Below are positions 1-64,000 of a stretch of 64,000 nucleotides of DNA, in pieces. The stretch lies in the NCBI RefSeq assembly GCF_000400935.1, contig NC_021280.1, positions 372,001-436,000 on the forward strand. Reading direction: 5' to 3'. The position numbers and the translations under genes are program-made. Under the pieces are notes generated by a model. It was not told the origin of the DNA and searched no databases. It saw nothing but the letters and a program-made list of their open reading frames with translations. Positions within the stretch are counted from its first letter, which is position 1; each line of letters begins with the position of its first letter. This DNA is from Spiroplasma chrysopicola DF-1 (GTDB lineage Bacteria; Bacillota_I; Bacilli_A; Mycoplasmatales; Mycoplasmataceae).

Positions 1-208
1 TGAAATTATTCATCAATTTGCTGATTCTTATGTTATTAAATTAAATGATACTAAAAATGAAATTAAACGAATTGCTTTTGCCGCTTTTGAACAAAAAATT
101 ATTTTAATTGGAATTCAACCATACTTTACTAATATTACAAAAATTTATGATGATGTTGTTTTTTCAAATAATAAGAACTTTGGTCAGGCATCAGCCTTAG
201 TTTCATAA
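1..208 (+). CDS. 3' end of an unrecognised gene
   Basis: An open frame runs from the window edge (reading from base 2) to a TAA at 206-208 and gives the last 68 residues of a protein. The tail is mixed polar and hydrophobic, with no membrane segment or motif that I recognise. Because the start lies outside the window, no family can be assigned. Codon use is ordinary for this genome. About 170 bases of non-coding sequence with a TATAAT box (252-257) separate it from the MATE gene, so the two are probably not co-transcribed. Confidence 0.6.
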   Translation, partial: EIIHQFADSYVIKLNDTKNEIKRIAFAAFEQKIILIGIQPYFTNITKIYDDVVFSNNKNFGQASALVS

Positions 209-375
209 TAGAAAATATTTTAAAAAATCTTTAAATAATGATTTTTTCCGATATAATAATGGTTGGGAAGATATAAATCAATTTAAAGATTTTTTTATTG
301 ATGGTATAAACCATTTTTCAGTATTTATAAAGCAAATACAATAAGATATTTACAACAAAAAGGAGGAGCAAAGTT

Positions 376-1974
376 GTGACAACAGTTTTAACAAAACGTG
401 AACAAACATTACGTTATGAGAAACCTTGAAAAACCATTTTAATTTTTTGTTTGCCAACCGTTTTTTTAATGATTGTGCAAGGGCTATACAATATTTTAGA
501 TAAAAGTTTAGCGCAAGTCTTTGCCGCCCCAGATGCGATTCATAATCAATATTATATTGATATGTATAATGAACTAAAGGGCACATTGGTAAATGAAATT
601 CCTTTAGCTGATATGCGCTCATTTATTAATGTTGCAACACAATATGCTTCACAAACATATAATTTACTGTGAGCATTTAGTGTTATGTTTGGGATGGGTT
701 GTGCAATGAATTTTTCAATTGCTTTTGGGAAACGAGATACCCATAAAATGCAGGAGTTATCAGGAAATGCTTTTGCGGTAACAACTTTATTTTCAATTTT
801 AATTTCCTTTATTATTTTTAGTATTGTTTATCCTGGATGAGGAGCAGTTTTTATTACTTCACAAATGGGATCACACTTTAATCCAATTACGCAAGCATTA
901 TGTTGAAACTATACAATACCAATGTTATTAGCAACACCAATGATGTTTTTAAGTTATTACTTTATTTCATTAATTCGTAGTGAAGGTCGGATGAAATGAG
1001 TAATGGCAATGGTTGTTAGTTCATTAGCAATTAATGCAGGAGTCGCAATTTTCTTTATGCGCGTTGTTCATTTAGAGATGGCTGGAGCAATGCTAGGAAC
1101 AGTTTTTTCATGAATTGTGCAAGTAATTTGAGGATTTTTCATTGTCTTTAAAACAAAAGATAGTTATGCAAAATTTACCTGAGCTAATTTAGTTAATATT
1201 AAATTAAATAATATTTGGCAATTTATGCGGGCAGGATTCCCAAACTTTATTATTAATGGGGCAATTGTTATTACTTCTTATGTTTCAACAATGTTAGTTG
1301 TTCAGTTACCAAATCAAGATTTTAATGATGGAGTTTCGGTGCTACAAGAATTGTATTCATCAATGGTACCGTGAATGACGTTGATTTTATCCGCTGGAAT
1401 TGGAATGACCCAAGGGTCCCGCACAATTTTAGCTTATAATTTTGGGGCGGAAAAATACCAACGGATTTGACAAATTTTAAAACGGGTGAGCATTATTATT
1501 ATTGCCTGATTTGTTTTAATGTTAATTGTCATCATTTCATTTGGTCAACAAATGATGGAATTATTTGCCTTTCCCCATGAGTATGCCGTGCAATATCGTT
1601 GATGAATTGTTATTAACTTTGCAACATATCCATTTTGTGGGTTTACCTATATTGCATTAACCCTGTTCCAAGGAATTAATCGTTCATTCTTAGCGACCCT
1701 TACAAGTAGTTTACGAACAGTGATTGTTATTTTACCATTAATTGGAATTGGTTATGCTGTTAGTGTTAAAACTGGTAATCCAATCTTTTTCTATATTTTT
1801 ATTGGTTTAACTGATCTTTGTTCGGCCGCCATTATTATTCCAATTTTAGCCTACTTTTGGTTTAAATATCAAACAAAACTGGTTGATAAACCAGATAATT
1901 ATGAGCATGACCAAATTTCTGAGTCACACCATCTTAAAAAAACAAAGAAAAACTTGGCTAACCCGAAAGAATAG
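376..1974 (+). CDS. MATE-family multidrug/Na+ efflux transporter
   Basis: A 532-residue integral membrane protein with about 12 hydrophobic segments, the usual size for a MATE/NorM-like exporter plus a short polar tail. It reads through many TGA codons as Trp. Family-like features are the N-terminal R-Y-E-K-P-W-K helix start, the paired internal halves and the late F-Q-G-I-N-R loop. Known members expel drugs or metabolites in exchange for Na+ or H+ at the cell membrane; the substrate here is unknown. The start is GTG at 376, placed by a strong AAGGAGGAG about 8 bases upstream. The stop lies inside the terminator stem. A paralog lies at 22873-24441 with the same N-terminal pattern. Confidence 0.85.
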
Positions 1975-1990
1975 GGGACCAAGTTTTTTT
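1951..1990 (+). terminator. Rho-independent terminator of the MATE gene
   Basis: A 7-bp perfect stem, AACTTGG (1951-1957) with CCAAGTT (1979-1985), is followed by a run of T. The stem begins before the stop codon of the MATE gene, so the last codons lie in the hairpin. Confidence 0.75.
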
Positions 1991-3095
1991 ATTGTTCACT
2001 AATAACAACTCAACGTTCTTTCGCTGAAAAGTGATAACATTTTTTATGATAATTATTAATACTAAAGTTAGGCAAGTTTGTTAAAGTGGTAATGTACTGG
2101 GGATCTTCAATTTTTTCTTGGCAGTTTTCACAAACCAAATCATTGACCATTGCTAGTAAACTATCTTTTTTAACAACTTGTAATTTTTTAAGTTTTCCTT
2201 TGCTAATTTTTGTCGCAATTTGTTCAAGGTTACTTTTGCTAGTTTTCGTAACATACTCTGTTAAATAAAGTTTGATTGGCCGAAAGCCCATTTTTCGGTA
2301 AAGATTATAACCTTGGGGAGTTGCAATTAAACCAACCAAGTCATAACCATGTGAAACAGCGCGATGTAAGAGATGATTAATCATTTTTTTAGCTAGCCCT
2401 TGGTGACGAAAATCAGGGTGGGTAGCAATATCATCAATAATAACAAGATCTTTTTCAAAATAAATGTTTCCTGTTACTGCTGGCTGGTCATTTTTATATA
2501 GCAAATCAATTTCGGCAATATCATCATCTTTATTTAATTTTAATAGGGTTTTATAAAATAAATAATCTCAACTTTTTGGCCCCAAAGCAGCTTTAAGAAT
2601 ACTACTAAAGTCATTTAATCGTTTTTTATTATTAACGCGACGAAACTTAATTGTCTGGTCTTCAACTTTTTTTTGTTGTTTTTTTCATTTTTTAACATCC
2701 ATAATCATTCCAATTAAGTTGTCATTTTGAACTAACCCAATTGATTCAAAAAACTGATTTTCTTGAATATCAATTTTATCCCCAATTGTATATCAAATAA
2801 AATCAAGGTCATTATCAACATAATCTTGGACTAATTCTTTAACCCGTTCGGCATCTTCTTGATAATCTAACTGGGTACTAATTGCAATTGTATATTTTGC
2901 CCCTTCGTCACTAATAATATCGGACATATAGATTTCATTTTCATGGTCAATTAACTCATTTTTTAAAGTTTGATCAATAAATGGATTAGTTATATATCGC
3001 ACAAAATTTTGGGCCAATTGTGTTGCTTCAACTGCCCCTTTAAATTTAAACATCCGTTTAACTTTGTAATTTAACCGGTATTTTTTCCGCCTCAT
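1989..3095 (-). CDS. GNAT-family N-acetyltransferase with C-terminal Cys-rich tail
   Basis: A 368-residue protein on the minus strand, read through four TGA codons. Residues from about 215 to 290 form a GNAT fold: the acetyl-CoA binding motif A is visible as I-D-D-I-A-T-H-P-D-F-R-H-Q-G-L-A-K-K-M, followed by the Y-R-K-M-G-F-R motif B. The N-terminal 200 residues are not recognised. The tail contains C-x2-C and a later K-K-C-Y-H, which could bind a metal; that is inference. Start is ATG at 3095 with GGGAGAA upstream. The acceptor substrate is unknown. It stands alone, convergent with the MATE gene; its stop (1989-1991) is next to that gene's terminator. Confidence 0.75.
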
Positions 3096-3183
3096 ACTTG
3101 TTTGCTTCTCCCATGCTACTTTATATGTTTTATTATAGCCCAATCTAATCTGATTTGGTGAAAAAATAAAAAAAATAAATATC

Positions 3184-3320
3184 TTGTTGTATTTTAACGA
3201 GATATCGTTATAATTAATTATGGTTGTTTCAGTTTCAACCGCTCTTTGACTTTTAAGTACCAAAAGGATTTGTAACACTAATCTACTTACTAGGCGAGTA
3301 TAAACTGGAGGTGTAAATAA
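3184..3320 (+). promoter_or_regulatory. Promoter and leader of the rplU operon
   Basis: TATAAT at 3209-3214 with TTGTTG at 3184-3189 (19-bp spacing) or TTGTAT at 3187 (16-bp). The leader of about 100 bases before rplU is long enough for an L21-type autoregulatory leader RNA, as known upstream of rplU in Bacillus. I could not fold it convincingly, so that is a possibility only. Confidence 0.5.
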
Positions 3321-3890
3321 ATGTTTGCAATTATTAAAACTGGTGGAAAACAAATTAAAGTATCACAAGGTGATGAAATTTTTGTAGAAATGTTAACAGG
3401 TGTTGAAGGAGATAAAGTTCGTTTTGACGAGGTCCTAATGATTGATAGTAAAATTGGTTCGCCAACAATTAAAGGGGCTGCTGTAACGGGGGTTATTATG
3501 AAACAAGGAAAACAAAAGAAAATTGTTGTCTTTCATTATAAACCAAAGAAAAATGTTCATAAAAAATATGGACATCGTCAGCCATATACAAAGGTTAAAA
3601 TCGAAGAAATTTCTTTAACAGGAGCTAGTGCAAGTAAAGCAGCACCAGCAGCAAGTCCTGCCCCAGCAGCCCCAAAAGCTGCTCCGACTGTGAAACCTGC
3701 TGCTGTGGTAAAACCGGTGGGAGAAAAAGTAACAGCAGTTAAACCAGCAACTGAGCCAAAACCAGCGGGAGCTAAACCGGCAGCGCCAAAAACAACAACT
3801 ACAACAGCAAAACCAAAATCACCAAGTACTACAGCTGCAAAAACAGTAGCAACTAAAAAACCAGCAGAAAACAAAAATACAGATAAATAA
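3321..3890 (+). CDS. rplU: Large-subunit ribosomal protein L21 (bL21) with Ala/Pro/Lys-rich extension
   Basis: Residues 1-100 match bL21, which binds 23S r[14 protein letters not shown] at the start, then G-x-V-T-G-V-I and the K-K-x2-H-K-K-Y-G-H-R-Q basic loop. The family is normally 100-105 residues. Here about 85 further residues follow, made almost only of A, P, K, T and V, a low-complexity basic tail that should be disordered. Start at ATG 3321 is placed by GGAGGTG upstream. The gene heads the order rplU-prp-rpmA that is conserved in Firmicutes and Mollicutes, with 2 bases before prp. Confidence 0.95.
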
Positions 3891-3892
3891 AG

Positions 3893-4207
3893 ATGATAAA
3901 GATTAATTTTATAAAAACTGAAAATAAAATTAAAAAAGTCGAAATTACGGGCCATGCGTTACAAGCAGAATCAGGAAAAGATCTTGTTTGTGCCGCTGTT
4001 ACAGCAATTTCAACAGGAACTTTAAATGCAATTGATCAAATCAAAGAACATAGTTGTAATTTTACAATTGATGATGGGTTAATTGTGATTGAAGTATTTA
4101 GCGATGATGATATCTTGCAGATAATCTTACAAACAATGTATTATCAATTGTTAACGATATATCAACAATATCAAACGTATATCCAACTAAAGGAGGTCGA
4201 ACAATAA
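3893..4207 (+). CDS. prp: Ribosomal-processing cysteine protease Prp
   Basis: A 104-residue protein of the Prp (YsxB/DUF464) family. In Staphylococcus aureus Prp removes the N-terminal extension of ribosomal protein L27. The catalytic His is seen in T-G-H-A (His21) and the catalytic Cys in [11 protein letters not shown] (Cys33), both at the expected spacing. The gene lies between rplU and rpmA and its stop overlaps the rpmA start by one base, so enzyme and substrate are translationally linked. The L27 here keeps the matching cleavage site, which supports an active enzyme. Confidence 0.92.
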
Positions 4208-4494
4208 TGATGAAATTTTTATTAGGATTGCAATTATTTGCTTCTAAAAAAGGAGTTGGGTCAACTAAAAATGGTCGTGACTCACATTCAAAACGTTTAG
4301 GAGCAAAAAGAGCAGATGGTCAAGCAATTCATGCTGGCTCAATTATTTACCGTCAACGTGGAACAAAAGTTCACCCAGGGGTAAATGTTGGACGTGGTGG
4401 AGATGACACATTATTTGCTTTAATTGATGGGGTTGTTAAATTTGAAAAATTTGGAAAAAATAAAACAAAAGCATCAGTATATCCAAAAAACTAA
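4207..4494 (+). CDS. rpmA: Large-subunit ribosomal protein L27 (bL27) precursor
   Basis: A 95-residue bL27, whose N-terminus reaches the peptidyl-transferase centre. The protein begins with a short hydrophobic leader ending L-Q-L-F and then A-S-K-K-G, the Prp cleavage site seen in Firmicutes; cleavage after Phe11 would expose the mature A-S-K-K-G start. Two ATG codons in a row (4207 and 4210) follow AAGGAGGT at 4190; either may be used. It is the last gene of the rplU operon, with a terminator 17 bases after the stop. Confidence 0.95.
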
Positions 4495-4510
4495 GATAAT
4501 TATTTAAGTG

Positions 4511-4541
4511 AACAATAACTTTAAAAGTTATTGTTTTTTTA
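4511..4541 (+). terminator. Terminator of the rplU-prp-rpmA operon
   Basis: Stem AACAATAACTT (4511-4521) with AAGTTATTGTT (4525-4535), loop of three, followed by a T run. Confidence 0.8.
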
Positions 4542-4841
4542 ATAATTAAAAATTAGTTATAATATTTTATTTAAACTCGCTCATTTACTTATTTTTTCTT
4601 TGATAAAAAAGCAATTTTGCTAAATAAAATAAGTATTGTTAAAAATGTACTAAAATAATTTCAAGATTTGTATGTAGTTTTAAAAACTTATTTAGAATTT
4701 AAGATTTTAAAATATGTTGCAAAAATATAATTCAATCTAAATCTTTGTTCGACCGAATAAAAAAAGGGTTGTTGTAAAACCCATATTTTATAAGCATTCT
4801 AGAAGACTGAATAATTTCAGTCTTTTTTACTGCTTAAATCG

Positions 4842-4976
4842 TATATATACATAATTCTTGGGATTATCTATGGCATAAAAGTATCAGTATGTTCCTACTG
4901 ACATAACTCCTTTCTGAATTGAGTCCATTAGAAAATTATAATAATGTGGTTAGTCTCAAGAATTATGTATATATAT
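4842..4976. repeat. 21-bp inverted repeat with a 92-bp interior
   Basis: TATATATACATAATTCTTGG at 4842 is repeated as the reverse complement at 4955-4976, with one mismatch near the inner edge. The arms could be ends of a small non-autonomous element or sites for a DNA-binding protein. The 92 bases between them hold no reading frame. No target duplication was recognised. Confidence 0.6.
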
Positions 4977-5187
4977 TAAGAATGGAAGGATACAAGGAAC
5001 ATTACTTTTTAAGTATATCAAAACAAAATTAAATTTAATTATATACATGTGTCAAAAAGTCAAATTTTATGAGCGCAATTTCAAAATTAAACATATCAAG
5101 CTTTAAAAATTAGGACGAAAAGAGTGTCTAATTATGAAAAGTGTTTTTTATTGCTTAAATTTTGATTTTTTTATTAATCTGGTACAT

Positions 5188-5269
5188 CAGTGATTAAAAT
5201 AAAGATTTAAAGTTGATTAAAAAACAGTGAGTGGGTGCTGCTGAAAAAATCAGTGATTCCAATCAGTGA
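5188..5269 (+). repeat. Four direct CAGTGA motifs (iteron-like)
   Basis: CAGTGA occurs at 5188, 5225, 5251 and 5264, all in the same orientation, within 82 bases just upstream of a broken HTH gene. Spacings are 37, 26 and 13, so the last two intervals are 2x13 and 1x13. Regularly spaced direct repeats next to a DNA-binding protein gene resemble plasmid iterons or an autoregulated operator; which one is inference. Confidence 0.4.
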
Positions 5270-5295
5270 CAACAACTAGGAAGGAAGTAGTAAAA

Positions 5296-5781
5296 ATGAA
5301 AATTAATAATTTACCAATAGGAACTTATGAAAACTTATTTTATGACGAAACTGGAAGACGTAAAAAAGCATGAAATTTAAAATATTCTGATGAGTTTATT
5401 ATGAAATGTTTAAAAGAAATATATGTATAGATGATGATTTTAGTGCTACTGATATATCAAAAAAATATGAAATTCCTATTGGAACAATTTGACGCTGGGT
5501 TAATCTTTATAAATATCGTGGTAGTTATAGATATGATCGTGAAGGAGGAATTTGTGATCAGTTAGAACCACTAATTAAACCTTATTTTAGAATGCCTTTA
5601 AATGTTAATTTACAAAATTATAATAAAGCAGAACAAATAAGAACGTTACATTCAAAAGAATTATCATATGATGATATAATAAGAGAATTAAATTTATAAT
5701 CAACGGGTATTGTTAGTTATTATGTGAAAAACTTGATTTACCAAGACGAAAAATAGTTTTTGGCCCAAATCATATTTGATA
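5296..5781 (+). pseudogene. Broken helix-turn-helix DNA-binding protein
   Basis: ATG 5296, with AGGAAGG upstream, opens a frame of 44 residues ending at TAG 5428. After a frameshift, the next frame carries an HTH-like segment (D-I-S-K-K-Y-E-I-P-I-G-T-I-W-R-W-V) up to TAA 5697. Read through that stop, a second HTH-like segment appears (S-Y-D-D-I-I-R-E-L-N-L then S-T-G-I-V-S-Y-Y-V), and a further shift restores K-L-D-L-P-R-R-K. At least two frameshifts and one stop mean it is not functional as one protein. The double-HTH pattern suits a phage, plasmid or transposase regulator. I cannot name the family. Confidence 0.6.
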
Positions 5782-5796
5782 AGGAAAAAACAGATA

Positions 5797-6180
5797 ATGT
5801 CAAAAAATATTGTTAATTTATATGTATTAAATTCACAAATTTATCATCGTTTACAAAATAAACAGGGTAGAGTAATTGGTTATTTCATAAATAATCCTTG
5901 TGTTAATCTGGAAGTATTTTATGTTAAAGAAAATTGAGTTTTTAATGACGAGGGATTTGCTAACTGTTTAACGGTTGGTATTAGCAAGACAGATTTGTAT
6001 CCAATTTTTTTAAAAAAAGATTTGCAAAATTTAAAAGATTACAAACCAGGTAGTGAGATTATTAATAATTTCATTAATTGAAATAGTAAAAAACAAAACT
6101 CATTTGATGAGTTTAATCAGATGTATCAAAAAAAGAACAATTCAGTTAATAATGCGAACATAGATACGAACAGTTATTAA
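5797..6180 (+). CDS. Hypothetical protein of the accessory island
   Basis: A 127-residue open frame with two TGA-encoded Trp, starting at ATG 5797 with AAGGA upstream. It is soluble, with no signal or membrane segment and a polar Asn/Lys-rich C-terminus. I do not recognise the family. It is intact while its neighbours on both sides are broken, and lies in the same orientation with short gaps, which suggests it came with the same mobile element. Confidence 0.55.
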
Positions 6181-6216
6181 AAGATTTAGAAAGTTTATAG
6201 GAAGGAACATACTATT

Positions 6217-6663
6217 TTGGAACAAATTAAAAAACAAATTTTTTTAAATAAAAGATATTTAGTTAAATGAATTGAAAAGAAAACAGCATTTGCTGTTCAA
6301 GCACCAATCAATCCAAGAGCTGTTATTTGATGATCAAGATAATGATTTCAAATCAGCAACAAATGATCTTGTGGTAGTGAAAATTCATGTTTAGGCGTTG
6401 GTGAAAATAACTCAGGACATATTTATTGCCCGACAGGATACTTTGCTACAGCCTGTATTTTTAACAGAGACTATGAACAAATAGTTTATGGAGAAAAAGG
6501 AGTTGAAGAAATTATTTCGATAAGTGGGAAAAAACTTTTCAAAGCATTTGAAGAAATGAAAAAGAATAATTCTAAACTATATCTACAACAGGCAATGCAA
6601 TTACAGCATTCATTAGCTAACAAAGAGAACAATTATTTAAATTTAGGAAGGTTAGATTATTAG
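6217..6663 (+). pseudogene. Interrupted hypothetical gene
   Basis: TTG 6217, preceded by GGAAGGA, opens a frame that reads 41 residues to a TAA at 6340-6342 and continues in the same frame for about 106 residues to TAG 6661. The second part is Cys-containing (C-G-S-E-N-S-C and Y-C-P-T-G-Y-F-A-T-A-C). The same frame before and after the stop suggests a point nonsense mutation. Family not recognised; part of the decayed island. Confidence 0.5.
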
Positions 6664-6692
6664 TCTATCAATTAGAATCAGGAGGTGAAATT

Positions 6693-6803
6693 ATGATTAA
6701 AGTAATTTGTTTAGAGAAAAACTGCAATTATTTTGTGGTTATAAATTTAAAATTATTAAAGATTATTATGTGGAGTTGTAAAATAAATAAATTTTTAAAA
6801 TAG
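6693..6803 (+). CDS. Small open frame, probably a frameshifted remnant
   Basis: Thirty-six codons from ATG 6693 with an excellent AGGAGGTG seven bases upstream. Shifting by one base in the A5 run near 6717 gives an alternative ending (E-K-L-Q-L-F-C-G-Y-K-F-K-I-I-K-D-Y-Y) that looks more like a real protein. I suspect a homopolymer frameshift. Function unknown. Confidence 0.3.
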   Translation: MIKVICLEKNCNYFVVINLKLLKIIMWSCKINKFLK

Positions 6804-6959
6804 TTAGTAATGTTAATTATTATAAACTATAAATTAATCTTATTTTTCGTAATAAATTAAAATAGATTATATATAGCCATTATAAAAAATGGGATTAAAA
6901 TAACTATACTCTATAATAAATTTTGATAATTTTGGAAAATTTAAAATTAATTTTGCAAA

Positions 6960-7033
6960 ATTTTTCTTTTTCTTTTTTTTTTCTTTTTCTTTTGAAAAAA
7001 AAAAAAAAAAAGCATTCTTTAAAATTATATAAT
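6960..7033 (+). promoter_or_regulatory. Promoter region with C/T tract and A17 run
   Basis: A pure pyrimidine tract runs to about 6993 and is followed by 17 consecutive A (6995-7011). TATAAT sits at 7028-7033, so the end of the A run lies where the -35 region should be, and no normal -35 box is seen. In several mycoplasmas variation in the length of such a run changes promoter spacing and switches surface-lipoprotein expression. Here this is inferred from position only. Confidence 0.5.
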
Positions 7034-7074
7034 TTTTATAGCTTATTTTTAAGCAACAGAAAGAAGGATATATT

Positions 7075-8703
7075 ATGAAAAAATTATTAGCAATATTAGG
7101 AGCTCTTGGTTTAACAACTACTGGGGCAACTGCAGTTGTCGCATGCAAATCTTCTAATTCTAATACTCCAACTGTTTCAAAAAAAAGTATTTCCGATGTT
7201 AATGTAGAAGACCCACAAACAATAGCAGATGATACTAAGACATATGCTGATTTAAATAAAGATAAAACAATTATTAATTTAGTAATTGATGCGATTAATA
7301 AGGTCTTAGGCTTAACAAGAAACCAAGTAACTAGTGCTGATTTTGAATTAACAAATGCCCAAACAGGAACAGACAAACAAGCGGCTGGAACCGCAGTTGA
7401 ATTTATAGTTACAGCAAAAGATAGTTCATCTATAATTAAAGATAATTTTAAATTTATAAATACTTTAGCAGCACCTGCCAAAAAAAGTATTTCCGATGTT
7501 AATGTAGAAGACCCACAAACAGTAGCAGATGATACTAAGACATATGCTGATTTAAATAAAGATAAAACAATTATTAATTTAGTAATTGATGCGATTAATA
7601 AGGCCTTAGGCTTAACAAGAAACCAAGTAACTAGTGCTGATTTTGAATTAACAAATGCCCAAACAGGAACAGACAAACAAGTGGCTGGAACCGCAGTTGA
7701 ATTTATAGTTACAGCAAAAGATAGTTCATCTATAATTAAAGATAATTTTAAATTTATAAATACTTTAGCAGCACCTGCCAAAAAAAGTATTTCCGATGTT
7801 AATGTAGAAGACCCACAAACAGTAGCAGATGATACTAAGACATATGCTGATTTAAATGCTGATCAAACAATTATTAATTTAGTAATTGATGCGATTAATA
7901 AGGCCTTAGGCTTAACAAGAAACCAAGTAACTAGTGCTGATTTTGAATTAACAAATGCCCAAACAGGAACAGACAAACAAGTGGCTGGAACCGCAGTTGA
8001 ATTTATAGTTACAGCAAAAGATAGTTCATCTATAATTAAAGATAATTTTAAATTTATAGATACTTTAGCAGCACCTGCTAAAAAAAGTATTTCCGATGTT
8101 AATGTAGAAGACCCACAAACAGTAGCAGATGATACTAAGACATATGCTGATTTAAATGCTGATCAAACAATTATTAATTTAGTAATTGATGCGATTAATA
8201 AGGCCTTAGGCTTAACAAGAAACCAAGTAACTAGTGCTGATTTTGAATTAACAAATGCCCAAACAGGAACAGACAAACAAGTGGCTGGAACCGCAGTTGA
8301 ATTTATAGTTACAGCAAAAGATAGTTCATCTATAATTAAAGATAATTTTAAATTTATAGATACTTTAGCAGCACCTGCTAAAAAAAGTATTTCCGATGTT
8401 AATGTAGAAGACCCACAAACAGTAGCAGATGATACTAAGACATATGCTGATTTAAATGCTGATCAAACAATTATTAATTTAGTAATTGATGCGATTAATA
8501 AGGCCTTAGGCTTAACAAGAAACCAAGTAACTAGTGCTGATTTTGAATTAACAAATACCCAAACAGGAACAGACAAACAAGTGGCTGGAACCGCAGTTGA
8601 ATTTATAGTTACAGCAAAAGATAGTTCATCTATAATTAAAGATAATTTTAAATTTATAGATACTTTAGCAGCACCTGCCAAAAAAGTATTCTTAATAAAT
8701 TAG
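7075..8703 (+). CDS. Spiralin-like repeat lipoprotein (five tandem domains)
   Basis: A 542-residue surface lipoprotein. The N-terminus is a lipoprotein signal (M-K-K-L-L-A-I-L then T-A-V-V-A-C, lipid Cys at residue 24). After a short linker follow five 100-residue repeats encoded by near-identical 300-bp DNA units (7181-8680). Each repeat contains T-Y-A-D-L-N, S-A-D-F-E-L-T-N, V-T-A-K-D-S-S and T-L-A-A-P-A. From memory of spiralin, the major Spiroplasma membrane protein, these correspond to its C-terminal half (N-T-Y-A-x-L, S-D-F-E-I-T-N, V-K-A-K-D-E-S, T-L-A-P-P-K). The protein ends K-V-F-L-I-N because the A run after repeat five has six instead of seven A, so a sixth repeat frame is lost. 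Role: cell-surface coat or adhesion, inferred. Confidence 0.85.
   Translation: MKKLLAILGALGLTTTGATAVVACKSSNSNTPTVSKKSISDVNVEDPQTIADDTKTYADLNKDKTIINLVIDAINKVLGLTRNQVTSADFELTNAQTGTDKQAAGTAVEFIVTAKDSSSIIKDNFKFINTLAAPAKKSISDVNVEDPQTVADDTKTYADLNKDKTIINLVIDAINKALGLTRNQVTSADFELTNAQTGTDKQVAGTAVEFIVTAKDSSSIIKDNFKFINTLAAPAKKSISDVNVEDPQTVADDTKTYADLNADQTIINLVIDAINKALGLTRNQVTSADFELTNAQTGTDKQVAGTAVEFIVTAKDSSSIIKDNFKFIDTLAAPAKKSISDVNVEDPQTVADDTKTYADLNADQTIINLVIDAINKALGLTRNQVTSADFELTNAQTGTDKQVAGTAVEFIVTAKDSSSIIKDNFKFIDTLAAPAKKSISDVNVEDPQTVADDTKTYADLNADQTIINLVIDAINKALGLTRNQVTSADFELTNTQTGTDKQVAGTAVEFIVTAKDSSSIIKDNFKFIDTLAAPAKKVFLIN
7181..8680 (+). repeat. Five 300-bp tandem repeats
   Basis: Units start at 7181, 7481, 7781, 8081 and 8381, all exactly 300 bp. 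Units differ at few positions; units 3-5 share the change from AAT-AAA-GAT-AAA to AAT-GCT-GAT-CAA and are nearly identical, which indicates recent duplication or gene conversion. The repeat number should be unstable by recombination. Confidence 0.95.
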
Positions 8704-8740
8704 TCTAATTTTTATAGTATAATAATTATGTAGATGACTA

Positions 8741-8793
8741 AATGACACATGCTACGATTTTTATCGTATGCATGTGTTTTTTTATTTGGTAAA
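8741..8793 (+). terminator. Repeated terminator element, copy 1
   Basis: A hairpin ACACATG-C-TACGA / TCGTA-TG-CATGTGT is followed by TTTTTTT and the conserved tail ATTTGGTAAA. The 53-bp element recurs at 14553-14605 with one difference. It terminates the spiralin-repeat gene. Both copies lie downstream of a lipoprotein gene and upstream of a gene of plasmid type. Confidence 0.75.
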
Positions 8794-8823
8794 GAACAAA
8801 TTTGAATGAAAGGATATTAATAT

Positions 8824-9118
8824 ATGATGTATCAAACAACAATGTCGGCATTGATGTTTTTATCAATAGTTTTAGTAATTTATGAAATTATTGTTTTTGT
8901 TAAATGAAATAAATACTGCCAAAAAATCTGATCAAAATACTTTCAAAAATGAATTAATAGTAAACCTGAATTAAAAAAAATAAATTCAAAAGTTAGATGA
9001 AGAACAAATTTACAAAGTTAAAAGAGAAATAAAAATTAGATTAATTTTTAATTTGATAGTATTAGTAATTGCGATAATTGGAGTTATAGTTTTTGGAGTG
9101 TTAAGTTTCAATGGATAA
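8824..9118 (+). pseudogene. Frameshifted small membrane protein
   Basis: ATG 8824 (AAAGGAT upstream) reads 65 residues to TAA 9019, with one membrane segment near residues 8-26. Shifting one base in the A-rich stretch 8971-8990 restores L-D-E-E-Q-I-Y-K-V-K-R-E-I-K and a second membrane segment, ending at TAA 9116-9118, which overlaps the coupling-protein start at 9111. The intact form would be about 97 residues with two membrane spans. Such small membrane proteins often precede coupling proteins in conjugation clusters; function is otherwise unknown. Confidence 0.5.
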
Positions 9119-11384
9119 TCAAGAAAAAAAGAAATTTTGGAATAAACCTAGAAAAGATTTTTTGATTAATTCCATTGTAATTTTTCCCTTTGTAATATTA
9201 ATTGGAGTAATAATTATTCCATTTTTGAAAATATTAAAGATGGAAGGATTTAAATTACTCAAATATTTTGATTTTTTATGATCGTTTATTAGAATAAATC
9301 CGATTTTTATAACTTTATTATGTTTAATTTTACCCACTATTTTTTGAATTATTACTTTTACGATTATTTTATTTAAAAAGGAATTAGAAAAAGTTTATAT
9401 TAAAGAAACCAATTCAATTGAATATGGTGCGGCAAAGTGGATTGTTAATGAATTAAAAGAAAAGGAAAAAATAGAATCGTTCAATGAACTATATCCTAAT
9501 CATAGTCTTACAAATTCAGAGCAACCTGGTTGAGAAACAAGATTTATTAAAAACAAAAATGAGTTAGTTTTTAACATTCGAGATAATACGCATGCCGTTT
9601 GTTTAGGAGCAAGAAATTCCGGAAAGTTTCAAAAAATCGTAATGCTTTCAACAATTTATAATGCAAATTTGGCTTCTAAAAAACAACCGTGTATGATTTT
9701 TACTGATCCAAAAGGGGAATTATATCAAAATCTTTCTAAACCATTGCAAGAAAAGGGTTATGAATTTTTAACTCTGAATTTGAGAGATGCAAAATTATCA
9801 TCATCTTGGAACCCGTTAGCTATTGTATTCAAATATTATTATGATTCAGTTACAATACACCAAGAAATTTAAATAGTAAAATTAAATAACTTAGAAGAGT
9901 TAAAAGAAAAATTGAAAGATATTAAGTGTTATGATCATGAAGAAAGTTTTTGTTATGATTGTTTAAATTTATTAAAAGAAAAGGGTCAAATCGCTCTGTT
10001 TGAAAAGATGTGATTTAAAAAAGTAAGCAAAGCAGAGTTGCTTTGTGAAACAATGAAACGAGAATTAAAATCTTTTGCTATTGAAGAAATTAATGATTTA
10101 GTTTTAACAATTTGACCGTTAAAAGGCAGCGATAATGATCACTTTTCTACAATGGCCGGAAGCATTGCTAAATGCTTGATGTTAGGAATGTTAGAAATAT
10201 TGGATAAAGACCCCAATGAATTGACATTAGAAATGTTTAATTTACCAACTATTGGAATTTTAGCCGCTGACCGCCAAAAAATGAAACAATGGCATAATTC
10301 CTTATCTTTAAAATCAATGGCCCGAATAGTAGGCTCAAATGCATTAAAAACAGGAGATAAAGAACTGGGTTCTATTCTTTCAACTTTAGATCGAGGCTTA
10401 CAAATTTATCAAGATATCAGAATTCATACTATTGTCTGTAAAAATGATATTAATTTATTTACATTTACTGATAAACCAAAAGCTTTGTTTTTAATTGTAC
10501 CTGATGAAAAAACTAACCACCATATTCTGGCCAGTTTATTTGTTTCGCAGTTGTACAAAGCAAATGTTTTAGTTGCAAATTCACAATCTGATAAACGTTT
10601 GCCAAGAGACATCCAATTATATTTAGATGAATTTGGGAACATGCCAATGATTCCAAACTTTCAAGGATTCGTAACGGTTGCTCGTAGCCGGGGAATGTTT
10701 TTCTTACTTATTCTACAAGATTTTTTACAATTAGATCAAAAATATGGCAAAGAAAATGGGGGAATTATTCGTTCTAACTGTAACTTAAACATTTATATTC
10801 AAACAAATGATACACAAACAGCCGAAATGTATTCAAAAATGCTGGGGGACCAAACAGTAGAAGTTGTTAGTTACACAACTAGTCGCGATCCAAAAACAAA
10901 GAAAATTATTAAAAATCCCCCACAAACAAGGTTAGAAGGAATGCCATTAATTAAAGCCGGGGATTTAATGAAACTTAAAAACCCTTATGGAATAATATTT
11001 AGTTCCAAAGAAAACCCCGGATTAGTTTATATGGAATCAGCCTGAAAATTTGCGAAGGAATTTAATTTAGGAAAAGAGCGAAAAGAAAAAGAAATCAATA
11101 CTGTTGATTTCTTGAATGATTACTTCTTTAATTTATTTTCATATGTTCCCGGTAAAAACAATATTGATGTTGATATTTTGGTAAAACAAGAAACCGAAAG
11201 AGAAATTTCTCAAAACAAAGACAAAGAAAATTTACCAAATATTACAAGTTTACTGGCTAAAGCACCAAGTGAAAGAACACCAGAAGAACGTGAAATTGTC
11301 GCCAAATATCGCAACATTCAAACCAAAATAAACAAGGAAGAGAACAAAAATTTAATAAATAAAAGTAAGCAAGATTTGAAATAA
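9111..11384 (+). pseudogene. traG: VirD4/TraG-type conjugation coupling protein, broken by an in-frame stop
   Basis: Code 4 reading gives 757 codons with a single internal TAA at 9870-9872. Two N-terminal membrane spans precede the ATPase core. Coupling-protein landmarks are F-T-D-P-K-G-E-L-Y-Q-N-L, the Y-L-D-E-F-G-N-M-P Walker B region and V-A-R-S-R-G-M-F-F-L-L-I-L-Q-D. The Walker A motif reads G-A-R-N-S-G-K-F (residues 166-173), with Phe in place of the essential Thr/Ser, so ATP binding is probably lost. Active homologues hand DNA to a type IV secretion channel; pSci plasmids of S. citri carry such a gene. The part after the stop (from about 10152) is long and open but has no Walker A. I judge it a decaying gene. 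Confidence 0.8.
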
Positions 11385-11400
11385 AATCTTGTTTTTATGT
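11370..11400 (+). terminator. Terminator after the coupling-protein gene; left arm of a 31-bp inverted repeat
   Basis: CAAGATTT (11370) pairs with AAATCTTG (11384-11391) around the loop GAAATA and is followed by TTTTTATGT. The whole 31-bp element occurs again in reverse at 13891-13921 with one mismatch, including the inverted loop. Confidence 0.75.
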
Positions 11401-11457
11401 GTAAAATAATTAAAAATTTAATAACTTTTAAACAATATAATTTATCAAACTTTTTCA

Positions 11458-11487
11458 TTTTTTTTTTTTTTTTAAACAACTTTGACA
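11458..11487 (+). promoter_or_regulatory. T16 run and TTGACA box upstream of lipoprotein gene
   Basis: Sixteen consecutive T (11458-11473) lie eight bases before a perfect TTGACA (11482-11487). A good -10 at 17-bp spacing is not seen; TATAAT at 11516-11521 is 28 bases away. This resembles the homopolymer region upstream of the other lipoprotein gene at 7075 and is a candidate for length-dependent expression. Confidence 0.45.
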
Positions 11488-11588
11488 AAATAAAAATATT
11501 TTATCTCTTTTTATTTATAATAATTATATCTCACAAAGGCAACATAAGTTTGTTTGAGATAATTTACGGAAAAAAGGAGAGTAGTAAC

Positions 11589-13856
11589 ATGAAAAAATTA
11601 TTAACAATTTTGAGTGTATTAACAATTACTACAACAGGGGCAAGTTCTGTTGTAGCATGTAGTGGTAAAGGACATGTGACTGATAATAAGAAAGAAGTTA
11701 GTCAAAAAATAAAAGAAGTTTTAAAAAAATATACTAAAGATAAACCTTTTAAATTAAGCCGAGAAGAAGGAAATAAAAAAGATCGCTTAATAAAAGAATT
11801 AAAAGCAACTTTAAGTTTAGGAAGCAATAGTAATATTGAAGTTTTGGACCAAGATTATCAGGAATCTAATCTTAAAGAAATTAACGATCAAAATGAAAAA
11901 GTTAAAGTTGAACCCGGGGTCGCAATGATCATTATTAAAATTAATAATAAAGAAGTTTATAAAGATAAAATATTTTGAACTACTTTGCAGAATGGAATTG
12001 TTCAAGAGGGTCTAGAACAGTTTAAAACAATGCAAGGTGAATTAGGAGGTATGGTAGTAAAACAAACAGGGAAAGTTACGAAAAAAATTAGTGATATTGA
12101 TGAAAACGATATTGAAAATTCCTTTAAAGCAAGGTTTAATAAAACTTTAAATTTCAAAGTTAATAAAATTACTTACCGACCAAGTTTACGATCTTTAAAA
12201 AATAGAACTTTAGATGATAAAACAATTAATTATGGAACAATCAATCTTGAGTGTTGAATAAATACAGAAAAATCAAAAACAATCATTTATGATGGAACAA
12301 TTAATTGAGTATCAGAATCAATTACTGATATTGTTAATGCTAATGATATTTTAAATAAAAAAGGAACAAGTTCAAATATTACTAATGTTGATTTACCATT
12401 TTCACTTCCAGTTTTTGGTACTATGACATTTGGAGGAATAACTGAGAAAATTTTACCAGCTCTACGATTACTAGGAGGAGTTAAAGAAAAAGTTGCTAAA
12501 GTTTATGAGTCAATTGGAAATCCAACTTTTGAAAAAAATTGAAAAGAATTCTTAGATTGAATTATATTATTATTATCAAAAAAGGATGAATCAGCAAAAG
12601 AAATATTAAATAAAAATGTAAATGATTGTTTACCTGATGATGCAAAAAAACTAATTGATATTAGTGGAACAGTTGGTGATTTATTAACAAATATGGCCCC
12701 AAGTTTAGTTAGTTTATTACATTGAGTATTAAATCATGATTTTGAAACTAATAATTTTATTTTAGAGTTATTGCAGTATCTACTTTCCAGTGTTGATCAA
12801 AATGTCCAAATTGGAATTAAAAAAACCTGAGGAGAAGATAGTTTATTATATAAAAATACTAAAACTAATTTAGATAGTTTAATTTATGAGTTATTAGTTG
12901 GTTACAAAGAAGGATCATCTGTTAAGATTATGATACTAGAACCACATATTTCTTTTTTTCCTGGTGTTATTCCTAAAGAACCTACAAAATATAATTTTAG
13001 TAATCCTGATTATCTATTTTCTGATAATGATAGATATAATGAAATTTTAGAAACAATTAAAAAATTAGAAAGTGAAAAAAAGACTTTATCTAAAACAATT
13101 TCAGATAAAACAGAAGAGTATGTCAATAATGATAGTAATTATATTGAAATAAAGACTAAAATTTCAGAATTTGACCAGGAACTAAAAAATCTAAAGGAAA
13201 ATGATCCTAAATATAAAAATGTAAGGAATGAAATTAGAAAACTAAAATTAGAACTATTTAAAAGAAAAGCGCAGTTGGGCAGTATTTTTTCTGAAACATC
13301 TGAAGTTTTAGAAATTCAGTCAAAAATTAGTATTATAGAAGACAATATTAGTAAAAAAGAGGATTTATTACCATCTTTTATTGGATTTAATGTAACTAAA
13401 ATAATGACATCTATTTTAAATAAACTAAGTAATTTTAATCCTGATGGAGAAAATATATTTGAAATAATTGATAGAAATGTTCTGGCAAATATTTCTTTAT
13501 CATCTACATTAACGTTAGCTTCAGAATTTGTAATTAGTCCATTATTATGGAATAAAATAGGGAATGACATTTTTTCTTCATTGGGAGTAAAACCATCGAA
13601 AGAAATTAAAGTAAGATTAACATCTGGTAATGCAAAAATAATGCTAAAAAATAAGAATGGGGTTTGAGAAGATTTAAAAGATATGTTTAATGGAAAAGCA
13701 AACCCTGATTTAAGTCAATTTATGACAGCTAAAGACTTTAAGATTCATTTAAGTAATTTACAATTTGAATTAAATTCAACTGTTGATGAAGATATTTCTT
13801 TAACTACCTCAGATAATTTATCATTTGATATTGTTTTTTCTGATCAAAAAAATTAA
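11589..13856 (+). CDS. Large lipoprotein with central coiled coil
   Basis: A 755-residue lipoprotein with a signal of the island type (M-K-K-L-L-T-I-L-S-V then S-S-V-V-A-C-S-G). It is read through ten or more TGA codons. Residues about 475-605 are rich in K, E and heptad-like hydrophobics (L-E-S-E-K-K-T-L-S-K-T-I and L-K-L-E-L-F-K-R-K) and should form a coiled coil. The rest is not recognised. Start at ATG 11589 follows AAAGGAGAG. It sits alone between two inverted copies of the same terminator, on an island with conjugation remnants; plasmid-borne surface lipoproteins of Spiroplasma are often adhesins, but nothing here proves that role. Confidence 0.75.
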
Positions 13857-13890
13857 TAGTTTAATTTGCTGTTAATAGAATAAATTAGTA

Positions 13891-13930
13891 ACATAAAAAC
13901 AAGATTTTATTTCAAATCTCGTTTTTATGT
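13891..13930. terminator. Terminator of the large lipoprotein gene; right arm of the 31-bp inverted repeat
   Basis: ACATAAAAACAAGATTT pairs with AAATCTCGTTTTTATGT around the loop TATTTC. It is symmetric enough to work on both strands. Compared with 11370-11400 the loop is inverted. Confidence 0.7.
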
Positions 13931-14048
13931 TTAAACTATTTTTATGTATGTAATTAATAAAATAAAAATATAATATAATTTATTACAAATATTTTATCAA
14001 TTATTTGGTAGTGAGTGGTAGGGTAATTATGTAGGAAAGGTGTTTAAT

Positions 14049-14504
14049 ATGAAAAAGTTATTATGATTTTTTACAGCTATTGGAATTATTACAACATCTT
14101 CAACTGTAGTTGCATGTGGGTCACCCATAGACCCACTAAAAGGGCACTATTTTGTAGATAGAAATAAAGTTTTATTTAATAAGTATGAATTTCAATTGGA
14201 TGAAGACTGTATTTATGCAACACTAATTTTAGGAATGCCACCAGGTAGAGTACCACCAATAACAGCATTTAATTCCTATTTCAAAATAAATAATGATAAA
14301 TTTATTCATTATTTAAAAGTTAACGAAGAATTGCCTGTTCAAGATAAATATGATAATTTGGTTTATCATTTTACAATAGTTCGAAATTTTGACGAAACAG
14401 AACCTCTTGAAAAAAAATTAGAATGTACTTTTAGTTTTGAATTAAATAATGAGTTTTTTACTTGAAATAATCTTAAGACTAAAATAACTATTTTGCCCAA
14501 ATAA
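14049..14504 (+). CDS. Small lipoprotein
   Basis: A 151-residue protein with a lipoprotein signal (M-K-K-L-L-W-F-F-T-A-I then T-V-V-A-C-G-S, lipid Cys near residue 23). The body of about 125 residues is not recognised; the end is beta-rich in appearance (E-C-T-F-S-F-E-L). Start ATG 14049 has GGAAAGG upstream. Third lipoprotein of the island, followed by the second copy of the 53-bp terminator element. Probably a surface protein; function unknown. Confidence 0.7.
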
Positions 14505-14552
14505 AATTTAGAAAATTAAAGATTTTTGTTATATAGTATTGTGTAGATAGCT

Positions 14553-14605
14553 AATGACACATGCTACGATTTTTATCGTATGCATGTGTTCTTTTATTTG
14601 GTAAA
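14553..14605 (+). terminator. Repeated terminator element, copy 2
   Basis: Identical to 8741-8793 except for one T-to-C change in the T run. The hairpin ACACATG...CATGTGT would end transcription of the small lipoprotein gene. Confidence 0.75.
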
Positions 14606-14632
14606 AGATAAATTTAATAAAGGTAAATAAAT

Positions 14633-14914
14633 ATGTTAGAAGTATTTCGTGATTATTTAAAATTATCGAAAAGAGGGCGAAATTATGTTGCAATTTGTCC
14701 TTTTCATAGTGATTCACATCCTAGTTTATCAGTATCGGTAGAAAAACAAGTTTGGCGTTGTTTTGTGTGCAATGTTGAGGGATTAGTTGAATATTTTGTT
14801 GCTAAGATTGAAAATCTTTCAATTAATGAAGCTAAGCAATTAATTGCAACGAAATATAATTTAGATCAGCAGCAGGTAATTATACAACCAAAATTCATTA
14901 CGTTATTTTTTTAA
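14633..14914 (+). CDS. CHC2 zinc-finger domain of a DnaG-type primase (truncated)
   Basis: A 93-residue frame whose first 60 residues are a primase zinc-binding domain: C-P-F-H at residues 22-25 (C22, H25), then S-H-P-S-L-S-V, and W-R-C-F-V-C-N (C41, C44), the C-x2-H-x15-C-x2-C pattern. In primases this domain reads the single-stranded template. The TOPRIM catalytic domain is missing. After residue 80 the frame degenerates; the next frame contains E-S-K-K-G-K-N-I-L-L-D-F-L, which resembles the primase segment following the zinc finger, so this is likely the head of a broken plasmid or phage primase. The genome must have its own dnaG elsewhere. Confidence 0.65.
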   Translation: MLEVFRDYLKLSKRGRNYVAICPFHSDSHPSLSVSVEKQVWRCFVCNVEGLVEYFVAKIENLSINEAKQLIATKYNLDQQQVIIQPKFITLFF

Positions 14915-14952
14915 ATACCATTATTGAAAGTAAAAAAGGGAAAAATATTTTA

Positions 14953-15695
14953 TTGGATTTTTTACAAAGTGATATTAATGAAGTTCTAAATCAAGAAAGA
15001 AAAAAATTAGAAGACAAAATTCTTTTTTTGGAAGACAGATTAAGAGAAGAACAAAATAATAATATGAAAATGAGATTAACAAACAGCAAAATTATAGGAC
15101 AAAATTTGGAAAATGAAATGAGGGCGAATTTAGTTGAATTATATCCTTGAGATACAATTTCAACTATTGATAAAGCAGGAAAAAAGCAGATTTATTGCAA
15201 GTAATTAAAGACAGTAAATTAAATTCAAAAGAAATTGGAAAAATAATTTATGAATTTAAAAATACAATAGGATGAAATAAAAGTTGAGAACTTAAATTAG
15301 CAGAAGACATGAAAGAAACAAATTCTGATTATGCTATTCTTTGTGCTACTTCATTTAATAAAGAATATCCTAATAGTTATTTTGTTATTTCGAATTTTAA
15401 TAATAGATTTTTTTTAACTAGCCATGAGAATGTGGCACTGGTTTTTCAGTTAATAAGAAAATTAATTGAAATAGAAAATAATTATAAATTGATTAATTTA
15501 AATAATAATTCTAAATTTGAAGAATGGAGAAAAATTAAAATACTTATTATCCATTCTGAATTATTTCATATTTTTAAAAAAACAAAAGACACTATAGAAA
15601 TTATGCTTTCTAGTACTAAGAGTGTCCAAGATAATATTTTTAAATCTGAAAATATAATTTTTAATGAAATTTTAGAAAAACTTAAAGTAGATTAA
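14953..15695 (+). pseudogene. DUF2130-like protein, frameshifted
   Basis: The first frame (from about 14911, with TTG 14953 as a nominal start) has a coiled coil (L-E-D-K-I-L-F-L-E-D-R-L-R-E-E) and N-S-K-I-I-G-Q-N-L-E-N-E, the typical entry of the DUF2130 domain, ending at TAA 15213. Adding one base to the A run at 15181-15185 joins it to K-A-D-L-L-Q-V-I-K-D and the E-F-K-N-T-x-G-W-N-K-S-W core, which continues to TAA 15695. DUF2130 proteins are nuclease-fold-like proteins of uncertain role; that link is from memory. A single -1 shift in a homopolymer could also be a sequence error. Confidence 0.55.
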
Positions 15696-15751
15696 TTTTT
15701 TTAATTTAATTAATTAGAATTTAGTAATTAATAAATGGAAAGGATAATTAT

Positions 15752-15937
15752 ATGCATAATAATAAGAAAAATATTATTTTAATTTATTCATCAAAATAGT
15801 GATCTAAAATATGAATTCAACGTGTAATTAATAAATTATCTAAAAAGTTTAAATTTAATTTAGAAGAACCTACTGATTATGCTGAAATATTAAAATCTAG
15901 AGCCTATTCTTTAGAAAAAAAGATTTTAGAAGACTAG
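15752..15937 (+). pseudogene. Short remnant with in-frame TAG
   Basis: ATG 15752 with GGAAAGG upstream reads 15 codons, meets TAG 15797 and stays open in the same frame to TAG 15935 (62 codons in total). The product would be basic at first (W-I-Q-R-V-I-N-K-L-S-K-K-F-K). No family recognised. Last trace of coding sequence in the island; 15938-16169 shows nothing but AT-rich DNA. Confidence 0.35.
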
Positions 15938-16169
15938 CAATAAAAAAATGGAAGTTAAAAATAGTGACTATACAAAAATTAGAAAAATTTTATCACATTT
16001 TGCTTTTTTCATACTTCATGGAATTTTAACATTATAAAATTATTATTTTGTAAAAAAATATTCTTATATATTTTTGAAGTATTAAAAAAATTGTTAAAAT
16101 ACAAAAAAAGTTAATTAATTTTATATTTAATAATATTAAAAATATATATTGTAATTTGAAATTATTTTC

Positions 16170-16197
16170 TTGTTTTTCCTAAACAATTCATTATAAT
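16170..16197 (+). promoter_or_regulatory. Promoter of valS-trmFO
   Basis: TTGTTT (16170-16175) and TATAAT (16192-16197) are separated by 16 bp, just upstream of the T-box leader. Confidence 0.65.
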
Positions 16198-16205
16198 TAA
16201 AATGA

Positions 16206-16409
16206 CAAGATTAGAGGAGTAATTACTATAAATAGTTTACAGAGAGTTAATGGTTGCTGAAAAATTAACCTATTTATGTAATGAAGGTTGCTAATCTGAT
16301 AATTTAATATCTTAAATTAAGATAATAAAATTTTTATTTTATTAAAATCAGGATGGTACCGTAGTTATGCAAATAATTGCTCCTATTATTTTTTAATAGG
16401 AGTTTTTTA
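16206..16409 (+). ncRNA. T-box riboswitch controlling valS
   Basis: Leader with stem I start A-G-A-G-A-G (16241), a specifier region containing GTT (16287-16289, a Val codon), the T-box AGGATGGTACCGTAG (about 16360-16374) with the acceptor-binding TGGT, and a terminator CTCCTATTA (16380-16388) / TAATAGGAG (16394-16402) plus T6. TGGT pairs with the ACCA end of tRNA-Val, whose discriminator is A in the tRNA at 56702. Uncharged tRNA-Val should stabilise the antiterminator and switch on valS-trmFO. Confidence 0.88.
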
Positions 16410-16431
16410 TTTAGAAAGGAAAAACAGTAAA

Positions 16432-19077
16432 ATGAAAAAAGAATTAGCTAAAAAATATGATCCCCAAAATGTTGAACAAGATAAATACCAAACATGAGTT
16501 GACAAAGGTTATTTTACAGCAAAAATAACAAAAGATAACCCAGCGTTTAGTATTGTTATCCCACCCCCAAATGTAACAGGAAAATTACATTTAGGTCATG
16601 CCTGAGATACAAGTTTACAAGACTTAATTATTCGTTATAAAAAATTAAATGGGTATGATACCTTATATTTACCAGGAATGGATCATGCCGGGATTGCGAC
16701 GCAAGCAAAAGTCGAAGAACGGTTAAGAACAACAAAAAATCAACTGCGCCATGATTTAGGTCGTGAAAAATTTATTGATCAAGTTTGAGAATGAAAAGAA
16801 GAATATGCTCAAATTATTCGGGATCAGTGAGCAAAATTAGGGTTAGCATTAGACTATTCAAAAGAGCAATTTACTTTAAATGATAACCTATCTGGCGCTG
16901 TCCAAAAAGTTTTTATTGATCTTTACGAAAAAGGGTTAATTTACCAAGGAAAAAAAATTATTTCATGAGATCCAAAACAAAAAACAGCGTTATCAAATAT
17001 TGAAGTAATTTACCAAGAACAAGTTGGCAAAATGTATTATTTTAAATACTTTTTGGCGAATAGTACAAATGAATTTTTATCAATTGCAACAACTCGTCCT
17101 GAAACAATGTTTGCCGATCAATGTGTTGTTGTTAATTCAACTGATGAACGTTACCAACAATATTGAAATCAACAAGTTATTAATCCAGCAAATGGGGAAT
17201 TAATCCCAGTCATCTGCGATGATTATGTTGAAAAAGATTTTGGAACGGGAGCAATGAAATGTACCCCAGCCCATGATGCTAATGACTTTGAAATTGGGAA
17301 GCGTCATAATTTAGCGATGCCAATTTGTATGAATTTAGACGGTACATTAAATGAAATGGCTGGTAAATACGAAGGCCAAGATCGTTTTACGGCTCGTACT
17401 AATCTGGTTAATGATTTAACGGCCCAAGATTTAGTTGTTAAAATTGAAAACCATGTTCACCAAGTTGGTTTTTCTGAACGTAGTGGGGTTGTTGTTGAAC
17501 CTTATTTATCAAAACAATGATTTGTTAAAATGGATTATTTTGCTGACAAAATTTTAAAATTCCAAAGTTCAAAAGATAAAATAAATTTCTTTCCACCCCG
17601 TTTTGATAAAACATTACAAACATGAATGGAAAATATCCAAGACTGATGCATTTCTCGCCAGTTATGATGAGGGCATCAAATTCCAGCGTGATATCACCGC
17701 GATGATGAAAGTAAAGTTTTTGTTGGAACAGAGCCACCTAACGAAACCGATTGATATCAAGATGAAGATGTTTTAGATACTTGATTTTCTTCAGCATTAT
17801 GACCATTCACAACATTAGGATGAAACTGAAACGAAGAATTATTTAACCATTATTTCCCAACTAATGTTTTAGTTACCGGTTATGATATTATTTTCTTCTG
17901 AGTTTCACGAATGATGTTCCAATCATTAGAGTTTACTAATAATAAACCATTTAATGATGTTTTAATTCATGGTTTAATTCGGGATGAAAAGGGTCAAAAA
18001 ATGAGTAAGTCATTAGGAAATGGGATTGATCCAATGGATGTTATTAGTGAATATGGCGCTGATACCTTACGTTATTTTTTAGTAACTAACAGTGCCCCCG
18101 GTCAAGACTTACGTTATTCAGAAGAAAAAATTAAAGCGGCTTGGAACTTTTTAAATAAATTATGAAATGCCGCGCGTTTTGTTGAAATGAATCGCCCAGC
18201 AGATTTTAAACTATTCCCTGACTATCAAAAAGAAATTAAACCAATTATCGAACATCACCAAGAATCAATTATTGATTGTTGAATTTTATCAGAGTTAACT
18301 TTAACAGTTAAAGCTGTGAAGGCAAATATGGAAAAATATGAGTTTGTGCTAGTAGCAAAAGACTTATATGATTTTATTTGAAACAAGTTTTGTTCATGAT
18401 ACATTGAATTAGCAAAAGTTAATTTAGGAAGTGATAATCAAGAAGTTATGATCGGAACGCAGCAAACTTTATTCTTTGTTTTAAAACAAATTATTATTAT
18501 GCTTCATCCTTTTGTACCTTTTATTACCGAGGAAATTTATCAAACCCTAAATTTAAAACCATCAATTATGCTCGAAGAATATCCAACTTTTGCTTTTACT
18601 TATCAAACTAATTTCTTAAATGAAGTGGTAAAGATTACTGGTTTAATTCGTGAATTGAGAACCCAATATCAAATTCCAAAAACGCAAGCATTAAGTTTAA
18701 TTATTAAAACCACTTTGGAACAAGAACAAGAATTATCAACAGCACTTGATAGTATTAATAAGTTTATTATTCGTTTAGTAAATAGTGAAATTACTAGCGT
18801 TGTAACATCATTTGGAGAAAGCAAAGAATACATTGCGGTTCCTTTAGAACATTACACACTTTATTTAAAAGCTGAAGGGGTTATTAATAATGAACTGGAA
18901 ACTACAAAAAGAACTGCCGAATTAGCCCGCTTAGAAAAAGAAATTGCTCGTAGTAAAAATATTTTAGAAAATGCTAATTTTTTAGCCAAAGCTAGCCCGG
19001 AAAAAATTAAAATTGAACAAGATAAATATAATGACTATTTAAAACAATATGCTAATTTAACCGCGGAGCAAGAGTAA
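16432..19077 (+). CDS. valS: Valyl-tRNA synthetase
   Basis: An 881-residue class I aminoacyl-tRNA synthetase that charges tRNA-Val. The HIGH motif is H-L-G-H-A in [14 protein letters not shown], and KMSKS appears as Q-K-M-S-K-S-L-G-N. The editing domain (T-T-R-P-E-T-M) and the C-terminal coiled-coil arm ([10 protein letters not shown]) are present, so it is full length. Many Trp are TGA. Start ATG 16432 with AGAAAGGA upstream. The T-box leader in front matches Val. trmFO follows after two bases, forming an operon of two tRNA-related genes. Confidence 0.97.
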
Positions 19078-19079
19078 GC

Positions 19080-20402
19080 ATGAAAAAACCAGAAATTAAT
19101 ATTATTGGTGCTGGGTTAGCTGGTACAGAAGCAGCTTATCAATTAGCAAAACGGGGATATTTTGTTAACTTATATGAAGTTAAAACAAAACAAAAAAATC
19201 CTGTTCAAAAACAAGATACTTTTGCCGAGTTAGTTTGTTCAAATTCCCTACGCAGTAACAGCATTACAACAGGGGTAGGGTTGTTGAAAGCGGAAATGGC
19301 GCAATTAGATTCTTTAATAATTAAAAATGCTTTAGCAAACCAAGTACCGGCTGGTGATGCTTTAGCGGTTGACCGTGACCAGTTTTCAAACGCCATCACA
19401 ACTTACTTACGTAATCACCCTAATATTAAAGTCATTGACGAAGAAGTAATTACCATTGATTTAACAAAAATAACAATTGTGGCAACGGGACCATTAACAA
19501 CCTCAAAAATGCAAACAGCTTTACAAGACTTAATTGGGGCGAATTATTTTTATTTCTTTGATGCTGCTGCCCCAATTGTTACTAAAGATAGTATAGATTT
19601 AACAAAAGTTTATTTTAAATCTCGTTATGATAAAGGGGATAGTGCAGATTATCTTAATTGTCCAATGACCAAAGAACAGTATGAGCATTGAGTCAATGAA
19701 CTTATTAACGCTGAAACTGTTGAACTTAAATCCTTTGAAAAAGAAATCTATTTTGAAGGTTGCATGCCAATTGAAGTAATGGCGAAACGTAGTATCCATG
19801 CCCCGTTATTTGGACCCTTAAAACCAGTTGGCTTAGGACAAAAAGAGGGTGAACGCCCTTATGCGGTTGTCCAATTACGCCAAGATAATGCCGTTGGAAC
19901 ATTATATAATCTTGTTGGCTTTCAAACCAACCTCAAGTTTCCGGAACAAAAACGAATTATTCAATTAATTCCTGGGTTAGAACAAGCTAATATTGTTCGC
20001 TATGGTGTAATTCATAAAAATAATTATATTAATACTCCATTATTATTAAATGAGCGCTTACAGTTAAGAAACCATCCTAATGTCTTTTTTGCCGGGCAAA
20101 TTACGGGGGTTGAAGGTTATGTTGAGTCTAGTGCCTGTGGAATTGTCACAGCTTTAAATGTAGTTAATTATTTAGAAAAACAACCAGCCGTTGTTTTTCC
20201 AAAAAAGACAATGATTGGTGCTTTGATTAATTATATTTTACATGCTGATCGCGATAACTTTCAGCCAATGAAAGCTAATTTTGGGATTATTCCCCCATTA
20301 ATTGACCAAAAGTTTACTTCAAAGTTAGAAAAATATCAAGCTTATGTTAAAAGAGCACAAGATTTTTTAACTGATTTTTTAGCAACAAATAAAATTAATT
20401 AA
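19080..20402 (+). CDS. trmFO: Methylenetetrahydrofolate-tRNA-(uracil-5-)-methyltransferase TrmFO
   Basis: A 440-residue FAD protein that makes ribothymidine at position 54 of tRNA using methylenetetrahydrofolate. The FAD-binding motif is G-A-G-L-A-G-T-E-A-A near the N-terminus. Family motifs C-S-N-S-L-R-S-N, F-E-G-C-M-P-I-E and F-A-G-Q-I-T-G-V-E-G-Y-V-E-S are present. It starts two bases after valS and has no clear RBS of its own except within valS, so it is probably co-expressed under the Val T-box. It shares folate chemistry with thyA and folA at 26674-28025. Confidence 0.95.
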
Positions 20403-20472
20403 GTTGAAAAAGCCCTTTTATTATTGGTAAAAAAATAATAAAATATATCCAAAAGTAAGGAGAAGAGAAAAA

Positions 20473-21891
20473 ATGAATTTAGAATTAAACGCCTTAATTA
20501 ATGGCGAGATGATTAATAATAATGAATGACTTGAAATTATTTCCCCAATTGATTTAAAACCATGTGGAAGAGTACCAGCATTAAAAGCAAACGAAATTAA
20601 TCGTGCTTTTACAGCTGCTCGTCAATCATTTGCAACATGAAAAAAAACAACCTTGTTTGAAAGAATTAAATTGTTAAAACATTGAAGCCAATTATTATTG
20701 GAACATAAAAATGAATTAGCAAAAATTATGGCTTATGAAGTTGGAAAGGGCATTAAAGATGCCGAAGTTGAAATTGAACGAAGCATTGAATACATTGACT
20801 ATACAATTGAAGAAGCAAAACGTGTTCATCCCGAAACATTAACTGGGGATGGGTGAAATATTAAAAATAAATTAGGAATATTTTCAAGAATTCCAAAAGG
20901 AGTTATTTTAGCAATTTCACCGTTTAATTATCCAGTCAACTTAAGTATTTCTAAAATTGCGCCAAGTTTAATAATGGGAAATACCGTTGTTTTTAAACCA
21001 GCAACAAATGGTAGTTTAACAGGCTTATTTTTGGCAAAATTATTTCACGCAGCAAAGTTTCCAGTTGGAGTAATTAATGTTGTGACTGGTCGTGGTCGTG
21101 ATATTGGTGATTTATTAATTACAAACCCAGAAATTGATTTAATTTCATTTACTGGTTCAGTTAATGTTGGAAATGAAATTAAACAAAAATGTAACGGGAA
21201 AGAATTAGTCTTAGAATTAGGGGGAAAAGATCCAGCCTTAGTTTTAGGGGATGCTAACTTAGCTAAAACAGTTAAAGAAATAATGGCTGGGGCCTTTTCA
21301 TACTCAGGGCAGCGTTGTACAGCAATTAAAAGGGTATTAGTCGTCGAAGAAGTTGCTGACGAATTAGTTAGCATGTTAAAAACAGAAGTTGAAAAATTAA
21401 CAGTTGGCTCACCGCTAGATAATGCCACAGTGATTCCAATTATTGACGAAAAATCAGCTGATTTTGTTCAAGAGTTAATTGATGATGCTTTAATACATCA
21501 AGCAAAATTAGTGACAGGTAATATTTGCCAAGGAAATTTGTTAGCCCCAACATTGCTTGACCATGTGACAACAGCGATGAAGTTAGCATGAGAAGAGCCT
21601 TTTGGCCCTGTTTTACCAGTTATTCGTTGTAAATCAGTTGCCGAAATGGTTAAAATTGCTAATGATTCTAATTTTGCCTTACAAGCAAGTATTTTTACAA
21701 ATAAGTTAGATCACGCCTTTTTAATCGCTGATCAATTAGAAACAGGAACGGTAAATATTAATAGTAAATCTCAACGTGGCCCAGACTCATTCCCATTTTT
21801 AGGAATTAAAGATTCAGGACAAGGAGTACAAGGAATTCGCGAAACTATTAATTCTGTAACACGCTTAAAAGGTTTAGTAATTAATTACTAA
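20473..21891 (+). CDS. gapN: NADP-dependent non-phosphorylating glyceraldehyde-3-phosphate dehydrogenase
   Basis: A 472-residue aldehyde dehydrogenase of the GapN type, which oxidises glyceraldehyde-3-phosphate directly to 3-phosphoglycerate and makes NADPH. Visible motifs are P-F-N-Y-P-V-N, F-T-G-S, the catalytic Glu in E-L-G-G-K-D-P-A and the catalytic Cys in S-G-Q-R-C-T-A-I-K-R. GapN rather than another ALDH is chosen by the Q-R-C-T-A-I-K-R context and its common presence in Mollicutes, where it is a likely NADPH source. Monocistronic, with AAGGAGAAG before ATG 20473 and a terminator after the stop. Confidence 0.9.
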
Positions 21892-21896
21892 ACAAG

Positions 21897-21926
21897 AAAA
21901 AACTGATTTATTATCAGTTTTTTTAT
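21897..21926 (+). terminator. Terminator of gapN
   Basis: AAAACTGAT (21899-21907) pairs with ATCAGTTTT (21913-21921), followed by T. Confidence 0.8.
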
Positions 21927-22020
21927 TTTTAAGTAAAAAGACTAAGATAATTTAGTTTTTCGGGAGAGGCTTTCTTTTTTAAATATTTATGATATATTAT
22001 ATTCATAAGTAGGTGAGAAT

Positions 22021-22350
22021 ATGGAACATAAAGATAGTAATATGACATTACGCGAAGAAAAAATTGAACAACGCTTAAATGAACTAATGCAAACAGTTAG
22101 TGATATTAATTTAGACATTAGTGATTTACAAGAAAGAGCTAGTTTAAAAAATAGTGCCGTCAAAGATGATTATGATAGCATTTCAGAAGAGGTTCAAGCT
22201 GTGGAAACAGAAATTTCCGAACTTGAATATAAGTTTACAATTTCAGAAATTTCATTGTACTTAATATTCTTAAACTTAAAACTATCATTTAATATCTTAA
22301 AAAATAAACTAGAAGTAACTAATTATTTAATTAAACTATTTTACGAATAA
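22021..22350 (+). CDS. Small coiled-coil protein with a hydrophobic C-terminus
   Basis: A 109-residue protein. Residues 8-70 are heptad-like and acidic (R-L-N-E-L-M-Q-T-V-S-D-I and V-Q-A-V-E-T-E-I-S-E-L-E), then a hydrophobic stretch of about 30 residues (I-S-L-Y-L-I-F-L-N-L) that may be amphipathic or membrane-associated. No homologue recognised. Start ATG 22021 has TAGGTGAG upstream. Contains no TGA codon. Monocistronic with its own terminator. Probably real given RBS and terminator, function unknown. Confidence 0.6.
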   Translation: MEHKDSNMTLREEKIEQRLNELMQTVSDINLDISDLQERASLKNSAVKDDYDSISEEVQAVETEISELEYKFTISEISLYLIFLNLKLSFNILKNKLEVTNYLIKLFYE

Positions 22351-22366
22351 TTAGTTTATTTTTTTT
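22317..22366 (+). terminator. Terminator overlapping the end of the coiled-coil gene
   Basis: AACTAATTATT (22317-22327) pairs with AATAATTAGTT (22346-22356), followed by TATTTTTTTT. The stem includes the last codons of the gene. Confidence 0.7.
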
Positions 22367-22394
22367 ATGGTAAAAGAAAGAAGGGGTTATTATT

Positions 22395-22835
22395 ATGGAT
22401 TTAAAAACAACAAAATTACTATTTTCGGATAATATTGAACATTTGTTAAGTGAGTTTCAACAAGCAAAGGGTTATATTATTTATTTTTTTCCAAAAGCAA
22501 ATACTAGTGCTTGTACCTTAGAAACAGTTGAATATAATAGGCTTTATGATCAATTTATGCAAGCAGGATATAGTGTAATTGGGGTTAGCCGCGATGTACC
22601 AAAAAAACAACAACAATTTAAATTATCAAATAATATCAAATTTCCATTAGTATGTGATGTTGATTCACAATTATGTAATACTTTTAATGTTTTAAAACAA
22701 AAGAAAATGTTTAATAATACTTTTATGGGAATTGAACGTAGTACTTTTATGCTTGATAATGATTTTAATATTCTACATGAATGACGAAATGTTAAAGCGG
22801 TTGAGCATATCAGCGATGTTCTAAAATTAATTTAA
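22395..22835 (+). CDS. bcp: Peroxiredoxin of the Bcp/PrxQ type
   Basis: A 146-residue thiol peroxidase that reduces peroxides. The peroxidatic Cys40 lies in F-F-P-K-A-N-T-S-A-C-T-L-E, the usual Y-F-Y-P-K-x2-T-x-G-C-T-x-E position, followed by V-I-G-V-S-R-D. The Pro-Lys and Thr of the active site are kept, while the Gly before Cys is Ala. No CxxxxC resolving Cys is seen at the Bcp position; Cys near residues 88 and 95 might serve. RBS AGAAAGAAGGGG precedes ATG 22395. A MATE gene follows after 37 bases. Confidence 0.82.
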
Positions 22836-22872
22836 ATCTATAATTATTAAAAATCAACCAATGGGAGTCTAA

Positions 22873-24441
22873 ATGAAAATACTATCACAAAATGAATTAA
22901 AATTACGCTATGAAAATCTATGAAAAGCAGTTTTCATCTATTCTTTACCAACAATTTTTGTTATGACAATTTCAGCATCTTATCCGCTAATTGATAAGTT
23001 AATTTCGTTGGCGTTTGTAACACAAAATGTCCTGGATTATCAACCATATCTTGAATGATATAAAAATAATATTAACGTCAATAATGGCATTTTATCGGAA
23101 CAAATTGCAAAAGAATTTGTTAATATTGCGACCCAAGTTTCTTCCCAAATCTATAACTTGTTATTTTCCTTTGCTGTTTTAACTGCTTTAGGAGCATCAA
23201 TTTCGTTTTCTTATCGCTATGGTCAAGTTAACCGCGAAGAGGCTAAAATTATTTCTGGTAATTCCATGACAATTACAGTTCTTTTTTCTCTTTTTGCTGG
23301 TCTTTTTGTTTTCACCTTAGTTTATCCAAAATGAGATAATATCATTATTTTTATCCAATTATCAAAAAAAGGGGCATGAATCATCCAAGATTTAACCTGA
23401 CGTTATATTTGACCAATGTTAATTGCTAGCCCATTAATGTTTATTAACTTTTTATTATTAACTTTATTAGGAGCCGATGGTAAAGGGAAATGAGCTGCTT
23501 TAATTACCGTCTTATCAATTCCTATCAATGCTGTTTTTGCAATTATTTTTGTTAAGGCAGGTCACTTATTATTAGAAGGGGCAATCTTAGGAACAATTGT
23601 TTCGTGAGCTATTTCGATTGCAATTAGTATGACTATTATATATAAAAACCATGATTCATATTTACGTTTTCGCTGACATGATCTTTACATTTTGAAAAAA
23701 AATAATCTTAAAAAAATCTTTCAGTTAGGATTACCATCGTTTTTAAATAACCTAGCAATTGCTTCAGTGGCAATTCTTTCGGCAACAATAATTGCTTATT
23801 TACCAGGTCAAGTTGAACAACGCAATCAATATGGTTCTTCAATGCTACAACTATATAATAGCGCTATTAGCCCCTGAATAATGTTATTTACTTCTGTTGC
23901 CTTAGGGATTAGTCAAGGTAGCAAGTCTTTAATCAGTTATAGTTATGGGGCCAAACAGTATCATAAGATTTATCAAATTTCATGACGAAGCTATATTTTA
24001 GTCACGGGGTGATTAGTTATAGTCTTTTTCATTTGTCTCTTGTTTGCTCCTAGTTTAATGCGTGTTTTTGCCTTTCCTCCCGAAAATGTGAGTGAGGTTC
24101 GTTGATGGGTTGTTTTGATGATGATGAGTTTTCCTTTAGCTGGAATTTCTTTTACCGCAACAACTTTATTCCAAGGGATTAATAAAACAAGATTAGCCAC
24201 TATTGTTTCATCGTTACGTGCAATTATTATCTTACCGATTCTAGTTATTATTGGCTATTTTATTGCGCATGCTTTTGATGATGGAACAACTTATAGTAAC
24301 TGATATTATTTTTTAGTAATTGGTTTAAATGATTTAATTTCAGGGGTAATTGTTGGGATTATTTTAGCTGTTTTTTTATCGAAACGTAAGAATTCGTTTT
24401 TAAAAAAACCGCCCGCACAAACTGAACCAGCCTTAATTTAA
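22873..24441 (+). CDS. MATE-family efflux transporter (second copy)
   Basis: A 522-residue, about 12-span membrane protein paralogous to the one at 376-1974: both open with x-L-R-Y-E-x-L/P-W-K and have the late T-L-F-Q-G-I-N loop. TGA is used for most Trp. ATG 22873 follows GGGAG. Known MATE proteins exchange cations for toxic organic compounds; the substrate is not predictable. The position behind a peroxiredoxin gene with a short gap suggests possible co-transcription, perhaps in a stress context, which is inference only. Confidence 0.85.
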
Positions 24442-24514
24442 AGCGTTTTTACAACCTATGACTTGGGAATTTAGTATAATATTATATACTGTGCCTATAA
24501 TAAAAGCAAGAAAA

Positions 24515-24545
24515 TTTAGAAATTTTTTGATTTTTGTAGTATAAT
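24515..24545 (+). promoter_or_regulatory. Promoter of the N/Q/P-rich protein gene
   Basis: TATAAT at 24540-24545 within GTAGTATAATATTA; a similar TTAGTATAATATTA occurs about 70 bases upstream (TATAAT near 24475). The -35 (TTTAGA, 24515) is weak. The duplicated -10 context may give two start sites. Confidence 0.5.
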
Positions 24546-24584
24546 ATTAATGTACGGGTAAAAATTAATACAGGGGGTTAAACT

Positions 24585-26024
24585 ATGAATAATCAAAGCA
24601 AAGGTAGCGGAAATGTTAGTGAATCAAAACCAGGGCCATTAATTAATAATAAGTTAGTTGATAATGTAAAGATGGCAAATAATAAACCAATTGGCCAAAA
24701 TAATTCACAAACATTTGCAAATAGAGCAAATGCAAGTACAGGGATAAAAACAAATCAAGGGATTAATAGTAACGGACCACAACCAGGATCAAACCAAGTA
24801 AATGGTGCTGGAAAACCAATGAGACCTAGTGATCCAGTTAAAACGACAGTTGAGAATAAGCCTGTAAATCAAAGACAGACAACAGGTCAAACGGTACAGA
24901 CAACAGGTCAACCAAAAGCACCAGGTCAAAATAGTAACAATGATTTAATTAATCAATTGGTGCAAGAAAATCAAATGCTAAAAAATCAACAACAAAATAA
25001 TGTTGTTCCTGGTTTTAATAATGGTTATTTAACACCACTATCTAATCCAGCGCAATACCCAGCCCCAAGAATGCCAATTATGGGCGATCCATATAATCAA
25101 TTTATGGGTCAACAATTATTTTCACAATATGCACAACAAGGTCGTGTTCCTGGTTTTAATCAAATGGGGATGGGTGGTCCTGAGCAATCAATTCACTATA
25201 ACAAACCAATTTATCAAGCTATTGTTTATCAACCTTATGTTTTACCAGCCATTAATAATGGTCAACAAAATAATATGCATGGTATGAACATGTATGATGT
25301 TAATCCTCAAAATTTAGCATTTAATCCGATAAACCTTGCTTATGGTCAACAACAAAATAATCCATATTATTTAAATGTTCAACCAACTAACCAATTCCAA
25401 CCTGGTCCAGGATATCAACAGTATCCACAACAAAATTATTACCAACCAAACCAACCAGGTGTGATTGGTCAAAATCCAATCAATATAGACCGTAATTCAC
25501 AATCGTTTGGTTTAGAAAACCAAGGAAATAAATTTGATAACTATAATGATAGTTTAGGAGCAGATAATCATTTTGCAATTATGAATCCAGAATTATCAAG
25601 CAAAGAAGATTATATTGATCAATGAAACGATGTTAATGAGATGGATAATGAATTTATTAATGATGAAAATCAATATTATTCAGATAATTATGAAAATGAT
25701 GATAATTACCCAGTTAATTACAATGATGGTTATGATCAAGATTTAAATTACGATAATTATGATAATTTAAGTCCAGAAAACAATGCATTATTAACTAAAA
25801 AAGAATTACGAGCCAATGCAAAAGCAAAAAAAGTATGAGAAAGAGAACAAAAACGTGCCAATAAGAAGAAATTACCTTTATGAGCTAAAATTATAATTAG
25901 TTTATTAGTAATCTTAGTAGTTGCAGTCGGAGTCTTAACAATTGTTTACTTCAATGTTCCGGCGTTCCAAGAAATTGTAAATGGGTGATTTGGAATTACT
26001 AAAACCTTTAACCCATGATTCTAA
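24585..26024 (+). CDS. Asn/Gln/Pro-rich, C-terminally membrane-anchored protein
   Basis: A 479-residue protein with a very long disordered part. Residues 1-330 are dominated by N, Q, P, G and Y, with repeated Q-Q-N-N and Y-Q-P/Y-Q-Q-Y motifs. Residues 330-410 are very acidic and Asn/Tyr-rich (N-Y-D-N-Y-D-N). Then comes a basic stretch (K-K-E-L-R-A-N-A-K-A-K-K) and one membrane span near 438-462 before the end (N-P-W-F). The basic side before the span puts the large part in the cytoplasm. Composition resembles proline/glutamine-rich cytoskeletal proteins of mycoplasma tip organelles, but no homology can be shown. GGGGG at 24572 is its RBS. Confidence 0.8.
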
Positions 26025-26050
26025 AGATATTAGCAATAATATCTTTTTTT
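26023..26050 (+). terminator. Terminator of the N/Q/P-rich protein gene
   Basis: AAAGATATTA (26023-26032), loop GCAA, TAATATCTTT (26037-26046) and further T. Confidence 0.8.
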
Positions 26051-26063
26051 ATTATTTTAAGTA

Positions 26064-26094
26064 ATAAAAAAACTAGACAGGAGTATGTCTAGTT
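26064..26094 (-). terminator. Terminator of the minus-strand gene
   Basis: AACTAGACA (26071-26079) and TGTCTAGTT (26086-26094), with the T tail on the minus strand (26064-26070). Confidence 0.7.
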
Positions 26095-26186
26095 CATAAC
26101 TATTATTATAATTAATTTTATTTTTTAAAGGGTTTAAAAATATGAAAAATTTATATTAATTTTAGGGTTTAGTTGTTGTATTTTTT

Positions 26187-26537
26187 TTAATTTATTGATT
26201 TTACTGGTGGTAGTTGTACTACTTTAATTAAGAAAAATCATAAAACAAAGCCTAAAATTACTAATAATGGACTTGTTAAAAAATTATTTTGTTGTTGAGA
26301 ACTAATTTTTTTAGCAATTGGGGCCAAAAATATTTCTTGTTCATTTTTTTCAATTACAACTGTTTCATTATTATTGATAATCGCATTATTTTCATTAATT
26401 TCATTAATAATAATAAAGGCTTGCTCATAATCATTATTATTAAAAATATTTCATAAAACTTGTGAAGTTGATTTTGGGGTAAACAGACCAAAAGATAGTT
26501 TAATTTTATATAAAATCTGTAAAAACTTTTTTTTCAT
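26187..26537 (-). CDS. Small protein with C-terminal membrane span
   Basis: A 116-residue frame with two TGA-coded Trp, which hide it under the standard code. The start at 26537 has AGGGGTGAG eight bases upstream and the gene has its own terminator. Residues 1-85 are basic, then Asn-rich (N-I-F-N-N-N-D-Y, E-N-N-A-I-I-N-N-N-E). A membrane span (L-L-V-I-L-G-F-V-L-W-F-F-L-I) near 90-105 is followed by ten residues. It faces the N/Q/P-rich protein and shares its layout of Asn-rich cytoplasmic part plus C-terminal anchor. Function unknown. Confidence 0.65.
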
Positions 26538-26673
26538 TGTTCTCACCCCTTTAATACCCTAATATTAACATAAAAAAGATAAAAATAGCAATAGTTTTTT
26601 AATCATTTTAAGTGATTTTATTTACCAAATAGGGTAATATTGAATAGTAAATTAACATTAAGAGGAGAGTATT

Positions 26674-27543
26674 ATGAAACAATATTTGAAAATGGTTGAA
26701 TTTGTTTTAGCAAATGGCCAAGAAAAAGCAGATCGGACTGCAACAGGAACAATTTCATATTTTGGATATCAGATGCGTTTTAACTTAAAAGAGGGGTTTC
26801 CGTTATTGACAACAAAGAAAATTCACTTTAAGTCAGTAGTCCACGAATTATTATGGTTTATTGCGGGAGATACAAACATTAAATATTTAGTTGATAATGA
26901 TGTTCGAATTTGAAATGAATGACCATATGAAAAATTTAAAAAATCACAAGAATATAATAATGAAACATTAGCCGAATTTGTTGAAAAAATTAAAACTGAT
27001 GGCGAATTTGCTAAACGCCATGGTGATTTAGGGCCAGTTTATGGTAAACAATGACGTAATTTTAATGGGGTTGATCAATTAGCCCAATTAATTGAAAATA
27101 TTAAAAGTAATCCGTTTTCTCGTCGCCATATCATTAGTGCATGGAATCCAGCGGAAATTAACAAGATGGCTTTACCACCATGTCATACATTAATGCAATT
27201 TTATGTTTCAGAAGATAAGAAACTAAGTTGTCAATTATATCAACGTAGCGCTGATGTTTTTTTAGGGGTGCCATTTAATATTGCTAGCTATGCTTTATTA
27301 ACTTATTTAATTGCCCAAGTAACAGGGTTAGAACCTGGTGATTTTGTTCACAGTATTGGGGATTGCCATATTTATCAAAACCATTTATCACAAGTAAATG
27401 AACAACTTACGCGAACACCACGCACATTACCAACATTAAAATTAAATCAGAACATTAATTCGTTATTTGATTTTAAATATGAGGATATTACTTTAGAAAA
27501 CTATGATCCAGCCCCTTTAATTAAAGGAGCTGTCGCAGTCTAA
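26674..27543 (+). CDS. thyA: Thymidylate synthase
   Basis: A 289-residue ThyA that methylates dUMP to dTMP with methylenetetrahydrofolate. The catalytic Cys is in [11 protein letters not shown]; the dUMP-binding [10 protein letters not shown] and the folate-binding [13 protein letters not shown] are intact. Length is full for the shorter, non-E. coli-insert form. Start ATG 26674 has AAGAGGAGAG. Its stop overlaps the start of folA by one base (TAATG), giving coupled production of thyA and the reductase that recycles its dihydrofolate. Confidence 0.97.
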
Positions 27544-28025
27544 TGATAAAATTACTATGAGCAATGGATGAAAATCATTTAATTGGGGCGGATAATAAAT
27601 TACCTTGACATTTAAAAGAAGAATTAGCCCATTTTAAAGCAACAACCTTGGGAAAAACAATTTTGTTTGGGCGTAAAACTTATGAGGGGATTGGTAAAAA
27701 ATTACCTAATCGTAAAATTGTTTTATTAACCCATCAAAAAGATTATAAAATTGATGACGTTGATGTTGAAGTTATTAATAATTTTGATAATATTATAGAG
27801 AAATATAGTAAAAATCCAACAAATGAAATTTTAATTTGTGGGGGCAAAAAAGTCTATGAGGATTTTTTACCCTATGCAGATATGTTAATTATCTCAGAAA
27901 TTAAAGGACAATATGCTGGAGATACCTATTTTCCTGGCTTTGATATAACGGCTTTTCAACAAATAAGTGAAGTTGTTAAACCCGGTTTTATTATAAAAGA
28001 ATATATTAGGAAGGAAGAAAATTAG
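27543..28025 (+). CDS. folA: Dihydrofolate reductase
   Basis: A 160-residue DHFR regenerating tetrahydrofolate used by ThyA. N-terminal M-I-K-L-L-W-A-M-D-E-N-H-L-I-G, then N-K-L-P-W-H-L-K-E-E-L with the catalytic acidic residue, and I-L-F-G-R-K-T-Y-E with the NADPH site; C-G-G-K-K-V-Y near residue 100 is the second NADPH motif. Trp codons are TGA. The start codon overlaps the thyA stop. The next gene, plsC, starts directly after its stop. Confidence 0.95.
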
Positions 28026-28814
28026 ATGATTAATGGCTGAAAAGTCTTTCTATCTTTGCCACGCTTTTTAAGAACTTTAACAAAATCAAAAAGTATGGCT
28101 AAAAAAGTAAAGCGAGACCCCAATTTAGTAACAGAAGAATATCGCTATCATTGATTACAAAAAAAATGTCGTTATTTTTTATGACTTTTTGATATTAAAT
28201 TAATTGTTCACAATCGTGATAATTGAATTGATAAAGGATGTTTAATGGTTGCAAACCACCAATCGAACATTGATCCAGGAATTTTATTTAGTTTAAATGA
28301 TTTTAGTAAAACAGCTCCATGTGCTTTTATTGCGAAATTGGAATTACAAAATGATAAAATTTTTAAACGATTTTTATCATTAATTGATGTTTTATTCTTA
28401 GATCGTAAAAATCCTCGTCAAGCATTAGAAGTAATGCAAGAGGCAAATGAGTTAATTCGAATTCCCCGCACAATGGTGATTTTTCCAGAAGGAACTCGTA
28501 GCCATTCCGAAGAAATCGGGGAATTTCAAGCTGGGAGTTTTAAAATTGCCCAAAAAGCCCATGTCCCAATTATTCCAGTATCAATCGTAAATTCATATCG
28601 TGTTTTAAATAAAAAAGCAAAGAAAAAAGGACGTAAATATGTTCATATTGTTTTTCATAAACCAATTAAACCAGATACGTTTATGACAAAACCAACTGAT
28701 CTAATTGCCAATAATGTTAAACAAATCATTCAAAAAGGCCTTGATCAATTTGGCAATGTTGATGATAAAAAAGCATACCATGAATATAAAAAAGAATTAA
28801 AGAAAAAAAGTTAG
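28026..28814 (+). CDS. plsC: 1-acyl-sn-glycerol-3-phosphate acyltransferase
   Basis: A 262-residue PlsC family protein that converts lysophosphatidic acid to phosphatidic acid at the membrane. The acyltransferase motif I is N-H-Q-S-N-I-D (NHx4D) and motif III is F-P-E-G-T-R-S. Motif IV is V-P-I-I-P-V-S. The N-terminus is basic with one hydrophobic region, the C-terminus is Lys-rich (K-K-E-L-K-K-K-S). It begins immediately after the folA stop, within the thyA-folA-plsC-deoA unit. Confidence 0.92.
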
Positions 28815-28824
28815 GATAGATAAT

Positions 28825-30135
28825 ATGGATATTTTAAATTTCATTGAAAAAAAGAAAAATGGTCAAGAATTAACAAAAGAAGAAATTCATTATTTAATTT
28901 CTGAATATACAAATGGGATTATTCCCGACTATCAAATGGCGGCTTTTTTGATGGCGGTTTATTTTCAATCAATGTCAGCCAAAGAAATCTTTTATTTAAC
29001 TGAGGCAATGGTTAATTCAGGGGAAACATATGACTTATCACAAATCCCTGGTTTTAAAGTGGATAAACATTCTTCTGGGGGTGTTGGTGATAAAGTTTCA
29101 TTAATTTATGGACCTCTTGTAGCTTCATTTGGCTTAAAAGTTGCGAAAATTTCTGGTCGTGGTTTTGGTCATACTGGAGGCACAATTGATAAATTAGAAA
29201 GTTTTCCAGGATTTAAAACTAATTTTACTTTCGATGAGTTTGTTAAAATCATTGAAAAAACTAATATGTCAATTATTTCTCAATCACAAGAAATTGTTCC
29301 TGCTGATAAAAAAATTTATCAATTACGGGATGTAACAGGAACTTCTGATTCATTGCCATTAATTGCTTCAAGTGTAATGTGTAAAAAAATTGCCACAGGA
29401 AGTGATGGGATTGTTTTAGATGTTAAAAGTGGTAGTGGGGCTTTATTAAAAAGTAATTCAGAAGCTCGTGAATTAGCTCAGATTATGATTGAATTAGGTT
29501 TGGATTTTAATAAAAAAGTTGCAGTTATTATTACCAATATGTCCCAACCATTAGGACATACGATTGGTAATTTAATTGAAATTTTTGAGGTTTTAGAAGT
29601 ACTACAAGGACGAGGGCCACAAGATTTAATTTATATTAGTTGTAAAGTAGCAGCTTTAAGTCTTTGCCAAGGGGGGATTTTTGATAATCTAGATGAAGCC
29701 TTTGCTGCTTGTGAAACGCGTTTAAAAACCCCAGAGCCATTAAATTATTTTAAAGCTTTTATTAAAGAACAAGGGGGAGATTTATCAATTATTGAAAATA
29801 TAACCACAATTGAAAATTTATTAAAAGTAAGTAATGTAATTGAAATTAAAGCAAAACAAGATGGTTATTTAGAAATCTTTAATACTAGTGAACTTGGGTT
29901 CTTAGCTTCGCGTTTAGGAGCTGGGCGTAGCGAAATGACCGATGAAATTGATCATGGAGCAGGAATTTATTTAAATAAAAAACATGGTGATGTCGTTAAA
30001 AAAGATGAAGTTATTATGACATTATACACGAATCGTTACCCAACCCAAGTAATTTATGAATGACCAGATAAAATTTATCGGATTGTTGAAAAAGCTCCAA
30101 AAGAACAAGAACTAATTTATGACATTATTCAATAA
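28825..30135 (+). CDS. deoA: Pyrimidine-nucleoside (thymidine) phosphorylase
   Basis: A 436-residue phosphorylase splitting thymidine or uridine into base and sugar phosphate. The signature K-V-D-K-H-S-S-G-G-V-G-D-K-V-S-L is intact near residue 80; the glycine-rich K-S-G-S-G-A-L phosphate region and the C-terminal G-A-G-R loop are present. Whether it prefers thymidine (DeoA) or both pyrimidines (Pdp) cannot be read. It follows plsC by ten bases. Together with thyA and the later deoxynucleoside kinase it forms the nucleotide supply of a parasite without de novo synthesis. Confidence 0.93.
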
Positions 30136-30150
30136 TTAATAACAGACTTT

Positions 30151-30184
30151 GAGTATATCAAATAAAATGATATACTCTTTTTTG
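30151..30184 (+). terminator. Terminator of thyA-folA-plsC-deoA
   Basis: GAGTATATCA (30151-30160) with TGATATACTC (30168-30177), then T6. Confidence 0.85.
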
Positions 30185-30278
30185 GCAGTTATTATTTTTA
30201 ATCAAAATATTTCATTATTGCAAAAATATCGTTATTATTTAATTAAAGAGATTATTAACTAAGAAAGGAAAATTGGCA

Positions 30279-31016
30279 ATGGAGCGCTATGAAGTTAATT
30301 TAGAACAATTTACTGGCCCATTAGATTTATTATTACATCTGATTAAGGGCAAAGAACTTGATATTTTTACAATTAGTTTAGCGCAATTGACCGATCAATT
30401 TACTGGTTATTTAGCTAATGTTAATGACCTTAATATTGAAATGGCATCAGAGTATTTGTTGATGGCCAGTTATTTAGTTGAAATTAAGACTAAGTTATTA
30501 ATTCCAAAACAAGAAGTGGAAATTGAAGATAACTACGAAACTGATTTACGCAATGAATTAATTGCCCGATTATTAGAATACAAAAAAATTAAAGAAGTAA
30601 CAAAGTATTTTAAAGCACAACATGAACAAGGTCGCCAGTATTTGTCAAAACCAAAAACAATTATTAAAGGTAACAAAGTTCCTGATGAACAATTACCATT
30701 ATCTCCAAAAATTAATGTTGATAAATTAGCTAATACTTTTTTAAAAATGCTGGAACGAATTAATTTACAACGTCCCTTACAATCAAATATTGTGATTAGC
30801 GAAGTGTCTCCAGAAGATATGGCGGTTAAAATTGTCCAGTTAATGGGGGTGACAACAAAGACATGATTACTAGAAGAATTATTAAGTCATTTTGAACCAA
30901 CTCTACAAATATTTGTTGCTTGTTTTATTGCTTTACTTGATTTAGCGCGAAGTCAAAAAATTGTGATCGAACAATCAGATCATTTAGAACAAATTTATCT
31001 TACTTTTCAGGAGTAA
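30279..31016 (+). CDS. scpA: Segregation and condensation protein A
   Basis: A 245-residue kleisin that bridges the SMC dimer and, with ScpB, compacts and separates chromosomes. N-terminal F-T-G-P-L-D-L-L-L-H-L-I-K is the family hallmark and binds the SMC neck; the C-terminal winged helix ends in D-L-A-R-S-Q-K-I-V-I-E-Q. Start is set at ATG 30279 because the AGAAAGGA (30262-30269) is too close to the in-frame TTG at 30273. scpB follows 15 bases later. Confidence 0.95.
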
Positions 31017-31031
31017 CAAGGAGGAAAACAG

Positions 31032-31580
31032 ATGAATAATGCAGAAAAAATCGCTTTATTAGAAGGTTTATTATTTTTAGTTGGCGATGAAGGAATTATG
31101 TTAGATGAAATTTGTGAAGTTTTAGAGTTAGAACCAAATGAAGTAACGTTATTATTAACTGAGTTAGAAAAAGAGTATCAACAAAATACTCGTCGTGGTT
31201 TTATTATTACCAAATTTGCCAAAAAATACCGCTTAACAACCAAAAAAGAATATTATAGTTTTTATTTAAAATTAGCTAATAATAAATTTGAAAGTAAACT
31301 ATCACAAGCCGCGTTAGAAACATTGGCGATAATTGCCTATCGGGGACCAATTTCTAAACCAGAAATTGAGGATTTACGGGGCGTTAATTCCGATAATGTT
31401 ATTCACAAATTAAAAGCACGTGAATTAATTAAAGAAGTTGGTAAAAGTGAAATTGCTGGGAAACCAATGAACTATCAAGTAACCGAAGAATTTTTAAAGG
31501 TTTTTAAATTATCATCGTTATCAGAGTTACCAGAATTGCAAGAAACAAAATTAGAAGATGATGAGGAGTTATTTAAATAA
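31032..31580 (+). CDS. scpB: Segregation and condensation protein B
   Basis: A 182-residue ScpB with two winged-helix domains: the first begins L-L-E-G-L-L-F-L-V-G-D-E-G, the second holds E-T-L-A-I-I-A-Y-R-G-P-I-S-K-P-E-I-E-D-L-R-G-V-N, the best-conserved part of the family. ScpB binds the linker of ScpA in the SMC complex. RBS AAGGAGG precedes the ATG. The stop is one base before the rluB start, giving the scpA-scpB-rluB order usual in Firmicutes. Confidence 0.96.
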   Translation: MNNAEKIALLEGLLFLVGDEGIMLDEICEVLELEPNEVTLLLTELEKEYQQNTRRGFIITKFAKKYRLTTKKEYYSFYLKLANNKFESKLSQAALETLAIIAYRGPISKPEIEDLRGVNSDNVIHKLKARELIKEVGKSEIAGKPMNYQVTEEFLKVFKLSSLSELPELQETKLEDDEELFK

Positions 31581-31581
31581 G

Positions 31582-32331
31582 ATGGAACGTTTACAGAAAG
31601 TTATTGCCAATTCGGGCTATTGTTCCCGACGAAAAGCAGAAGAGTTAATTTCCGCTGGGAAAGTAACAGTTAATGGGGTGGTTACAAGTGAGCTAGGAAT
31701 AAAAGTTGGACCATACGATAAAATTGCAATTAATAATAAACCATTGCAAAATATTAACCGTGAAAAAGTTTATATTATGTTAAATAAACCACGAAATTGT
31801 GTGTCAACAATGTCTGATCCCCAGCATCGTCGGACAGTATTAAGCTATATTCAAGGGATTTCCCAACGAATTTATCCAGTTGGTCGTTTAGACTATGATA
31901 CTAGTGGGTTATTGTTATTAACAAATGATGGTGATTTTGCTAATATTATTACTCATCCTAGCCATGTTGTTGATAAAACATACCATGTTTTAATTAATGG
32001 GGCCATTAGCAAAACAGAATTACAACAATTAGCGCGTGGGGTGGAAATTGAACCAGGAATAATTTCTAGTCCGGCAACGGTAAAATTATTAAACTATGCT
32101 GACAAAACAAATAATGCTGTTGTTAGTTTGACAATTCATGAAGGAAAAAAACATCAAGTTAAAAGGATGCTAAGTGCGGTTGGCAAAGAAGTTTTAAAAT
32201 TAAAACGCGTTGCAATTGCCTTTTTAGAATTAGATGAAACACTTCGTCCTGGGGAATGAAGGCATTTAAAACCAAAAGAAGTTAAACGCTTTTTTGGGTT
32301 AGGTGTGATAGCAAAACCGAAAAACAATTAG
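31582..32331 (+). CDS. rluB: 23S rRNA pseudouridine synthase RluB family
   Basis: A 249-residue pseudouridine synthase. An S4 RNA-binding domain (M-E-R-L-Q-K-V-I-A-N-S-G-Y-C-S-R-R-K-A-E) is followed by the catalytic domain with the active Asp in V-G-R-L-D-Y-D-T-S-G-L-L-L-L-T-N-D-G. The late K-H-Q-V-K-R-M-L motif is present. RluB acts on helix 93 of 23S rRNA in characterised species; RluE/RsuA family members are similar, so the exact site is inferred from gene context. ATG 31582 is chosen over upstream in-frame ATGs because of GAGGAG at 31564. Confidence 0.9.
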
Positions 32332-32346
32332 TGGAGGATTAAATAA

Positions 32347-32946
32347 ATGAAAATTACGTTAGCGGGTGTTGTTGGAGTTGGTAAATCAACAATTAGCCAA
32401 ATGCTAGGAGCAAAACATAATTATCTTGTCATGGATGAACCAGTTGAAGAAAATCCTTATCTAGATGCATATTATCAAGACCCAAAAGCAATGGCCTTTA
32501 AAATGCAAGTATATATGGTAATGGCTCGTAGTAAACAGTTAAAACAGGCCAAAATTACCCCAAATATTATTTTTGATCGTAGTATTTTAGAAGATGCAAT
32601 TTTTGTTGATGTTCTTTATGAACTAGGTTATATGAATGAAGTTGATTATAAAGTCTATATGGAATTTTATAATATTGTTGTATTAGAAAGCTTATATTTA
32701 GATGACCAAATTAAACCAGATTTAGTTGTTTATTTACAAGTTGATCCGAGCATTGCGATTGAACGGATTAAAAAAAGAGGGCGTGCCAGTGAGCAAGCAG
32801 TTGATAAGGCATACTGAATTTTACTAAACCAAAAATATGAAGAATGATATCAAAAAATTAAAGATAAATTCAATGTTTTAATTATTAATGCCAATAAGAA
32901 AACCCCAGAAGAAATTGTTAGTTTAATTGAAAAGGAAATAAAATAA
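32347..32946 (+). CDS. Deoxynucleoside kinase (deoxyadenosine/deoxyguanosine type)
   Basis: A 199-residue P-loop kinase that phosphorylates salvaged deoxynucleosides. The P-loop is G-V-V-G-V-G-K-S-T, the D-E-P-V-E-E-N-P-Y motif and the E/D-R-S motif (F-D-R-S-I-L-E-D) are those of the dCK/dGK family, and the lid is R-I-K-K-R-G-R. Base preference cannot be read. GTGGAGG precedes ATG 32347. Last gene of the scpA unit. Mollicutes depend on such kinases. Confidence 0.9.
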
Positions 32947-32979
32947 AAGGATTTATTAGTATAATAAATCCTTTTATTT
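32943..32979. terminator. Bidirectional terminator between the kinase gene and ppa
   Basis: AAAAGGATTTATTA pairs with TAATAAATCCTTTT, with T-rich sequence on both sides, serving both convergent genes. Confidence 0.75.
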
Positions 32980-32987
32980 TATTCAAA

Positions 32988-33551
32988 TTAAGCTTGACCA
33001 AGTCCTTTTTCTTTTCAAATAGCCATTACTTTTTCTTTACCTTCTGTTTCTAAAATTGTTTTATATTCTAAATAACGTTCTTGGCATTCCTTGATTTCTT
33101 TTAAAGCTTGGTCTAAACCACTTCAACCATTAATGTGTACTTCTTTTTTTTGCAAGGCTTTATATTGTAAAAAGAAGTTTTCAATTTCATCCTTTAGATG
33201 CTGAGGAATGTCATCTAATGTTTTTATATGTTTAAAACGCGGATCATCATTAACAACACCAATTAGTTTAGTATCAATTTCACCATTATCAATCATATTA
33301 ATTGTTCCTAAAACACGAATATTAATTTGACAACCTGGGACAGTTGGATAAGTAATTAATGAAATGACATCTAATGGGTCACCATCTCAGTCTAATGTAT
33401 TTTCAATAAATCCATACTCACCTGGATAAAAATTAGCCCCATATAAGACACGATCTAAGAAGATACGACCAGTTTTACTATCATATTCATATTTGTTGGC
33501 GCTACCCTTGGGAATTTCAATAATAACGGGTACGATGTTATCTTTTTTCAT
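32988..33551 (-). CDS. ppa: Inorganic pyrophosphatase
   Basis: A 187-residue family I pyrophosphatase on the minus strand, which hydrolyses PPi released by biosynthesis. Motifs [11 protein letters not shown], the metal-binding D-G-D-P-L-D-V (D-W-D-G-D-P-L-D-V) and D-D-P-R are present. It contains TGA-coded Trp and is therefore invisible as a single frame under the standard code. Start ATG at 33551 with GAAGGA upstream. Confidence 0.95.
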
Positions 33552-33682
33552 TTTTTTCCTTCTTTCTTTTTAATTCTAAATATTAATATAACATATATAA
33601 TTAAATTATATTACGAAATTGCCATTTATCTTTCGAAAAAAATCAGTTATAATTAATAAAAATCAAAAAAGGAGCTAAAATA

Positions 33683-34384
33683 ATGCGCCAAAAATATCAG
33701 CAAATTTTTAAAATTAATAGTAGAAAAATTGTTAGTTTAGCCATTATTGTGGCGTTATATGTTTTATTATCATGAATCAGTAAACTAATTAACTTATCAA
33801 TTTTTCCGGCTGCCCCATTTTTAAAAATCGAATTAACAGATTTTATTTTTTTAATGGCTTTAAAAATTATTGGATTGTTTTATACCTTATTTATTACAAT
33901 TGTTGTTTCGTGATTACGAATCCTATATTTGGGGGATTTGCCGATTGATGTTTTTGCCCTAATGCTAGCTGATCTTGTTTTTATTATTTTGTTTTGAGGA
34001 TTAACATTCCTGTTTAATAAAATCATCGCTAACCAAAAAAATAGCAAAAAACTTGAGTATTTATCGTTAAGTTGTGCCTTAGGTTTAGCAACAGTTGGGG
34101 TTAGTTTTATAATGGCCTTTTTTAACTGATTATTTATCTTACCAATGTATGGGGCTTTTATGAATTACCCCCCTGAAGTAATTACTTGATTTAAGGGAAT
34201 TTTGATTCCAATTTTAGTGCCATTTAATTTAATTAAATTTGGGATAAATGGAGTTTTTTTTGTAATGATTTATCGGGCTGTTGTTATTATTGCCCAGCAA
34301 TATCACCATCGTCAATTTAATCAAGCGCCAAAACGATTTCCAGTTTATTCAATCCTTGATTTTTCCGAAGAATTATACTGTTAA
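33683..34384 (+). CDS. ECF transporter S component, RibU-like
   Basis: A 233-residue membrane protein with five to six spans. The segment F-P-A-A-P-F-L-K-I-E-L-T-D-F after the first span is typical of substrate-binding S subunits of energy-coupling factor importers, most like the riboflavin subunit RibU. It would need the shared EcfA/A'/T module encoded elsewhere. No FMN riboswitch is seen upstream (about 100 bases only). Substrate riboflavin is likely but not proven; pantothenate or other vitamins are alternatives. RBS AAAGGAG. An IS element lies nine bases past its stop. Confidence 0.72.
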
Positions 34385-34392
34385 AATTCTCG

Positions 34393-34407
34393 TAAATAAA
34401 AGGAAAT
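34393..34407 (+). repeat. 15-bp target-site duplication, left copy
   Basis: TAAATAAAAGGAAAT stands at 34393-34407 and identically at 35567-35581, flanking the IS element. Confidence 0.88.
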
Positions 34408-35566
34408 TGTAAGGTACCATAGACATTTAAGACCAGTTAGTCTTTTAAAAATTTTAACACAGCTTCAGCAGGTGTTAAAAGATTTATGCTCTTATGTCGT
34501 CGAATATTGTTATAATAATTTAGAAAGATTTTAATTTGTTTTTCAATATCATCAATTTCCTTAAGATATCTTGGTAAATATTCAAAAAACTTATTTCAGT
34601 TACGATGAAATCTTTCAATTTTCCCATTTGACTGTGGGGAACGCACTGGAGTTGTCTGATGAGCAACTCCTTTTTTATTTACTGCTTTTGTAAATTCACT
34701 TTTTCGATGAGCATAATTTGAACGATGATTATATACATATTCAGTTCCATTGTCTGTTCGAATTCTCTTAATGTTAATGCCAATATTTTTAAATTCAAAA
34801 TAAGCTTTTTCAAATAGTTTAGCAGCAATATCTTGTGTTTTATGCGCAGAAACATAAGCCACTGCATAACGTGATTTTTCATCAATGTAATCAAAAATAT
34901 ACAAATCTTTTTTGTAACCTGTCATATTTTTAGTTAATATTTTAACATCATGTTGAACATGTCCTAATTCGGGCATTTCATAACGTTGATATATTTTCTT
35001 TATATTTTTACGCTTAGAATAATTATTAAATGTTTTATCTCATTTTATTAATGTTTTAATGTTATGTTTAATTGGCATATTTTGGTAGGTAAAATAATTT
35101 GCTAATGTTAAATTATAAAACTCATATATCCCTGTGCCATATTTTTCTCGGTATGTTTTAATCATCTTAGCAATTTTTCTTTTATATATTTTACTATAAT
35201 GATAATGAATAGTTTTTGGTCGTGTTGAAGTCTTTTTAAATCATTCAAAATCATAAGAATTTAATAAAAATTCTTTAATTTTATTTGATCATGTATAAAA
35301 TGTTTGTTTGCCTTTATAAAATAATTTAATTAACTGGTTTAATGAGTGACTTTTTAAATAGTATTTATGGCATAAATTAAAATAATTTGACAAATGATGA
35401 TAGATATAATTTGTTTCTTTAGTTGGTTCAACACGCCCATACCACTTTTTAAAACCACGATGTAATTTATATAATTCATTTTCAGTAATAATACTTGTTA
35501 TCATTTTTAATCCTCCTAAATTTATTCTAAAGAATTTAGTGGTCTTAAATGTGTGTGGTTTTTACA
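34408..35566 (-). mobile_element. IS481-like insertion sequence, 1159 bp
   Basis: The ends are imperfect inverted repeats of about 26 bp starting TGTAA and sharing CATTTAAGACC: TGTAAGGTACCATAGACATT at 34408 and, reversed, TGTAAAAACCACACACATTT from 35566. One transposase gene fills the element in reverse orientation. TGT ends, a single DDE transposase and a target duplication as long as 15 bp fit the IS481 family as I remember it. An identical duplication and an intact gene indicate a recent insertion. A small relative lies at 55413-55493. Confidence 0.85.
34437..35504 (-). CDS. DDE transposase of the IS element
   Basis: A 355-residue integrase-core transposase that cuts and joins the ends of its element. 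After a basic N-terminal HTH-like region, the catalytic triad is visible as G-H-V-Q-H-D-V, the second Asp in R-I-R-T-D-N-G-T-E-Y and the Glu in S-P-Q-S-N-G-K-I-E-R-F-H-R. The end reads H-K-S-I-N-L-L-T-P-A-E. TGA codes Trp, so the gene was adapted to code 4 before or after entry. RBS TAGGAGGA precedes ATG 35504. It seems complete and possibly active. Confidence 0.88.
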
Positions 35567-35581
35567 TAAATAAAAGGAAAT
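35567..35581 (+). repeat. 15-bp target-site duplication, right copy
   Basis: Identical to 34393-34407. It ends four bases before the -35 box of the tRNA-Arg promoter. Confidence 0.88.
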
Positions 35582-35585
35582 GATA

Positions 35586-35613
35586 TTGAAAATTATCTGG
35601 GATATGTTATGAT
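35586..35613 (+). promoter_or_regulatory. Promoter of tRNA-Arg
   Basis: TTGAAA (35586-35591) and TATGAT (35608-35613), spacing 16 bp, 11 bases before the tRNA. Confidence 0.65.
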
Positions 35614-35624
35614 ATTTAAGATAT

Positions 35625-35701
35625 GCCCACGTAGCTCAGTAGGATAGAGCATGCGCCTTCTAAGCGTAGGGTCGTGAGTTCGAATCTCTCCGTGGGCGCC
35701 A
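35625..35701 (+). tRNA. tRNA-Arg (anticodon UCU)
   Basis: Acceptor GCCCACG/CGTGGGC, D stem GCTC/GAGC, anticodon stem with loop CTTCTAA (anticodon TCT, reads AGA/AGG), T loop GTTCGAATC, discriminator G and encoded CCA. This decodes AGA, the main Arg codon beside CGT in such AT-rich genomes. Confidence 0.95.
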
Positions 35702-35717
35702 TTAAATTGAAAAAAAC

Positions 35718-35755
35718 AAAACCTTATTTAGAAAAAATAAATAAGGTTTTATTTT
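35718..35755 (+). terminator. Terminator of tRNA-Arg
   Basis: AAAACCTTATTTA (35718-35730) pairs with TAAATAAGGTTTT (35738-35750). Confidence 0.75.
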
Positions 35756-35802
35756 GGTTAAATATTAATTATAATAATAACAACAAGAAAAGGGGAATGG
35801 TG

Positions 35803-36558
35803 ATGGGACAAGATAATTACTATGATGAATTATTATCAACAATTAAAAATTTAATTGCGCAAGGACAATATCAGAACGCCCAAGAAAAAATCAAGGATGA
35901 ATTAGCAATGCCCTATGTTCCTAACCTGGTTGAAAAAGAATTAAAAACTTTGGCGAAGGTGATTACTAGCCAAATAAAATATGATAAAGACCTTGATAAC
36001 CCTTGAACGCCAGCTAAAATTACCGCAGTTTTAACTCAACCCTTATTGTCAGTTGATGAATTTTTAATGGTTGTCCCAATTTTACAAGCCCAAAATTTAC
36101 GAAATTTTTTACCAATAATTACAGAACTATTAGTTAATCCAGCCATTGCTGATCCAATTAAAGTTCGCGTATTATTTCTGTTGCAAGAACAAGAAATTAC
36201 AACCCCAATCAAAGTTGTTAAAAAAAAGATGACTTTCACAACTACCCCTGATAAATTAAAATGGACTTATGATGATGATAATCATCAAACGATGATAAAA
36301 TTATTTGATGAAATAGTTTATAATGACAACCCTAGTTTATACCACTTATGTTTAAACTTATTAGAAGCTTATTATCTATATCGCTTCCCTGATTCATTAG
36401 CAACGCTTGAGATTCCTGTTTTAACGATTGCGATTATTACTCAAGCCAATAAGATGCTTGGCGTTGATTATGCATATCAACAATTAGCCAGTCGTTTTGG
36501 TGTTAACCCCCAATTAGTGGCTGATCATGTTAGTGTTCTTAGCCAAATTGATTTTTAG
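35803..36558 (+). CDS. DUF3196-like protein of Mollicutes
   Basis: A 251-residue, soluble, alpha-helical protein. The N-terminal part (Y-Y-D-E-L-L-S-T-I-K-N-L-I-A-Q-G-Q-Y-Q-N-A) has a TPR-like helix pair; later L-Y-H-L-C-L-N-L-L-E-A-Y-Y-L-Y-R. I associate it with the DUF3196 family found upstream of tig in Mollicutes; that name is from memory. Start chosen at ATG 35803, seven bases after AAGGGG, rather than the ATG two codons earlier. Possibly a ribosome- or chaperone-linked role given tig next to it. Confidence 0.6.
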
Positions 36559-36654
36559 GATTATAACCAAATGTTTTAAAAAAACGAAAATTAATTTATA
36601 TAAATTAGACTTTTTGTTATAATTGTAAATGTGTAAAAGAAGGTAGGTAGTTAT

Positions 36655-37944
36655 ATGAAATTTAAAGCAGAAAAAATCCTTGCAAAAGGGATTGGAAAAT
36701 GAACTGTAACAATTGATGGTAAAGAATGAACAGACTATGTAAAAAAAGCTGAACAAAAAGCCGCTAATGAATTAGAAATCCCAGGTTTTCGGAAAGGAAA
36801 AGTTCCGGCTGATTTAATTAAAAAACATTTAACAGAAGCAAAAATTTTAAACAGTGCGCACCGTTTAGTTGTAAATAAAGCTTATGAATTTGCGTTTAAC
36901 CAAAAATCAGATGTTCAACCATTTTCATCACCAGTTCCAACTGTTAAAAAATTAAGTAAAGAAGAATACATTTTGGAGTTAGACTTTGATTTAAAACCAG
37001 AAATCACAATTAATCGTTATACAGGGTTTGATAATATTAAAAAAGAAAAAGTTGGTGCTAAAAAAGAAGATATTGATCGTAGTATTGACCAATTACGTGA
37101 TCGCTTTGCGATTCATAAACCAAAAGATAGTGGAATTGAAAAAGGTGATACAGTAATCTTTGATTTTGAAGGTTTTGTTAATAATGAACCATTTAAAGGT
37201 GGTAAAGCAACTGATTTTACTTTAGAAATTGGTAGTGGGCAATTTATTCCAGGTTTTGAAGATGGGATGATTGGTTTTAAAAGTGGTGAAGAACGTGATC
37301 TGCAAGTAACATTCCCTGCCGATTATCATATTGAAGAATTAAAAGGACAACCAGCAGTATTTAAATTAAAAATTAAAGAAGTAAAATCAAAAGAATTACC
37401 AGAATTAAATGATGATTTAGCAAAAGATATTAATTTAAAAGGAATTGATACTTTAGCAAAATTACGTGAACATGTTGAAAATAACATTAAAGAACAATTA
37501 CAAAAACAAGAATATGACCGTTTTATTGGTTTACTATTTCGCGAAATTGTCAAAGATTCAAATATTTTAATTCCAGAATCAATTATTAAAAAAGAAGCTA
37601 ACCAATTAAAAAATGAATTTAAACAAAAATTAACAGCACAACAAATGGATATAAAAACATACAAAGAACGTTCAGGTTTAACTGAAGAAGATATTTATGA
37701 AGAATTATTCAAAGATGCTAAAAATCGTTTAGAAAATGGTGTTATTGTTGATGCGGTTTTAAATAAAGAAAAATTTGATATTAATCCAACCGAAATTGAT
37801 GAACAATATGAAAAATTAGGAAAACAATTTGGAATTGATGGAAAAACTTTAAAAGAAGCCAAATTAATTTCAGAAGAACAAGTAAAAGAACAATTAATTC
37901 ATGATAAAGTTTTTGCCTTTTTATACGAAAAAAATGGTAAATAG
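36655..37944 (+). CDS. tig: Trigger factor (ribosome-bound peptidyl-prolyl isomerase)
   Basis: A 429-residue chaperone that meets nascent chains at the ribosome exit. The ribosome-binding signature is G-F-R-K-G-K-V-P (about residues 44-51). The FKBP-type isomerase domain covers about 155-240 (V-I-F-D-F-E-G-F, G-S-G-Q-F-I-P-G-F-E-D-G), and the helical C-terminal arms follow. All three domains are complete. RBS AGAAGGTAGG. Single gene with a terminator; lon, a protease of the same quality-control network, is next. Confidence 0.97.
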
Positions 37945-37952
37945 TTTTGATT

Positions 37953-37988
37953 AAAACTATTAAAAGAGAATTTTAATAGTTTTTTCTT
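37953..37988 (+). terminator. Terminator of tig
   Basis: AAAACTATTAAAA (37953-37965) with TTTTAATAGTTTT (37971-37983), then T. Confidence 0.8.
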
Positions 37989-38078
37989 TTTAGTTATTTT
38001 TTTAAGTTTGGAAATAAAGTAATTGCAAAATAATAATATTTTGATAGAATAAAAAAACAACAAAAAATATTTAAAAAA

Positions 38079-38120
38079 TTAGCACTTTAATATTGCAAGT
38101 GCTAATTTTTTTGTTATAAT
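38079..38120 (+). promoter_or_regulatory. CIRCE operator overlapping the lon promoter
   Basis: TTAGCACTT (38079-38087), nine bases, AAGTGCTAA (38097-38105): a perfect CIRCE inverted repeat, the binding site of the heat-shock repressor HrcA. The -35 TTGCAA (38093-38098) lies inside it and TATAAT at 38115-38120 follows with 16-bp spacing, so HrcA binding should block RNA polymerase. In Bacillus CIRCE controls groE and dnaK; use for lon is known in Mollicutes. Confidence 0.93.
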
Positions 38121-38212
38121 TCAAGTGTAGTTCAGAAAGTATTAAACTAATTAAAAATAGGATAGAATTAGTTTAATATAAATGAATATTTAACAAGAGG
38201 AGGTATTTTGAA

Positions 38213-40534
38213 ATGGAATCAAAAACAACACAATTAAAGGATGTGCCAGTATTAATTACAAGGGGAAGTTATATTTTTCCAGGGTTTGAACAAGTCCTAG
38301 AAGTTGGCCGTGATAAGTCAGTTTTGGCTGTTAATAAGGCAAATAAAGAATTTGATAACCATATTGTTTTAGTTAGCCAAAAAAAACCATTAGAAGATGA
38401 TCCAAAATTATCAGAAATTTATCGGATTGGTGTTTTAGCCGAATTAAAAATTCGTAAGGTTTGAGAAGATGGTAGTTTAACTGTTAATTTTAAAGCAGTT
38501 GATCGCGTTAAAATTTTAGAATTACGCGAAGGTGAATATTATGCGGCTGATATTGATATTTTAAAATCTTTTGTTAAATCAGATGATAAAATTGCTGAAA
38601 AAATCACAGCAAATATTAAAGAATTAATGGAATTACAAGATATCTTACCAGAAGATTTATTAGATCAAATTGGTGATTCAGTTGATGGTAATGAAGTTGT
38701 CGATACAATTGCGCAGTTTTTACCTTTTATTCCCGTTGCTAAAAAACAAGAAATTTTAGAACAATTAGATGTTGAAAAACGTTTACAAATTATTTTTGAT
38801 CATTTAGTTAACAAGCAACAAGTTAATGACATTGATAATAAAATTACAAAAAAAATTAAAGAACGTGTTGATGAACAACAACGCGAGTATTATTTACGGG
38901 AAAAATTAAAAGCAATTAAAGATGAACTTGGTGAATTTGATGATGCCGCTGATGACATGAAAATTTACAAAGAACGTTTAGAAAAAGAACCATTCCCAAA
39001 AAACATTAAGGAACGAATTGAGCAAGAAATTGCTCGTTATGAATCATTACCACAAGCATCTAGTGAATCAAATATTATTCGTACATATATTGATTGAATG
39101 ATGCAAGTACCATGATGAGAAAAAACTGATGAGAAAAATGATTTAAAATTTGCGAAAGAAATTTTAGATAAATACCACTTTGGTTTAGAAAAAGTTAAAG
39201 AAAGAATTGTTGAATATTTAGCTGTTAAATCAATGACTAATTCATTAAAAGGCCAAATTATTTGTTTAGTTGGGCCCCCAGGGGTTGGAAAAACTAGTTT
39301 AGCAAAATCAATCGCTGAAGCAACTGGTCGTAATTTTGTTAAAGTTGCGTTAGGTGGAGTAAAAGATGAGTCAGAAATTCGGGGACACCGTAAAACCTAT
39401 ATAGGGGCAATGCCTGGTCGAATTATTCAATCAATGAAACGAGCAAAATCAACTAATCCATTATTTTTATTAGATGAAATCGATAAAATGTCATCAGATT
39501 ATCGTGGTGACCCCGCTAGTGCCATGTTAGAGGTATTAGATCCAGAACAAAATGCCGCTTTTTCTGATCACTATTTAGAAGAAAGTTATGATTTAAGCAA
39601 TGTAATGTTTATTGCAACAGCAAACTATTATGATAATATTCCGGAAGCATTAATTGACCGAATGGAAATTATTCAATTATCTTCATATACTGAATTAGAA
39701 AAATCACATATTGCCAAAGATTACTTAGTACCAAAAGTATTAAGCAATAATGGTTTAGCTGATGGTCAGTTAACAATAACTGATGAAGCAATTAATGAAG
39801 TAATTAAACATTATACACGTGAAGCTGGAGTTAGACAATTAGAACGAGACTTAAATGCAATTGCTCGTAAATTTATTGTTAAATTCTTAAATAAAGAAAT
39901 GACAAATCTAACGGTAACAGCTGAAACGGTTAATGAATTATTAGGTAAACGTCGTTTTGAACACACTGAAAAAGAACAAGAATCACAAGTTGGAGTTGTA
40001 ACTGGTTTAGCTTATACCCAATTTGGTGGGGATATTTTACCAATTGAGGTAAATAGTTTTAATGGAAAAGGAAACTTTGTTTTAACCGGGAAACTAGGAG
40101 ATGTGATGAAAGAATCAGCATCAATTGCCCTTGACTATGTCAAAGCCAATGCTGATAAGTTTGGTTTAGATTCAAAATTCTTTGAAAATCATGATATCCA
40201 TATTCACGTTCCGGAAGGAGCGGTACCTAAAGATGGTCCATCTGCAGGAATTACTTTAACAACAGCTATCATTAGTGCGTTAAGTAATCGTCCTGTTTCA
40301 CAAGATATCGGAATGACCGGAGAAATTACGTTACGTGGTCAAGTCTTACCAATTGGGGGATTACGTGAAAAATCAATCTCTGCCAACCGTAGTGGTTTAA
40401 AAACAATTTTAATTCCAAGTAAAAATGTCAAAGATATTGATGATATTCCAAAAGAAGTTCAGGAAGCTTTAAAAATTATTCCAGTTTCGACATATGATGA
40501 AGTCTTTAAAAATGTTTTTGGTAAATTAGAATAA
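38213..40534 (+). CDS. lon: ATP-dependent protease Lon
   Basis: A 773-residue Lon protease, degrading damaged and regulatory proteins in the cytoplasm. N-terminal substrate domain from residue 10; Walker A G-P-P-G-V-G-K-T at 354-361; Walker [10 protein letters not shown]; catalytic Ser677 in K-D-G-P-S-A-G. Full length for the family. GAGGAGG precedes ATG 38213. It is controlled by the CIRCE operator in front, so it should be heat-inducible through HrcA. Confidence 0.97.
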
Positions 40535-40537
40535 CAT

Positions 40538-40570
40538 AAAAAAACATTGCTATATAGCAATGTTTTTTTA
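40538..40570. terminator. Terminator of lon (also at the end of the minus-strand Abi gene)
   Basis: AAAAAACATTGCTA / TAGCAATGTTTTTT, nearly perfect and with A/T tracts on both sides, so it can serve both converging genes. The minus gene's stop lies inside it. Confidence 0.8.
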
Positions 40571-41566
40571 TGAAACATATGTTTTATGAATAGTAATATA
40601 TTTTAGGATTTCTAATCAATTTGCTGGTCAATTCATTGCATCTTGATTAGTTAACATATCATTTATAAAATTGAAATTTGGAATTTTTTCTTCAACCCCT
40701 TTTGTTAATAACTGATTTAACTGGTAGATAAAATGTTTTGCTTGACTACGGCTTAGTAAATATACAAGAAAAATTGTTAAGATAAAAGTATTATAGTTAT
40801 TATTGATGACATGATTCATGACAGTTTGATAGTGGTCAGGGTTTTTAATAATTCCTAATAAAATGTTATTTAATTGTTGAGTTTCTTCTTCGTCAAGATT
40901 GATAAAGAAACGATACATGCGATCATAATGGGCAGTAGCATTACGAAATAAGCGCATAATATTGTTGCAAACAAATAAAAAGTCTTTTTCATTATCAAAA
41001 TAAAAGTTTTTTAAAATTGTTGTTTTATCCTTAAAGATATGCATCATTTTAATTGCCTCATTTAAGTCAATAAAATTTATAATAATAAAAAGGGGATATA
41101 ATTTCACTTGATGGTAAGGTTTTAAGTAGGTTGCGCCTAAATAGATATGTTTTTCAATAATTCGAATAATATTATCTTGGGCATTTGGATTAGGGTAAAA
41201 ATAATCAAATTGTTTCAAAATATTTGGACATTCAATATTCCCTTGGATAATGATATTTGAACGTAATTTATGTTCAAAATAACCAAAAAATTGGTAGTAT
41301 AAAGTTGCTAAATTACGATCAAAATAATAAATTGCTAAAATATCTTTTTCTGTTAAGGGGGCAATTAGCCGGTTATTGTTATCTAAAAATTGGGGAATAA
41401 AAGTATGGAATAATCGGAAGTAACCATAATTGGTAATAATATGGGCTAATTCATTTTTATTTGTAATTTTAAATCCTCTTTGTTCCAAAAAAGTAATTTG
41501 CTGATTAATATCGATAAATTCTTCACCATTAATGGCATGATTATTAATTAAATGCTTTTTGCTCAT
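40568..41566 (-). CDS. Abi_2 (AbiD/AbiF)-like protein with HEPN-type R-x4-H
   Basis: A 332-residue soluble protein. Family features of Abi_2 abortive-infection proteins are the start (H-L-I-N-N-H then I-T-F-L-E-Q-R-G-F-K-I), Y-G-Y-F-R-L in the first third, L-A-I-Y-Y-F-D-R-N-L and E-H-K-L-R-S-N-I-I. R-N-A-T-A-H (R208, H213) is the R-x4-H ribonuclease motif of HEPN proteins. Homologues stop phage spread by killing or arresting the cell, probably through RNA cleavage. Start at 41566 has AAGGAG eight bases upstream; the ATG two codons earlier is too close. No antitoxin gene is beside it. Confidence 0.72.
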
Positions 41567-41651
41567 TGACATTACTCCTTGCTCATAATTATTATAACTG
41601 ATAATTAATTACTTACCAAAACAATAACTTAATAATTTCTTTATTTTAATA

Positions 41652-41679
41652 TTGTTTTAACCTTGAAAAACGATATAAT
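41652..41679 (+). promoter_or_regulatory. Promoter of mreB
   Basis: TTGTTT (41652-41657) and TATAAT (41674-41679), spacing 16 bp. Confidence 0.65.
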
Positions 41680-41702
41680 AAAAGTTAAGGAGGAATTGGC
41701 GC

Positions 41703-42743
41703 ATGGCAGTATTTAGTACAAAAAAACCTAATTTCATTTCAATGGATTTAGGGACATCGTATACCTTAGTTTATGTAGCAGGAACTGGTGTTGTTTATAA
41801 TGAACCATCAATTGTTGCATACCGAATTAAAGATAACCATATTATTGCAGTCGGAAACGAGGCTTATAAAATGATTGGAAAGGGTAACAAGGCAATTAGA
41901 ATTGTTCGCCCAATGGAAGATGGAGTTATTACTGATATTCGTGCTACGGAAGCACAATTAAGATATATTTTTAATCGTTTACGTATTGCAAAACAATTAA
42001 AAGGTTCAATTATGTTATTAGCATGTCCATCAACTGTTACTGAGCTAGAAAAAAATGCTTTAAAAAGAATTGCGACTAATTTAGGCGCAGATAAAGTATT
42101 TGTCGAAGAAGAGGTTAAAATGGCTGCCCTTGGTGGCGGAGTTGATATTTATAAACCAGTTGGTAATTTAGTAATTGATAGTGGGGGAGGAACCACTGAT
42201 GTTGCTGTTTTATCATCAGGAGATTTAGTTTTATCAAAATCAGTTAAAGTAGCTGGCAATTTATTTAATGAAGAAATTTTAAAATATATTCGTAGTCAAT
42301 ATGGTTTGGAAATTGGAATTAAAACGGCTGAAATAATCAAGATTGAAATTGGTTCATTAGCAAAATATTCTGATGAACGAAAAATCAAAATTTATGGTCG
42401 TGATATTGTTTCTGGGTTACCTCGTGAAATTGAAGTTGGGCCAGAGGAAATTCGTGAAGTTCTGAAAGTCCCTGTTTCAAGAATTATTGATTTAGTTGTC
42501 CAAGTGTTAGAAGAAACACCACCAGAATTAGCGGGAGACATTTTCCGTAATGGGATGACAATTTGTGGTGGGGGAGCCTTAATTCGCGGAATTGATAAGT
42601 ATTTTGAAGATACATTACAATTACCAGCCAAAATTGGGGAACAACCATTATTAGCCGTAATTAACGGAACAATTAAATTTGAATCAGATATTTTTGAATT
42701 GTTACGCCGTGAACACACAAAACAACAAGAATTAAATTATTAA
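41703..42743 (+). CDS. mreB: MreB-type actin homologue
   Basis: A 346-residue bacterial actin. Spiroplasma carries several MreB paralogs whose filaments build the internal ribbon for helical shape and swimming. Phosphate 1 loop M-D-L-G-T-S-Y-T, phosphate 2 loop I-D-S-G-G-G-T-T-D-V-A-V and adenosine motif C-G-G-G-A-L-I-R-G are intact, so nucleotide binding is likely. The E-E-P of rod-bacteria MreB is replaced in V-E-E-E-V-K-M-A-A. Which of the paralogs (MreB1-5) this is cannot be decided without alignment. AAGGAGG precedes ATG 41703. Single gene with its own promoter and terminator. Confidence 0.95.
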   Translation: MAVFSTKKPNFISMDLGTSYTLVYVAGTGVVYNEPSIVAYRIKDNHIIAVGNEAYKMIGKGNKAIRIVRPMEDGVITDIRATEAQLRYIFNRLRIAKQLKGSIMLLACPSTVTELEKNALKRIATNLGADKVFVEEEVKMAALGGGVDIYKPVGNLVIDSGGGTTDVAVLSSGDLVLSKSVKVAGNLFNEEILKYIRSQYGLEIGIKTAEIIKIEIGSLAKYSDERKIKIYGRDIVSGLPREIEVGPEEIREVLKVPVSRIIDLVVQVLEETPPELAGDIFRNGMTICGGGALIRGIDKYFEDTLQLPAKIGEQPLLAVINGTIKFESDIFELLRREHTKQQELNY

Positions 42744-42772
42744 AATGAGAATTTTTCTTATTTTAATTTTTA
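42739..42772 (+). terminator. Terminator of mreB
   Basis: ATTAAAATGAG (42739-42749) with CTTATTTTAAT (42757-42767), including a G-T pair, then T. Confidence 0.65.
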
Positions 42773-42840
42773 TGATATTTAGTGTAGAATAAAAGGCGGA
42801 GAAAAGTAGAGTAAAGAGATAGTAATGGAGAGATATTAGT

Positions 42841-43791
42841 ATGAAAAATCGTAAAGTAGTTTTAGTTGGGACGGGAGCTGTTGGAACATCTTTTGTGTAT
42901 TCAGCGATTAACCAAGGAATTGCCCAAGAATATGTTTTAATTGACGTTAATGTTGATGTCGCTGAAGGGCAAGCATTAGATTTAGCGGATGGAAATGCTT
43001 TTTTACCACATTCATTTGCAAGTATTCGTGTTGGTACATATAGTGACTGTCATGATGCTGATGTAATTGTTATTACAGCTGGTCGTCCACAAAAACCAGG
43101 GGAAACAAGAATTGATATGGTGGCTGATAATGCCAAAATTATGAAAAGTATTGCCTTAGAAATTAAAAAATCAGGATTTAGTGGAATTACAGTTGTTGCC
43201 GCGAATCCAGTTGATATTTTAACAACAGTGTATTATGAAGTAACTGGTTTTGATAAACATAGTATTATTGGGTCAGGAACAAGCTTAGACTCAGCACGTT
43301 TACGTCGCTTAGTGGCTGAAAAATTAAATGTAGGAGCAAAAGAAGTTTCTGCTGTCTTAATGGGAGAACATGGTGATTCATCAACCCCAATTTGAAGTAC
43401 AGCCTCAGTAATGGGAAAACCGATTGCACAGTATGTTGCCGAAGGAAAAATTACCGAAGCACAGTTAGATGAAATTACTCATGATGCAATTCATATGGCT
43501 TATAAAATTATTGAGAAAAAAAGAGCAACATTCTATGGAATTGGAATTGTGTTAGCTGATATTGTTCGAGCTGTTGTTTGTGATGAAAACAAAGCAATGA
43601 TGGTTGGGGCATACTTAGATGGAGACTTTGGACACAAAGGAATCTATACGGGGGTACCAGCAATTATTAATAATAATGGATGATCACATATTATTAATTG
43701 AAACTTAACAGCAAAAGAACAAGCTGGTTTTGATGCTTCATGTCAACAGCTAACTGAAGTTGTTAACCATGCGCGAGCAGCAATTAAATAA
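42841..43791 (+). CDS. ldh: L-lactate dehydrogenase
   Basis: A 316-residue LDH reducing pyruvate to lactate to re-oxidise NADH from glycolysis. NAD-binding G-T-G-A-V-G-T-S; D-V-N in the second strand marks NAD use; active-site loop T-A-G-R-P-Q-K-P-G-E-T-R with Gln as lactate-specific residue; G-T-x-L-D-S-A-R-L-R and the catalytic His in G-E-H-G-D-S-S. Gln after the active loop Arg supports LDH over malate dehydrogenase (which has Arg). AATGGAGAG before ATG 42841. Monocistronic. Confidence 0.95.
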
Positions 43792-43796
43792 ATTAC

Positions 43797-43826
43797 AAAC
43801 ATATACATTAGTATATGTTTTTTTAT
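43797..43826 (+). terminator. Terminator of ldh
   Basis: AAACATATAC (43797-43806), loop ATTA, GTATATGTTT (43811-43820), then T. Confidence 0.85.
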
Positions 43827-43896
43827 TTCTTGGTGAGTAAAATGTAGTAGAATCATAGCCGTTATGATATGCTATTATTACAAAAGAGGTGAAAAA

Positions 43897-45144
43897 ATGC
43901 AACAGCCTTTGGCATATTTATTAAAACCAACAACAATTGAAGACATTATTGGTCAAGAACATTTGTTACATGAAAATGGCTTAATTCGCCGAATGGTTGC
44001 GAAAAATTATGTCTCATCATTAATTTTTTATGGGGAACCAGGAATTGGCAAGAGTAGTTTAGCATTGGCGTTGGCAAATGATTTAAAAATCCCTTATGCG
44101 TTTTTTAATGCCGAAATTGATAAAAAACAAGATTTAGAAAAAATTTTAACAACAGCAAGTAAGAATGATCGTTTTATTGTTATTTTAGAAGAAATCCATC
44201 GGATGAACAGGGATAAACAAGATATTCTATTAAAATATTTAGAACAAGGTAATATTTTAATGTTTGCTTGTACAACAGAAAATCCCTTTTTTGTCATTAA
44301 TCCCGCGATTCGCTCCCGAGCTAATATTATTAAATTAGAACGGATTAGTGCCCAAGAAATGGCTGATGGATTGCAACGTTTAATTACTAAGCATCCGCTT
44401 TTACAAAATTTAAAAATTGGCTCTGATAGTATTAATATTATTGCCAAGGCAACGAGTGGTGATTTGCGCTTAGCGTTAAATATTTTAGAATTATGTTTAA
44501 ATTTATATGATGGGATTGAAATTACCCCTAAAATTTTAAAAAATATTATTCCGAATGCTAACTTATTAAATAATGCTGATGGTGATGAACATCATGATTT
44601 AAAGTCGGCTTTACAAAAGTCAATCCGAGGCAGTGATGTTGATGCCGCTCTTTATTATTTTGCCCGCCTATTAGCAAGTGGAGACCATGAAGCATTAATG
44701 CGCCGAATGTTAATTATGGCATATGAAGATATTGGCTTAGCCAATCCGGCGATTGCGATTCATGTTAAAGCAGCAATTGATGCTTTTCGCCAAATTGGAT
44801 TACCAGAAGGACGGATTCCTTTAGGGTTAGCAATTGTTGAAATGGCCTTAAGTGAAAAGTCAAATAGTGCTTATTTAGCAACCGATCAAGCTTATGAGGA
44901 TGTTCTGAGTGGCAAAGAGTTTAAAATCCCATTACATTTAAAAGATACCCATTATAAATCAGCCAAAAAATTAGGGGCTGGCAAGGGTTATAAATATCCC
45001 CATGATTTTCCTAATGATTATGTTGAACAAACATATTTACCTCCAGAAATGGAAGGGGTTAAATATTATGTTCCAAAGAAACATAGCATTTATGAAAAAC
45101 GAATTAATGACCTTTATGAAATTTTTACCAAGAAGAAAAAATAA
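43897..45144 (+). CDS. rarA: Replication-associated recombination protein RarA (MgsA/WRNIP1 family ATPase)
   Basis: A 415-residue AAA+ clamp-loader-like ATPase acting at stalled replication forks. Walker A is G-E-P-G-I-G-K-S, Walker B V-I-L-E-E-I-H-R (E-E in place of D-E), and the family motifs T-T-E-N-P-F-F and R-S-R-A appear. The C-terminal tetramer domain (L-G-A-G-K-G-Y-K-Y-P-H-D, E-Q-T-Y-L-P) is complete. ATG 43897 with AGAGGTG is preferred over an upstream in-frame ATG at 43864 that has no RBS. Confidence 0.92.
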   Translation: MQQPLAYLLKPTTIEDIIGQEHLLHENGLIRRMVAKNYVSSLIFYGEPGIGKSSLALALANDLKIPYAFFNAEIDKKQDLEKILTTASKNDRFIVILEEIHRMNRDKQDILLKYLEQGNILMFACTTENPFFVINPAIRSRANIIKLERISAQEMADGLQRLITKHPLLQNLKIGSDSINIIAKATSGDLRLALNILELCLNLYDGIEITPKILKNIIPNANLLNNADGDEHHDLKSALQKSIRGSDVDAALYYFARLLASGDHEALMRRMLIMAYEDIGLANPAIAIHVKAAIDAFRQIGLPEGRIPLGLAIVEMALSEKSNSAYLATDQAYEDVLSGKEFKIPLHLKDTHYKSAKKLGAGKGYKYPHDFPNDYVEQTYLPPEMEGVKYYVPKKHSIYEKRINDLYEIFTKKKK

Positions 45145-45242
45145 TTATTATTTTACAATAAAAATTAAAATAATTGGTTTTAAAAAAAATATATGATAAT
45201 ATTAAGTTGTTAAATTTAAAAATAGATTTTAGGAGTGAAAAG

Positions 45243-45407
45243 ATGGCAACTGTTGTTGTAAAATCAGGAGAACCATTAGATAAAGCATTAAAACGCTTTA
45301 ATAAAGTTTCTTCAGTTAAACGTAAAGAAGCACGTAAACGTGAACACTGAATGAGCAAGAAAGAAAAAAGACGCTACAAACAAGAACAATCACGTAGTTT
45401 TCGATAA
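45243..45407 (+). CDS. rpsU: Small-subunit ribosomal protein S21 (bS21)
   Basis: A 54-residue, very basic protein of the 30S platform near the anti-Shine-Dalgarno. M-A-T-V-V-V-K-S-G-E-P-L-D-K-A-L-K-R-F matches bS21; R-K-E-A-R-K-R-E-H-W with W as TGA, and a Lys/Arg-rich tail. Short for the family but complete. AGGAGTG precedes ATG 45243. Confidence 0.95.
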
Positions 45408-45410
45408 AAA

Positions 45411-45442
45411 AAACCTTTTGAAAAGGTTTTTTTTTTTTTTTT
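45411..45442. terminator. Terminator of rpsU (faces guaC)
   Basis: AAACCTTTT-G-AAAAGGTTT (45411-45429) and a run of T to about 45442; on the minus strand the A run before it gives a weaker T tail for guaC. Confidence 0.85.
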
Positions 45443-46403
45443 AAAAGTTACTATCTTTTAAAATTACATAATCAACTTTTTTAATGGCTTCAACATCTGT
45501 TCCCCCAGCGTAAGAAATTGATGATTGTAAATCTTCAGTCATTTCTTGTAATGTTTCAAATATACTTCCACGAATTTCAATTAATTCTTTTTTTCCTTCA
45601 ACATAGCGTTTTTCACTTTTATTGTATTCACTAGCTGAACCAAAATATTCTTTATATTGGATTCCATTTTCTTCAACCTGGCTTCCCGGTGATTCTTGGT
45701 GCGCAGCGAATAAACTTCCCACCATACAGAAAGTTGCTCCCATTCTGATTGATTTAGCAATATCACCATTAACGCGAATTCCACCATCAGCAATAATTGG
45801 TTTTGAACTTCCTTTACTACATCATTTGACAGCTGATAATTGTCATCCCCCAGTTCCAAAACCTGTTTTTAGTTTTGTAATACAAACTTTTCCAGGGCCA
45901 ATCCCAACTTTAGTTGCGTCAGCTCCTCATTGCTCTAAATCACGAACAGCTTTAGGTGTTCCAACGTTTCCGGCAATAATAAAAACGTCTTTTCCCATTT
46001 CTTTACGAATATGATCAATCATATCCCGAACGCTAAAAGCATGACCATGGGCAATATCAATTGTAATGTAATCAGGAATTAAATTTTCCGCTTTTAATGT
46101 TGAGACCAATTGATAATCTTCTGGTTTAACCCCAACTGAAATGGAAGTAATTAGATTTTTTCCTTTCATATTACGAACAAATTTAACTTGATCGACATTA
46201 AATCGATGCATAATATAAAAATAATTTTTTCCCGCTAATTTTTGACATAATTCTTCATTAACAACAGTTGCCATATTGGAAGGAACAACTGGTAAATTAA
46301 AAGTATGTTTTCCTAATTTTACTTTTGTATTACATTCACTACGTGATTGGACAATACATAATTCTGGAATTAACTGAATATCCTCATAATCAAATGCTTT
46401 CAT
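45441..46403 (-). CDS. guaC: GMP reductase
   Basis: A 320-residue TIM-barrel enzyme of the IMPDH/GMPR family. It deaminates GMP to IMP with NADPH, allowing guanine compounds to be turned into adenine nucleotides. [13 protein letters not shown] at the start, the active-site Cys in [15 protein letters not shown] and the E-E-N-G flap region fit. The length (320) without CBS domains separates it from IMP dehydrogenase. RBS AGGTG lies just upstream of 46403. Confidence 0.88.
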
Positions 46404-46482
46404 TTTTTCACCTCACTATTTAACTTTATCATAAAATTAAAAGCAAAAAATTATTTAATCATAAATTATATAATTATTTTTA

Positions 46483-47208
46483 CTAACGATATTTATCTAT
46501 AATACGATAGAGATGTCAAAAAATTGATAAATAAAGAATGGTATTAATTAGATGACGAATTAATTGGTAACTAAAAGCAAAAGCAAAAATACCACCATTA
46601 AAACCTTGAAACAAACTATTATTGTTATGAATATAGTCATTGGGATTTCCAACTTTAATTACAAAAATACTTAAACCAAGCGATGTAATAATTCATGATA
46701 TTAACATGATTAAAATAACATGGCTAAAATATTTTATTTTAGTTATTGTTGTTGGTTGCTGTAAATTATCTTGAACGCTATAAGATGAAAAGATTAAACA
46801 TGGGAAGGCAAAAATAAAATTTAGAAAAATAGTATTTAAAATAAATGTTTCTCAAACTGCTAAATAAGGTGGCCATGTTAAAAAAGAAATAATCAGAAAA
46901 GCTAAAATAAAAAAAAGCGTTTTTAAAAAACCAAAAAGATAACCAATGATAAAAAAAGGAATATACACTAAAATAATATCAAAAGGATAAATTGTAATAA
47001 CCATAATGTTACTTAAATATTGAAATAAAATGTTTAAGGCTAATAGAAAAGCCATTATTATAATTTGGTTTAATTTAATTTGAAAAGCAAAATGAAATTG
47101 AAAATATTTTCTTATTGTTTTTCCTTTACATGTGAAAGCAGGACTAGAAGGATTTGCGGGCTGCTCAAGATCAAAAGCCTGAGGTTTTAGGACCTTTCTA
47201 TTTTTCAT
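46483..47208 (-). CDS. Multi-span membrane protein, possible ECF S component
   Basis: A 241-residue protein on the minus strand with five or six membrane spans after a 45-residue polar, basic N-terminus. The segment Y-P-F-D-I-I-L-V-Y-I-P-F-F-I-I-G-Y-L-F-G-F resembles the second and third spans of ECF substrate-binding subunits (folate-type), but motifs are too weak to name a substrate. Several Trp are TGA. Start at 47208 with AAAGGAA. Alternative: an unrelated small transporter. Confidence 0.55.
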
Positions 47209-47579
47209 ATTTAATTGTTCCTTTCAGAAATTTAATAATCTGCCATTATTGTATCATTTATTTAACAGCTAAAATATTATTTTCTTAAAATCAAATTTTC
47301 AAGCAAAAAAAATTAAATAAACAGGGATTATTAGAAAATTATAATACTGTGGCTTTCCTTTTAAATTACGCCTATAAATGTTAAAAAGAAAAATATAGAA
47401 ATAATATTTTTTAACCAAATCAGAAAAAGAATATTGTTAATTATTTACTTTGCAATATTTTCCACCAACCAACTGATTTATTTGCATAATTCCTTATTGT
47501 TAATTGAAAATAGTTTTTGCTTATGATAATATTTTTTTGCTATTTTATTTATTAGCATATGATTTTAGGAGTTTATTTT
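47209..47579. other. Intergenic region between divergent genes
   Basis: 370 AT-rich bases between the minus-strand membrane protein and the glycosidase operon. I see no gene, no RNA fold and no clear paired promoter boxes; TTGTTA (47497) with TATGAT (47522) is a weak candidate for the plus strand. Confidence 0.5.
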
Positions 47580-49811
47580 ATGAGAAAACAAGTATTAATC
47601 TTGGCTGCTGTAACAACAGTTATTTTTTTACCTACTCAAGTGACAAGTTGCTTTTTTAAGCTAGCAACATTAATCACAGCAAGTGAACGAAATGATAATT
47701 TTCAAACAGGTTATGTCAGCCCTCAAAATTTACAAGCAGATGAATCACAGCCAATTCATACTTTTTTTGGTGATCCGTATCATTTATATTCAATGTATAA
47801 TGTGGAAAAAAGTACTGTTCAAAATGGCTTATGGAGTCCGGATAATAATTGACAATTTTATGGTAATTATCATCAGCAATTAACATATTTTAATAATCAG
47901 ACAAAAGTTAAAATGTGGCGAGATGAAACTAATTATGCTCAACTGATTGTAGTTAATAAAAATAAAGCTTTAAAAAATGTGACCTACAAAATTATTAATA
48001 AAGATAATGCTGATCTTGCAGCGAATGCGAAATTTTTGGGCTTTACTTATTCGCAAAACGAAACTTCTAAGCAATCGCAATGAGTAACAATTCCAACTAA
48101 ACAACCTCAACGAGCACCTGATTCTTTACGATATGATAATTTAGGAATTTTACCAGTACAAAGAGTACAACCGCTGTGATTGACTTTTAAAAGTTTTGAT
48201 ACAACTAAACCGGGTAATTATAATTTTGATGTTGAAATTTATGCCGATGATGTTTTATTAACAACAAATCAGTTAACAGTTGAAGTTGCTTCACAATTAT
48301 TGGTGAACGATAATACGTTTGCAACAGGGGGATCTTATTCACCATTTGCTTCTTCTGCTGTATATGGTGAAAAAAAGAATATGTTTATTAATGTTGATGC
48401 AAAAAAGGAAAATAATATCTTACTTAATACAAATGCGGTTGTGCGGGGATTAGATTTTTTATCAACTGAACATAAAAAATATGTTGAAAAAGAATTATTA
48501 GATTTACGAGCAGCAGGCCAAACATACGTTACAGGTAATGTTGATCAGTTTTATAATGCGGATCAAGTTAATTATTATCGTGGGGGAACAAATAATGGTT
48601 TAGTTAATTGATACCAAACTGATGACAATTGTTCACCATTTTCGACATATTGTGACCAAAGTATTAATAGTACATGACAATTTGATTTTAGTAATTTTAA
48701 TACTTATTTTGAATATGCCCAAAGTTTAGGTTTTACTAAACTGTGAGCGAATGCTTTTGGTAATAATTTTGATGATACTCAAGCAAATCCATCAGGAACT
48801 TTTCCGCATTATGCGTTAAAAAAAGATGGTTCGAAGAAATTATTTTGGGATAAACTATATTATTATTCAAACCGTGGTCGTGATGCCCAACTTCAATTTT
48901 TGCAGGCATTTGCTAATAATATAAAAGCTCACCATTGAGAAGGAAAAATTTACATTATTTTTGATGAATTATCAGCTAATGGTTTTAAGTATTATTATGA
49001 TCTGTTCAAAGTTGTTGACCCTGATCATAGTATTTTTAAATTTCAATACTATGCAGGATGAAAGTGAGCAACTGATTGAAATAATCCCGCTTGAGTTGAT
49101 GCTTTATATGGTAATGTTAAAAATGAATATACAATTGATGATTTAGTTTTAGAAGGTTATAAAATTCAATCAAATTTATTTGGGGATAATTTACCAATAT
49201 CAACTTTACTCCAAAAAACAAATGAACTAGCAAATTCACGCCGTAAAAATGGTTTATCAACAGAAATGTATACAACACAATATACCTATCCATCAAGTAA
49301 TATTTTATTTGATTATGGCGAAAATTTATGAGGTCCAATTTTTAGTTATGCCTTAGGGTTAGATGGTTATGAAAAATGAGCTTTTAATTACTGATTAACA
49401 TGATCTGGTAAGGGTGAAAAGGCATTATATACTAATCCGGATGAATTTGCTTATGGTTCATTGAATCAAGAGGAAAGTGTTTATGGAATGCCAGTTGGTC
49501 AAAATTTTATGATTTATCCAGCACAATCCGATAGTTACCAATTTGTTTCTTCAGTACGATGAGAATTAATGAAATATGCAGTTCAGCAAGTATGAAAAAT
49601 TAATCAATTAAAAAAAGATCCGGCCAATAATCTTAAAATTACAGCGTTATTAGATAATTTGATTTGACCAAAAAATCCAACTCAAGGAATACCAATTTGA
49701 TTTGATCAATATTATAAATTTGTGCAAGATTTTTATTCTGAAAAAACAAGTAATAAGGTTACAACAAGAGAAATGATTCAGTTTTTAAAAGCAATAGGAG
49801 ATTTATATTAA
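47580..49811 (+). CDS. Secreted glycoside-hydrolase-like lipoprotein (DUF4091/GH123-like)
   Basis: A 743-residue protein with many TGA Trp codons. Signal M-R-K-Q-V-L-I-L-A-A-V then V-T-S-C, a lipobox, so it is probably a surface lipoprotein. Residues about 80-260 look like a beta-sandwich; from about 380 a TIM-barrel-like part with F-D-F-S-N-F-N-T-Y, I-Y-I-I-F-D-E-L-S (D462-E463, the position of the catalytic Asp-Glu pair in GH123 N-acetyl-beta-galactosaminidases) and Y-A-G-W-K. The end (G-L-D-G-Y-E-K-W-A-F-N-Y-W, then F-M-I-Y-P and S-S-V-R-W-E-L-M-K) resembles DUF4091. Assignment is from motif memory. It overlaps the next gene by one base. Confidence 0.72.
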
Positions 49812-52585
49812 TGTGAAAAAATAAAAGATTTATTACTGGCTTTAGTTTGCTATTATTATCATTCTTTATTTGCGGTTTTTTTGTGATATTTGCTAGTGTT
49901 AACACTGTGATGATGCAAAATAACCACACTAAAATTACAGGTTTTCAAATTTTTCAAATAATAAACAATAATTTTAAAACCGGCTATGTTTCGATTCCTG
50001 GTTTTATTTATGTCATTATTTATGGTAGTATCAATTCCTTTGCTTCTTTTAGTTTAGGTTATTGATGAACTTTAAAATTTAGTTTAATTTTTGCAATGTT
50101 TTTTGCACCCATTTTATTTCTAAGTGCTATGGTAGTTTTAACAAAATACTTTGCCAAAACTAATTTTAAATTTCAGACTTTTTTAATTAAAATTCATCAT
50201 TTTTTTAGTTATAAATATCTTTTTATTTTTTTAATTATTGTTTCATTAATCCCTAATTTAGTTTCACCATTCTTTAATAAAACTAATTTTAACCAAAATC
50301 CAAATGTCTTAGTTCCTTTTGATTTAGCAAAGATTAGTAAGCCAAACTCTTCAGAGGTATATTTGGGGGCTGATCAACAAAAATGAGAAACAATTTTTAG
50401 TGCAACAGTAATTAAATATTTACTACAGTTTGATGAAACGGGAACCTTTAATACAAAAGAAATATTACTCGAATACTATAAAGAAGATAAATTAATTAAT
50501 TTATCAACAATTGAGGATGGTGATTTTATTAGCGTTATTGCTGTTAGTAACAAAGATGCTAAAACGGTGATTAATCAATCACAACAGTTACAGTATCAAG
50601 TTTTTAATACGACAGTTGATTTAACCTTAGTAAATGCTTTACCCCCGGTTTCAAAACAAGTGGCAGCTTTAAATGCAACAAAAGTAACGCAAGATGAGAT
50701 TAAAAACACATTATCACCAATTATCGTAACTTTATTACAAGAAAAGAATCAAGGTATTAGCCAAGCAGATTTTACTCTGACCGTTTATCAAAAAAAAGAT
50801 GCTAATACAGAAATTAATACTATTAATATGAGCGATAAGTCAATAATTTTATATTTGATTATAAGTGCCGATAGTCATAGCGTAATTTTACAAGGAAAAA
50901 CAAATTATTTAACAATTATTTTTCCAGCCATTGGTAGTACAAAAATTGATTTATCAATTATTAATGTTCTTCCTGACCAAGAAGTACCAATTATTGTAAA
51001 TGATCCAAAACAAGTTTCTCATGCTAAAATTATTAATAATTTGCAATATCTTATTAATCCAATTGTTTTACAGTTATATCATAAAATAAGTACTAGTGAT
51101 TATAGTATTGAAATTTATCCTAGTTTAGAAACAACAACCCCAATTACAATTCTTGATCTGTCAAAGGAAGTAAAGATTTATGTTCAAATTAAAGCTAACA
51201 ACAATAGTTCAGTAATTATGGGTAAAACAAATTATATTGCTGTCAAATTATTGCATGCGACAAGCGAAAAGACTAATTTAGCAAAATTAATTATATTATC
51301 ACCATTACCGGAAGGAATCATAGCAAAAGATGTTAGCGTTGTTAATCATGATGAAATCATTTTAGGATTAAAACAGCATCTTTTAAATGAGATACAAAAA
51401 ATAAATTATGATGCTGTTACTAGTGATTATACGTATGAAATATATAATACTTTAGATGAAAAAGATATTGTGACAACTGTTAATATGGTTGAAAGTGGAG
51501 TTAGATTATATTTAAAAGTTTTTGCGAAACCAACAAGCAATCAATTAACTGGTAAAAGTGACTTTTTAGAAGTTTATTTTCCCGCTGCCATTGGGATTAA
51601 AACAAATCTAGTAGATATTATAAATTTAAATCAACCCGAGAATGGGATTAGTGCTTCTAATCCAAGCGCTGTTACATACCAAGAAATTTTTGCGGCTATT
51701 AGCCCTTTAATTTTAGCAACTTTAATTGAATTCAATCCCCAAACAATTAAGGCAGATTATACATACCAAATTTATAACTCTCGTAATGCTACAGATATTG
51801 TAACAACTGTTGATATGAGTAAATCATATGTTAATATTTTTGTTAAACTCACTGCTGCCACAACTTCAACACACTGAGAAGGAATTAGTAATTATTTATT
51901 AGTGAAATTTCCTTTAGCAGTCCAGGGGAAATTAACAATTAGTAGTATTGCCACAATTGAAGCTCCGAAAGAAGGAATTATAACAAATATTCCTAGCGGA
52001 GTTAAACATAATGAAATAACGGCAGTTTTAGATCAGAGTGTTTTAGCGGAGATCCAAGCAATCAGTAGCAATGTAACATCAGCAGATTTTAGTTATGAAA
52101 TTTATCGGGATGAAATAGCAAGTGAGCCAATTACATTAATTGATATGAGGATGGCAACAACAGTTTTTGTAGTTATCCGTGCTGGGGCAGATAGCACATG
52201 AATAAAAGATCAAAGTCAAATTATTGCCGTGGCATTTCCCCCAGCGATTAAGGAAAAAACAGATTTAATTAACTTAACAGCAATTGAAGCTTTATCACAA
52301 GGAATCCAAGCTGTTAATACGCAAGCAGTTACATATCAAGAAATTTATGATGCAATCAAAGGCAATGTTTTTGCGGCTGTTAAATTTTTGGACCCAGCAG
52401 TTAGTGAAGAAGATTTTACATTTGAAATTTATAATTCACGAAGTGCAGGGGATATTGTAACAACAGTTGATATGAGTATATCTTGAATTACGTTGTATTT
52501 TAAAGTTGTGGCCGCTAAAAATAGTCAAGAATTAAAGGGAATTACTAATTATTTACCAGTTAAATTTCCTTTAGCAATAAAATAG
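49811..52585 (+). CDS. Membrane protein with six tandem spiralin-like domains
   Basis: A 924-residue protein. Residues 7-30, 63-85, 90-115 and 134-153 are membrane spans; the rest should be outside. From about residue 262 to the end stand six divergent repeats of 105-115 residues, starting near 263, 377, 486, 596, 706 and 815. Each has D/N-P-x-x-V-T/S-x-x-E-I near its start, T/S-x-A-D-F/Y-x-Y/F-E/Q-I-Y in the middle and a beta-strand plus G-x-T/S-N-Y-L-x-V-x-F-P at the end. From memory this matches the N-terminal half of spiralin (D-P-K-Q-V-T-N-A-E-I, A-D-F-Q-F-D-V-Y, G-E-T-G-Y-I-K-V-T-L-P). ATG 49811 overlaps the glycosidase stop, so both are coupled. Confidence 0.8.
50594..52582 (+). repeat. 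Six divergent spiralin-like domain repeats (protein level)
   Basis: Unit length about 330 bp. Unlike the 300-bp units at 7181-8680 these are old and well diverged at DNA level, so they should be stable in number. Confidence 0.75.
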
Positions 52586-52597
52586 AAAGAAGAAAAT

Positions 52598-53632
52598 ATG
52601 AAACAATATTCAAATTTAAATTTATTAAAAATTGTTGCTGTTTTATTTGTGATCAGTCAGCACACAATTTCATCATTCTTGTATAAAAACACAGCTTTAA
52701 CTACTGCAATTTATCCAATTTTATTTAACAATAATACCTTATTTGCATTATTAACCGGTTATTTTTTAATTAATGGTAATACTTTACGAAGCAAATATTT
52801 ACAAATTTTGCTTTATGGTTTACCATTATTATTAATTCATGGGTTAGGGGCAATGAATTATTCATTACCTCCCCAGTTAGCTTTTCAAAATTTTATTCAA
52901 GCAACCTTTGATGATAGTTGATATTATTATTCAATTATTATTATTTATGTTTTGGCTCCTTTTATTGCACATTTTTATCAAACAAATAAAAATGGTAAAT
53001 ATTGAATTGTAACATTATTTATTGTATTTACAACAATTATTGTTTTAACAAATGTATTAACAAAAATTAATAATAGTTTTAATTTAAGTTTTATGCCAAA
53101 AATGAGTTATGCCGGTTATTTCACTGATATGAGCTTTGTTAAATTGTTCATCTGATTTCAAATTGGAACGTTATTAAAAATTTATAAGTTAGCAGATTAT
53201 GCTAAGCATAAATGATGAAAATTAAGCATTTATATTTTATTAGTTCCAATTTGTTATTTTTTATCATATTATAGTTTTACAACTGGTAAAAGTGATTTTG
53301 AAAAAATTTGTTCAGCTTTTAGTCTTGTTTGAACAACTTTATTTTCAATTGCTTTATTTGGATTATTTTCGGCAATGCCATTTAGCTGCTATACAATTGA
53401 TGTTATTGCCGAAACAACATTAGTAGTTTATTTATTACATAAGTTACAAATTTATTGATTAACAAAATACTGAACAGGGCCATTTGCAACACGTAATATT
53501 GTTGGTTTAATTTTAATTCCAATTGGTTTTATTTTTTGAAGTGGGGTTGGCTATTTATACAATCGAACTCTTGGAAAACAAATTACAGGTTTAGTTTATA
53601 GATGGGATAATAAGTTTTTGCAAAAAGGTTAG
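52598..53632 (+). CDS. Acyltransferase-3 family membrane protein
   Basis: A 344-residue protein with about ten membrane spans. L-N-L-L-K-I-V-A-V-L-F-V-I-S-Q-H (His22) is the N-terminal catalytic motif of acyltransferase-3 proteins (OafA, WecH-like), which transfer acyl groups to surface sugars. Late V-V-Y-L-L-H-K-L has the second conserved His. It starts 12 bases after the spiralin-repeat gene with AGAAAGAAG as RBS, completing a three-gene surface unit. The acceptor could be a glycolipid or a glycan; unknown. Confidence 0.78.
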
Positions 53633-53679
53633 TTAAAATAATAAACACATAATTTATTCTATCTCTCAAAATTAAGAAA

Positions 53680-53708
53680 TTGACTAATTTATTTCTTTAA
53701 ATTATAAT
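53680..53708 (+). promoter_or_regulatory. Promoter of the ABC transporter operon
   Basis: TTGACT (53680-53685) and TATAAT (53703-53708), spacing 17 bp: the best consensus promoter in this part of the window. Confidence 0.8.
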
Positions 53709-53740
53709 TGTATTATAAATTTAGAAGAGGTATAGATACA

Positions 53741-54460
53741 ATGGAAACAATTGTTGAGATTAAGAATTTATCAAAAAATGTTAGGAAACGACAAATTTTA
53801 AAAAATATTAATTTAACAATAAAACAAAATGATCGCATTGCAATTGTTGGGGCGAATGGGGCTGGAAAATCAACTTTAGTTGAAATAATCTCTGGTTCAA
53901 CATCAAAATCACAGGGTGAAATTAAATATAATTTTAAAGGTAAGCAATTACGCCGGGCAATTGGAATTCAGTATCAACAAGGGGATTGACCACCAGGGAT
54001 TTCGGCGAATGATGTTTTAACATTTAATCGCATTTTAAAAAATAATATGTATAACTTAGATGAATTAATAGATATTTTTGAAATTAAAGATTTTTTAAAA
54101 CAGCCTTTAAAAAAATTATCTGGGGGTCAAAAACAACGTTTTAATGCACTATTAAGTATTATTGCTAACCCAGAACTATTAATTTTAGATGAACTATCAA
54201 CTGGTTTAGATATGAATATTCAATATAAAATTATTGACTTTTTTAAACAGTTTTTTAGTGAGAAAGATAAAACCTTATTAATAATCTCACATAATTCAGA
54301 AGAAATTGAATTATTAGCAAATCGGTTAATAATTATTGAAGTTGGAACAATATTTTTAGATAAACCAATTGATTATATTATTAAAAAATGGGGATCAGTC
54401 CGAAACCTGATGATGAGTTATTTTAAAGGAGATTTAATTAATGAAAAAGATCGATTTTAA
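53741..54460 (+). CDS. ABC transporter ATP-binding protein
   Basis: A 239-residue ABC ATPase. Walker A G-A-N-G-A-G-K-S-T, signature L-S-G-G-Q-K-Q-R, Walker B L-L-I-L-D-E-L-S-T-G-L-D, H-loop I-I-S-H-N. The Q-loop is Y-Q-Q-G-D. It most resembles exporters of the drug, antibiotic or lipid type with separate permease. METIVEI at 53741 is chosen as start (GAGG ten bases upstream). Overlaps its permease gene by 20 bases, so they are translationally coupled. Confidence 0.92.
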
Positions 54461-55304
54461 AGCAACAACTAATAGTTTTGCGGCTGTTTTATATATTTTA
54501 AATAAGAGTTTTATTAAAACTCCAAAAGGATTTTTATTTACCTATATTTTACCGATCATATTTTTAGTAATGTTTAAATTTATTTTTAATTCAATTGTTT
54601 TTGTTCCGGGTAATGATGAGATTAATCTGTTAATCAAGCAAGTAAATCTTCTTAGCTATACCTTATTACCATTAACTACGATGTTAATTTTATTATCGTC
54701 TTCAATTGTTGAATGAAAAAATTCAGTCTTTTTAAAACGGATTGAAAATTCAGGAATTAGTAAAATAGCTTTTATTTTAAGCCTATGATTTTTCTATTTT
54801 ATCATTTCCCTATCAGGATTAGTTTTATTATTTTTAATTTCTTTACCACTAGGGGGACAAGAATATCTTTCATCATTTAAATCAATGGGGTGGGGATACA
54901 TTATTTTCGGTATTATTTTAATTTCATTAGTTTCGATTGCTTTATCTACTTTTATTGGGGGAATTACCTCGAATGATGGTTTAGTCCAAGGGTTAGTGGT
55001 TGGAGTATTTTTCATTTCAGTTTTTATGGCCGGAATTTTATTATCCCCAGCAATGATTATTAAAAGTGATGTTACCCGTTATATTACCTATTTTATCCCT
55101 TTTAAACATCCAGTTTATGTTTTCCTATATGGTGCATATGGTAATGCCCCAATGGATAGTTTTGAAGCAATTTATAATCACAGTAATTATACTAGGGGTT
55201 ATGATTATACAGCTGTTTGACAGCCCATTTTAATTTCTTTAATCCTTATTTTTGCTTTATTGGGATTATCAACTAAAACATTTCGTTGAGCTGCTAAAAA
55301 ATAA
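54441..55304 (+). CDS. ABC transporter permease (ABC-2 type)
   Basis: A 287-residue membrane protein with six spans in the ABC-2 layout: a first span after a short cytoplasmic N-terminus, a polar loop (F-V-P-G-N-D-E), then five spans with the large exit loop near the end. RBS AAAGGAG. It pairs with the ATPase before it. Substrate unknown; surface lipid or peptide export is possible in view of the neighbouring acyltransferase, but the pair has its own promoter. Confidence 0.82.
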
Positions 55305-55412
55305 CGAAAATCTTATTTTAAAATATTATTTAAATTCATCAACTGTTTTAATTGTTAATTTTGTTTGATATTACCAATAATTTTGTTACCATATTGTTCC
55401 TTGTTTTCGAAA
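55305..55412 (-). other. AT-rich stretch, possible gene fragment
   Basis: On the minus strand a short open piece (E-N-K-E-Q-Y-G-N-K-I-I-G-N-I-K-Q) is followed by stops; it may be the tail of a lost gene cut by the element at 55413. Too short to name. Confidence 0.25.
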
Positions 55413-55493
55413 TGTAATGTACCATAGACATTTAATATCACTAAATTCTTTAGAATAAATTTAGTAGGATTAAATGTGTGTGTGGTTTTTACA
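55413..55493 (+). mobile_element. 81-bp MITE-like derivative of the IS481-like element
   Basis: Begins TGTAATGTACCATAGACATT, like the left end of the IS at 34408, and ends with GTGTGTGTGGTTTTTACA, like its right end. The inside (A-C-T-A-A-A-T-T-C-T-T-T-A-G-A-A-T-A-A-A) equals the IS sequence just upstream of the transposase start. The whole transposase gene is missing. No target duplication is visible. Confidence 0.75.
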
Positions 55494-55512
55494 GACAACA
55501 ATAATGAAGAGG

Positions 55513-55540
55513 TTGCTAAAAATTATTTTTCAGATATAAT
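55513..55540 (+). promoter_or_regulatory. Promoter of the membrane protein gene at 55579
   Basis: TTGCTA (55513-55518) and TATAAT (55535-55540), spacing 16 bp; 20 bases downstream of the MITE-like element. Confidence 0.6.
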
Positions 55541-55578
55541 TTACCTTATCATTTAAAAAAAAGGAAGTGATTAATTTA

Positions 55579-56523
55579 ATGAGAACGTTAGGATTTGGCT
55601 TTACAAGAATTTGAATTGTTTTATCAAGTTTATTTGGAATCATTGGAGTTTTATTTTTAGCAGGTTATTATTTTTATTTTTGAAGTAATTACATGAATGG
55701 TCAAATAACAGGAGATCTTAATACTTTTCAAACTTTATTTATGAATTCATGAGAAGATTTAGGAACTTATCGGTTACTATTTTTAATTATTATTGTTTTT
55801 ACTTTAACAACAACATTAATTTGCAACATTGGTTTAATTCGCTATGCAACAAGTGGGACCGATGCTGAATTATCCGCAAATAAATGAAGTTTAGCAGTTT
55901 TATCATTGTCATTAGGAGGCGTTATTGCGCCATTTGCCTTAACATGATTACCAAATACTGATGTAAAAGCAACAAAAAATGCCCGTGTTACAATTGTTCG
56001 TTATTTAGGAACAGGTTGAATGTTAGGAGCAATTGGAACTATTATTGCAATTGCTACTTTTATGGGAATGACAAATAATTCTGGTTTTGCAACAGCAAGT
56101 GCTAAAAATACTTTTATTGCTGTGATAACTATCTTAGCAGTTGTGGCTAGTTTTAGTTTAGTTTTTGTGCCATTCTTTTATAATCCTAAAACTGTTGATC
56201 ATATGATTGCCCAAACAAGTTTAGGAAAATGATATCGTTTTGTTTCAACAGTATATACTGTTTTTGCAACAATTTTATTAGTAATTCAAATTATTTTAGC
56301 AATTTTAAAATTAATTGAAGCATTTGGTCGTATTTTCTCAAACCGTCAAAATGGTTTCCAAGTCTTCTTGAATATTTTAAATTTCAGTTTTATGTTAATT
56401 GGAACATTGTTTATGATCTACTTAATTACATCGGTAATAAAAGGATTATGACGAAGCGAAGATGATTATCTAATTTCAATTCCACAGTACCAACGTGCTG
56501 CGCAAATGCAACAACATAACTAA
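55579..56523 (+). CDS. Multi-span membrane protein of unknown function
   Basis: A 314-residue protein with about seven hydrophobic spans (first at residues 9-30, last near 270-290), a polar loop with N-G-Q-I-T-G-D and a basic-polar C-terminus (A-A-Q-M-Q-Q-H-N). TGA codes several Trp. RBS AAGGAAGTG. No family recognised; similar proteins of unknown role are common in Spiroplasma. Single gene, followed by the tRNA cluster. Confidence 0.7.
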
Positions 56524-56632
56524 ACAAAGATTTAAGCAAAATAATTCATAGTATTATTTAATATGAAAGTTTGCTTTTTCTTTCCTTAAAATTAAAATTT
56601 TTAAAATATTTTTGAAAAGAATTAGAAAATAA

Positions 56633-56699
56633 TTGACAAAAATAATGGTTTTATATAAAATAATAAAGGTTTTAACACAATACAAAACAGCATTGTGTC
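56633..56699 (+). promoter_or_regulatory. Promoter and leader hairpin of the tRNA cluster
   Basis: TTGACA (56633-56638) with TAAAAT (56656-56661, 17-bp spacing) or TATAAA (56654, 15-bp). Just before the first tRNA ACACAAT (56675-56681) can pair with ATTGTGT (56692-56698), a hairpin in the 5' leader. Confidence 0.6.
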
Positions 56700-56701
56700 A
56701 T

Positions 56702-56777
56702 CGGGTGTTAGCTCAGTTGGGAGAGCGCCTGCCTTACAAGCAGGTGGTCAGCGGTTCAAGTCCGTTACACCCGACCA
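56702..56777 (+). tRNA. tRNA-Val (anticodon UAC)
   Basis: Acceptor CGGGTGT/ACACCCG, D stem GCTC/GAGC, anticodon stem CCTGC/GCAGG with loop CTTACAA (TAC), T loop GTTCAAGTC, discriminator A, CCA encoded. Its ACCA end is the partner of the T-box before valS. Confidence 0.95.
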
Positions 56778-56782
56778 TTATT

Positions 56783-56858
<76 letters not shown>

Positions 56859-56862
56859 TTTT

Positions 56863-56946
56863 GGAGGGGTAGTGAAGTGGCCAAACACATCTGACTGTAA
56901 CTCAGCTCCTTCGGGTTCGGGGGTTCGAATCCCTCTCCCTCCACCA
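56863..56946 (+). tRNA. tRNA-Tyr (anticodon GUA)
   Basis: Acceptor GGAGGGG with CTCCCTCC side, long variable arm GCTCCTTCGGGT (class II), anticodon loop with GTA, CCA encoded. 84 bases, normal for tRNA-Tyr. Confidence 0.93.
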
Positions 56947-56955
56947 TTATTATGT

Positions 56956-57030
56956 TGGGCTATCGCCAAGCGGTAAGGCAAAGGACTTTGACTCCTTCAT
57001 GCGCTGGTTCGAATCCAGCTAGCCCAGCCA
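56956..57030 (+). tRNA. tRNA-Gln (anticodon UUG)
   Basis: Acceptor TGGGCTA/TAGCCCA, anticodon stem AGGA/TCCT with loop CTTTGAC (TTG), discriminator G, CCA encoded. U1-A72 start is usual for tRNA-Gln. Confidence 0.95.
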
Positions 57031-57046
57031 TTATTTAAAATATTAT

Positions 57047-57122
57047 CTCCTGTTAGCTCAGTTGGTAGAGCTGCTGGCTTTTAACCAGTAGGTCGTAGGT
57101 TCAAGTCCTGCACAGGAGACCA
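57047..57122 (+). tRNA. tRNA-Lys (anticodon UUU)
   Basis: Acceptor CTCCTGT/ACAGGAG, anticodon stem CTGG/CCAG with loop CTTTTAA (TTT), discriminator A, CCA encoded. Confidence 0.95.
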
Positions 57123-57129
57123 TTTATAT

Positions 57130-57216
57130 GCCCGAGTGGCGGAATAGGTAGACGCAACGGACTTAAAATCCGTCGGTTGTTTGACTGTACCGGTTCAAGT
57201 CCGGTCTCGGGTACCA
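57130..57216 (+). tRNA. tRNA-Leu (anticodon UAA)
   Basis: Acceptor GCCCGAG/CTCGGGT, anticodon stem CGGA/TCCG with loop CTTAAAA (TAA), long variable arm GGTTGTTTGACTGTACC region (class II), CCA encoded. Reads UUA, the main Leu codon here. Confidence 0.94.
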
Positions 57217-57234
57217 TTTTTTTAAAAAAAATGA

Positions 57235-57263
57235 TTGACATCACTAATATCAAATGGTATATA
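57235..57263 (+). promoter_or_regulatory. Separate promoter of tRNA-Gly
   Basis: TTGACA (57235-57240) and TATATA (57258-57263), spacing 17 bp. A T8/A8 stretch just before may end the preceding tRNA transcript. Confidence 0.75.
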
Positions 57264-57286
57264 TTTAGTTGGATATTAGTTTATAT

Positions 57287-57360
57287 GCGGGTGTAGTTTA
57301 ATGGTAGAACTTCAGCCTTCCAAGCTGACTGTGAGGGTTCGATTCCCTTCACCCGCTCCA
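57287..57360 (+). tRNA. tRNA-Gly (anticodon UCC)
   Basis: Acceptor GCGGGTG/CACCCGC, anticodon stem CAGC/GCTG with loop CTTCCAA (TCC), T loop GTTCGATTC, discriminator T, CCA encoded. Confidence 0.95.
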
Positions 57361-57367
57361 TTATTTT

Positions 57368-57392
57368 AATTGTTGTAAGAACAATTTTTTTT
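57368..57392 (+). terminator. Terminator of tRNA-Gly
   Basis: AATTGTT, loop GTAAG, AACAATT and T8. Confidence 0.8.
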
Positions 57393-57425
57393 ATGTTAAA
57401 ATTAACAAAAAGTTGAGGTGAAAAA

Positions 57426-57941
57426 ATGAAAGTAATTGATAATAAAAATAAGGTTGAAAGTAGTGAAAATAATAATATTTCCCCGGTTGTTCAACATGAA
57501 TTAGATTTTCAAGCAACACGAACAGTTTTCTGAAAAAGTTTCTTGTTTTTAATCATTGAAGGTGTTGCACCATTTTTAGTTTTATTTTTATTATCATCCC
57601 CAGATCTTAAATTTGTTCACCATTATGAAGTTGGGGTTGGCATTGGTTTTGGTTTAGCTTATATAATTGGGGTCTTTTTATTAACTTTATTAGGGTTTAT
57701 TTTAAAAGGCCATCAAGCTGATCAATTTATTTATACAACAATTTTGTCTTGAACATTATATGGCTTATATTTAACTGGTTATTGATGAACTTGAGATAAT
57801 ATTTTATATCGTTGCTTAGTTGCTTTTGGGTTTTTACTTGTGTCTGCCTTTTTTGGAACCTTTTTATCGGTTTGAATTCGCAATATTAGTGGGGTTATTA
57901 ATTTAAAAAAAAAGGCGAAAAATAATAAACAAGAAGGTTAG
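57426..57941 (+). CDS. Four-span membrane protein of unknown function
   Basis: A 171-residue protein. After a polar N-terminus of 38 residues (V-E-S-S-E-N-N-N) come about four membrane spans (residues 40-60, 70-95, 103-120, 127-150) and a basic tail (L-K-K-K-A-K-N-N-K). RBS TTGAGGTG before ATG 57426. No family recognised. Its stop codon (57939-57941) overlaps the stop of the convergent gene on the other strand by three bases, inside a shared terminator stem. Confidence 0.68.
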
Positions 57942-57964
57942 AAACGCTGACCTTCTTGTTTTAG
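57928..57964. terminator. Shared terminator of two convergent genes
   Basis: AACAAGAAGGT (57928-57938) pairs with ACCTTCTTGTT (57950-57960). Stop codons of both genes lie in or next to this hairpin. Confidence 0.7.
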
Positions 57965-58729
57965 TTTTTGATATTTAGCTAAGATAATGTCATAAAAAAT
58001 GGGATTTTGTCGTTCTTGGTACATGTAAGTAGCTCAGTAGATTCATAAGATATTTTGATAATTAATTCATGCTGCTAGTTTTTCTTTTTCTTGAGGACTA
58101 AGGTCAAAAAAAGTTAATCAAAGGTTAATATCTTCTTGCTTTGTTAAGGTTTCGGAAATAAAAGAGCCAATATCAAATAAGCGATCATTATACATGGCAT
58201 ATTCAAAATCAATTAGGTACATTTTATTTTTGCTAATTAAAAAGTTCCCAGGATTTAAATCGTTATGACAAAGCACAAGGTCTTTTGTTGGTGTTGCTAA
58301 TTTTTGGTAGTCAATTGTTTTTTCATAGCCAGTTAAGTCAACTAATGGGGTTTTAATTTTGACTTTAAAGTTATTTAAGAATTGTTTGGGATTAAAAACA
58401 ACGTCATTGTCAATTTTGATTGCTCAGAGGTTTTTTAATAGCGTACTTGCTTCTTTTAATAAACTGGGTGTTAAATTATTTGCATCAATTGTTGTACTAT
58501 TTGTTAAATAGTGACTAACAAGATAAAAATTATTTTCTTCAAAACCATAATCAACAATTGGGATTGTTCAAGGTGTTGTTTTTAATGCTTCTAAAACTTT
58601 AATTTCATTTTGGTGATCTAAATAGAAAGCGGTATCTGGTAAACTATAACGAACAAATAAATTATTATTGGTTAAATAATTTTGATTGGTAATTCCTAAA
58701 GCGAGTTTTTTTCAACATTTATATTTCAT
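57938..58729 (-). CDS. Choline/ethanolamine-kinase-like phosphotransferase
   Basis: A 263-residue protein of the aminoglycoside-phosphotransferase/choline-kinase fold. The catalytic loop is L-C-H-N-D-L-N-P-G-N-F and the metal-binding motif is L-I-D-F-E-Y-A, the two hallmarks of LicA-type choline kinases. N-terminal G-I-T-N-Q-N-Y is the small glycine loop typical of this group. It may phosphorylate choline taken from the host for lipid or surface decoration; ethanolamine, thiamine or a sugar are alternatives. Start 58729 with AAGGA ten bases upstream. Confidence 0.8.
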
Positions 58730-58795
58730 TTTTTTCATTCCTTTATTTAAATTATTATACAATATATTTGTAAAAGAATTAAAAAGGGGAGTACA

Positions 58796-59410
58796 ATGCA
58801 CGAAATTTGAATTGCAACAAATAACAAAAATAAGGTGTGGGAATTTACAGCTATTTTTGCTGAAATGAATGTAACTGTTAAATCACTATTAGATTTACCA
58901 ACAAAAATTGACATTCCAGAAGAAGGAACAAGTTTTTTTGAAAATGCATATCAAAAGGCCGCTTATTTAGCTCATAAAATTAATAAGCCGGTTTTAGCGG
59001 ATGATTCAGGTTTAGAAATTATTGGGTTAAATAATTTTCCTGGTATTTTTACAAAACGCTGGGCTTTACCAATCACAGATAATAATTTAATCAATCAAAT
59101 GTTAATTGATAAATGTGAAAATTTAGTTGATCGCTCAGCGCAAGCAGTTTGTACTTTGGTATATTTTAATCCTTTAAACGGAAAAAAAGGTAGTTTTACC
59201 GGAATTACGAAAGGGGAAATAACATTAATCCCCATTGGTGAAAATAACTTTGGTTATGATCCAATTTTTAAAGTACAAGAATTAAATAAAACCTATGCGC
59301 AGTTAACTTTAACGGAAAAAAATCACTATTCTCATCGTGCAAAGGCAGTTAACCAATTTAAAGAATGATGAAAAAAGGAGGAAGAAGGATGACAAGTACC
59401 AAAAGATTAA
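58796..59410 (+). CDS. rdgB: XTP/dITP diphosphatase (RdgB/HAM1 family)
   Basis: A 204-residue house-cleaning enzyme that hydrolyses non-canonical purine nucleotides. I-A-T-N-N-K-N-K at the start, E-E-G-T-S-F-F-E-N-A, L-A-D-D-S-G-L-E-I and F-G-Y-D-P-I-F match the family; S-H-R-A-K-A is the late motif. Two consecutive TGA (W-W) at 59366-59371 and one more extend it to TAA 59408, so the C-terminal 15 residues overlap the trmL gene in another frame by 22 bases. AAGGGGAG precedes ATG 58796. Confidence 0.92.
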
Positions 59411-59910
59411 ATATTGTTTTATTTGAACCAGAAATTGCCCAGAATGTTGGGGCAATTATTCGAACTTGCGTGGCGGTAAATGCTAAATTACATATCATTG
59501 AACCGCTGGGGTTTATTTTTGATAGCCGCTTTGTAACGCGTAGTAGTGCTAATTATATTGAGTACGCTGATTATCAATTATACAATGATTGAGATCATTT
59601 TGTCAGTTTAAACCCAATGGTAAAATTATATTGTGCAACACGTTATGCTAAATTTCCTCATAGTAAAGTTGATTTTGCTAATTGCTCTGACCCTATTTTT
59701 ATTTTATTTGGGCGTGAATCAACGGGGATTCCAACAACCATTTTAAAAGCCAATTTAGAACGTTGTTTTCGAATTCCAATGAGTGAGCATGTTCGTAGCT
59801 TAAACATTGCTAATACCGTTGGGATTGTTGCTTATGAAGTGATGCGGCAACTAGATTATCCTGATTTATCACAAGTTGAAATTCAAAAGGGAACAGACTA
59901 TTTAGAATAG
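59389..59910 (+). CDS. trmL: tRNA (cytidine/uridine-34-2'-O)-methyltransferase
   Basis: A 173-residue SPOUT methyltransferase that methylates the wobble ribose of tRNA-Leu species. N-terminal I-V-L-F-E-P-E-I-A-Q-N-V-G-A-I-I-R-T-C, then L-F-G-R-E-S-T-G-I-P and the knot I-P-M-S-E-H-V-R-S-L-N-I-A-N-T-V are complete. A tRNA-Leu(UAA) lies two kilobases upstream. ATG 59389 (AAGGAGG eight bases before) lies inside the end of rdgB. Confidence 0.92.
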
Positions 59911-60004
59911 TTCATTATGTAATAAATAAATCTTTTTCCGATTTTAAATTTAGTTATTTTTATAATAAGAAAGTATTAAGGTGGGAAAGAGAAAGGATGA
60001 TGAA

Positions 60005-60328
60005 ATGAACCAAGTAATGTTGGTCGGACAAGTTGAGGGTAGTTATGAGATTGTTTATGACAAAAAAGAGTCAGAACGTAAATTAATGAAGTTTTTATTA
60101 AAAGTACAAAGACCATTTAAAAATCGCGATGGGCATTATGATAATGATCTAGTTAATATTAAAGTATGAACTAATAATATTGATGATTTAGATATCAGTT
60201 TGCAAGATAAAGCCATGATTATTGTGAAAGGACGTGTGCAGTCTTATCGTTCCAATAATTATGATGATGATATTTATTATAATGAAATAATTGCTGACAA
60301 GGTGACATATTTAAACTGTTTAAATTAA
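60005..60328 (+). CDS. Single-stranded-DNA-binding-like OB-fold protein
   Basis: A 107-residue protein with an SSB-like OB fold: M-N-Q-V-M-L-V-G-Q-V-E-G at the start, F-L-L-K-V-Q-R-P-F, D-L-V-N-I-K-V-W and I-I-V-K-G-R-V-Q-S-Y. It lacks the long acidic C-terminal tail of the main SSB and is close to the short PriB or plasmid/second SSB type. It may act in replication restart or repair. ATG 60005 is preferred over 59981 because GAAAGGATGA precedes it. Confidence 0.75.
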
Positions 60329-60361
60329 AAGTTAATTATTACAATTCCTAATCTTAGTACA

Positions 60362-60390
60362 AAAAACCATTATTTTAATGGTTTTTTCTT
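60362..60390 (+). terminator. Terminator before the rRNA operon
   Basis: AAAAACCATTA (60362-60372) with TAATGGTTTTT (60377-60387), then T. Confidence 0.85.
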
Positions 60391-60500
60391 ATTTATTTTT
60401 TTATTTTACCCCTAAATATGGTTATTATTGTTTGCGAATTGGTAATTGTGGTTTTTTCTAAAAATTTTGTAAAAAAAAACAAAAAAAATGTTAAAAATGC

Positions 60501-60660
60501 TTGCAAATTAAATAAGATTTTATATACTTATAGATGTGCAAAGATAGAACAGAGTCGTAAGACCTTAATTTACACATTCAGTTCATAATTTTAAAAAAAC
60601 AATAAATATTTTAAAAAAATTACAATATTTGTTGACATTAGGTTTAGAATTTTGTATGAT
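60501..60660 (+). promoter_or_regulatory. Tandem promoters of the rRNA operon
   Basis: P1: TTGCAA (60501-60506) and TATACT (60523-60528), spacing 16. P2: TTGACA (60632-60637) and TATGAT (60655-60660), spacing 17. Sequence between terminator and P1 is AT-rich, as UP elements are. Confidence 0.8.
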
Positions 60661-60689
60661 TTGTAAGGTGTTTTATTCGCACTAAATAT

Positions 60690-60720
60690 AAAACGATCTT
60701 TGAAAACTAAACATAACAAC
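60690..60720 (+). other. boxA-like sequence and 5' strand of the 16S processing stem
   Basis: ATCTTTGAAAACT resembles boxA of rRNA leaders. TGAAAACTAAACATAAC (60701-60717) is perfectly complementary to 62343-62359 behind 16S; the stem is the expected RNase III site. Confidence 0.75.
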
Positions 60721-60782
60721 AAAAGATAATCATTTTAAATCAATGAGTATCCGTCATTATAGCTAGGACAAATATACAATTT

Positions 60783-62304
<1,522 letters not shown>

Positions 62305-62609
62305 ATGGAGTTATACTTTATAGTAAATACGGCTATAATGAAGTTATGTTTAGTTTTCAGAGATTAGTTTCTCTGAATTAATCGAAATTGAACAAGTAGT
62401 TAAATTTTGATTAAAAATTGTTCTTTGAAAACTGGATAATAGACATCTAGTTATTTCATTTTTAATGAAATAGCAAAATAATTCAAATTTTCTGTTATTA
62501 AAGTAATTTTTAAATTAATAACTAAAATTTCACAGTTATATTTTGTAAATGATTCTCAAAAAAATTATAAAAACCTTGATTAATTTAATTAATTAAGCAA
62601 TGATCAAAC
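62305..62609 (+). other. 16S-23S spacer without tRNA genes
   Basis: About 305 AT-rich bases. Holds the 3' strand of the 16S processing stem (62343-62359) and a second boxA-like TTGTTCTTTGAAAACT (62418). No tRNA is present, in contrast to many bacteria with Ile/Ala tRNAs. Confidence 0.8.

Positions 62610-64000
<1,391 letters not shown>

Follow-up and report, generated by a model that had tools for sequence, protein, structure and literature searches.

A putatively transferred three-gene unit for a GH123-family lipoprotein, a spiralin-domain membrane protein and a predicted acyltransferase in a spiroplasma

Introduction

Do three tightly coupled genes for surface proteins in a spiroplasma genome form one system, and would such a system act on the glycans of the host or on those of the cell itself? 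Mollicutes lack a wall, so that all contact with the host runs through their lipoproteins and membrane proteins. Among the adhesins of spiroplasmas spiralin is well studied, yet the ligand of its domain lacks a structural explanation; previous studies described it as a lectin that binds insect glycoproteins and as the protein that covers the cell surface of Spiroplasma citri (PMC4804543).

Here we analyzed a stretch of 64,000 bases (the window) from the genome of a spiroplasma (G000, one contig of 1,123,322 bases), which is probably insect-associated. A first-pass annotation had recognized in it three coupled genes for a glycosidase, a membrane protein with six spiralin-like domains and an acyltransferase, and knew of no description of the combination. 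Each of the three parts falls into a known family. Neither their combination nor its status as a transferable cassette turned up in the literature searched, and neither did any paper joining Spiroplasma with GH123, DUF4091 or beta-N-acetylgalactosaminidase.

Results

Organization of the locus

Open reading frames were read with translation table 4. The features of the locus (positions in the window) are as follows.

47504..47532, + strand: candidate promoter-like TTGAAA-17-TAATAT, with TG ahead of the second hexamer
47580..49811, + strand: gene 1, GH123-family lipoprotein, predicted exo-beta-N-acetylgalactosaminidase, 743 aa (Pfam GH123_cat, E 3.1e-21; fold match to CpNga123; DE pair conserved in 20 relatives)
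48963..48968, + strand: codons (gat gaa) of the predicted catalytic Asp462-Glu463
49811..52585, + strand: gene 2, membrane protein with a hydrophobic N-terminus and six spiralin domains, 924 aa
50615..52579, + strand: DNA encoding the six spiralin-domain copies of gene 2 (residues 269-923, HMM matches)
52598..53632, + strand: gene 3, predicted integral membrane acyltransferase, Acyl_transf_3, 344 aa (PF01757, E 3.8e-12)
47549..53637, + strand: cassette, continuous DNA homology with L057 6674-12763 of a second species (82% over 6099 columns)
47264..53674, no strand: interval missing at the orthologous site of the close relative G026 (L131), where a Na/Ca exchanger gene lies instead

The coupling described in the first-pass annotation is present at both junctions: the TAA of gene 1 (49809-49811) and the ATG of gene 2 (49811) have one base in common, and 12 bases separate gene 2 from gene 3. 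An RBS-like AGGAG lies at 47567-47571, ahead of the ATG of gene 1. Promoter-like matches in the region numbered 58 against a shuffle mean of 48.1 (sd 7.1), which is not clearly above chance, and the region scan found no terminator-like site. Chance or misread open reading frames were ruled out by the family matches of all three products and by the copy in the second species. The downstream ABC transporter was ruled out as a fourth part of the cassette, since it is kept in G026 without the trio.

Gene 1 encodes a GH123-family lipoprotein

Gene 1 codes for a GH123-family protein, which matches Pfam GH123_cat/DUF4091 with 76.5 bits (cut-off 23.1); against the N-terminal domain PF22680 it scores 26.0 bits, just under the cut-off of 27. 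Counted from the MRKQ start, residue 24 is the last of a lipobox-like VTSC. D462-E463 is invariant across 20 spiroplasmal GH123 proteins and aligns with the DE of CpNga123, and a profile from 20 spiroplasmal relatives retrieved the solved GH123 enzymes CpNga123 (2e-23) and BvGH123 (1e-20). The predicted structure, which is of moderate confidence (pLDDT 64, pTM 0.72), has the N-terminal beta-sandwich and (beta/alpha)8 barrel of the GH123 fold; it matched CpNga123 with a Foldseek E of 9e-31 and a VIA Z of 26.1 (517 residues, rmsd 2.9 A), and Groups 1-4 of the enlarged GH123 family scored below this (VIA Z 18-22). The glycosidase family, the lipobox and the Asp-Glu pair that had been read from the letters were thus all upheld.

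Previous work assigned the substrate-assisted mechanism of GH123 to the DE motif, and reported that the main GH123 group releases the monosaccharide GalNAc, and that DE-bearing DUF4091/GH123 proteins are mostly expected to be beta-N-acetylgalactosaminidases (PMC11087588). Taken with the CpNga123-like fold and the DE pair, these group data make exo-beta-N-acetylgalactosaminidase the likely activity of gene 1. The PDB entry titles of CpNga123 name a beta-N-acetylgalactosaminidase that acts on glycolipids.

Gene 2 encodes a membrane protein with repeated spiralin domains

Spiralin domains occupy residues about 269-375, 379-485, 489-593, 598-704, 709-814 and 817-923 of gene 2, and each of the six copies is significant (2.8e-25 to 1.2e-29) against a purpose-built HMM that includes these same six copies. 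Pfam Spiralin (PF05215) gives 33.8 bits (cut-off 25; orthologue 39.5 bits), and NCBIfam spiralin_LP (NF038030) matches in six stretches with 130.5 bits, which falls short of the equivalog cut-off (140). The N-terminus has no lipobox, which is present in the spiralin-type gene of the same genome. From this absence and the score under the equivalog cut-off, gene 2 is judged to encode a spiralin-domain protein and not spiralin itself. A seventh, more divergent copy ahead of the six is suggested by eye and by alignment.

The six domains announced by the first-pass annotation therefore stood, and so did their likeness to the first part of spiralin, but its four N-terminal spans are doubtful: three segments are strongly hydrophobic (about 7-30, 90-110 and 133-155), and that at 60-78 is weakly so in both species. 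The N-terminus is positively charged and a Lys-rich loop lies at 111-134. With the N-terminus inside, three spans would place the repeats outside the cell and four would place them inside.

The glycan binding that had been taken over from the spiralin literature found no structural counterpart. Modelled with AlphaFold2 and 35 homologous domains, the fourth confident copy (residues 598-706) reached pLDDT 96, and the PDB search gave no confident match (best Foldseek E 0.24, best VIA Z 5.4) and so none to a known lectin fold; weak VIA matches were GhpA repeats (Z 5.4), SlpA domain II (4.3) and Rib (4.1). The lectin claim for spiralin is therefore not transferable to gene 2 by structure.

Spiralin domains were also observed elsewhere. 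Window 7042-8700 is a lipobox lipoprotein ORF (542 aa from the first Met) whose five spiralin-type domains are encoded in tandem, each unit being about 300 bases long; a similar ORF at G000:C1:767111-768997 (L075) has six copies. The lipobox-bearing spiralin-type gene of the genome is split (L073 6026-7763, G000:C1:461025-462762), with three domains in 6026-7042 and two more, in another frame, in 7032-7763, which may reflect a frameshift, phase variation or an assembly error. The proteins at L077 6766-8151 and L081 4491-6332 combine two spiralin domains with a single hydrophobic segment and an N-terminal part that contains Cys; L071 and L133 have similar-looking N-termini, with no spiralin domains detected. 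In G004, which belongs to another genus, two neighbouring proteins carry six and four spiralin domains (L078 6327-9988), so that multi-spiralin-domain proteins also exist outside the genus studied here.

Gene 3 encodes an acyltransferase-3 family protein

Pfam PF01757 matches nearly all of the 344 residues of gene 3 with 46.4 bits (cut-off 31; orthologue 31.7 bits), which agrees with the family first assigned to it. About six strong hydrophobic segments were counted on a simple scale, and H22 and R64 are invariant across three relatives aligned. The product probably attaches acyl groups to sugars. Acyltransferase-3 (AT3) proteins usually act on molecules of their own cell surface. The family as a whole is present in 21 of 60 genomes of the bacterial family; close relatives of gene 3 were found there only in G000, G022 (85-86% identical) and G026 (67-70%), and the G026 gene stands at a separate site, without genes 1 and 2 and near a polysaccharide deacetylase gene.

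Distribution and transfer of the trio

Two of the 60 family genomes surveyed, G000 and the second species (G022), which is only distantly related to it, carry the complete trio, and full-length gene 2 was found in these two only; the idea of the trio as a general feature of the citri clade was thus not borne out, whereas its conservation was, by the complete second copy. GH123 (18/60) and AT3 mostly occur apart. A class-wide sample of 395 genomes added no close relative of gene 1 to that in G022, and a phage collection queried with gene 1 and a plasmid collection queried with gene 2 gave no matches.

The two trios have the same order and tight junctions at different genome loci. In G022 two genes, one for a Bmp-type lipoprotein and one further ORF, lie upstream of the trio, and PTS genes lie downstream. 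Homology begins 31 bases 5' of gene 1 and stops 5 bases 3' of gene 3, and no comparable homology was found outside 47549..53637. Protein identity is 87% for gene 1, 71% for gene 2 (the fastest-diverging of the three) and 86% for gene 3, against 68% for ValRS and 58% for NagA. G026 (1,107,344 bases), whose ValRS is 94% identical to that of G000, has no complete trio, and its flanks are colinear and mostly 93-98% identical to the window (immediate upstream gene, 77%). The Na/Ca exchanger family gene at the G026 site is at L131 5994-7145, and G000 encodes a protein of similar appearance at another site (L136 163-1317).

The homology limits at the gene edges, the identities above those of ValRS and NagA and the G026 site without the trio indicate that the trio is a discrete unit which has undergone transfer or exchange, and horizontal movement of the whole trio is the simplest account. 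dN/dS is 0.10, 0.26 and 0.13 for genes 1, 2 and 3; such low values at a dS of 0.6-0.7 mean that purifying selection retains all three genes. This selection, the homology limits and the maintenance of the trio in a second species support one system.

A second GH123 operon in spiroplasmas

Six genomes carry a second conserved GH123 operon (type B, with the order X - GH123 - X' - Y), at L059 4853-10706 (G026) and in L053, L054, L055, L060 and L062. The paralogous proteins X and X' are about 380-400 aa long, and Y, of about 420 aa, has many predicted spans; none of the X, X' and Y proteins examined matched a Pfam family. The type B GH123 is about 25% identical to gene 1, with a deep split in the tree, and is more widespread in the genus; G022 carries both the trio and the type B operon. 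Type B is probably a separate GH123-based surface system, and spiroplasmal GH123 enzymes thus appear to act in at least two different surface operons. A decaying GH123 copy, broken across several frames, lies in L067 (G018:C1:225000-241500).

Discussion

Proposed function and alternative explanations

Starting from the coupled order, the common transfer, the product families and the purifying selection described above, we infer the activity, location, target and cooperation of the three products as follows. The reading that we favour, tentatively and with slightly less than even confidence, is that the trio is a transferable cassette acting on surface glycans, in which the GH123 enzyme, the spiralin domains and the acyltransferase cooperate. 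The gene 1 lipoprotein would sit outside, on the membrane, and remove terminal beta-linked GalNAc by substrate-assisted catalysis, its targets being most likely arthropod host glycoconjugates such as glycosphingolipids or LacdiNAc-bearing N-glycans; the gene 2 protein would project from the membrane and hold the cell or the enzyme close to such glycans, and gene 3 would O-acylate a glycan or glycolipid at the membrane, altering the surface of the cell itself. Against the cassette we count the rarity of the trio, which means that insect association does not depend on it, the G026 acyltransferase, which stands alone and can thus work without genes 1 and 2, the moderate GH123 model and the spiralin domain without a confident PDB match.

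The main rival of a host-directed reading, which we consider rather unlikely, is that the glycans processed are those of the cell itself: GH123 would trim and AT3 would O-acylate an exported glycolipid or polysaccharide, the spiralin-repeat protein would be a scaffold or surface layer, and host glycans would not be the target. This would agree with the usual substrates of AT3 proteins, with the polysaccharide deacetylase near the G026 relative and with the spiralin-covered surface of S. citri (PMC4804543); however, the cassette has neither a glycosyltransferase nor an export gene, and the closest fold relative of its GH123 acts on glycolipid glycans according to the PDB entry titles.

GalNAc might also be freed by the lipoprotein as a nutrient, then imported and fermented, which is improbable in our judgement. 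An operon-like run in G000 does combine an AgaS-family isomerase, a GlcNAc-type PTS (IIBC), an AgaR-like regulator and nagA (L133 6194-11717, G000:C1:689 to 695 kb), but the AgaS-like protein reaches 391 bits where the cut-off is 529 and may serve GlcN6P, G022 has no AgaS match and its nagB adjoins nagA, the second aldolase fits fructose-bisphosphate better than tagatose-bisphosphate, and nagA is nearly universal within the family. GalNAc catabolism is therefore ambiguous as an explanation of the trio, and scavenging leaves genes 2 and 3 unexplained. That three functionally unrelated surface genes travelled together by chance is about as improbable: GH123 and AT3 mostly occur apart and two complete cassettes amount to one transfer history, but the trio is intact and in order, with near-overlapping junctions, low dN/dS over that dS, and homology edges that coincide with its own.

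Within the reading of the trio as a glycan-acting cassette, we can be more specific, although the specific form is itself doubtful: in arthropod-associated mollicutes that exchange the cassette horizontally, the membrane-anchored beta-N-acetylgalactosaminidase would cut arthropod glycolipids or LacdiNAc, the six domains would bind that same class of glycan, and the acyltransferase would protect or alter the surface of the cell itself, together influencing which host tissues are colonized. The frequent occurrence of GH123 in spiroplasmas (18 of 60 family genomes) is unmentioned in the literature searched, and the coupling of spiralin domains to a predicted beta-GalNAc enzyme offers a concrete, testable guess at the ligand of the spiralin domain.

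Comparison with known systems

Gene 3 resembles the acyltransferase-3 membrane proteins (PF01757) in its domain match and multi-span hydrophobic profile, and differs in that its close relatives are confined, within the family, to the three genomes named above. The six domains of gene 2 are most like the first domain of the spiralin of Spiroplasma citri and relatives; unlike spiralin, gene 2 has no lipobox, several hydrophobic N-terminal spans and six copies of the domain. As in the trio, the type B operon sets a GH123 lipoprotein tightly beside surface and multi-span proteins, but its partner families are unlike those of the trio. Gene 1 shares with CpNga123 of Clostridium perfringens the fold, with an N-terminal beta-domain followed by a barrel, and the adjacent catalytic Asp-Glu, and its model also matches the exo-beta-N-acetylgalactosaminidase fold of BvGH123 (VIA Z 24.4), with only 15-20% identity to either in structural alignments. 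Unlike both enzymes, it is predicted to be a membrane lipoprotein of a wall-less bacterium, and its gene shares a putative operon with those for a spiralin-domain protein and an AT3 protein.
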